Part shown: positions 1 to 43,388 of the stretch, in pieces
How the letters are laid out: every line of letters begins with the position of its first letter
Numbering within the stretch: the stretch's first letter is position 1
Source of the DNA: Parvularculales bacterium
Lineage (GTDB): Bacteria > Pseudomonadota > Alphaproteobacteria > JAPOUT01 > JBAJNM01
NCBI GenBank assembly: GCA_036881865.1
Contig: JBAJNM010000013.1
Location: 1 to 43,388, forward strand
Direction: 5' to 3'
Length of the DNA: 43,388 bases
Notes under the pieces: generated by a model
Told to the model about the DNA's origin: nothing
Database searches by the model: none
What the model saw: only the letters and a program-made list of their open reading frames with translations
Made by a program: the position numbers and the translations under genes

Positions 1-4
1 AATA

Positions 5-81
5 TGGCGCGCCCGGAGAGATTCGAACTCCCGACCCCTTGATTCGTAGTCAAGTACTCTATCCAGCTGAGCTACGGGCGC
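5..81 (-). tRNA. tRNA-Arg (anticodon ACG)
   Basis: Read on the minus strand this folds as a complete 77-nt tRNA. The acceptor stem GCGCCCG pairs with CGGGCGC, and the D-arm is GCTC/GAGT. The anticodon stem CTTGA/TCAAG encloses loop CTACGAA, giving anticodon ACG, which is probably edited to ICG to read CGU/CGC/CGA. The T-arm is GGGAG-TTCGAAT-CTCTC, the discriminator base is G, and the 3' CCA is encoded. It is transcribed away from rplU, and its 3' end almost touches the window edge, so any terminator lies outside. Confidence 0.97.
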
Positions 82-241
82 TTACCAACAACCCCATAAT
101 ATCCACTATCACAACCGGACCGCCAGTGCCGCAGACATTGCATCGGGGAATATACAGAATATGCTTAGGGGGTTTCATAGCGCTCCCCTTGCCTCATGGC
201 AAGCCAACCACCCGCTCCATCCCCGCATCTCCCCCCAATGC

Positions 242-272
242 TTGACAGAAACGCCGCCAAGGGTAGTATAAT
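242..272 (+). promoter_or_regulatory. candidate sigma70-type promoter for rplU-rpmA
   Basis: A perfect TTGACA (242-247) is followed 19 nt later by a perfect TATAAT (267-272), about 75 nt before the rplU start. The spacer is slightly longer than the usual 17 nt; TAGTAT at 264-269 would give 16. It is the only strong promoter-like match in the tRNA-rplU gap. Confidence 0.55.
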
Positions 273-278
273 AGCCCT

Positions 279-299
279 AACCGGCTCGGGAGCGGTTTT
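279..299 (+). promoter_or_regulatory. stem-loop at the presumed 5' end of the rplU transcript
   Basis: AACC-(G)-GCT-CGGG-AGC-GGTT forms a compact hairpin with one bulged G, followed by TT. It starts about 7 nt after the candidate -10 box, so it would form the very 5' end of the mRNA. It could stabilise the message or act in r-protein feedback. I see no direct proof of either role. Confidence 0.3.
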
Positions 300-347
300 A
301 GCCTAATCCCTGTGTCCCGAACTCTTAACCCCTGAACGGATATCCTC

Positions 348-737
348 ATGTTTGCAGTCATCAGAACAGGCGGCAAGCAATATAAGATCACCAGTGGCGA
401 TGTTATTGCTGTCGAAAAGCTGACCGGTGCGGTGGGTGACACGATCACTCTGGACGACGTGCTGATGCTTGGGGGAGATGAGCCCGTTGCAGGGACACCC
501 CTTGTGGACGGAGCGCAGGTATCCGCCGAGATTGTCCGTCAGGGACGCGATAGCAAAATCACGGTCTTCAAAAAGAAAAGACGCAAGAATTACCGCCGTA
601 CCATGGGACACCGGCAACATCTGACCTGGCTGAAGATTACGGGCCTTGAAGGCCCCCAACAAGCGGCAGGTAAAACATCAACTAAAAAAGCGGCAAGTAA
701 AACGGAAAAAACTGCCAGCCAAACCGAGGAGACCTGA
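348..737 (+). CDS. rplU: 50S ribosomal protein L21
   Basis: 129-residue L21 of the large ribosomal subunit, which binds 23S rRNA. The N-terminus [14 protein letters not shown] and the basic segment [16 protein letters not shown] (about residues 75-90) are signature L21 sequence. The core ends near residue 105. A Lys/Thr/Ala-rich tail of about 24 residues follows; such tails are common in alphaproteobacterial L21. rpmA begins 3 nt after the stop, so the two are co-transcribed as in most bacteria. A promoter candidate and a 5' stem-loop lie upstream. The identification is secure. Confidence 0.97.
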
Positions 738-740
738 ACC

Positions 741-1031
741 ATGGCCCACAAAAAAGCGGGCGGCTCATCGCGCAACGGACGTGACTCAGCAGGACGCCGT
801 TTAGGCGTTAAAAAGTTCGGGGGTGAAAAAGTAGCCCCCGGCATGATTATCGTGCGCCAGCGAGGGACAAAGTGGCATCCCGGTCTTCATGTGGGCATGG
901 GACGCGATCATACCCTGTTTGCCAAGACCCATGGCGCGGTTACCTTTCATGTCGGACGCGGCGGACGGCAATCCGTTTCCGTTGTTCCGGGCGATATCCC
1001 ACCGGCTCCTTCGCAGGAGCATGCATCCTGA
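741..1031 (+). CDS. rpmA: 50S ribosomal protein L27
   Basis: 96-residue L27, whose N-terminus reaches the peptidyl-transferase centre. The start [16 protein letters not shown] is diagnostic: it is the form that needs no N-terminal processing, unlike the Firmicute type. The motif GVKKFGGE and the Gly/His-rich core (about residues 22-80) also match the family. It lies 3 nt after rplU and ends before a clear intrinsic terminator, so rplU-rpmA forms its own transcription unit separate from obgE. Confidence 0.97.
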
Positions 1032-1064
1032 GCCTGACTGTTGTTCTTTCGTAGAGACATTTGC

Positions 1065-1096
1065 AGGGAGGTGGGATACGGCCTCCCTATTTTTTT
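1065..1096 (+). terminator. Rho-independent terminator after rpmA
   Basis: A 7-bp perfect stem AGGGAGG/CCTCCCT (1065-1071 with 1082-1088) has a 10-nt loop and is followed by A and seven Ts (1090-1096). It lies between rpmA and obgE on the coding strand and probably reduces read-through into obgE. Confidence 0.8.
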
Positions 1097-1109
1097 ATCT
1101 TTTTTTTGA

Positions 1110-3318
<2,209 letters not shown>

Positions 3319-3322
<4 letters not shown>

Positions 3323-4605
3323 GTGCGACTGTCCAACACATAACGGATTCCGTAGAGACTACGGCCCACGCATTAGGCAGGGCCTCCCGTGAGGCTGCCG
3401 AGGTATTAGCGTGCCTTGGGCCTAAAGCGAAAGAGGCAGCATTGCTGGCCGCCGCCATGACCATGCGGGCGGATGCGGGTGATATTCTTGACGCTAATGC
3501 TCGCGATTTAGAGGAAGCATCCCAACGGGGGCTTGCCGAAGCCAAGCAGGAGCGTCTCACCCTTAATGATGAGCGTGTAGAAGCCATGGCTACAGCTCTG
3601 GAAGATATTGCGGCCCTGCCGGACCCTGTAGGACAAACCGTTAGTGAATGGTCCCGGCCCAACGGGCTTAATATTCGCCGGGTGCGTACTCCTTTGGGAG
3701 TTGTTGGGGTCATTTATGAAAGCCGCCCCAATGTAACGGCGGATGCCGGTGCCCTGTGCCTAAAAGCAGGGAATGCGGTTATCCTCAGGGGTGGGTCAGA
3801 ATGTTATCACTCCAACCGTGCCATTCATGAATGTCTGAAGCAGGGCCTTATTGCTGCAGACATACCGGAGGGAGCCATCCAGTTGGTGCCCTCTCAGGAC
3901 CGGGCCTTTGTCAGCGCTCTACTGAGTGGTCTTGGTGGTGCTATTGATGTTATTGTGCCCCGTGGCGGGGTGTCACTTCTGGGGCGGGTTAAGGCTGAAG
4001 CGCGAGTGCCGGTGTTTGGTCATCTGGAGGGGGTCTGCACGATTTTTGTAGACCGTGAGGCTGACCTTGCCATGGCCCGCGACGTTGTCGTGAATGCCAA
4101 GCTGCGACGCACCAGTATTTGCGGGGCGGCAGAAACCCTGCTGGTAGATGAGCAATGTGCTGCCACTCACCTTAAGCCCCTTGTGACAGATTTGCTGGAT
4201 GCCGGATGCGCCGTGCGGGGGGATCAGGCAACGCAGGCCGTTGACCCCCGTGTTGAACCGGCAACACAGGAAGATTGGCCACGGGAATATCTGGATGCCA
4301 TCATCAGTGTAGGGGTTGTCGCCGACGTGCAGGCCGCTATGGCCCATATCGGCCGCTATGGATCCCAACACACGGAAGCCATCATCACCGACAATGAAAA
4401 AACAGCGGCTTTGTTTCTTGATCAGGTGGACAGTGCCATTGTTATGCACAACACCTCCACCCAATATGCCGACGGAGGTGAGTTTGGCATGGGCGCGGAG
4501 ATTGGCATTGCCACAGGACGACTGCATGCGCGCGGGCCGGTCGGGGTTGAGCAGTTGACCAGTTTTAAATATCAGGTGCGGGGCTCAGGTCAAACGCGCC
4601 CCTAA
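3319..4605 (+). CDS. proA: gamma-glutamyl phosphate reductase
   Basis: 428-residue aldehyde-dehydrogenase-fold enzyme. It reduces gamma-glutamyl phosphate with NADPH to glutamate semialdehyde, the second proline step. Family motifs visible are [31 protein letters not shown], the nucleophile region [10 protein letters not shown] with Cys268, and [20 protein letters not shown] near the C-terminus. The ATG overlaps the proB stop (ATGA). This kinase-reductase pairing is universal, because the labile acyl phosphate is channelled between them. Length is normal and no lesion is seen. Confidence 0.97.
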
Positions 4606-4618
4606 CCCCTCCCTCATC

Positions 4619-5227
4619 ATGCGTGCCAACCCTGCCATAGGTGTTCCCGCCCCTGAAGCGGGTATGCGGATAGGTCTTCTTGGGGGCTCATTCAATCCGG
4701 CTCATAAGGGGCATCTTGACCTGAGCCTGTGCGCCCTTGCCCGCCTTGACCTCCATCAGGTGTGGTGGGTGGTATCACCCCGGAACCCTCTCAAAGAGAC
4801 ACTTCAGGTTGCGCCTTATGAGGAGCGGCTTGAACGGGCACACGATCTGGCACAACATCCCGCTATTGTCGTTAGCGATATAGAGTACCGAATGGGGCTG
4901 CGTTATACCATTGACACCATAACCGCCCTTCAGAACAGAAACCCCGGCGTGGACTTTGTGCTTTTGCTCGGCGCCGATAATGTGTTGCAATTACCCCATT
5001 GGCGGAATTGGCGGAAAATTATCATGCGGCTACCTCTGGCCGTAATGCCCCGCGCACCCTATACGCGAACCGCCCGAACAGGAAAAGTGGCTCAAATCGT
5101 TAATAATCACCACGTTTATGGCCACACTGACAACCTGCATGCACATCTCAGACCTCCGGCCCTTATTTTTCTTGAGGGGCCGGAAAACCCCCTCTCGTCA
5201 ACCGCATTGCGAAATAAAGAGACCTGA
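4619..5227 (+). CDS. nadD: nicotinate-nucleotide adenylyltransferase
   Basis: 202-residue NadD, which converts nicotinate mononucleotide and ATP to deamido-NAD. The nucleotidyltransferase signature GGSFNPAHKGH (22-32, with HxGH at 29-32) is present, as is the C-terminal SSTALR (compare ISSTxIR). The middle contains LLGADNVLQLPHWRNW. An internal ATG at 4664 (residue 16) would begin right at the Rossmann strand; neither start has a strong Shine-Dalgarno. The gene follows proA by 13 nt. In related genomes rsfS normally follows nadD; here egtB-egtD intervene. Confidence 0.95.
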   Translation: MRANPAIGVPAPEAGMRIGLLGGSFNPAHKGHLDLSLCALARLDLHQVWWVVSPRNPLKETLQVAPYEERLERAHDLAQHPAIVVSDIEYRMGLRYTIDTITALQNRNPGVDFVLLLGADNVLQLPHWRNWRKIIMRLPLAVMPRAPYTRTARTGKVAQIVNNHHVYGHTDNLHAHLRPPALIFLEGPENPLSSTALRNKET

Positions 5228-5254
5228 CCCGGAGTATGTGTGCCTCCTTTCCGG

Positions 5255-5283
5255 TTGACAGTGCCCCTCCATTCGCGTTTATT
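5255..5283 (+). promoter_or_regulatory. weak promoter candidate in the nadD-egtB gap
   Basis: A perfect -35 TTGACA (5255-5260) is followed after 17 nt by TTTATT (5278-5283), a 4/6 match to TATAAT. It is about 190 nt before the egtB start and upstream of the repeated motif cluster at 5378-5423, which suits promoter plus downstream operators. Support is sequence only. Confidence 0.3.
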
Positions 5284-5377
5284 TGACTATATGCCCCTAC
5301 GTTGCGCACGCATGTTGCGCCGTTTATGCTTCATCTTATGTATCATCGGTGAAAAGGAAAAAGCAGGTTAGAGAGCA

Positions 5378-5423
5378 TTAACCCTCACATTTGGTGGATA
5401 ACCTCCATTTGGACCCGAGGTTA
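5378..5423 (+). promoter_or_regulatory. repeated motif array (candidate operator) upstream of egtB
   Basis: Three related sites lie in 46 bp. TTAACCCTCACATTTGG (5378-5394) and ATAACCTCCATTTGG (5398-5412) are direct repeats whose TAACC cores are 20 bp apart. TAACCTC (5399-5405) also pairs with GAGGTTA (5417-5423) as a perfect 7-bp inverted repeat with an 11-nt spacer. This arrangement of a direct repeat plus a dyad two helical turns apart is typical of a transcription-factor site about 50-95 nt before the egtB ATG. The factor is unknown. Confidence 0.4.
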
Positions 5424-5472
5424 ACAGGTATTTCCCCTGTCTTTGGCTCCCTGTCTTTGCCCCACAGGATTT

Positions 5473-6888
5473 ATGACAAGCGATATTCTTATACATCCCG
5501 CATCCCATGATGCTGCGCACCGCACGCAGACCCGAGATCCTACCCCTTGTCATCATCCGCCAGCACACCGCGATGACCGCGAAGGCTTTTTGCACTGGTA
5601 CAATACGGTTCGTACCGATAGTCAGATTCTGGCCGACCCCCTCGCACCGGAAGACATGGTTATCCAATCCATGCCGGATGTCAGCCCCACCAAATGGCAT
5701 CTGGCTCATACCAGCTGGTTCTTCGAAACATTTCTGCTTACTCCCTACGTATCTGCATACGAACCGCCCAATGCCATTTATGGGCACCTTTTCAATTCTT
5801 ATTATGAAGGCATAGGACAGCCTTTTTCCCGTCTCCGACGCGGCATGATATCGCGCCCTACCGTTAGTGAGATTTTAGACTATAGAGCGCAGGTGGATGC
5901 TGCCATGGCAGCGTTTATTCTCAACGCCCCCCAGGACACATGGCGCGAAGCGGCGGCTTTTGTCAGTCTGGGTCTTCATCATGAACAACAGCATCAGGAA
6001 TTGATGCTCACCGACATTAAGCACGTACTCTCTGAAAACCCCATGATGCCTGCGGCCTATAAAGCCGTTGATGATTTCAGGGGCAATATGGCAGAAGCAC
6101 AAGCTCTTGAGTGGCATGCTTTTGATGGCGGGCTTGTTGACATCGGACACGACAGTCAGGGAACAGACCCCGCTCTGGATTTCGCTTTTGATAATGAAAG
6201 CCCCCGCCATGAACAATTAGTGCGTCCGTTTTTATTGGCCAACCGGTTGATCACCAATGGAGAATATTTATCCTTTGTAGAAGATGGCGGGTACCAAAAC
6301 CCTCTGCTCTGGCTGGCTGACGGATGGAGTCAGGTGCAGGAAAACAACTGGGTAGCCCCTCTTTATTGGCAACGGGGTGAGGGATATGACTGCGAGCAAA
6401 GCGATGTCTGGCGGGAGTTCACGCTGGCGGGCCTCGTGCCGTTAAATCCGGCCACTCCGGTCTGTCATTTGTCTTATTACGAGGCCGATGCCTTTGCCAG
6501 ATGGGCAGATGCGCGGTTACCCTCGGAAGAAGAGCAAGAACATGCAGCGAACGGGCAGTCTATCACGGGTAATTTTGGCCGCATGATCATCAAGGGAATT
6601 GCCCACGCCGTTCATCCCGACCCTGCTACAAAAAACGGCACAACACCAAATCAGATATACGGAGACGTATGGGAGTGGTCTCACAGTGCGTACGCCGCCT
6701 ATCCCGGTTATCGTCCAGCTCAAGGGGCGGTGGGGGAATACAACGGTAAGTTCATGTGTGGACAATATGCTCTGCGCGGCGGCAGTTGTGCTACACCGAC
6801 GGGTCACGTGCGCTTGACGTATCGCAATTTCTTTCCTCCCAGTGCGCGCTGGCAGTTCTCCGGTCTGCGCCTTGCGCAGGATGCCTGA
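5473..6888 (+). CDS. egtB: ergothioneine biosynthesis sulfoxide synthase EgtB
   Basis: 471-residue non-haem iron enzyme that joins a thiol donor to hercynine with O2 in ergothioneine synthesis. The N-terminal DinB-like domain carries WHLAHTSWF (His76/His79) and the iron motif HX3HXE, HEQQHQE at 170-176. The C-terminal formylglycine-generating-enzyme fold includes GDVWEWSHS and ends in ALRGGSCATP...RLTYRNFFPP. I start at ATG 5473 because the frame upstream offers only TTG 5443. Its partner egtD begins 20 nt downstream. The pair appears inserted between nadD and rsfS. Thiol-donor preference cannot be told from the sequence. Confidence 0.93.
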   Translation: MTSDILIHPASHDAAHRTQTRDPTPCHHPPAHRDDREGFLHWYNTVRTDSQILADPLAPEDMVIQSMPDVSPTKWHLAHTSWFFETFLLTPYVSAYEPPNAIYGHLFNSYYEGIGQPFSRLRRGMISRPTVSEILDYRAQVDAAMAAFILNAPQDTWREAAAFVSLGLHHEQQHQELMLTDIKHVLSENPMMPAAYKAVDDFRGNMAEAQALEWHAFDGGLVDIGHDSQGTDPALDFAFDNESPRHEQLVRPFLLANRLITNGEYLSFVEDGGYQNPLLWLADGWSQVQENNWVAPLYWQRGEGYDCEQSDVWREFTLAGLVPLNPATPVCHLSYYEADAFARWADARLPSEEEQEHAANGQSITGNFGRMIIKGIAHAVHPDPATKNGTTPNQIYGDVWEWSHSAYAAYPGYRPAQGAVGEYNGKFMCGQYALRGGSCATPTGHVRLTYRNFFPPSARWQFSGLRLAQDA

Positions 6889-6908
6889 ACTCAGGAGCCT
6901 TACGTCTC

Positions 6909-7910
6909 ATGCCCGCCATCGCCGAACCCCTCAGTCAGGAGGGAGCGCTCTCGTTTTTTCTGGACCAGGCACCGGATGCCGGCGACTTTCGTCAGGATGT
7001 CATCGCGGGTCTATCGCAAGCCCCCAAACAGATTGCTCCTAAACATTTCTACGATGCCGAAGGCTCCCGCTTATTTGATCTTATCTGCGAGACACCGGAG
7101 TATTACGTTACCCGCACCGAGTGCACTCTTCTGGATGACATAGCCGTCGAGATGGCACAACTGGCAGGTCCCGACGCCATCATTATCGAGTTTGGAAGCG
7201 GGGCCAGTGTTAAAATCCGCCGCTTACTTGACGAACTCAAAACACCACAGGCCTATGTAGCCATTGATATCAGCGCAGAACATTTACACACTTCGGCACA
7301 AAACCTAGCCAAAGATTGGCCCGTTTTGGACATCGGTGCTATCTGTGCCGATTTCACCGGCCACATCAACCTACCGGAATCTTTAACTCACCCCACCACC
7401 AGACGCCTCGGTTTTTTGCCAGGCTCTACTATCGGCAATTTTACGCCGACGGAAGCACAAGCTCTCCTCACACGATTTCATGACCTGCTGGCTCCCAACA
7501 GCGCTTTCCTCATCGGCGTGGATCTCAAAAAAGATCCCTCTCTCATAGAAGCCGCTTACAATGATGCCACAGGCATAACAGCAGCCTTCAACTACCATCT
7601 GCTTGAGCGCATGGTTGATGAGCTTGACGCCGACCTCAACCCCGATGCCTTTCACCACCGCGCTTTTTACAACACCGGCAAAGGACGAATAGAAATGCAT
7701 CTGGAAAGCCAACACGCCCACACGGTTACCATTGATGGGCACAGTTTTGATTTTACAGAGGGAGAAACCATCCATACGGAAAACTCTTACAAATATACCG
7801 TTGAGGAGTTTCAGACGCTGTCTATCAAAGCCAAGTGGACACCTCAACGAGTATGGACAGACCCCAATCACCTACTCAGTATTCACTGGCTGGAAAGCAC
7901 GCCCTCATAG
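6909..7910 (+). CDS. egtD: L-histidine N-alpha-methyltransferase EgtD
   Basis: 333-residue SAM-dependent enzyme that trimethylates histidine to hercynine, the substrate of EgtB. Family sequence is plain: PKHFYDAEGSRLFDLICETPEYY, the SAM motif EFGSGAS (94-100), AYVAIDIS, and LGFLPGSTIGNFTP. The reading frame is open upstream into egtB, but ATG 6909 gives the canonical N-terminus and has AGGAG about 11 nt upstream. It follows egtB by 20 nt, so both are one operon. No egtA/C/E is visible here; many proteobacteria use only egtB and egtD plus an unlinked lyase. Confidence 0.95.
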   Translation: MPAIAEPLSQEGALSFFLDQAPDAGDFRQDVIAGLSQAPKQIAPKHFYDAEGSRLFDLICETPEYYVTRTECTLLDDIAVEMAQLAGPDAIIIEFGSGASVKIRRLLDELKTPQAYVAIDISAEHLHTSAQNLAKDWPVLDIGAICADFTGHINLPESLTHPTTRRLGFLPGSTIGNFTPTEAQALLTRFHDLLAPNSAFLIGVDLKKDPSLIEAAYNDATGITAAFNYHLLERMVDELDADLNPDAFHHRAFYNTGKGRIEMHLESQHAHTVTIDGHSFDFTEGETIHTENSYKYTVEEFQTLSIKAKWTPQRVWTDPNHLLSIHWLESTPS

Positions 7911-7941
7911 CCGTGCCATCTTGAACATGAGTTCTGAAACA

Positions 7942-7974
7942 TTTATGCTGACAACCGTGTCAACACAGCATAAA
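7942..7974 (+). other. perfect inverted repeat between egtD and rsfS
   Basis: TTTATGCTG (7942-7950) and CAGCATAAA (7966-7974) form a perfect 9-bp dyad with a 15-nt spacer. The spacer contains GACA-ACCG-TGTC, which can extend the stem-loop. No T-run follows, so a classical intrinsic terminator is unlikely. It may be an operator for rsfS or an mRNA end-stabilising hairpin for egtBD. Confidence 0.4.
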
Positions 7975-8012
7975 ACAACAGACTCTGGAAGTTCTCCGGC
8001 AGGGCAAGTCCC

Positions 8013-8465
8013 ATGAACCACAAAACCGGTATGCACCCTGAGATCTCTTTCATGACCCTTGGGGAAGGCACGGACAAAACCCAACGCAGTACCAAGACAC
8101 TGGACGTAATTCTTGACAGCCTGTCTGATGATAAGGCTTTTGAAATTATCGTGATTGATTTAGCGGGTAAAACCCAGATTGCCGATTATATGGTGATCGC
8201 AAGTGGCCGCTCGGCGCGTCATGTAGGGGCAATCGCCGACCATGTTGTCAGACGTCTCAAAGAAACCGGCGCCGGACGCGCACGCATAGAAGGTTTACCC
8301 CAATGCGATTGGGTTTTAATTGATGCGATTGATGTTATTGCTCATGTTTTTCGCCCTGAAGTGCGGCAATTTTATAATCTGGAGAAAATGTGGACCGAAT
8401 CTCATCTCTCCGACGATATGATCGTCTCTGCCCCCGAAGTGGACACCCCAACGGACACTCAATGA
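8013..8465 (+). CDS. rsfS: ribosomal silencing factor RsfS
   Basis: 150-residue Iojap/RsfS protein. It binds L14 on the 50S subunit and blocks subunit joining when nutrients are scarce. The family core runs from TLDVILDSLSDDKAFEIIVIDL through DYMVIASGRSARHVGAIADHV to WVLIDAIDVIAHVFRPEVRQFYNLEKMW (about residues 28-128). The first ~25 residues and the Thr/Asp-rich tail are extensions. ATG 8013 is used; internal Mets at residues 7 and 14 are possible. It overlaps rlmH by ATGA, the classic pairing of two ribosome-modulating genes. Confidence 0.95.
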   Translation: MNHKTGMHPEISFMTLGEGTDKTQRSTKTLDVILDSLSDDKAFEIIVIDLAGKTQIADYMVIASGRSARHVGAIADHVVRRLKETGAGRARIEGLPQCDWVLIDAIDVIAHVFRPEVRQFYNLEKMWTESHLSDDMIVSAPEVDTPTDTQ

Positions 8466-8947
8466 AGCTCCATATTGGCGCTACCGGCCGGATTCGTTCA
8501 GGACCGGAACAGGACCTTGTGCAGACTTATCTGAGCAGGGCAGTCAGCGCCGGACAAGGGCTTGGATTTCATGGACCTGAACTCCACGAAGTAGACGTAA
8601 AACAATCCCTCCCCATTGCGCAGCGCCAAACAAAAGAGGCGGATTTGCTGCGCAAATGTGCTCCCGATAATGCCATCATTGTTGCTCTGGATAGACAAGG
8701 ACACACAGAAGACAGCGAAACCTTTGCCGCACGACTTGCGGATTGGCGGGATAGCGGTATCCGCGATCTTATCTTTATGATTGGCGGGGCTGACGGGTTG
8801 GATGCGGAATTATGTGCTCAGGCGCGTTTTGTTTTAGCCCTTGGCCCTATGACCTGGCCTCATGGACTTGTACGCATTATGCTGACCGAGCAGATTTACC
8901 GCGCCTTAACCATTTTGAACAATCACCCCTATCACCATGGTCATTAA
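8462..8947 (+). CDS. rlmH: 23S rRNA pseudouridine(1915) N3-methyltransferase
   Basis: 161-residue SPOUT-fold enzyme that methylates pseudouridine 1915 in helix 69 of assembled ribosomes. The SAM-knot region FMIGGADGLD (GGADG at 108-112) and the C-terminal MTWPHGLVRIMLTEQIYRA...NNHPYHH are diagnostic. The ATG overlaps the rsfS TGA (ATGA), and the 3' end overlaps the next gene by 11 nt, so the four-gene run rsfS-rlmH-envC-ctpA is tightly packed. Confidence 0.96.
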   Translation: MKLHIGATGRIRSGPEQDLVQTYLSRAVSAGQGLGFHGPELHEVDVKQSLPIAQRQTKEADLLRKCAPDNAIIVALDRQGHTEDSETFAARLADWRDSGIRDLIFMIGGADGLDAELCAQARFVLALGPMTWPHGLVRIMLTEQIYRALTILNNHPYHHGH

Positions 8948-9860
8948 CCGGCCTGCAATTGTTTTTTTGGTTGCTCTGGCCCTTCCGGCCAACACAAGTA
9001 TGGCGCAAACCCAACAAGACCAAAGCCGTCTTACAGCACTGGATAATCAGTTGCGCCTTGTCGTGAAAGAAAAACAATCTATTCAAGACGACATAGAAGA
9101 AAATCAACGTCTCATGGCGGCTGTTCTCGTTGGACTTGTTCACAACCGGCTTCGGGAGAATAAGACACCTACACCTTCTGCCGAAGAACGGCTTGCCGGA
9201 GAACGACGGAAAATGGTTATGCGCAGCCTGATTCCCCTTCTGCAAGAACGATATGAAACATTGCTGGGCAAAATAACCACCCTGAACGAGCAGCATCAAG
9301 CACTTCTAGCACAAAGGCAAGATATTGACCCCACCGCTCAAGCCACTCCTGATGATATAGAGACCTATCTTCAAGAAGCTCCTCGCTCGTTAACCATACC
9401 TGTTACCGGTACTTTCGCCCGCCGTTTTGTCAGCGAAGACAGTAACCAGAACGATGTGGATGGCGTATTTAAGGGTATCGTCATTGAAACACGTCTTGAT
9501 GTCCCGGTATTCTCGCCTGTTGATGGCATCGTTATTTATGTGGGCGCACTAAATTTTTATGGAAAGACATTAATTATCAGGGCCGGAAAAGGGTATCATG
9601 TATTGCTGGCCGGGATGGAACGGGTTAAGGTTCAAACAAACCAGCGAGTTTTATCTGGTGAGCCTGTCGGCTTCACAGGCGTGGCCGGGCGTAGATTTGA
9701 CAGTAAATTTAGCGGCAAAAACGAGGGGCAAAGTCAAAGCCATAAAAATCATGATGCAACGGACAACCGCACCATGCTATATTTCGAATTCAGAAAAGAT
9801 GGTACCCCTATTGACCCCGTTCCCTGGTTTACAACAGGCACATCGCCACCGCTCTCATAG
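8937..9860 (+). CDS. EnvC-like degenerate LytM/M23 protein, amidase activator
   Basis: 307-residue predicted periplasmic protein. It has a signal peptide (about 1-23), a charged helical region likely to be coiled coil (about 25-125) and a C-terminal LytM/peptidase M23 domain (about 150-300). The zinc ligands of active M23 enzymes are missing: where HxxxD would be it has GVFKGIVIE, where the H is expected before LYAHL it has YHVLLAGME, and the HxH is replaced by LYFEF. This is the EnvC pattern, in which the dead domain activates septal amidases. The neighbour ctpA is the usual partner gene in proteobacteria. It overlaps rlmH by 11 nt. Confidence 0.85.
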   Translation: MVINRPAIVFLVALALPANTSMAQTQQDQSRLTALDNQLRLVVKEKQSIQDDIEENQRLMAAVLVGLVHNRLRENKTPTPSAEERLAGERRKMVMRSLIPLLQERYETLLGKITTLNEQHQALLAQRQDIDPTAQATPDDIETYLQEAPRSLTIPVTGTFARRFVSEDSNQNDVDGVFKGIVIETRLDVPVFSPVDGIVIYVGALNFYGKTLIIRAGKGYHVLLAGMERVKVQTNQRVLSGEPVGFTGVAGRRFDSKFSGKNEGQSQSHKNHDATDNRTMLYFEFRKDGTPIDPVPWFTTGTSPPLS

Positions 9861-9924
9861 AGAGTAATAGCCACCATTCTACAGTCAACGTTCTACAATC
9901 AACAAAATCATAAGGGTAAAAACG

Positions 9925-11256
9925 ATGAACCGGCCTCTTGCCATTGTTACGATAATTACGTGCGTGAGCCTTGGCATCGCCGCAGGTGTTGGGTTTGTAC
10001 TCTTCACCCGCACCTCCCCTGCGGCTCTGGTCGTGGCTCAAAGCGCAGAGGTTGACGACAAAATTTATCGCCAACTCAATCTGCTCGGCGATATTTTTGA
10101 GCGCGTTCGTGAAGATTATGTAGAAAAACCGGAAGAGGAAGAGCTTATCAAATCTGCCATCAATGGCATGTTGAACTCTCTGGACCCCCATTCTTCATAT
10201 CTGGATGCCGAGGCTTATAAAGATATGAGAGAAAACACCAGTGGTGAGTTCGGAGGGCTTGGCATTGAGGTAACGCTAACAGATGGCGTTGTGCAAGTTG
10301 TATCTCCCATTGATGACACGCCTGCTCAACGGGCTGGTATGCAAGCGGGGGACAGAATTACTCATCTGGATGGCGAGTCCATCACCGGCATTACCCTTTA
10401 TGAAGCGGTCAAGAAGATGCGCGGAGAGGTAGGTGAAGAAATAGTACTCACCGTTGCGCGTGAAGGGATTACTAAACCGTTTAAAATCAAGATTGTGCGT
10501 GACCTTATCCGCATTCAGCCAGTCAAACACGAAGCCCGTGGCAATGTAGGTTATGTTCGCATCACTGTTTTTAATAACAACACTACGGAAGATCTTCACA
10601 AGGCGCTTGAGGAACTATCAGAAGAATTAGAGACAGATAAAGTTGCGGGCTATATTCTGGATTTGCGTAATAATCCGGGAGGGCTTCTCAATCAGGCGGT
10701 TTCCGTTTCGGATAGTTTTTTAGATCGCGGTGAAATTGTATCAACCCGGGGCCGTCAGGCCGGAAACATTCAGCGCTTTAATGCTAAAAAGGGAGATATG
10801 ACAGATGGCGCCCCTATTATTGTACTAATTAATGGGGGAGCTGCGTCAGCTTCTGAAATCGTTGCCGGTGCTCTGCAAGATCACCGACGGGCTACAATTT
10901 TAGGTACGAGATCTTTCGGCAAAGGCTCTGTTCAAACGGTCTCTCCCATCGGTGAGGGGGGTGCTCTTCGCCTTACAACAGGGCGCTATTACGTTCCGTC
11001 CGGTGAATCTATTCATGATCGGGGCATAGAGCCGGACATTGAAGTCAAGGCTGTCCTTAAAGAGGATGAAGACGCGGAGGTTGAAGCAAGGGCAGAGGGT
11101 GAAGAAGACGAAGATGAAACCAGCGCCGTTTACTATTATGTGCCCAGAGACAAAGAAGAAGACGCCCAGATTAATTACGCTATGAAACTGCTGCAGGCGG
11201 TTCAAGAAGAACGTCTCAAGGTTACAGAGGCATCAAACAACAATAACGTCAACTAA
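9925..11256 (+). CDS. ctpA: carboxy-terminal processing protease, S41 family
   Basis: 443-residue periplasmic serine protease with an N-terminal membrane anchor (about 7-28). A PDZ domain (about 95-180) contains FGGLGIEVTL and AGMQAGDRI. The catalytic core has NGGAASASEIVAGAL, with Ser310 as the likely nucleophile, and RSFGKGSVQT, with Lys333 as general base. An acidic tail (about 380-415) is rich in Glu/Asp. In alphaproteobacteria CtpA trims cell-wall enzymes or lipoproteins, consistent with its place after the EnvC-like gene. AAGGG lies 8 nt before the ATG. Confidence 0.95.
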   Translation: MNRPLAIVTIITCVSLGIAAGVGFVLFTRTSPAALVVAQSAEVDDKIYRQLNLLGDIFERVREDYVEKPEEEELIKSAINGMLNSLDPHSSYLDAEAYKDMRENTSGEFGGLGIEVTLTDGVVQVVSPIDDTPAQRAGMQAGDRITHLDGESITGITLYEAVKKMRGEVGEEIVLTVAREGITKPFKIKIVRDLIRIQPVKHEARGNVGYVRITVFNNNTTEDLHKALEELSEELETDKVAGYILDLRNNPGGLLNQAVSVSDSFLDRGEIVSTRGRQAGNIQRFNAKKGDMTDGAPIIVLINGGAASASEIVAGALQDHRRATILGTRSFGKGSVQTVSPIGEGGALRLTTGRYYVPSGESIHDRGIEPDIEVKAVLKEDEDAEVEARAEGEEDEDETSAVYYYVPRDKEEDAQINYAMKLLQAVQEERLKVTEASNNNNVN

Positions 11257-11267
11257 GACGTTCAGGA

Positions 11268-11774
11268 ATGTCTACCATCCAACGAGAGAATATGCCCTAC
11301 CGCCCCTGCGTTGGCATTATGTTAATCAATCAGGAGGGCCTGGTATGGACAGGGCGACGGTCTTCTTTGGCCGGCGCTCCCCCGCTCGCTCAACCCTGGC
11401 AAATGCCTCAAGGCGGCATTGATGAAAACGAAACCCCTCTTGAGGCGGCTTTTCGTGAATTAAAAGAAGAAACCGGCACCAATGAAGCACAGGTTTTAGC
11501 CGAAACACCGGAGTGGCTCTACTATGACCTCCCTGACGAAAGCCTCGGTTGGGCACTTAAGGGTAAATATCGTGGCCAAAAACAAAAATGGTTTGCTATG
11601 GACTATCAGGGGCAGGATGAAGTCTTTAATTTAGGAACGGGTAACAAGGCCGAATTTGACCAATGGGCATGGCGTCCGGCACAAGAGCTGATTCACATGG
11701 TAGCCTCTTTCAAACGCGAGGTCTATGAACAGGTTGTCGCAGAGTTTGCCTCTCTCCTGCAACAGAGAAACTAA
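11268..11774 (+). CDS. rppH: RNA pyrophosphohydrolase (Nudix)
   Basis: 168-residue Nudix hydrolase of the RppH/NudH type. It removes pyrophosphate from mRNA 5' ends and so starts decay by RNase E. The Nudix box begins at about residue 49: GGIDENETPLEAAFRELKEE, then TGT. The N-terminal YRPCVGIMLIN and the W/Y-rich DLPDESLGWALKGKYRGQ...KWFAM match RppH. ATG 11268 is used; Met9 is an alternative. It follows ctpA by 11 nt, and its stop overlaps the convergent atpC stop by 4 nt, leaving no room for a terminator. Confidence 0.95.
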   Translation: MSTIQRENMPYRPCVGIMLINQEGLVWTGRRSSLAGAPPLAQPWQMPQGGIDENETPLEAAFRELKEETGTNEAQVLAETPEWLYYDLPDESLGWALKGKYRGQKQKWFAMDYQGQDEVFNLGTGNKAEFDQWAWRPAQELIHMVASFKREVYEQVVAEFASLLQQRN

Positions 11775-12178
11775 ATATCCAAAGCATCCCTTAGCTGGCG
11801 CAACTGGTCAAGATTCTGCCGGGCACGTTCACGGGTGGCGTCATCTTTAGCATCGGCAATATCCTCCTCCGTATTACGGATATGCTGATCTAACGTCTCA
11901 GCGTTCAAATCTTCAAGGAGAATGGCCTCTTCCGCCAGCATGGTCAGATCACCTCCCTGTTTAACTTCCGCAAAACCACCCCGCACAAAAACACGACGTT
12001 CCTCACCTTCCGTACCTTCAATATGCAAAACGCCCGGACGTACCACCGTCATCACCGGCGCATGGCCAGGCAAAACGGCAAAGTCTCCCTCCACACCAGG
12101 GGTAACTACCATTCTCACCGGCTCTGAAATCAGAAGACGTTCCGGTGAAACTAAATCAAAGTGCAACCCTTCAGACAT
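11771..12178 (-). CDS. atpC: F1 ATP synthase epsilon subunit
   Basis: 135-residue epsilon subunit of the F1 rotor stalk, which couples and regulates catalysis. The beta-sandwich domain starts LHFDLVSPERLLISEPVRMVV and contains GDFAVLPGHAPVMTVVRPG. The C-terminal helical hairpin (about 90-135) is rich in Ala/Asp/Arg. It is the last gene of atpHAGDC; its ATG directly follows the atpD TAA. It ends tail to tail with rppH. Confidence 0.96.
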   Translation of the reverse strand: MSEGLHFDLVSPERLLISEPVRMVVTPGVEGDFAVLPGHAPVMTVVRPGVLHIEGTEGEERRVFVRGGFAEVKQGGDLTMLAEEAILLEDLNAETLDQHIRNTEEDIADAKDDATRERARQNLDQLRQLRDALDI

Positions 12179-13618
<1,440 letters not shown>

Positions 13619-13683
13619 CTATTCTATCGACCTGTTCTACCGGCTGTTTTACATTTGTTTCAAATTTGAATTCACAGCTTATA

Positions 13684-14592
13684 TCACAACGCTTCTGCGC
13701 CGGAGATGATTTCTATCAATTCACGTGTAATCATTGCCTGACGGGTGCGGTTATAAGTAATGGTCAGCTTATCAATCATCTCACCGGCGTTGCGAGTGGC
13801 ATTATCCATAGCCGTCATACGCGCTCCTTGCTCACTGGCAGCATTTTCCAAAAGTGCACGGAATATCTGCACCGCTACATTACGTGGCAAAAGAGCGTGG
13901 AGGATTTCTTCTTCATCCGGCTCATAATCAACTGCCGCTCCATCCGGAGGCAGAGCCGTGCTAACCTCATTTTCACTGTCTTCACCATCCTCACCCGTGA
14001 TGGCAGCCGGAATAATCTGCCGCGCCATAGGCTCCTGAGCAATGACCGAACGAAATCGCGAATAAAACAGCGTACAAACGTCAAACTCGCCCGCTTCAAA
14101 CATGGCCAGCACACGATCCGCAATACCCTTAGCTTCGGAAAAGCCAATATTTTTGACAGTGGAAAAATCAACCGTATCCACAATCTTCCCACCCATCTCA
14201 CGCTTAAGCGCATCGCGTCCCTTTTTACCTATACAGATAATTTTAATCGTTCGCCCCTGCTCCATAAGAGAACGGGCATGGTCCCGTGCCTTGCGCGCAA
14301 TGGAACTGTTAAACCCCCCACACAACCCCCTATCAGCAGTAGCTACCAATAACAGATGAACATCCTCACGGCCCGTTCCAACCATCAGTGGGTGACCGTC
14401 GTCACGACCTTCCATAGCATAAGCGAGGTTCGTCATAACCCGCTCCATACGTTCCGCATAAGGGCGTGCCGCCTCAGCCGCCTCTTGAGCACGGCGCAGT
14501 TTAGAAACCGCTACCATCTGCATGGCACGTGTAATTTTGCGTGTTGCAGCAACGCTACCAATGCGATTCCTCAGTTCCTTGAGGCTTGGCAT
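13684..14592 (-). CDS. atpG: F1 ATP synthase gamma subunit
   Basis: 302-residue central-stalk subunit. The N-terminal helix [20 protein letters not shown], the middle [15 protein letters not shown] and the C-terminal [20 protein letters not shown] are all family hallmarks. About residues 195-230 form an acidic, Asp/Glu-rich insertion; variation here is known in alphaproteobacteria. AAGGGG lies 7 nt before the ATG. It lies between atpA and atpD in the usual order. Confidence 0.97.
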
Positions 14593-14610
14593 AACTCCAC
14601 CCCTTCCCGA

Positions 14611-16790
<2,180 letters not shown>

Positions 16791-16944
16791 CTTGCAGGAG
16801 CCTCCGAAGACCCCCGTTTCGTACCACACGGTGCACCAGAGTGCAACACAAGGCCACCAAAATAGGCCACACTACGATGGTACTCAGGGCGGTCTCAAAT
16901 CTCCCACCGGCCTTCTTTATTTGTTCTCTACTCTAGGGTGAATC

Positions 16945-17525
16945 TTACCGGTATTGAGCCTCGGTAAGCCGCCAATAGGCTCTGGTGTCCTTAAGGACCT
17001 CATTCTTCCGAATAAGGTCAAAAGGTGTATCTCCCGATTTGTTTTGCACCGCGCCATCGGCCCCATGATCCAGCAATAGTTCAACTACCGCCGATGTTTC
17101 GCTATTCTCCGCTGCCCGATGCAAGGGTGTAGAGCCCCATCCATTACGGGCCTCTATATCAGCTCCATGGTCCAGTAGCAGTTTCACCACCGCTGATGCG
17201 CTACTAAACCACGCCGCCCAATGCAGGGGCGTGGACCCATCCTCGGCACGATCTTCTATATCGGCTCCATTGGCCAGTAAAAATCCAGCACTGCCGGTGT
17301 TTGGGTAATTACTGCCGCCAAACACAGAGGCGTGACCCCCTCCTCATCGCGGGCGTTAATATTCGCTCCACCTTTGAGAGCGGACTCTACATCCGCCGCC
17401 GTGGCCATCTGCCAAAACTCCGCATTCAAAAACACATTACCTTGATCATCTTGCACCTGAAAGAGATATACCAAGATGGAAAATAAAAACAGACACCCCA
17501 GAAAGACACTCGCTTTTGTTCTCAT
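16945..17525 (-). pseudogene. ankyrin-repeat exported/anchored protein, single-base frameshift
   Basis: Two adjoining frames form one ankyrin protein. The first frame (from ATG 17525, with AAGGAG 8 nt upstream) has a hydrophobic N-terminus (about 7-23), then DEEGVTPLCLAA and PAVLDF. The second frame resumes with LLANGADIEDR and carries two further full repeats (STPLHWAA, STPLHRAA) and a final partial one. Adding one base to the A-run at 17279-17283 (a T-run in the mRNA) joins them. It also restores the broken repeat to 32 residues, exactly the length of its neighbour. The intact product would be about 193 residues. This is either true decay, phase variation in the homopolymer, or a sequencing error. 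It lies between alaX and atpH. Confidence 0.75.
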
Positions 17526-17593
17526 GTTTTATTCTCCTTCTTCAGGTTGCGTTTTTCAATGATGGTGTCCAACCGGAAATCATTTTGTCTCTT

Positions 17594-18322
17594 TCAAGAA
17601 AACGCTATAGTAAATCGCCGATTGTGACGGCTTTTTTTTTCTATTTTTCTGCACGTCACGTCACCTATCTCAGATAGTCGAGATACATGCGTCCCCCCAC
17701 AGGGCTGGAGGTCAACACCCTCAACCTCAACCATGCTGATGCCGCCATCAATCACCGGAGGGGTAACCGCTGCCGTACGTACAAATTCTTCAATTGTCTT
17801 TTCAACGTTTTCGGTAATTCGAAACTGCCGCACCGGAGAATCTGCAGCAATAAGTTTGTTGAGCAATTCCGTTACTTCAGCTTTGTTAATGGTGGATTCC
17901 GGCATATCCAGATCAAGCCGTGCCTTTTCTGCGCTGATGCCGCATCCGGTTACCCTGACAGGAAGCAGGCTGCATAATAAATGCAAACAGGTGTGCATCT
18001 TCATATGTGCATATCTTCGATCCCAGTCAATCTCACCCCCCACTGACACTCCGGGTTGGACGGCAAGGTCGGCGTCTTCACAGCGATGCCAAATCTTTAA
18101 AGGGTGGCTTTGATCAGAGAAAGTGTCGGCAACAACGACAGACTGCCCATTGATCAAAAACCGCCCGGTATCGCCCTTTTGTCCTCCTCCCCCCGGATAA
18201 AAACATGTTTGATTCAATGCGATTTCGTTTCCCCGCACATCAACAATTTCACCTTCAAAAGATTGAAGATAAGCATCATCCTCAAACAACCGTACCGTTC
18301 TGTTTTCATTTTCCATTATCAT
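17594..18322 (-). CDS. AlaX-type alanyl-tRNA editing protein
   Basis: 242-residue stand-alone homologue of the AlaRS editing domain. It hydrolyses Ser- or Gly-tRNA(Ala) in trans. The N-terminal part contains LNQTCFYPGGGGQKGDTG. The zinc-site motifs are the HxxxH in MHTCLHLL (the family usually has HTAxHLL, so Cys replaces Ala) and CGGTHV near residue 215. ATG 18322 has GGAG 7 nt upstream. It lies downstream of priA and upstream of the broken ankyrin gene, an unusual insertion between priA and the atp operon. The C-terminus lies over an A-rich run that could be slippery. Confidence 0.88.
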   Translation of the reverse strand: MIMENENRTVRLFEDDAYLQSFEGEIVDVRGNEIALNQTCFYPGGGGQKGDTGRFLINGQSVVVADTFSDQSHPLKIWHRCEDADLAVQPGVSVGGEIDWDRRYAHMKMHTCLHLLCSLLPVRVTGCGISAEKARLDLDMPESTINKAEVTELLNKLIAADSPVRQFRITENVEKTIEEFVRTAAVTPPVIDGGISMVEVEGVDLQPCGGTHVSRLSEIGDVTCRKIEKKSRHNRRFTIAFS

Positions 18323-18408
18323 TGCAAGGCTCCTTCACGGACTAAAGGTCAGGCTCTATCGTATAGTAGCACCCTCGTATTAGTGGGTACCTTACAAAAA
18401 AACCACCC

Positions 18409-20640
18409 TTAAAAGAAACTCCATGGATCAACATCCACCACCACCCGCACAGAGGATGGTGCCTTCGCCAGAGCAAACCAATCCTGCACATAAGCTTGCA
18501 CTTTGACATGTAGGTCGGCCTTTACCAGCAGACGATATCTATGTCGCCCCCGCAGCCACGCCATAGGGGCCGGAGCAGGACCCAGCACGCGGACTCCCTG
18601 AGCCTGAGGGGCCGTATCCGTCAAGGTCTGCGCAAAATTTGCCACCGCAGCCTCATCACGCCCGGACACCACAAGAGCCACTAAGCGTCCGAAAGGCGGC
18701 AAAGCGGCGTGCTCCCGCGCCTCCCATTCGGCACGAATAAAATTCTCGCGCTCTCCCGCCGCCAATGCCTCCATAACCGGATGCGACGGCATCCACGTCT
18801 GTAACAACGCCCAACCCGGTTTATCCTCACGACCCCCACGTCCCGCTACCTGATGCAACATCTGATAGGTCCGTTCAGCAGCCCGCAAATCTCCGTTAGC
18901 AAGGCCCAGATCGGCATCCGCAACGCCAACAAAAACCAGACGCGGAAAATGATGCCCCTTGGCTACCAACTGAGTGCCAACGATAATGTCCACCTCGCCG
19001 TTGGTGATTTTTTCAAGAGCCTCCCGATGGGCGGACGCTCCACGCAGATGATCTGACGACATCACCAAAAGTCGTGCCTCCGGCATGAGTGCCGTCAATT
19101 CTTCAGCAACCCGCTCCACCCCCGGACCGCACGCCACAAGACTATCTGCAGCATCACACTCAGGGCACACATCAGGTACTCTTAAACGGTGACCACAATG
19201 ATGACATTGGAGTTTTGAACCTTGTCTGTGAGTAACAAGCCAGGCATCACAATCGGGACAGACTAAGCGATACCCGCACTTCCGGCACAACATAAGAGGC
19301 GCATACCCCCGCCGGTTAAGAAACACCATAGCCTGCCGGTCTGAGGCCAGAGCCTTCTCAAGCCCCTCCATCAAGGCAGGAGCCAGCCATCGCCCGGACG
19401 GTGGAGGATCAAGGCGCATGTCAACAAGGTCAATATGAGGTGGGGGAGCCCCCCCATGGCGATGGCCTAAAATCACACGTCCATAGCGGCCTCGATTACT
19501 GTTTACCAATGTTTCCAACGAAGGTGTTGCCGAACTCAACACGATGGCAAACCCATCCAACGAGGCGCGTGCCACCGCCATATCCCGCGCCTGATAGATG
19601 ACGCCATCCTCTTGTTTGAAAGCGGCATCATGCTCTTCATCTACCACAATCAAACCCAGATCAAGCCACGGTAAAAACAACGCCGAGCGAGCCCCCACCA
19701 CAAAACGCGCCTCACCACAGGCAACTGCACGCCAAATCCGCCGCCGTTCGTTTATACCCAGACCCGAATGCCAGCACAAAGGCGCACATCCAAAACGCGC
19801 CTCAAAGCGTTCCATAAACTGAGATGTCAGAGCAATTTCAGGAACCAAAACCAACCCCTGCCGCCCCTCTCGCAATGCAGTCGCTACCGCCTCAAAATAA
19901 ACTTCCGTCTTGCCGGATCCCGTCACACCATCCAACACCGTAGCGCTGAACCCATCCGCTAACACTCTGCAGCGCAAAACATCAACCGCCTCTTGTTGCT
20001 GATGAGATAAATCCACGCCGCTATGGTCAGGGTCCGGTATCGGTAAAGGCGCTTCTTCTATCATCACACGATGTATAACGTCATGTGATACAAGCCCCCG
20101 TATTACCGTAAGGGACACTCCTGCCGCTTGCGCCAGCGCCGACGCTGATAAGGGTCCTTCTTGTAAAACCTCCAACACTCGGCGGCGGGCAGGAGTCATC
20201 TTTATTGATGAAATATCAGTATTTGTCTCACGCAACGCATAAGCCCAATCCCCCCTCTGCCCTTCAAGAGCGGCAGGTGTATTAAGCACCAAGCGCAAGA
20301 CCGCACCCGGCATCGCAAGGGTATAGGCGGCTACCCAATCGACAAACCGGCGCGTGGCCTCCGTTAAGGGTGGTGCATCCGGCCGTGCAGCTACATCTTT
20401 CAAGCGGTGGGCGGCAACCTCGCCACCGGCCCCCAAGGTCCAGACCACTCCCACCACTTCCCGCCGCATCCCCCATGGAACCCGCACAATATCCCCCGGT
20501 GCTAAGACTTCAGACGATAAGTAATCATAAAGCCCCCGTGCACCCGGCCCGGCCACAGCAGGCAGAACCCGCACACACCCACCGCCCTTTATGGGATCAG
20601 GGATAGAATCAGAGATATAATTGGGAGCATCTGGCATCAT
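18409..20640 (-). CDS. priA: primosomal protein N' (replication restart helicase)
   Basis: 743-residue PriA, which recognises stalled forks and reloads the replisome. In order: an N-terminal DNA-binding domain ([19 protein letters not shown]), the helicase core with Walker [14 protein letters not shown] and DEEH box [12 protein letters not shown], and two zinc motifs in [17 protein letters not shown] and [19 protein letters not shown]. Then [23 protein letters not shown] and the C-terminal domain. Length and motifs are complete. It is divergent from the transaldolase gene, with 61 bp between the two starts; this pairing is common in alphaproteobacteria. Confidence 0.97.
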
Positions 20641-20701
20641 AGGGTCAATGTGTCCTATAACAGGCTACACCGTCAAAGAGCCAATAAGGGAAAATCCGTT
20701 T

Positions 20702-21358
20702 ATGCAATTTTTTGTTGATACCGCCGATGTAGCAACCATCCGCGATTTAGCCGAAACCGGCATGGTAGACGGTGTTACCACCAACCCATCTCTGGTAGCC
20801 AAGGCAGGAGGAGATTTTTTTGCCACGCTGGCCGATATCTGCGCCGCCATTGATGGCCCTGTCAGCGCCGAGGTCACGGCCACCGACACGGAGACTATGG
20901 TTGCCGAAGGGCACAAACTAGCCAAAGTTGCCGAGAATATTGCCATCAAAGTGCCCCTTACATGGGAAGGGCTTAAAGCCTGTCGTACGCTTGCCGACGA
21001 CGGTCATATGGTAAACGTCACGTTATGTTTCAGTGTTGCCCAAGCGCTGTTGGCAGCCAAAGCGGGAGCTAGTTTTATATCGCCCTTTATCGGACGACTG
21101 GATGACACCGGGCAAAATGGCATGGCATTGATTGGTGATATTCGCGCCATATACGACAACTACCCCGCTCTTAAAACTGAAATTCTAGCAGCCTCCATTC
21201 GCCACACCGATCATGTGCGTGAGGTCGCTCTTGCGGGTGCTGATATTGCCACTCTCCCTCCTGAGGTTTTGCGCACTCTCGCTCATCATCCCTTAACGGA
21301 TAAAGGGCTTGCCATTTTTCTGGATGACTGGAAAAAAACCGGACAAACTATTCTTTAA
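20702..21358 (+). CDS. small transaldolase / fructose-6-phosphate aldolase family
   Basis: 218-residue TalC/FSA-like TIM-barrel aldolase of the pentose-phosphate pathway. It carries [33 protein letters not shown], the Schiff-base lysine in [12 protein letters not shown], and [14 protein letters not shown] 20702 is chosen because it gives the canonical N-terminus; the frame is open to 20621 inside the priA overlap. Whether the real activity is transaldolase or F6P aldolase cannot be read from the motifs. It ends 24 bp from the convergent rodZ-like gene. Confidence 0.93.
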
Positions 21359-21382
21359 GGGGTTATCCGGTGAGCAATGGGA

Positions 21383-22312
21383 TTATGAGTCCTTGCGGAG
21401 CTCAGGGTACGCCGTGCGTAGCTCATCGTAACCTAACGGATAGTCAATAATAATTTGACCCACAACCCCCGCAGGCCCCAAGCGGCGGCCTGCCACCTCT
21501 AAAACCAGAGCGCCCGCATCCTGCGTACTAAAAAAAGCAGGCAGGTCGCTCATAGACACTACAAAATACTCTCCAGCAGACAAAAAATCATTCAACAAAA
21601 CATCACCCGTACTTGTCTCAACACGCACCCAGACTTCACCCGTAGCGTGAAGAACAATCGGATAGGTGATCCGACCGGTTAGGATAGCATCCGCCTTACC
21701 TTCTTTTGGCTTTGAAACCTCAGAAAAAGAGAGAGAAGACGAAGGAGTTAAGGCCAACGCCTGACCGGAAACAGGGGGTGCATCAGTTGAATCATCCACC
21801 ACATCATCTGTCTTAGCGTTTGTTGAATCCTTCTCAACCATCGGCGAGTAATCACTCACCTGAGGATATTCAAACGTTTGCCACTCTACCTTATCGGCCG
21901 TTGCAAAAATCCAACCGCTATAAATTACAGTCGTCAAAAACGCCGCCACTAAAGTATACGGAACGCCCCTCACACGACTATCATAATTGAGACGTACGAA
22001 ATGCTCTGATGTGAATTTATGATTATACTTTAACTTTGCCTTTAGGCGGCGCTCTTCCGAGCCGGGCCCGCGATAGACAGCAACAAGCGCCTCAGCGTCA
22101 AGACCCAACTCAGCAGCGTAACAACGTAAAAACCCAAGGGTGTAAACCCGTTGGGGCAGATAATTCCACGCCTCACATTCCAGCGCCTGCAAATGACGAG
22201 AGGGCACATGAATCCGCGCGGCAATAGAATCAATAGTCTCCCCGCGTGCCTCTCTGGCTTGCCTGAGCGCCTCTCCAATCACGCCGGGGGCTTTCTGGTC
22301 ATCCTTTTTCAT
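21383..22312 (-). CDS. RodZ-like HTH transmembrane protein
   Basis: 309-residue protein with the RodZ layout. An N-terminal cytoplasmic helix-turn-helix (about 10-80: IGEALRQAREARGETIDSIAARIHVPSRHL...QRVYTLGFLRCYAAELGLD) is followed by a basic segment, one transmembrane helix (about 117-136), a low-complexity Ser/Thr/Asp linker and a C-terminal DUF4115-like beta domain (about 220-300). RodZ links MreB to the cell-wall machinery and sets cell width. ATG 22312 gives the canonical start. The order ptsP then rodZ-like is seen in related genomes. A 70-codon ORF upstream overlaps its start by ATGA. Confidence 0.82.
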   Translation of the reverse strand: MKKDDQKAPGVIGEALRQAREARGETIDSIAARIHVPSRHLQALECEAWNYLPQRVYTLGFLRCYAAELGLDAEALVAVYRGPGSEERRLKAKLKYNHKFTSEHFVRLNYDSRVRGVPYTLVAAFLTTVIYSGWIFATADKVEWQTFEYPQVSDYSPMVEKDSTNAKTDDVVDDSTDAPPVSGQALALTPSSSLSFSEVSKPKEGKADAILTGRITYPIVLHATGEVWVRVETSTGDVLLNDFLSAGEYFVVSMSDLPAFFSTQDAGALVLEVAGRRLGPAGVVGQIIIDYPLGYDELRTAYPELRKDS

Positions 22313-22521
22313 CTCAATCCAATGTCGGGTGTCCCATGACCAAGCATAACACACCCACTCTCAATCTTACCTAGCACGGCCTCAAACGGATTGTAGGTAA
22401 TGCGCCTACCTTTTTCAATAAGCCCCCTAATAGAAATTAAGGGACGGATGGTAGGCTTTCTGTGAAAAGCTTCCATAACAACCAAAAAAATGGGCATATA
22501 GACAGCCCACAACCACAACAT
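22309..22521 (-). CDS. possible small membrane protein overlapping the rodZ-like start
   Basis: A 70-codon frame whose first ~19 residues are hydrophobic (LWLWAVYMPIFLVVMEAF); the rest is basic and unrecognised. Its TGA overlaps the rodZ-like ATG as ATGA, the geometry used for coupling elsewhere in this window (proB/proA, rsfS/rlmH). No Shine-Dalgarno precedes ATG 22521, and I know no family. It may be chance. Confidence 0.2.
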   Translation of the reverse strand: MLWLWAVYMPIFLVVMEAFHRKPTIRPLISIRGLIEKGRRITYNPFEAVLGKIESGCVMLGHGTPDIGLR

Positions 22522-22598
22522 ACCAGACGTAGTATCTTTATGCTACAACCAACTCGGCCGGAACCAAACATCACAGATGTCCTCTATCACGGTCGCCC

Positions 22599-24902
22599 CT
22601 ATCGTGGTTGAAAATCTACATCGTGCTCACAGGCATAAGCCAGCAACCGGCCCCGGACACTATCTTGAGGCGCGTCACATAGTTGCTCAACAAAAGTACC
22701 AAGAGCGCCGTGGTTGACGGAACGTATCATCATCTTAACTGGCCCCACCGATGCCGGCGTCATGGAGATATTCCTAAACCCAAGGCCGATAAGCGCCATA
22801 GCCTCCAGAGGGTAGCCTGCAATTTCACCACATAAAGAAAGCGGAACATTATATTGGCGACAGGACAGAACAATTTGACGCAACATGCGCAACACGGCAG
22901 GATTAAGTGGATCATATCGGTTTGATACTTTGATGTTACCACGGTCGCTGGCAAACAAAAATTGCAATAGATCATTACTGCCAACGGAAACAAAATCTAC
23001 AAGGGGCAACAATGTGTCTAACTGCCAAACCAACGCCGGCACTTCTAGCATGACTCCCACGCGAATCTCATCCGGACCCTGACGGCCAAACCGGACCATA
23101 CGCTCTTGCTCCACATTTACCAACGCCCGCGCGCGTTTGAACTCTTCAACAGTGGAAATCATAGGAAACATAAGCCGCAACTTATGCCCCCGCGAAGCCA
23201 TCAACAAAGCGCGTAATTGATAGCGCAACAAAGCCGGACGATCCAACGCCATACGAATAGCCCGCCAGCCCATCATGGGATTTTCTTCCTGAACGGCTTC
23301 CATATAGGGCAGAATTTTATCGCCCCCCGCATCAAGAGTCCTGAACACCACCGGCCGTGTTCCGGCAACCCCCAACACCTGCCTATAAAGATCTGCCTGA
23401 GATTTAAGACGTGGTAAGGTAGACGCTATCATGAACTGAAGCTCCGTGCGAAATAAACCAATACCCCCCGCACCGGATGCCTCCAAAAGAGGTAACTCAA
23501 CAAGTAAGCCTGCGTTAATATTGACGTCTATGTCCACACCATCCAGGGTGATGGCAGGTTTATGACGATGTGCGCGATACCGCGCCTGACGGCTAGCCTG
23601 TAGCCGCACTTTATCTGCATAGGCAGCTATAATATTTTGATCCGGGTGAATATAAACTTCACCCGCGTCACCATCCACAATGATGGCCGACCCAGATTCG
23701 GTCATGAGCAGAATATCTTTGGAGCGCCCGACAATAGGAATACCCAACGCGCGCGCTACAATGGTGACATGAGCACCCCGTGCGCCCTCTTCCAACACCA
23801 ATCCACGCAACCGCTCGCGGTTATAACTCAACAATTCTCCCGGCCCCATATTGCGAGCGATGACGATAGCATCTTCCGGTAATTCCTCCTCGCTGGCCGT
23901 GATGGGTAAGCCACTCAAATGACGCAACAACCGATTTGCTAAATCCTCCAAATCATGAAGCCGCTCCCGTAAATAGGGATCCGTTTGACGCCGAAATCGC
24001 GCCCTGATATCGCCCCGAACCCGCTCTACAGCAGCTTCCGCCGTCAATCCCGTACGCACCGCCTCCCGCAACCGGTTGCGCCAGCCACGATCATGAGCAA
24101 ACATGCGATACGCCTCCAGAATATCCCGATGCTGACCTGCATGAGATAAATCCTCCATGGCCAACATGCGATCCGTAAAGCCCTGCAAGTCGTTAATGGC
24201 ATCCTCAAGGCGCTTAAGCTCAACATCCGTATCTTCCGCAATAAGAGCATCAACCAACACGCGAGGCTCATGCAACACCACATGACCAAGAGCTACACCA
24301 CCAGCAAAAGATACCCCCCTAATATGCTCCGTATGCGCTTGAGCATCCCGACCCGATAACCCAACCTCTTCAACTAAATGGCTGGCTACTACCAATTCTG
24401 CAAGCACCATGGAGATGGTTTGCAAATCCTCCAACATCTCCTCACTATAAATGCGCTCCTCACGGTTTTGCACCACCAGGACCCCAATTACCCGCGCCGC
24501 CCGCAATATGGGAACCCCCATCAAGGATTTATATTTCTCTTCTCCACTTTCAGGCTGATAAGTAAATTTAGGATTGCTCTGCGCCTCGGCCAGATTTAAC
24601 GGGCGTGCATGAAGAGCAATATCCCCAACAAGCCCCTCGCCAAACGCCAGAGTAATCTTATCTACTACGCCGGGCTTAAGCCCACAGGTAGCTCTTAGAA
24701 CAAGATTCTCCGGCTCCCCAACAAGATAAATGGAGCATACATCCACCCCTATGTGGGCGGTAATTAACTGGGCGGTCTGATCAATACGCGCGCGCCCCGT
24801 TTCATCACCTGCCATAATACTGCGCAACCGACGCAATAAATCTCGCGTGCTTACAATCGTAGATTGCATAGCGTGCGCAGAATCGCGAAGAGAAGAAACC
24901 AT
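22599..24902 (-). CDS. ptsP: PTS-Ntr enzyme I (phosphoenolpyruvate-protein phosphotransferase)
   Basis: 767-residue EI-Ntr. A GAF domain (about 35-175) precedes the PEP-utilising enzyme. The phosphorylated histidine lies in GARGAHVTIVARALGIP (His378). The PEP-binding TIM barrel follows, with GIGLFRTELQFM, FRTLDAGGDK, NPMMGWRAIRM, GVMLEVPALV and SVGSNDLLQF, then SLCGEIAGYP. It feeds phosphate to NPr and EIIA-Ntr to regulate nitrogen, potassium and stress responses rather than sugar uptake. lysC lies 18 bp upstream on the same strand, an old alphaproteobacterial arrangement. Confidence 0.96.
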   Translation of the reverse strand: MVSSLRDSAHAMQSTIVSTRDLLRRLRSIMAGDETGRARIDQTAQLITAHIGVDVCSIYLVGEPENLVLRATCGLKPGVVDKITLAFGEGLVGDIALHARPLNLAEAQSNPKFTYQPESGEEKYKSLMGVPILRAARVIGVLVVQNREERIYSEEMLEDLQTISMVLAELVVASHLVEEVGLSGRDAQAHTEHIRGVSFAGGVALGHVVLHEPRVLVDALIAEDTDVELKRLEDAINDLQGFTDRMLAMEDLSHAGQHRDILEAYRMFAHDRGWRNRLREAVRTGLTAEAAVERVRGDIRARFRRQTDPYLRERLHDLEDLANRLLRHLSGLPITASEEELPEDAIVIARNMGPGELLSYNRERLRGLVLEEGARGAHVTIVARALGIPIVGRSKDILLMTESGSAIIVDGDAGEVYIHPDQNIIAAYADKVRLQASRQARYRAHRHKPAITLDGVDIDVNINAGLLVELPLLEASGAGGIGLFRTELQFMIASTLPRLKSQADLYRQVLGVAGTRPVVFRTLDAGGDKILPYMEAVQEENPMMGWRAIRMALDRPALLRYQLRALLMASRGHKLRLMFPMISTVEEFKRARALVNVEQERMVRFGRQGPDEIRVGVMLEVPALVWQLDTLLPLVDFVSVGSNDLLQFLFASDRGNIKVSNRYDPLNPAVLRMLRQIVLSCRQYNVPLSLCGEIAGYPLEAMALIGLGFRNISMTPASVGPVKMMIRSVNHGALGTFVEQLCDAPQDSVRGRLLAYACEHDVDFQPR

Positions 24903-24920
24903 AACAACGCTCTTTCGATC

Positions 24921-26162
24921 CTAAGCTCCGTCAAGCCCATACGCCGTATGTAGCGCCCTCACAGCAAGCTCGGTATATTGCTCCTCAATAAGAACACTAA
25001 TCTTTATTTCAGAGGTAGAAATAACCTGAATATTGATACCTTTGTCCGCCAATGCCCGAAACATCCGCAAGGCAGAACCCGCATGACTGCGCATACCAAC
25101 CCCTACCACTGAAACCTTAGCAACATCTTCAGCGCTGATTATTTTCCGATAGCCAAGAGCATCCCGACAGTTCTCCATAATCTTCAATGCTTCCGGCAAA
25201 TCATTGCGAGACACGGTGAAGGTTACATCGGTTTGCTCACCATTCTCCGAAACATTCTGAACAATCATATCCACATTGATACCGACGTCAGCGAGAGGAT
25301 CAAAAATATCCGCCGCCACCCCCGGCTTGTCTGCTACCTGCACAAGGGTAATTTTTGCCTCATCATGCGCATACGTAATACCGCTTACAATTTCTTGTTC
25401 CATAATTTTATCCTCACCGCATACTAAAGTACCGCTAAATGGAGAATCCCCTTCTTCGGGAGACGCAAAGCTAGAACGCACACAAAGTTTGATATCATGC
25501 GCCATGGCCAATTCAACCGACCGCGTTTGCAGGACTTTGGCTCCCAGAGAGGCCATTTCCAGCATTTCTTCATACGTAACTCTATCAATCTTGCGGGCCG
25601 ATACAACCATACGAGGGTCAGCCGTGTATACACCTTCAACATCGGTATAGATATCGCATCGGTCTGCGCCCAATGCGACCGCCAGCGCCACAGCGCTGGT
25701 ATCAGACCCGCCGCGACCCAATGTAGTAATACGATTATCGGGCCCCACCCCCTGAAAGCCCGCTACAACCGGCACTTGTTTTTGTGCGAGTCTCTCATTG
25801 AGGTGCGTTATATCAATATTTTCAATTCGAGCCGCCCCATGAACGCCACTTGTTATGATCGGTACCTGCCAACCAAGCCATGAGCGTGCCGCAATGCTAT
25901 TGTTCTGCAATATCATTACTAGCAGACCGGAGGTTACTTGTTCTCCGGTAGACACAACCGCATCATATTCGCGGGCGTCATGAATTGTAGCCGCCTCGCG
26001 GGTCCAGTTGATGAGTTGATTGGTCACCCCCGCCATAGCCGAGACGACCACCGTTACTTCATGTCCGGCTTCAACCTCTCGGCCAACATGAGCTGCCGCA
26101 TGACGCAACCGCTCCATATCCGCAAGCGACGTACCGCCGAACTTTAGAACCAGTCTGGCCAC
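24921..26162 (-). CDS. lysC: aspartate kinase
   Basis: 413-residue monofunctional aspartokinase, the first step to lysine, threonine, methionine and diaminopimelate. The kinase domain starts VLKFGGTSLADMERL and has TLGRGGSDTSAVALA and CDIYTDVEGVYTADPR. Two ACT domains fill the C-terminal ~150 residues (KISVVGVGMRSHAG, INIQVISTSEIKISV) and suggest feedback control by lysine and/or threonine. It is transcribed with ptsP and divergent from ubiG. No lysine-riboswitch-like structure is evident in the 184-bp upstream gap. Confidence 0.96.
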   Translation of the reverse strand: MARLVLKFGGTSLADMERLRHAAAHVGREVEAGHEVTVVVSAMAGVTNQLINWTREAATIHDAREYDAVVSTGEQVTSGLLVMILQNNSIAARSWLGWQVPIITSGVHGAARIENIDITHLNERLAQKQVPVVAGFQGVGPDNRITTLGRGGSDTSAVALAVALGADRCDIYTDVEGVYTADPRMVVSARKIDRVTYEEMLEMASLGAKVLQTRSVELAMAHDIKLCVRSSFASPEEGDSPFSGTLVCGEDKIMEQEIVSGITYAHDEAKITLVQVADKPGVAADIFDPLADVGINVDMIVQNVSENGEQTDVTFTVSRNDLPEALKIMENCRDALGYRKIISAEDVAKVSVVGVGMRSHAGSALRMFRALADKGINIQVISTSEIKISVLIEEQYTELAVRALHTAYGLDGA

Positions 26163-26346
26163 AATTTATCTTTACCTCCTGACAGGCCGAAATCCCTGAC
26201 AGAAACTGATTTCCGGCAGAGGCTAAAACAATCTTACTACTTAAAAAGTGAGGGGGGTTGGCTTTGTTGCACAACTCTTGATACGCTTAATGGATACACT
26301 GAAATCTTGCTTCAGGCAAGAGAGCCTCTAGATTTACCCTGTATTT

Positions 26347-27135
26347 ATGGAAAAACCCCCTCTTTCTCGTTTAACCATGACCACCTCTCCACCCAACCCC
26401 AGCACCATTGATAAAACGGAAATTGCCCGTTTTGCAGCTATGGCGGATACGTGGTGGAATCCGAAGGGTAAGTTTCGGCCTCTTCATATTTTTAATCCTG
26501 TGCGTCTTAATTTTATTCGGAAGCAGGTATGTGCTCATTTTGGGTGTGATGAGACAAGCCTTCGTCCTTTCGAGGGCTTGTCGTTTTTGGATATTGGTTG
26601 CGGGGGTGGTCTGGTGAGTGAACCCATGACGCGTCTTGGTGGACGGGTTACGGGGGTGGATGCCGGAGAATCTACCGTCATGACGGCAAAGCATCACGCA
26701 ACCTCTCAAGGGCTAGAGATTGACTATCAAGCAACAACGGCTGAAGAGTTGGCATCCTCCGGTGTTTCCTTTGATGTGGTGTTGAATATGGAGGTGGTAG
26801 AACACGTAGCTGATGTGCCTTTGTTTATAGACTCATGCGCAGATTTAACAGCCCCCGGCGGCTTGATGATTGTCGCAACCCTTAATCGCACTTTGAAGTC
26901 TTTTGCATTGGCGATTGTTGGCGCGGAATATATTCTAAGGTGGTTGCCACGTGGAACCCATCAGTGGGCTAAATTTATCAAGCCTTCCGAACTATGCACC
27001 ATGCTAGAAAAAACCGGTATGGATATAACTCACATCGGTGGCGTGGTGTATAACCCCCTCACAGACCAGTGGTCTGAGTCTAATGATACGGACGTTAACT
27101 ACATGATGGTAGCCACTCGCCACGTTGCTTCCTGA
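26347..27135 (+). CDS. ubiG: ubiquinone biosynthesis O-methyltransferase
   Basis: 262-residue SAM methyltransferase that makes both O-methylations in ubiquinone synthesis. Family sequence: ARFAAMADTWWNPKGKFRPLHIFNPVRL, SAM motif LDIGCGGGLVSEPMTRLG, VTGVDA, NMEVVEHV and LNRTLKSFALAIVGAEYILRWLPRGTH. ATG 26347 is the longest start; ATG 26377 (Met11) matches the usual UbiG N-terminus better, and neither has a clear Shine-Dalgarno. It is divergent from lysC and convergent with the nitrilase gene (17-bp gap). Confidence 0.95.
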   Translation: MEKPPLSRLTMTTSPPNPSTIDKTEIARFAAMADTWWNPKGKFRPLHIFNPVRLNFIRKQVCAHFGCDETSLRPFEGLSFLDIGCGGGLVSEPMTRLGGRVTGVDAGESTVMTAKHHATSQGLEIDYQATTAEELASSGVSFDVVLNMEVVEHVADVPLFIDSCADLTAPGGLMIVATLNRTLKSFALAIVGAEYILRWLPRGTHQWAKFIKPSELCTMLEKTGMDITHIGGVVYNPLTDQWSESNDTDVNYMMVATRHVAS

Positions 27136-27152
27136 CTACAGCTTTTTGAATA

Positions 27153-28010
27153 TCAAGGAGCGCTGATAGGTCGATCGTGGCGGAGAGAGGGAATACGCGT
27201 TCGCGCTTTGATTACCTCTTCAGGGTCAATGCGGGCGGTTATCACACACGGTGCCTGGACTCCATTCTCGTCTTCCGCCTCCGCTATAATGTCGCCCCAT
27301 GGCCCTACAATCAAACTATGACCATAGGTGCGTCGTCCATCTTCATGGAGACCCGCTTGGGCGGGCGCAAAGACATAACAACCCGTTTCAATCGCCCGCG
27401 CCCGCAATAAAATATGCCAGTGGACTTTTCCTGTCTCTTCAGTAAAAGCCGATGGAACGCTTAAAAAATCCGCACCTGCCTGAGCCAACATGCGATAAAG
27501 GCCGGGGAAGCGCACATCATAACAAACCGTCATCCCTACCCGCCCCCAAGGCAAGGCAGAAATAACAGCCTTATCGCCCGCATCATAAGAGTTGGATTCA
27601 CGATAAACACCACTGTTCTCCAAATTAACGTCAAACATGTGGATTTTGTCATAACGAGCTGCAATGTCGCCCTCCGGGGTTACCAGAAAAGAACGATTAC
27701 AAGCACGGCCCGCCTCGTTTTTAATTGCCAACGACCCCACCAAAAGCCATACACCATGATGACGCGCCCGCTCCCGAAAAACCTCCAATGACCGACTTGC
27801 CTCTTCAGGAGCCAGCGCCACATACAGCGCATCTCTGTCACGCTCCATCAACGCAGTCATCTCCGGTGTCATGATAAAATTCGCCCCTTGTAAGGCGGCT
27901 TCGTCAACTAAATGACAGCAGATCTCTATATTGGCATCTTCATTACGTCCACTACAGAGTTGAACGCAAGCCGCCGTAAATCCGACACCACCCTCTAAAG
28001 AACTTGCCAT
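27153..28010 (-). CDS. carbon-nitrogen hydrolase (nitrilase superfamily, Nit-like)
   Basis: 285-residue member of the nitrilase superfamily. The Glu-Lys-Cys triad is visible: E50 in IMTPEMTAL, K122 in RYDKIHMFDV, and C163 in MTVCYDVRFPGLYR. The Nit1/Nit2 branch often hydrolyses deaminated glutathione or omega-amides; the glutaredoxin gene next to it makes a glutathione-linked role reasonable but unproven. Its ATG overlaps the grxC stop (TAATG), so the two are coupled. Confidence 0.9.
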   Translation of the reverse strand: MASSLEGGVGFTAACVQLCSGRNEDANIEICCHLVDEAALQGANFIMTPEMTALMERDRDALYVALAPEEASRSLEVFRERARHHGVWLLVGSLAIKNEAGRACNRSFLVTPEGDIAARYDKIHMFDVNLENSGVYRESNSYDAGDKAVISALPWGRVGMTVCYDVRFPGLYRMLAQAGADFLSVPSAFTEETGKVHWHILLRARAIETGCYVFAPAQAGLHEDGRRTYGHSLIVGPWGDIIAEAEDENGVQAPCVITARIDPEEVIKARTRIPSLRHDRPISAP

Positions 28011-28285
28011 TATCTCTCTATCCCCAAAATAGCATCCAGTTTCCGTTCTTCATCAAGACGGTGAAGGGCATCACTATCCCCAACATAAACACCATCAACA
28101 AAAACCTGCGGCACCGTATGACGACCACCAGCGCGATGCATCATCTCTTCTCGCAAAGCGGGGTCACTGTTCACATCTATATTCCGAAATGATACACCCT
28201 TGCTCTCCAAAAGCATGCGCACTCGCACACAAAACGGACACCATGGTGTTGTGTAAATCTCAACATCAGCCATGTCATTACTCAT
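28010..28285 (-). CDS. grxC: glutaredoxin 3
   Basis: 91-residue dithiol glutaredoxin. It carries the active site WCPFC (Cys16 and Cys19), the cis-proline region HTVPQVFVDG and the glutathione-binding YVGDSDALHRL. It reduces protein and glutathione-mixed disulfides. Two Met starts (28285, 28273) are possible. It lies between comF and the nitrilase gene, a standard alphaproteobacterial order. Confidence 0.95.
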   Translation of the reverse strand: MSNDMADVEIYTTPWCPFCVRVRMLLESKGVSFRNIDVNSDPALREEMMHRAGGRHTVPQVFVDGVYVGDSDALHRLDEERKLDAILGIER

Positions 28286-28352
28286 TATTATCTTGCTATC
28301 TTATAACGTATCTATCAGCGCCTGTCATACTGGTATGCTCTTAAATGCGGGG

Positions 28353-29120
28353 CTATCCCTCCCCTCGCGCAACCCGCGCCAGAGTGAGAACATCCACCCG
28401 ACCTGCTCCGGCGCGCTGTAGAGCACGCGTAGCTGATGCAAGAGTAGCCCCGGACGTCAAAACATCATCCACCAACACAAAAGCGGAACCCTTAATGCGC
28501 GCCTCCGCCCCCAATGAAGGCGCAAACGCTCCCACCATATTGCGATGACGAGCCGCCACCGATAACCCTATCTGACTGCGGGTCGGGCGTATCCTCTCCA
28601 GCATATCCACCGCTAACTCAACACCACTTTCACGGCTTATCACCCGAGCAAGTTCTACCGCCTGATTAAACCCTCTCTGACGCAAACGCCTAACATAAAG
28701 CGGTACTGGAACGATATAATCAGCATCCGACAAGAGGTCATGGCCTGCGCGTGCCATCCAACGCCCAAACGCACGAACACATTCATGGCGGCCACTATAC
28801 TTAAACCGTCCGACAAGCCGTTGAACCAGAGGGGTATACACCATAACGGAGCGAGCCTGTCTCCATGGCGGTGGATGGGCAAGGGCTGAAGGATCTACCG
28901 CACCCACCCCATGGTTATGGGCGAACGGCAACCCTGTAACAGCGCACAAGGGCTCATCAATAAAGCGTATCTCCTGCCAGCACGACCCACACAAAGATCC
29001 CTGAACCGTCAACTGGGCACGGCATCCCGGACACAAGGGCGGTAACAGAACATTCACTACAGATTGCATCCATAGTGTAAACCTCCCGCTTTTTTTGCCG
29101 CTTTCAAGCGCCCATGCCAT
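28353..29120 (-). CDS. comF: ComF family amidophosphoribosyltransferase-like protein
   Basis: 255-residue ComF protein. The N-terminal zinc motif has Cys30, Cys33, Cys44 and Cys47 (CPGC...CGSC). FKYSGRHECVRAFGRWMA and VPVPLYVRRLRQRGFNQAVELA follow, then the PRPP loop FVLVDDVLTSGATL near the C-terminus. ComF is needed for single-strand DNA handling in natural transformation in some bacteria; here the role is unknown. ATG 29120 has AGGGG 9 nt upstream; Met18 is the alternative. It is divergent from the methyltransferase gene. Confidence 0.93.
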   Translation of the reverse strand: MAWALESGKKSGRFTLWMQSVVNVLLPPLCPGCRAQLTVQGSLCGSCWQEIRFIDEPLCAVTGLPFAHNHGVGAVDPSALAHPPPWRQARSVMVYTPLVQRLVGRFKYSGRHECVRAFGRWMARAGHDLLSDADYIVPVPLYVRRLRQRGFNQAVELARVISRESGVELAVDMLERIRPTRSQIGLSVAARHRNMVGAFAPSLGAEARIKGSAFVLVDDVLTSGATLASATRALQRAGAGRVDVLTLARVARGEG

Positions 29121-29174
29121 CTATGCCCACCCCTGCGTCTTAACACTTAAGTACCATCATGCCATAGTACGCTC

Positions 29175-30077
29175 ATGGGTGCATTGTCTTCTACAATTGG
29201 TACTCCGGTTATTTTTGACCGAATTCTCGCCCGACATCATCGAGCGCGGGCAGCAAAAGAACTGGAAAAATACAATTTTCTAGAGCGACGCGCCGTCCAT
29301 GATTTGTCCGAACGTATTCAAGCCACCAATCGCCACTTCACTACAGCTTTACAATGGGGCGGTACGCTCTGCTCACTTGATGCAACACCGGCGACCTTAA
29401 AAATAAAACATCTCATCCATGCCGACAGTGCTGAGGCCTTGCTGAAAGACCGACCTCTCGCGTTCACAGGTGATGAAGAACATTTGCCCATAGGGGATAA
29501 TGGTTTTGACCTCATCGTAAGCGTTTTATCCCTGCACAAAGTAAACGACGTCCCCGGGACGCTTATTCAAATCAACCGAGCCTTACGTCCTGATGGTTTG
29601 TTTTTAGCCGCCCTGCTTGGTGGCAACACTCTTGATGAGTTACGACACTCCCTAACGGCAGCAGAGGCAGAAATCACCGGTGGTGCCAGCCCCCGCATAA
29701 GCCCGTTTGCCGATGTGCGGGATATGGGGTCTCTTTTGCAGCGCACAGGTTTTTCCTTACCAGTGGTGGATGTGGACCATCTTACCGCCCACTATGACAC
29801 TATGACGTCCCTCATGAAAGATTTGCGCGGCATGGGAGAAGCCAACAGCCTCACAAGCCGTCGCCGTGTACCCACACGCCGCACCGTACTAACCCGCGCG
29901 GATGATATTTACCGTGATTATTTTGGGCTGCCCGATGGGCGGCTACCGGCCCAGTTTGACATATTATATCTTACCGGCTGGTCGCCCCATGAAAGCCAAC
30001 CCCGCCCCCTTAAACCCGGGAGTGCACGTCTCTCTCTTACTCAGGTGCTACCGGACAACACTCCTTCAGATAGATAG
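29175..30077 (+). CDS. SAM-dependent methyltransferase, BioC/NDUFAF5-like
   Basis: 300-residue class I methyltransferase of the type found beside comF in alphaproteobacteria, related to BioC and the complex I factor NDUFAF5. The N-terminal VIFDRILARHHRARAA...YNFLERRAVHDLSERI and the methyltransferase-11 part EHLPIGDNGFDLIVSVLSLHKVNDVPGTL are recognisable. Motif I is poor: the expected VLDLGCG-like sequence is replaced by WGGTLCSLDATP, so SAM binding may be altered. The C-terminus overlaps the convergent mutT gene by 12 bp. Confidence 0.85.
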   Translation: MGALSSTIGTPVIFDRILARHHRARAAKELEKYNFLERRAVHDLSERIQATNRHFTTALQWGGTLCSLDATPATLKIKHLIHADSAEALLKDRPLAFTGDEEHLPIGDNGFDLIVSVLSLHKVNDVPGTLIQINRALRPDGLFLAALLGGNTLDELRHSLTAAEAEITGGASPRISPFADVRDMGSLLQRTGFSLPVVDVDHLTAHYDTMTSLMKDLRGMGEANSLTSRRRVPTRRTVLTRADDIYRDYFGLPDGRLPAQFDILYLTGWSPHESQPRPLKPGSARLSLTQVLPDNTPSDR

Positions 30078-30470
30078 TCTGTTCAGTAATCGCTCTACGA
30101 TAGAAGTATTTGCAGGCAACATATCCCAATCTGATAGATTTTCCTGTGCAACCCACGACAAATCTTGCCCCTCCATAGGCTGAACCACACCAGACCACTG
30201 CCGACATACATAAACCAGCATAAGAAGATGAAAATCACCATAATCATAGCTGACAAACGTCAGGGCTTCCAGAAAAGACGGGTCAATGTTTATGCCGAGC
30301 TCTTCATGGAGTTCACGGACGATCGCCTGCTCCGGCGTTTCTTCCGTATCAATTTTGCCGCCTGGCAGCTCATACAGGCCCGCAAAAGACCTCCCCGCCG
30401 GGCGCTGGGCCAACAACACCCGCCCTTGCTCATCAATTAAGGCGCATGCCACAACAAGTAGTACTCTCAT
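30066..30470 (-). CDS. mutT: MutT-type Nudix hydrolase (8-oxo-dGTP diphosphatase)
   Basis: 134-residue Nudix protein. The box GGKIDTEETPEQAIVRELHE followed by ELGI matches GX5EX7REUXEEXGU. The N-terminus VVACALIDEQGRVLLAQRP and the GLYELPGG approach are MutT-like. It removes oxidised nucleotides from the pool. It lies 15 bp downstream of argJ on the same strand and probably shares its transcript. Its 3' end overlaps the methyltransferase gene. Confidence 0.92.
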   Translation of the reverse strand: MRVLLVVACALIDEQGRVLLAQRPAGRSFAGLYELPGGKIDTEETPEQAIVRELHEELGINIDPSFLEALTFVSYDYGDFHLLMLVYVCRQWSGVVQPMEGQDLSWVAQENLSDWDMLPANTSIVERLLNRLSI

Positions 30471-30485
30471 AGGCCGGATTTCATC

Positions 30486-31739
30486 TCAAGAACGATAATC
30501 AGCGTTAATAGAAATGTAGTCATGAGTTAAATCACACGTCCAGACAGTAGCCTCGCCCTTGCCCACACCAGCATCTACATGAATATCAATCTCTGCCTTC
30601 TTCATGTGCCGGGCGACAGGAGCCTCTTTGTACCGGCTTACTCTCTGACCGCGCCGGGCAATCGTAATGCCACCGATAGAAATCACTATGCGCTCCTGCC
30701 GCAAAGGCTCTCCCGCCTTGCCCGCTGCCATAACAATACGACCCCAATTTGCATCCTCCCCCGCTATCGCCGTCTTAACCAATGGTGAATTAGCAATGGA
30801 AAAGGCGATCCGCCGGGCAGAAACTTCAGAACGTGCACCGCTTACCTTCACCGTAATAAACTTACGCGCCCCCTCACCATCCCGCACGACCTGCTGCGCT
30901 AAATCCTGCATCAATGACTCCAACGCTTCCCTAAAACTGCGCAAGCGTGGGTCTGATGCACGGGTCGGCAGGGGCTTTGCAGAGCGCACCGCACCGGTAG
31001 CACACAACAACACACTATCGTTGGTTGAGGTATCGCTATCTACCGTTATGGCATTAAAACTATCTTTCACAGCCTTTTTAAGAAGACTCCGCAACACTGA
31101 GGCAGACAGGGCGGCATCTGTAAAAACAAAACCAAGCACTGTCGCCATGTCAGGCGCTATCATGCCCGAACCTTTGGTGATGCCATTAAGAATAACCGTC
31201 TGCCCATCTATTTCAGCCCGACGGGTAGCCCCCTTGGGATATGTATCCGTAGTCATAATGGCACGAGACGCCTGCTCCCACGCCACCGCCTCTGGTCTCT
31301 TCCAAGCCTGTTTCATAGCTGCAACAAGCGGCGCTACCTCCAGTGTTTCCCCAATCACGCCAGTAGACGCGACCAATGCTTCATCAGCCCTACCCCCCAC
31401 AAGACTTGCCGCCACTGCAGCCATTTTCTCAACACAATCCCTGCCGGAGGCACCTGTAAAAGCATTAGCATTGCCTGCGTTCACCACCAACGCACGCGCC
31501 CGTCCTCTTGCTACAACCTGACGACACCATGAAACCGGAGCCGCCACCGTTGCCGATTTAGTAAAAACGCCCGCTATTTTCGTCTCAGGTTCCAGAGATA
31601 TAAGCAGAAGAGTATCATCACGCTTCTTCTTGCTCCCAGAAACCTGCGCTGTGCCTATCATCACTCCGGACACCGCAGGCATAGAAGGAAACCGCCGCGG
31701 AGCCAAAGGGGAAACAGAACGGTTAGATTTGGTACTCAT
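30486..31739 (-). CDS. argJ: bifunctional glutamate N-acetyltransferase / amino-acid acetyltransferase
   Basis: 417-residue ArgJ of cyclic arginine synthesis. It moves the acetyl group from N-acetylornithine to glutamate. The self-cleaving site is intact: KGSGMIAPDMATVLGF, cleavage between Ala199 and Thr200, with Thr200 as the new N-terminal nucleophile. LVVNAGNANAFTG and STGVIGE are also present. ATG 31739 has GGAGGAG 6 nt upstream, better than the in-frame ATG at 31778. mutT follows by 15 bp. Upstream lie two small palindromes and a C-rich transcribed tract. Confidence 0.96.
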   Translation of the reverse strand: MSTKSNRSVSPLAPRRFPSMPAVSGVMIGTAQVSGSKKKRDDTLLLISLEPETKIAGVFTKSATVAAPVSWCRQVVARGRARALVVNAGNANAFTGASGRDCVEKMAAVAASLVGGRADEALVASTGVIGETLEVAPLVAAMKQAWKRPEAVAWEQASRAIMTTDTYPKGATRRAEIDGQTVILNGITKGSGMIAPDMATVLGFVFTDAALSASVLRSLLKKAVKDSFNAITVDSDTSTNDSVLLCATGAVRSAKPLPTRASDPRLRSFREALESLMQDLAQQVVRDGEGARKFITVKVSGARSEVSARRIAFSIANSPLVKTAIAGEDANWGRIVMAAGKAGEPLRQERIVISIGGITIARRGQRVSRYKEAPVARHMKKAEIDIHVDAGVGKGEATVWTCDLTHDYISINADYRS

Positions 31740-31823
31740 AGAAAACTCCTCCGAGACGGAATACCCCCAACGCGCCACGCAGGCAGGCCCGGCAAGACGT
31801 TAAAGGGTTTTGTGTAAAATACG

Positions 31824-31852
31824 GTAAATTTACGCAATAAGTGTTGACACTT
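31824..31852 (-). promoter_or_regulatory. two adjacent palindromes upstream of argJ (candidate operator)
   Basis: GTAAATTTAC (31824-31833) is a perfect 10-bp palindrome. AAGTGTTGACACTT (31839-31852) is a perfect 6-bp dyad with a 2-nt spacer. They lie 85-113 bp before the argJ ATG. The first resembles the 15-bp palindrome at 38701-38715 (shared GCGTAAAT/TTTAC core), so one regulator could serve both. Function is not known. Confidence 0.3.
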
Positions 31853-31865
31853 CGTCCCTCTGATT

Positions 31866-32020
31866 TGGCCGCCTCAGGGGATCGGGGGCTTCTGGTTGGG
31901 AGCCACCTAGTTGGGGGCGTTGGGTAGACCGTGATGGGGGATGGGCTGTGGTTGGGAGGCTCCCGGTTGGTGCACCGGGGTGGGGGGTGTCCCGGACTGA
32001 GGGGATCTGTGGTTGGGGGG
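31866..32020. repeat. G-rich (+) / C-rich (-) tract with repeated GGTTGGG motif
   Basis: About 155 bp on the + strand is dense in G-runs and repeats (G)GTTGG+ six times (31894, 31909, 31919, 31950, 31965, 32011). The longer unit CTGTGGTTGGG occurs at 31946 and 32007. The transcribed minus strand is therefore C-rich with CCCAACC repeats, immediately after the parvulin stop and before argJ. It could be a Rho-utilisation region, a G-quadruplex-forming stretch, or a decayed tandem repeat. Confidence 0.55.
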
Positions 32021-32027
32021 CAGCCGA

Positions 32028-32921
32028 TTAGCCGCCTCCCTGACCAACGCCTGCCAGACCGGGAAGGGTTACCTCATATTTGTCCCGCAATTCTTCAAGC
32101 CGCTGAGTCCCCTTTTCGCGCGCGATAACCTGTTTCACCTGCGCCTTTACAGCATCATACGCAGGAGGGCTCGACAGGCGTTCACCATCCATCTTGATGA
32201 TGTGCCACCCAAAACCCGTCTCTACCGGCTCAGATATTTCACCAATATCCAGAGCAAAAGCGGCCTCGGCAAAAGCAGGGTCAACCGATTCTCTGGAAAT
32301 CCATCCGATGCGTCCCCCGTTGGTACCCGCATCATCAATCGATCTTTCTTCTGCCACTATGGTAAAGGACTCGCCTGAACGAACATCCGCCAACGCCGTT
32401 TGCGCATCGGCCTTTGATGACAACAGAATATGCTGGACGCTCACTTCCTCCTGAGGTTCAAAATTCTTAATTTCCGCATCGTACCGGGAACGAACTTCAT
32501 CTTCACCGATTTCATCCGCTACCTTGCGCTCCAGATACAGGTCATACAAAACGCGCTCCTTGTAATATCCCATCCGCCGGTCAAAATCCGGATCGGACTC
32601 GAGACCGCCTCCGGTTGCCTCCATAGAAACAATCCGGCGGCTAACGAGATAATCGATAACGGCCCCCAACCGCGCCTGCGGTTGAAGATTAACCAGCACC
32701 GGCCCCAATTCCTCCTGCGCCAACCTGATATCCATATCGGTGACGACACTATCACCAACGGTGGCGATAGTTCTTTCACCCGCCGGTGCGCTCTGTGCCC
32801 GAACGGGCGTTATCCCGCCAACGAGCCCGCCAACAAGCATCGTCACCACCAACAAGCCGGCGCAACGTGAAACCGTGCCACGCCATGCAAAAAGCAAGGG
32901 GGCAAAAAATGAAAATGTCAT
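32028..32921 (-). CDS. periplasmic parvulin-type peptidyl-prolyl isomerase
   Basis: 297-residue exported foldase. The N-terminal ~42 residues form a long signal region ending near VRA. A SurA/PrsA-like helical part follows (TDMDIRLAQEELGPVL, YLVSRRIVSMEA). The parvulin domain (about 155-250) has SVQHILLSSKADAQTAL, GGRIGWISRESVDPAFAEAAFAL and FGWHIIKMDGER. It assists folding of exported or outer-membrane proteins. It is divergent from secA and upstream of argJ, a conserved alphaproteobacterial arrangement. The Gly-rich end GVGQGGG borders the G/C-rich tract. Confidence 0.9.
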   Translation of the reverse strand: MTFSFFAPLLFAWRGTVSRCAGLLVVTMLVGGLVGGITPVRAQSAPAGERTIATVGDSVVTDMDIRLAQEELGPVLVNLQPQARLGAVIDYLVSRRIVSMEATGGGLESDPDFDRRMGYYKERVLYDLYLERKVADEIGEDEVRSRYDAEIKNFEPQEEVSVQHILLSSKADAQTALADVRSGESFTIVAEERSIDDAGTNGGRIGWISRESVDPAFAEAAFALDIGEISEPVETGFGWHIIKMDGERLSSPPAYDAVKAQVKQVIAREKGTQRLEELRDKYEVTLPGLAGVGQGGG

Positions 32922-33272
32922 CCTTGAACCTCAAATATCAAAAAAACCTCCGCCATTATGGCTACGGAGAACCAAAAAACAAGAGAAAATCACCACAACC
33001 CGCCAGAAACACACAGAGACCAAAAGAGGCCACAAGAGGCCACCGGAAACTTTTGTGCATACCCGTTCACGAAACCCTGTGAGCCATACCTCATCCGTCC
33101 TGCTTTCCGTTCCCCCTGCCTCCGGCCTTCATCAACCTGCATCGACTTGCATTCACCCGCTACTACCATAATATAGGTATATGGGAACACTGCTTTGGTT
33201 TCTTTCAGGGTGCGGGCTTATACCCATATGCCAGCGCTTATATACCAGAAATAAATATCAGGAATTAACACC
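32922..33272. promoter_or_regulatory. 351-bp divergent region between the parvulin gene and secA
   Basis: No convincing annotated gene lies here; a 50-codon ORF from ATG 33181 overlapping the secA start is discussed in the findings. Visible items are a 10-bp tandem repeat AAGAGGCCAC (33024-33033, 33034-33043) and a near-perfect 10-bp inverted repeat GGTATATGGG (33176-33185) with CCCATATGCC (33223-33232). An AT-rich CATAATATAGG at about 33168 could be a -10 region. AGGA precedes the secA ATG. The inverted repeat lies in the probable secA leader. Confidence 0.4.
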
Positions 33273-36053
33273 ATGGCCTTGCTGGACGATTTCGTCAGGC
33301 GATTTTTCTCCGCCTCGCCCGAGCGCAAGGTAAAGTCCTATCTGGCCCGTGTGGACCGTATCAACGCTCTGGAGGACGAGTATCAGGCCCTTGACGATGC
33401 GGCCCTGACCGCCAGGACCGGTGACTTCAAACAACGATTAGCCGAAGGCGCGTCCCCGGACGACATACTGCCGGAGGCTTTTGCTACGGTACGCGAGGCC
33501 GCAAGGCGCACTCTGGGTCAACGTCATTATGACGTGCAGCTCATCGGCGGCATGGCGCTCCACGAAGGCCGGATTGCCGAGATGAAAACCGGCGAAGGTA
33601 AAACTCTGGCATCCACTCTGCCGGTTTATCTAAACGCGCTGACAGGACTGGGTGTTCATGTGGTGACGGTGAATGATTATCTGGCACAGCGCGATGCCGA
33701 ATGGATGGGCCAGATCTACCGGTTTTTAGGTCTTGAGGTCAGATGCATTCTTCATGAGATGAGCGATGAAGAACGCCGCGCCGCCTATCATGCCGATATT
33801 ACCTACGGCACCAACAATGAATTAGGTTTTGATTATTTACGCGACAATATGAAATATCAAATCGACGATATGGTGCAGCGTGACCATGTATTTGCCATTG
33901 TTGACGAGGTGGACAGTATCCTGATTGATGAAGCGAGAACACCTCTTATCATCTCCGGTCCGGTGGAAGGTCAACAGGACCTTTATACAAAAACAGACAT
34001 GATTATTCCGGATTTAACGCCGGACGATTATGAGCTGGACGAAAAAAACCGCACCGTCTCCCTGACGGAACAGGGAACGGAACATGCCGAGCAACTCCTT
34101 ACCGATACGGGCCTCATAGAAGGAGAGTCGCTCTATGACGTAGAGAATGTCTCTGTCGTTCATCATCTTAATCAGGCGCTTCGTGCCCATACCCTGTTTC
34201 AGAAGGATAAGGATTACATCGTCAAGGGTGACCGGGTGGTCATTATCGATGAATTCACCGGACGCATGATGGAAGGCCGCCGGTATGGCGATGGCCTGCA
34301 CCAGGCGCTGGAAGCCAAAGAAAAGGCAGAGATACAACCCGAAAACCAGACGCTGGCCTCTATTACCTTCCAGAACTACTTCCGGCTCTATAACAAGCTC
34401 GCAGGCATGACCGGTACGGCGGCAACCGAGGCGGAAGAGTTCATGGATATTTACGGTCTGGACGTCGTAGAAATTCCCACCAATGTTAACGTCCAACGCG
34501 ACGATCAGGATGATGAGATTTACCGGACCGCCAAGGAAAAATATGACGCCATTCTGGAACTCATCAGGGATTGCCATACGCGCAAGCAACCTATTCTGGT
34601 GGGCACTACCAGTATTGAAAAATCCGAATATCTTGCCGACATGCTCAAGAAAGCAAAAATCCGTCATACCGTCCTCAATGCCCGTTACCATGAACAGGAA
34701 GCCCATATCATCGCCCGGGCCGGTATGCCCGGTGCCGTTACCATCGCTACCAACATGGCCGGCCGCGGCACGGATATTCAACTGGGCGGCAATCCCGACA
34801 TGCGTATCGAAGATGAAACCCAAAATGCCGCCCCCGAAAAGCATGACGCGATTATTAAAAGCATACAAACGGATACGGGCCGGCAACGCGAACAGGCCAT
34901 GGAACAAGGCGGGCTTTTTGTTCTGGGCACCGAGCGTCATGAAAGCCGCCGCATAGACAATCAGCTCAGAGGCCGCTCGGGACGTCAGGGCGACCCCGGC
35001 ACGTCACGTTTTTTCCTCAGCCTTGACGATGATCTGATGCGTATCTTCGGCTCCGACCGTCTGGACGGCATGCTTCAAAAACTGGGCCTTAAAGACGGCG
35101 AGGCCGTTGTTCATCCGTGGATTAACAAGGCACTGGAGCGGGCACAGAAAAAAGTTGAAGCCCGCAACTTCGACATCCGCAAGAACCTGCTCAAATATGA
35201 CAATGTGATGAACGATCAACGCCGTGCCATCTTTGACCAGCGCCTTTCCATGATGCGCACTGATGATATCAGCGATACCATTGTTGATATGCGTCACGAA
35301 CTGGTAAGCGATATGGTGGATGGGCATGTTCCCGAAAAGGCCATGTCGGAGCAATGGGACATGGATGGCCTTGAGCAGTCCATTATTGATTATTTTGATA
35401 CGCTGCTTCCGGTGCGCGCCTGGGGTCAGGAAGAAGGTATTGCCGGAGAAGAAATCAAAGAACGTCTGACTGAGGCTACGGATAATCTCATGGCGGCCCG
35501 CGTGGCTCAAATCGGTGCACCGACCATGCGTCAGGTTGAAAAAGCCGTGCTACTGCAAACTCTGGACCATCACTGGCGGAACCATCTCAGTGCCCTGGAC
35601 CATCTGCGACAAGTCGTCGGGTTGCGGGGCTATGGTCAGCGTGATCCTCTCAATGAATATAAAACGGAGGCTTTTAGTCTGTTTGAAGGGCTGCTTTCCC
35701 GGCTGAGAAGCGATGTCACACGTCAGCTGGCGCGGATAAAAATTTCAGCGCAGACACCGCCTCCCCAACTGGAAGACACGCCGCTTCCGGCAATGGAAGC
35801 CCACCACATTAATCCTCTCACGGGACGCGATGAAATGTCAGACAGCACGCCGGACGTACGTTCCATGCCGCCACCGGGTGTTCCAAACGCCGGCGCAATG
35901 CCGCAATCTGCGCCACAATCCGGTGCTCCAAACGCCGGAGGCGCCGCCGCACCCCCTAATGAGCCGGCCCGCTCTACCAAAGTTCCCCGCAATGCCCCCT
36001 GCCCCTGCGGGTCGGGCAAAAAGTACAAACACTGTCACGGTAAAATTGCCTGA
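33273..36053 (+). CDS. secA: preprotein translocase ATPase SecA
   Basis: 926-residue motor of Sec export. It carries Walker A MKTGEGKT (ending at residue 111), [22 protein letters not shown], the helicase-like [15 protein letters not shown], and [20 protein letters not shown]. The C-terminal SEC-C zinc tail has Cys910, Cys912, Cys921 and His922. A Pro/Asn/Ala-rich linker (about 850-895) contains short repeats such as PNAG. The last ~120 bp, encoding the tail from [14 protein letters not shown] onward, recur at 37705-37828 behind the next gene. The gene is intact. Regulation may involve the upstream leader inverted repeat. Confidence 0.98.
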
Positions 36054-36057
36054 CGCC
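35934..36057 (+). repeat. direct repeat, secA 3' end, copy A
   Basis: These 124 bp cover the end of the secA linker, the whole SEC-C zinc tail, the stop codon and 4 bp beyond. Aligned without gaps to 37705-37828 there are 6 mismatches by my count (about 95% identity). The coordinate offset is 1771 bp, and the ATPase gene lies between the copies. Confidence 0.95.
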
Positions 36058-36160
36058 CAAGACTAAAACACCCTTGATGTTTTTAGGGGCTTATATATAA
36101 AAAGTGCCCAAAATAATTTCCCGCCAAAGTCATCCCTGCCCTCATTCCGGCCTGACCCGT

Positions 36161-36248
36161 ACTATTTCGACGGAAGAAATCTTTTTATATCAGATAGATA
36201 TATAAGGATGTTGCGATAAGGGTATTGTTGTGCCACTATTCAAACATG
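36161..36248 (+). repeat. R element copy 1 (leader of the ATPase gene)
   Basis: An 88-bp unit running from ACTATTTCGACGG to the ATPase start codon. It recurs without gaps at 40012-40099 and 42831-42918 (about 77% identity to each by hand count). Conserved blocks are TTTTATATCAGATAGAT and CGATAAG. In this copy TATATC-AGATA-GATATA is a dyad; TATC-AGATA-GATA remains in the other two. Identity with copy 2 continues 21 bp into the coding region. Confidence 0.85.
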
Positions 36249-37685
36249 CTGGAAATCGCAAAATCAGATGTCCTGAGGAGCCTGAGGCGGGACAATCCAT
36301 GGTGGAGCGCAGAATATGAACCACCGGCTGCCGGAGCGCAAATATACCGGGCGTATTTTTCGCGCTTTACTGAGCGGGCCCTCGATTGGGGCATAAAGCG
36401 TTCAACTATTCTCATGGGGCCGAGACGGGTCGGCAAGACCGTTATGCTTCGCCAAATGGTTGAAAACGCAATCAGAGAAGGTTTTGATGGCCGGAAGATC
36501 CTCTACGTATCCATAGACACGCCGCTTTATAGCGGCATGCCGCTCAGTCGCTTGCTTGAACTGTTTGAAGAAGAGACATCCCACAATCCGGAAGAGCAGC
36601 GCATTGTTATTTTCGACGAGATTCAATATCTCAGGGACTGGGAGGTTCACCTGAAGGTGCTAACGGACCGGTATCCGAACACACGGTTTGTGGGGTCCGG
36701 TTCGGCAGCCGCGGCACTTAAATTGAAGAGTCAGGATTCAGGAGCGGGGCGATTTACGGACTTTTTCCTGCCACCGCTGACCTTCTCAGAGTTTCTGGCC
36801 TTTCGGGAATTGGAAGATGATTTGATTGATACCCATTGGACGGGAAAATCAGTTGATTATATAACCTCCGATATTGAGCGTCTCAATAAAGAATTCATCC
36901 ACTATCTGAACTTCGGGGGATATCCTGAGACAGTGCTCAACAAGAACATTCAGACTGATGTCCGGCAATTTGTGGGACGGGATGTCATAGACAAGGTGCT
37001 GCTACGCGATTTGCCAAGCCTGTATGGCATTCAGGACATTCAGGAGTTGAACCGGCTTTTTATGACACTGGCTTATCACACGGGTCAGGAGATTAGTCCG
37101 GACAGTCTGTCGCAAAACTCCGGCGTCGACAAGAAGACGATCTCCAAATATCTGGATTATCTTGAGGCTGCGTTTCTAATCGTCAGGGTCAGACGGGTTA
37201 ACGAAACGGGAAAAACTTTTGCGCGGATGCGTAATTTCAAGGCCTACCTGACCAACCCTTCCATGCGCACGGCACTCTTCGCTCCGATTGAAGACGGGGA
37301 TAAGCATATAGGCGCGCTTGCAGAGACGGCAATCTTCTCGCAGTGGGTTCATTCGGAAGAGGTGAATGATATCTTCTATGCGAGATGGAAGAAGGGACGT
37401 TCAACTCAGGAGGTTGATTTAGTCCACGTTGAACCGGCCACATTGAAACCGACCTGGGCCACCGAGATCAAATGGTCAGACCGCTACGCTACCGATAAAT
37501 CCGGCGAACTGAAAGGCCTGTCGGAACTGGCAAAGCGCCATGCCGGTTTTCTGCTCTCAGTCAACGCAACGTCCAAGACAATGTCATGCGAGACCACGGT
37601 AGATGGTATTACGATTGAACACACCCCGTGCGCCCTCTACTGCTATACGGTCGGTAAGATCATCGCTGAGTGGGGAAGACACTAA
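36246..37685 (+). CDS. AAA ATPase with DUF4143 C-terminal domain
   Basis: 479-residue protein of the AAA_14/DUF4143 family, common accessory ATPases of unknown role. The N-terminus [20 protein letters not shown] is followed by Walker A GPRRVGKT (58-65), Walker B IVIFDEIQ (120-127) and FVGSGSAA. The C-terminal DUF4143 part carries a PD-(D/E)XK-like QEVDLV...ATEIKW. ATG 36246 is chosen because it and the next seven residues are conserved at 40097; in-frame TTGs lie upstream at 36225 and 36228. The gene lies between two copies of the secA 3' end, the second only 19 bp after its stop, and is led by R copy 1. Confidence 0.85.
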
Positions 37686-37704
37686 TGCGACGATTGGAGA
37701 GAAA

Positions 37705-37828
37705 GCCGGAGGTGCCGCCGGCCCCCCTAATGAGCCTGCCCGCTCCACCAAAGTTCCCCGCAATGCCCCCTGCCCCTGCGGGTCGGGCAAAAAGTACAAA
37801 CACTGTCACGGCAAAATTGCCTGACGCC
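37705..37828 (+). pseudogene. orphan second copy of the secA 3' end (SEC-C tail)
   Basis: Ungapped repeat of 35934-36057. Five of the six differences are single-site; by codon, four codons change silently and one changes Ala to Gly, so the encoded tail [20 protein letters not shown]...HCHGKIA is unchanged past that point. Silent differences suggest this copy diverged while still under selection, for example in the secA of another strain. It has no start of its own. The stem-loop CCTGATG-TCGGGTTT-CATCAGG (37827-37848) follows at once and may be the original secA trailer. Confidence 0.9.
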
Positions 37829-37848
37829 TGATGTCGGGTTTCATCAGG
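37827..37848 (+). other. 7-bp stem-loop behind the second secA end
   Basis: CCTGATG (37827-37833) pairs perfectly with CATCAGG (37842-37848) across an 8-nt loop. There is no T-run, so intrinsic termination is doubtful. GACGCCTGATGTC (37823-37835) also pairs imperfectly with GACATCATCAGGGCGTC at 37919-37935. The region separates the + strand genes from the convergent flavin-fold gene. Confidence 0.4.
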
Positions 37849-37949
37849 AATGATAAAAAATCAGGCTGGTTATAGTTTCCGGTATTAAAGAACCACGCCG
37901 GTTATCCGAATCAATAAAGACATCATCAGGGCGTCTTAAATCCGGAAAT

Positions 37950-38561
37950 TTAGTAAAGAAATTTCTTATATTGCTCTTCCGTTTCCGCCTGTGGCTCAGG
38001 CTCACCGGTAAACCCGATCTGATCCTTCATCATCTGCCCCATGCTGGGGAGTTTATCGCGATCTATTTTGTGAGCATCCCCCCACAACTGCGACCGCATC
38101 AGCGCTTTGGCGCAATGGATATAGGCTTCGACAACTTCAATGCAGACTACCGTTCTGGGCAATTTGCCTTTTGTAATAAATCTTTCCCGCAATTCTTTTT
38201 CTACCGAGATTGTAGCCTTACCATTAATCCGGAGTGTTTCATTGACACCAGGGATTAAAAACAACAATCCTACGCCCGAGTTTTTCAAAATATTCTCAAA
38301 ACTATCCAGCCTGTTATTTCCGGGCCAGTCCGGCAGTAATAGTAGCCGGTCACTTTCCACAGCAACAAAGCCAGGGGTACCACCGCGAGGTGTAGAGTCA
38401 CAAAGTTCATCTTCGCCATAAGTAGCCATGACCATGAAAGGCGACATGCTAATAAATTTGCGCATATGACCATCCAGTTTTGACAACTGTTTCAGGTCTG
38501 CGCCTTCTACTAGCGGCGGATATAACGCCCGGAGTTCTTCAACTGATTTTATCGTATTCAT
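37950..38561 (-). CDS. pyridoxamine 5'-phosphate oxidase-fold (FMN-binding) protein
   Basis: 203-residue protein of the split-barrel PPOX family, in the MSMEG_1061-like group. Visible features: DGHMRKFISMSPFMVMATYGED, CDSTPRGGTPGFVAVESDRLLLLPDWPGNNRLDSFENIL and VGLLFLIPGVNETLRINGKATIS. Such proteins bind FMN or F420 and reduce varied substrates; this one is not likely to be PdxH. ATG 38561 has AGGAG 8 nt upstream. It is divergent from the epoxide hydrolase gene, with which it may share an operator and perhaps a detoxification role. Confidence 0.85.
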   Translation of the reverse strand: MNTIKSVEELRALYPPLVEGADLKQLSKLDGHMRKFISMSPFMVMATYGEDELCDSTPRGGTPGFVAVESDRLLLLPDWPGNNRLDSFENILKNSGVGLLFLIPGVNETLRINGKATISVEKELRERFITKGKLPRTVVCIEVVEAYIHCAKALMRSQLWGDAHKIDRDKLPSMGQMMKDQIGFTGEPEPQAETEEQYKKFLY

Positions 38562-38700
38562 TTGTGATCTCCTGTAAGGATCATTACCGCAGAAATATCT
38601 GGTCCGGAGTTTTCCGGCCACGCTTTATGTTTTCTTCGGAATCCTGTGGTACCAGTGTCAATTGTACACTTTTTTACACTTTCCAAAACAATTTGAGAGA

Positions 38701-38715
38701 GCGTAAATTTTACGC
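38701..38715. promoter_or_regulatory. perfect 15-bp palindrome between divergent genes
   Basis: GCGTAAATTTTACGC is a perfect 7-1-7 palindrome in the 260-bp gap between the flavin-fold gene and the epoxide hydrolase gene. Nearby GTGTCAATTGTACAC (about 38656-38670) is a second imperfect dyad. The site resembles the palindrome upstream of argJ. It is a good candidate operator for one or both divergent genes. Confidence 0.4.
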
Positions 38716-38821
38716 ACCTAAAACAATAATTTATGGATCTGTGAGTAAAACTTAATTGTTTTGTAGACAGGTTAAGTGAAAATCAGACAAAATTAAAGAT
38801 TACTTACAAGGAGGATTAATC

Positions 38822-40006
38822 ATGAGCAAACCGAGTCCCTTTACCGTCGCCATATCCGATGAAACCTTATCGGGTATTTATGAGCGTGTTGCGTCTTACC
38901 GCTGGCATGAGATGCCGGACATCGAGGACGGGCAAGACCGCTGGGCCTACGGCACAGACATGACCTACCTGAAAGAGTTGTGTGCCTATTGGGTCAAAGA
39001 CTATGACTGGCGGCGGGGAGAGGCTTTGCTCAACCGGTTTTCTCACTACCACGCACCGGTTGACGGGACGGACATTCATTACATTCTGGAGCCGGGGTCG
39101 GGTGATGATCCCCGCCCCTTAATTATTACACACGGCTGGCCGGGGTCGGTATTCGAGTTTGCCGGTGTGATTGAGCAACTGGCTCATCCGGAGCGCTTTG
39201 GCGGACGCGCGGAAGACGGGTTAACCGTGGTTGCTCCCTCGTTGCCGGGTTACGGTTTTTCGGCAAAGCCGCCGCGTCCCGTAGGCCCGCGCCACACGGC
39301 TCAACTATGGGACAAATTAATGAGAGAGGCGTTGGAGTTTGATCGCTATACCGCCCAGGGGGGAGATTGGGGGTCTATTGTCTCCAGCTGGCTGGGCTAT
39401 GAACATGACCCCGAACATGGCGGGGGATGTGAGGCCATACACCTTAATATGTATAGCCTGCGGCCTCATGGCGTGAGCCCCGAAACTGACGAAGAACGCC
39501 AATGGGCGGAAAAAGCCGCCCTCACCCTTCAGATGGAAGGTGCTTATTTGCAGCTACAGATGACCAAGCCGCAAACTTTATCATACGGCATGATGGATAG
39601 TCCGGTCGGGGTAGCGGCATGGATTATTGAGAAGTTCAACACATGGAGCGATACGCGTGGAGACGATGGCAAATCTTTTATTGAAAACGCCTATTCAAAA
39701 GACGCGCTACTGGACAATATAATGGTGTATCTGGTGACGGAGACCTTCAACACGGCTACGTGGTTTTACCGGGGCATGATGGAGGAAGGTGGTGTTACCA
39801 TGGCCGACGGTCAACGTGTGACAGTGCCTACGGGGGTTGCCTATTTCCCTTATGAGTTCATCACCTTTCCGCCCCGCCGCATGATGGAGGCCGGATATAA
39901 CATTACCCGCTGGACGGAGTTTGACCGGGGCGGACATTTTGCCGCCATGGAAACCGGCTCCCTGTTTGCCGGGGACGTATTGGCCTTTGCGCGGGAGTTA
40001 TCCTAA
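38822..40006 (+). CDS. epoxide hydrolase, EHN/microsomal type (alpha/beta hydrolase)
   Basis: 394-residue alpha/beta hydrolase with the N-terminal EHN domain of microsomal-type epoxide hydrolases. Visible are the oxyanion motif HGWPG (104-108), the nucleophile Asp182 in GGDWGS and the catalytic His372 in FDRGGHFAAME. It opens epoxides to diols; the natural substrate is unknown. AAGGAGG lies 7-8 nt before the ATG. There is no signal peptide. Its last 107 bp, including the catalytic His codon, recur at 42720-42826, and R copy 2 starts only 5 bp after the stop. Confidence 0.92.
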   Translation: MSKPSPFTVAISDETLSGIYERVASYRWHEMPDIEDGQDRWAYGTDMTYLKELCAYWVKDYDWRRGEALLNRFSHYHAPVDGTDIHYILEPGSGDDPRPLIITHGWPGSVFEFAGVIEQLAHPERFGGRAEDGLTVVAPSLPGYGFSAKPPRPVGPRHTAQLWDKLMREALEFDRYTAQGGDWGSIVSSWLGYEHDPEHGGGCEAIHLNMYSLRPHGVSPETDEERQWAEKAALTLQMEGAYLQLQMTKPQTLSYGMMDSPVGVAAWIIEKFNTWSDTRGDDGKSFIENAYSKDALLDNIMVYLVTETFNTATWFYRGMMEEGGVTMADGQRVTVPTGVAYFPYEFITFPPRRMMEAGYNITRWTEFDRGGHFAAMETGSLFAGDVLAFARELS

Positions 40007-40099
40007 CTCAAGTTATTTAGACGGGAGAAAGCCTTTTATATCAGATAGATAAATAAGAGCGTTACGATAAGATCAATGCTGTGATACTATTTCAACATG
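39901..40099 (+). repeat. 199-bp direct repeat, copy A: epoxide hydrolase 3' end plus R copy 2
   Basis: Aligns without gaps to 42720-42918 with 12 mismatches by my count (about 94%). The 107-bp gene-end part has only 1 mismatch; the other 11 fall in the R part and its approach. R copy 2 proper is 40012-40099 and ends in the ATG at 40097. The offset between copies is 2819 bp, enclosing the DUF3015 and DUF4105 genes. Confidence 0.95.
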
Positions 40100-40198
40100 T
40101 TAGAAATCGCAAAATCAGATATCAAAAATATCCTGAGCGGCAATTACAAAACATCATTTACGTATTTTCACAACATTCATGAGAGGGTTTCCCTATGA
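40097..40198 (+). CDS. 33-codon ORF, 5' remnant of an ATPase paralogue, coupled to the DUF3015 gene
   Basis: It begins MLEIAKSD, identical in protein to the start of the DUF4143 ATPase (one codon differs silently: CTG versus TTA), then departs as IKNILSGNYKTSFTYFHNIH. Its TGA overlaps the ATG of the next gene as ATGA. It is therefore either the relic of a second ATPase gene replaced downstream, or a relic now serving as a translated leader that couples ribosomes to the DUF3015 gene. No Shine-Dalgarno is obvious. Confidence 0.4.
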   Translation: MLEIAKSDIKNILSGNYKTSFTYFHNIHERVSL

Positions 40199-40716
40199 AG
40201 AAAGTTATATTTACCGTAGCAATGCTTGTTGCGTCTACCCTGGCTATATCAACCGGTGCAATTGCCCAAACAGCTTCAGAAATGAAGAGAGGAAATATCA
40301 ACCCATTTACACAATGCGGTATCGGTGGGGCAGTTTTCCCGAATGTACCCGTCGCTGCGGCTATCTCCAATGTTATCTGGGACATAGGTACAACGGCTTC
40401 TTCCTCCATGGTTTTCTCACCACAAACGTGTTATGGCAGAAGGCTAGAAGCGGCCGTGATTATCAATAAAACCTTACCTGAATTGGAAAAAGATATCGCC
40501 ATGGGTGAGGGTGAATATTTGACAGCACTGACAAGCACCATCAATTGCGACGGCATGACATCTTATAAGTTCAATGCCAACTTGCGTGAAGCCTATTCTG
40601 ATGTCACTCTGGACGTGACCTATGATAGTAAGTCTCATGTACAACGCGCCAGTGACATGTATGACACCGTCAGGCTAGTCACTTCCGAGTTTGAAGGTTG
40701 TAGTACCATTCTCTAA
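40195..40716 (+). CDS. DUF3015 family secreted protein
   Basis: 173-residue exported protein with a clean signal peptide (about 1-24, cut after AIA). The mature part has the DUF3015 pattern: NPFTQCGIGGAVFPN, SNVIWDIGTTASSS and SPQTCYG. Four cysteines (in TQCGIG, QTCYG, INCDG and EGCST) could form two disulfides. Function is unknown. The ATG lies in an ATGA overlap with the upstream mini-ORF; GAGAGG is about 8 nt upstream. The DUF4105 gene follows by 5 bp, with an intrinsic terminator near its start. Confidence 0.82.
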   Translation: MKKVIFTVAMLVASTLAISTGAIAQTASEMKRGNINPFTQCGIGGAVFPNVPVAAAISNVIWDIGTTASSSMVFSPQTCYGRRLEAAVIINKTLPELEKDIAMGEGEYLTALTSTINCDGMTSYKFNANLREAYSDVTLDVTYDSKSHVQRASDMYDTVRLVTSEFEGCSTIL

Positions 40717-40721
40717 TCAAG

Positions 40722-42653
40722 ATGCAATGTAACCTTGTCAACACAAGGGTAAAAGGCCACCTGATATGTTTGGTGGCCTTTTTCTTTCTGTGCCTTACTG
40801 CCAGAGTAGCGGAGGCTTTTCCGCAAAGCGTGCACTTTGACAGATTAAACTCAGAGGCATCTGAGCATTGGCAGACGCTAAATTATTATCATCAAACGAG
40901 TGATGATCTCTATATTTCAGAAATTGTTAATAGTGAATTTTTTCTCTCCCCTGAAGGTGCGCACAACCCTCAGGCTGAGCTCGAAGCTTTCGTGCAACTA
41001 CTTGAGCAGTCAAAGTATGATAAAACAGCCCGTCTGCGTCTGTGCGACTTCCCGGCCCGCATACGTTTTGTCAAAAAGCACCTTGTACCCCACGCCTCCT
41101 TCCCCCAGCCAAGTTGCGAAGAGTATCTAAGAAAAAACCGGCCCGATAAAATCACCTCCATTTCACTGGTCTATGCCAGCGGATATTATGACAATCCTGC
41201 TTCCTATTTTGGGCATGCGCTTATTAGGCTGAATTATGACAATCTGCCCATCAATCAGACATCTTTGGATTCAGGCATTAATTATGGTGCGAGCCTGCCC
41301 AATGACGTATCGATGATTGCCTATGTTGCCAAGGGTTTAACCGGGGGTTTTACGGGCAGTTATCAACGCAACAATCACTTTATCCACGGGCATCATTATA
41401 CAAACAGGGAAATCCGGGACCTGTGGGAGTATCGGCTAAATCTTACCCCTGAAGAGCAACGTTTTGTAGTCGAGCATAGTTGGGAAATCCGCCACGCAAA
41501 GTTCCGCTATTATTTCTTTAATGATAATTGTGCACACCGCATAGCACGTATGATTAACATGGCAACCGGTAATCATCATTCAGACAACTCGCATGGATTC
41601 TGGATGATGCCGATGCAGGTGGTTAGAGGCACCATAAGCCGCAATAACATGGCAAGTAAAACGTTCATCGCAGAAGAAATATACCACCCCTCTTTGCGCA
41701 AGAGATTTACAGACCAATACGAATATTTACCATCTGATAAACAACATCAACTGATCAACTTTTTAGGCAGTTCTCAAACCGTAAGAGAAGAAAAAATAAA
41801 CGCGCTAAACCCCGAACTACGACTTCTGGCGTTGGATTATCTAGATCTGCAAATTGCACGACAAACGATCAAAAGCAAAGACAAAGACAAGATGCACTCG
41901 CTACAAACTCAACGCTCCTTTCTGCTACGTTCCTTAATGACAGAACCCGCCGAACATGTTGTCAGAGACGCTTATGATACACGAACGCCTAACTCGCCAC
42001 TTGATTCCAATGCCGTCTCTTCCTTACGCCTGACTGTCGGCATGCGGGATAGTGAAAGTTTTGCACGCCTCGGCTATCGTATTGCCAACAATGATTTTCT
42101 GACTGCTCCCAACCCCGGGCAGGAAGCCTCCACTTTCATTGTCGCCGATATGGAAACGGAGTTAAGTGATGACTCCATTGAATTCCACAAATTCACCTTG
42201 CTAGATTTGAAAAACATCAACACCAACCCGCTTCCCTTAAGCCTGACAGGCGAGTTCTCATGGAGTTTCAAAATAAACTATGCCGCACGTAACAACCTCT
42301 GCACAGACTGTAAACGCTTCAATCTGGAAGGGGGTATTGGCACCGCGACAAGACTCAACCAATATATGATGCTTTATGGCCTGACAGGTATCAACCTCCA
42401 TAACCGCAGCAACGACAATGAAGAACCATTTTCCAGTTTCTCTGAACTGGGAGTGGTGCTTTATGTGAATGAGTATATCAGAGCGACTCTTACTTCCCAT
42501 TATGAATATGACCCACTTGAAAACAGGGACTGGAAGTTATTCAAAGCCAACGCAAGCTATGACATACGCAAAAACAACGACATACGATTCAGTGTAGAAA
42601 GCGATCTACATAACACTACTGCGCTGGTCAGCATAGGGTATTATTTTGATTAG
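40722..42653 (+). CDS. DUF4105 (Lnb-like N-terminal domain) outer-membrane-type protein
   Basis: 643-residue exported protein. The signal peptide is about 1-32 (cut after AEA). Region 140-290 is the DUF4105 domain: LVYASGYYDNPASYFGHALIRL with His165, and YYFFNDNCAHRIARMIN with Cys270. This His-before-Cys order resembles permuted papain/NlpC-type enzymes. I recall that this Pfam domain is now named after the Bacteroides lipoprotein acyltransferase Lnb; this should be checked. The C-terminal ~200 residues look like beta-barrel strands and end in an aromatic YYFD. A strong terminator hairpin lies inside codons 10-21. It is paired with the DUF3015 gene. Confidence 0.82.
   Translation: MQCNLVNTRVKGHLICLVAFFFLCLTARVAEAFPQSVHFDRLNSEASEHWQTLNYYHQTSDDLYISEIVNSEFFLSPEGAHNPQAELEAFVQLLEQSKYDKTARLRLCDFPARIRFVKKHLVPHASFPQPSCEEYLRKNRPDKITSISLVYASGYYDNPASYFGHALIRLNYDNLPINQTSLDSGINYGASLPNDVSMIAYVAKGLTGGFTGSYQRNNHFIHGHHYTNREIRDLWEYRLNLTPEEQRFVVEHSWEIRHAKFRYYFFNDNCAHRIARMINMATGNHHSDNSHGFWMMPMQVVRGTISRNNMASKTFIAEEIYHPSLRKRFTDQYEYLPSDKQHQLINFLGSSQTVREEKINALNPELRLLALDYLDLQIARQTIKSKDKDKMHSLQTQRSFLLRSLMTEPAEHVVRDAYDTRTPNSPLDSNAVSSLRLTVGMRDSESFARLGYRIANNDFLTAPNPGQEASTFIVADMETELSDDSIEFHKFTLLDLKNINTNPLPLSLTGEFSWSFKINYAARNNLCTDCKRFNLEGGIGTATRLNQYMMLYGLTGINLHNRSNDNEEPFSSFSELGVVLYVNEYIRATLTSHYEYDPLENRDWKLFKANASYDIRKNNDIRFSVESDLHNTTALVSIGYYFD
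40751..40783 (+). terminator. Rho-independent terminator inside the DUF4105 signal-peptide codons
   Basis: A perfect 11-bp stem AAAAGGCCACC (40751-40761) with GGTGGCCTTTT (40772-40782), a 10-nt loop and a following T/C tract. It lies 35 bp after the DUF3015 stop, so it looks like that gene's terminator, yet it is within the open frame of the next gene. Translation from ATG 40722 would melt it. Confidence 0.8.
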
Positions 42654-42719
42654 GGCCGGTTACAATATTATCCAGTACTATTTCACATAACTTACATTGC
42701 AACAAAAAATCCGGCACCG

Positions 42720-42918
42720 CATTACCCGCCGGACGGAGTTTGACCGGGGCGGACATTTTGCCGCCATGGAAACCGGCTCCCTGTTTGCCGGGGACGTATT
42801 GGCCTTTGCGCGGGAGTTATCCTAACGCGGACTATTTCGACGGAAGAAAGCCTTTTATATCAGATAGATGAATAAGAGCGCTACGATAAGATCAATGCTT
42901 TGATACTAATTCAACATG
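42720..42918 (+). repeat. 199-bp direct repeat, copy B: orphan epoxide hydrolase 3' end plus R copy 3
   Basis: 42720-42826 repeats the last 107 bp of the epoxide hydrolase gene with one change (TGG to CGG, Trp to Arg) and no upstream coding frame, so it is a gene fragment. R copy 3 (42831-42918) follows and ends in ATG, after which the frame closes within four codons (ATG ATC CCG ACC TAA). R3 and R2 differ at scattered sites, and R3 keeps the ACTATTTCGACGG edge of R1. Confidence 0.95.
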
Positions 42919-43233
42919 ATCCCGACCTAACTGCCGGGAAACCGGATTATCCCAGGTCAGCACAGAAATGTGGGTGATCGGGGGAATGGTTAATAGTGAA
43001 GATAGAGGCTATTGTTAACAGGCGTGACTTATAGTATTCACGTGCCGGGGGTTCCCGAATCCCCTCACAAATCAGGTAAAACTCCTTCGCCGGATGTGGT
43101 TCGGTGTGTATTCCAGCCCCGGAACCCGGTGTGGTGTGGAGGGGAATTGAAAACAACCCCCCAAATCTGTATCATTTTCTGAAAAGCGGATGGCACAGAC
43201 GATATGATTGTTGAAACTAAAGGAAAACAGAAA
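42919..43233 (+). other. noncoding stretch with a series of potential stem-loops
   Basis: No gene is recognised. Five potential hairpins follow one another: GACCT...CCGG-GAAA-CCGG...AGGTC (42924-42958), CACA-GAAA-TGTG (42961-42972), GTTAATAG/CTATTGTTAAC (42989-43019), GGGGGTT-CCCG-AATCCCC (about 43046-43063) and GGGGAATTG-AAAA-CAACCCC (about 43140-43160). A further GGTTC/GAACC pairing is possible between the last two. Two loops are GAAA tetraloops. It precedes the partial gene at 43234 and may be a structured leader or small RNA; this is inference only. Confidence 0.35.
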
Positions 43234-43388
43234 ATGACATACCCCCGAATTTCTTTGATTATTGCCATCATAGCGCTGGTTATTTCAACTTTTTCCCTGT
43301 TAAGAACACCATCCGAAACAGGCATGACCGCCAGCGTTTCTCCGCCGCCGCTACTTGCCAACACAAGTGCTGAATTCAATACGGAAAT
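43234..43388 (+). CDS. N-terminus of a membrane-anchored or exported protein (runs off the window)
   Basis: The frame opens at ATG 43234 with AAGGAA about 8 nt upstream and stays open for 51 codons to the window edge. It starts MTYPRISLIIAIIALVIS, a signal anchor at about residues 6-22, then a Ser/Pro/Thr-rich linker (TASVSPPPLLANTSAEF). This resembles the N-terminus of periplasmic thiol-disulfide or DsbA-like proteins, but too little is present to name it. Confidence 0.6.
   Translation, partial: MTYPRISLIIAIIALVISTFSLLRTPSETGMTASVSPPPLLANTSAEFNTE

What the first reader, a model, noticed from the sequence alone, without database searches (positions are those of the whole stretch)
39901..42918. 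A 199-bp direct repeat (epoxide hydrolase 3' end plus R) encloses the DUF3015-DUF4105 genes
39901-40099 and 42720-42918 align end to end without gaps. The repeat joins the last 107 bp of the epoxide hydrolase gene to the R unit, and the two genes between them look like cargo. It mirrors the secA case: a gene end is copied downstream of newly placed genes. Two independent events of the same form within 7 kb point to a mechanism (tandem duplication with internal loss, or recombination of a circular intermediate) rather than chance. Recombination between the repeats would excise 2819 bp and leave an intact epoxide hydrolase gene.
Basis: partly seen in the sequence, partly recalled or inferred. 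Interest (0 to 1): 0.78.

Follow-up and report, generated by a model that had tools for sequence, protein, structure and literature searches.

The report
Gene-end duplication around inserted cargo genes
The repeat is real: the tail of an epoxide hydrolase gene was copied when foreign genes were inserted behind it, and the adjoining repeat R is the promoter of a widespread candidate phage-defence gene (an ATPase joined to a nuclease domain) that sits in a similar gene-end duplication next to secA and, independently, next to gcvP in an unrelated bacterium.

Summary
The 199-bp repeat is confirmed at the stated coordinates (187/199 identical). It is a composite. 107 bp of epoxide hydrolase (EH) 3' end are nearly identical (1 difference) and stop 1 bp past the stop codon. 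A 6-bp non-matching junction follows, then 86 bp of R (6 differences). R is not anonymous: it is the promoter/operator and start codon of an AAA_14-DUF4143 gene (ATPase plus PD-(D/E)XK-type nuclease domain, defence candidate PDC-S01). Its core dyad TAAGATCA-N6-TGATCTTA precedes 57 of 87 family members across phyla, against 4 of 1475 control stretches. The first R runs into about 13 codons of a dead ATPase gene, so the cargo replaced an ATPase behind EH. A living ATPase gene lies 2.3 kb upstream, between secA and a 127-bp copy of the secA end. In a relative of the same order, secA and EH are adjacent, so the inserts are secondary. Independently, in a Bdellovibrionales MAG, an ATPase of this family is flanked by an about 124-bp duplication of the gcvP end with the same geometry. 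[quoted passage not shown] Whether the ATPase/nuclease causes it is untested; most family loci lack such repeats.

The parts
33273..36053 (+). secA, intact, its 3' end being copy 1 of the 127-bp repeat
   Evidence: ORF; 62-67% identity to SecA of three genomes of the order
35931..36057 (+). secA-end repeat copy 1, ends 4 bp past the stop codon
36147..36248 (+). R1: promoter/operator and start codon of the living ATPase gene; its dyad (36216-36239) is degenerate
36246..37685 (+). AAA_14-DUF4143 ATPase/nuclease gene (PDC-S01); the true start is 36246, not 36225
   Evidence: Pfam AAA_14 1.8e-29 and DUF4143 1.9e-21; PADLOC PDC-S01 3.7e-55; alignment A1 with Walker A/B and E-V-D..E-x-K motifs; AlphaFold pLDDT 89.7
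37702..37828 (+). secA-end repeat copy 2, truncated, 16 bp after the ATPase stop
37950..38621 (-). PNPOx-family gene, further insert between secA and EH
   Evidence: Pfam PF01243; absent between secA and EH in G001
38822..40006 (+). epoxide hydrolase gene, intact
   Evidence: Pfam EHN 6.3e-30; syntenic with secA in G001, 29 bp apart
39901..40007 (+). EH-end target duplication, copy 1
40014..40099 (+). R2: promoter/operator copy (dyad 40067-40090) ending on ATG 40097-40099
40097..40137 (+). relic of an ATPase N-terminus ([13 protein letters not shown]...), about 13 codons
   Evidence: homology with 36246-36286
40195..40716 (+). DUF3015 gene (cargo)
   Evidence: Pfam PF11220 4.1e-10
40722..42653 (+). 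Lnb_N/DUF7843/DUF7840 (DUF4105-type) gene (cargo)
   Evidence: Pfam PF13387 1.9e-38; 4 of 191 relatives
42720..42826 (+). EH-end target duplication, copy 2 (truncated)
42833..42918 (+). R3: solo promoter/operator (dyad 42886-42909) ending on ATG 42916-42918; no ATPase gene follows

Best explanation
The EH-end repeat is a long target duplication of about 107 bp, made when foreign DNA was inserted at the 3' end of the EH gene. The inserted DNA began with R2, the promoter/operator of an AAA_14-DUF4143 (ATPase plus PD-(D/E)XK nuclease, PDC-S01) gene; the body of that ATPase gene was later lost and replaced by the DUF3015 and DUF4105-type genes, which now lie behind R2. R3 to the right is resident sequence, the solo operator of an older ATPase gene at the same spot, so the 199-bp repeat is two abutting repeats. 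The same kind of insertion put a living ATPase gene behind secA (127-bp duplication) and, in an unrelated bacterium, behind gcvP (about 124 bp). Because the duplicated stretch reaches just past the stop codon, each target gene stays intact and the insertion is tolerated. Shown: the repeats, the identity of R, the ATPase relic, the ancestral secA-EH adjacency and the independent gcvP case. Inferred: that the copies arose in the insertion itself, that the ATPase element was the original insert at EH, and the order of events. Not shown: that the ATPase/nuclease performs the cut.
For: secA-end and EH-end copies. R is the ATPase leader and is followed at 40097 by an ATPase N-terminal relic. Dyad in 57/87 family leaders vs 4/1475 control stretches. 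secA and EH 29 bp apart in G001, without repeats or inserts; secA followed by other genes in G002. The ATPase is absent from the three other genomes of the order and present in 9/385 of the class. Independent gcvP case with the same geometry: repeat, 80-105 bp, operator region, ATPase, 12-16 bp, repeat; copies differ by 1 substitution and a 4-nt insertion, so they are recent. ATPase plus operator move as a unit with unrelated flanks: L010/L014, L010/L035, L047/L066. EH part and R part have different divergence, as expected if they have different origins.
Against: Only one of about 80 other ATPase loci with enough flank shows a gene-end duplication, so it is not an obligate product of the family. 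The secA copies differ mostly at third codon positions (5 of 6 differences, p = 0.018 against neutral decay), which also fits import of a foreign secA allele. ATPase orientation relative to the target gene differs between secA and gcvP. In EH the ATPase is gone, so its role there is inferred from a 13-codon relic. The two EH-end copies lie near a MAG contig end.
Confidence: 0.55

Rival explanations
1. Campbell-type or one-sided homologous integration: DNA from a related strain, carrying its own EH end + R + cargo (and secA end + ATPase in the other case), recombined with the resident gene end, leaving donor and resident 3' ends as direct repeats.
For: secA copies differ by 6 nt, 5 at third codon positions, 4 of 5 changed codons synonymous (p = 0.018), as if both had evolved inside intact genes; EH coding part conserved and R diverged fits two alleles; homology ends just past the stop codons.
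Against: EH-end and gcvP-end copies are almost identical including synonymous sites, and the truncated gcvP copy carries a frameshifting insertion. A donor allele is not known.
Confidence: 0.25
2. In-situ tandem duplication of a segment from the EH end through the cargo, followed by loss of the second cargo copy, or duplication by replication slippage after cargo arrival.
For: Direct orientation, one intact and one truncated copy; recent identity of the EH part.
Against: R2 and R3 are more diverged than the adjoining EH parts (p = 0.0015 or 0.010) and have a non-matching 6-bp junction; it does not explain why the same form recurs with the ATPase at secA and gcvP.
Confidence: 0.12
3. Remnant of an integrase-type element that restores the 3' end of its target gene (as recalled for prophage e14 in icd).
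For: Gene 3' ends restored through the stop codon; synonymous differences in secA.
Against: No integrase gene lies between either pair of repeats, nor in the 1.6 kb between the gcvP copies; targets differ within one genome.
Confidence: 0.05
4. Assembly chimera of strain variants in a metagenome bin.
For: MAG in 89 contigs; the feature lies within 3.5 kb of a contig end.
Against: Repeat copies differ in sequence, no N runs, and the same architecture occurs in an unrelated assembly.
Confidence: 0.03

Closest known systems
Insertion with long (and variable) target duplication (Nobusato et al. 2000, Gene 259:99, as cited in PMC1643837, PMC2749054, PMC3031569)
   Same: A horizontally acquired nuclease-bearing gene is flanked by long direct duplications of the target and carries no transposase; the duplications here are 107-127 bp.
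   Different: Described for restriction-modification genes from comparison of H. pylori genomes; here the gene is a single AAA_14-DUF4143 gene (or cargo that replaced it), without a methyltransferase, and the duplication ends just past a stop codon in three of three cases.
PDC-S01 (putative single-gene defence candidate; ATPase fused to PD-(D/E)XK superfamily; PMC12988326)
   Same: The window ATPase matches PDC-S01 profiles, has Walker A/B and nuclease motifs, and is spread patchily.
   Different: The cited paper reports prevalence and multiple transfers across domains; in the passages read it does not mention an operator dyad or target duplications.
Prophage e14 / icd type integration (from own knowledge)
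   Same: The element-borne or resident gene 3' end is duplicated and the target gene remains intact.
   Different: No integrase here, several unrelated target genes, insert of 1.6-2.7 kb.

Membership tests
Insertion with long target duplication | Foreign gene(s) flanked by long direct repeats of the target locus | tested here: met
   EH, secA; gcvP
Insertion with long target duplication | Empty site with a single target copy in a closely related genome | tested here: inconclusive
   G001 has secA-EH adjacent without repeats or inserts, but it is only a same-order relative; no other genome of the genus or family is held
Insertion with long target duplication | Absence of transposase/integrase in the insert | tested here: met
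Insertion with long target duplication | Association with restriction-modification genes | tested here: not met
   no methyltransferase; the ATPase carries a PD-(D/E)XK-type domain instead. This is the association found for the pattern, not a requirement of the event type
PDC-S01 / AAA_14-DUF4143 | Profile match over most of the protein | tested here: met
   PADLOC 3.7e-55 over residues 54-446; Pfam AAA_14 and DUF4143 above cut-off
PDC-S01 / AAA_14-DUF4143 | Conserved ATPase and nuclease motifs | tested here: met
   [17 protein letters not shown]389-V-D391, E407-x-K409 invariant or nearly so in 44 sequences
PDC-S01 / AAA_14-DUF4143 | Anti-phage activity | not testable with these tools
   experimental validation reported as pending for most PDCs (PMC12988326)
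Integrase-type gene-end element (e14-like) | Integrase gene within or near the element | tested here: not met
   none between the repeats

The most novel reading that the evidence does not exclude
The AAA_14-DUF4143 gene with its own operator is an autonomous single-gene mobile element: its nuclease domain makes widely spaced cuts (about 107-127 bp) at the 3' ends of genes, using its conserved dyad as recognition or end sequence, and the target duplications, solo operators and the cargo swap at EH are its footprints.
Probability: 0.12. Interest if true: 0.88.

Novelty: new variant of a known kind. Interest (0 to 1): 0.56.

Why it matters
PDC-S01 is reported as the fourth most common defence system or candidate across prokaryotes, with no tested mechanism (PMC12988326). 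This locus supplies two testable handles. One is a dyad in front of the gene conserved across phyla, which suggests that the protein reads its own operator. The other is recurrent insertion with long duplication of gene 3' ends, a mode of gene movement proposed in 2000 whose mechanism, to my knowledge, is still open. If the nuclease is responsible, one protein family would explain both its own spread and a class of transposase-free insertions.

Tried and rejected
R as an anonymous or dispersed repeat: rejected, only three copies in the genome, and it is the ATPase leader. Gene-end duplication as an obligate product of the ATPase family: rejected, only L047 besides the window; other flanking repeats were operator copies (L062, L068, L080, L196), paralogous genes (L053) or unclear (L037). 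Gene-end repeats as a common feature of this genome: in 800 kb sampled, one further gene-end case (metC, 80%) and one post-stop case (MgtE) were found; 200 kb of G012 gave none and 200 kb of G001 gave a different, dispersed intergenic repeat family. An exact R 24-mer scan of public genomes found nothing. Scans of viral contigs found no relative of the ATPase. The gcvP empty site in the genome of L066 could not be read because its contig is fragmentary. No solved structure matches by sequence; the fold search gives STAND/ORC/RuvB-type AAA ATPases. The right-hand neighbour of the locus in the relatives, accA, lies on another contig without R or EH remains.

Full report
Observation. The two stretches 39901-40099 and 42720-42918 are a gapless 199-bp direct repeat with 187 identical positions. 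The identity is uneven: 1 difference in the 107 bp of EH 3' end, 5 in the next 6 bp, 6 in the remaining 86 bp. The contrast is unlikely under one uniform divergence (p = 0.0015; 0.010 without the junction). The EH part ends 1 bp past the stop codon. The secA repeat (127 nt, 94.5%) ends 4 bp past the secA stop, and its second copy starts 16 bp after the stop of the gene placed behind secA.

What R is. The gene behind secA encodes an AAA_14-DUF4143 protein that matches the defence candidate PDC-S01. Sequence comparison puts its start at 36246. Its leader is R1. R2 continues past its ATG into about 13 codons alike to the ATPase N-terminus, so an ATPase gene once stood behind EH. R3 ends on its ATG and is a solo operator. 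In relatives from many phyla the leader carries the dyad TAAGATCA-N6-TGATCTTA with a fixed 6-bp gap: 57 of 87 leaders reach 12 bits, against 4 of 1475 control stretches of 400 bp. The matrix was built from 22 of these same leaders, which favours the leader count, but the contrast is very large. In Alphaproteobacteria the right half overlaps a plausible -10 box a few bases before the ATG, which suggests autoregulation and a leaderless transcript (inference). Four of 91 loci have a second dyad within 300 bp behind the gene (L062, L068, L080, L196).

The protein. In 44 relatives the Walker A (GPRRVGKT) and Walker B (VIFDEIQY) motifs and the E-V-D...E-x-K residues of a PD-(D/E)XK-type site are invariant or nearly so. 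The AlphaFold model is confident (pLDDT 89.7) and its best structural matches are STAND, ORC and RuvB-type ATPases. A 2026 paper describes PDC-S01 as an ATPase fused to the PD-(D/E)XK superfamily, very common, and repeatedly transferred between domains (PMC12988326).

History of the locus. In G001, of the same order, secA and EH are 29 bp apart with no insert or repeat, followed by a convergent accA. In G002 an ankyrin gene and accA follow secA. So 36058-38821 and 40008-42716 are secondary. The ATPase is missing from the other three genomes of the order and occurs in 9 of 385 genomes of the class. The large cargo protein occurs in 4 of 191 relatives, at 26-31% identity to the others. Cargo GC is low (5th-10th percentile), codon use only mildly unusual.

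Independent recurrence. In L047, a Bdellovibrionales MAG, the ATPase gene (612-2033) lies between the intact end of gcvP (2051-5491, minus strand) and a truncated copy of that end (334-461). The copies differ by one substitution and a 4-nt frameshifting insertion. Distances match the secA case: 80 vs about 90-105 bp before the operator region, 12 vs 16 bp after the ATPase stop. L047 and L066 share only the operator region and gene at 88% DNA identity, with unrelated flanks. L010 vs L014 and L010 vs L035 show the same at 79-80%. So gene plus operator move as a unit.

Mechanism. These features fit insertion with long target duplication, known from restriction-modification genes (Nobusato et al. 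2000, as cited in PMC1643837, PMC2749054 and PMC3031569). The 2010 follow-up was not held and the original was read only through these citations. The duplicated end keeps the target gene whole. For EH, the simplest reading is a 107-bp target duplication, with R2 as the left end of the insert and R3 as resident sequence from an earlier ATPase insertion. The main rival is recombination with DNA of another strain carrying its own gene end, for which the third-position bias in secA (5 of 6 differences) speaks. Causation by the nuclease domain is untested, and the rarity of gene-end repeats among other family loci argues against an obligate mechanism. Flanking direct repeats of any kind were found at 5 of 67 ATPase genes vs 2 of 173 control genes (p = 0.02), a weak signal of mixed origin.

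Limits. The window is a contig of a metagenome-assembled genome. No reads and no close relatives were available. The genome was sampled (about 800 kb) for further repeats, but R itself was searched in the whole assembly.

Noticed in passing
L130 1937-2024 and 10760-10849 (G000 contig C5): The last codons of a metC-like gene plus about 60 bp downstream are repeated at 80% identity 8.8 kb further on, enclosing a block of unrelated genes: an older gene-end duplication in the same genome.
   Followed up: partly
L138 6228-6610 and 10070-10443 (G000 contig C12): The region around the 5' end of a GNAT gene is repeated (75-78%) 3.8 kb upstream, enclosing an apolipoprotein N-acyltransferase gene.
   Followed up: partly
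L135 5516-5585, 10470-10550 and 2591-2618 (G000 contig C9): A hairpin-like element directly after an MgtE gene stop codon is repeated twice nearby.
   Followed up: no
leaders of AAA_14-DUF4143 genes, e.g. L029, L047, L050, L058, L060, L083, L203: A dyad TAAGATCA-N6-TGATCTTA conserved across phyla in front of a PDC-S01 type gene; L198 has two in tandem. No description was found in the papers searched.
   Followed up: yes
window 36216-36239 versus 40067-40090 and 42886-42909: The dyad is degenerate in front of the only living ATPase gene (R1) but well kept in the two solo copies R2 and R3; unexplained.
   Followed up: no
L165, L167, L169 (G001): A dispersed repeat of about 300 bp, several copies lying directly behind gene stop codons, in a genome of the same order.
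   Followed up: no
L203 (Acinetobacter plasmid pAs1069_b) 4001-5446: A 50% identical ATPase with the dyad in its leader region on a 13-kb plasmid that also carries an integrase-domain gene; one of only two plasmid records found.
   Followed up: no
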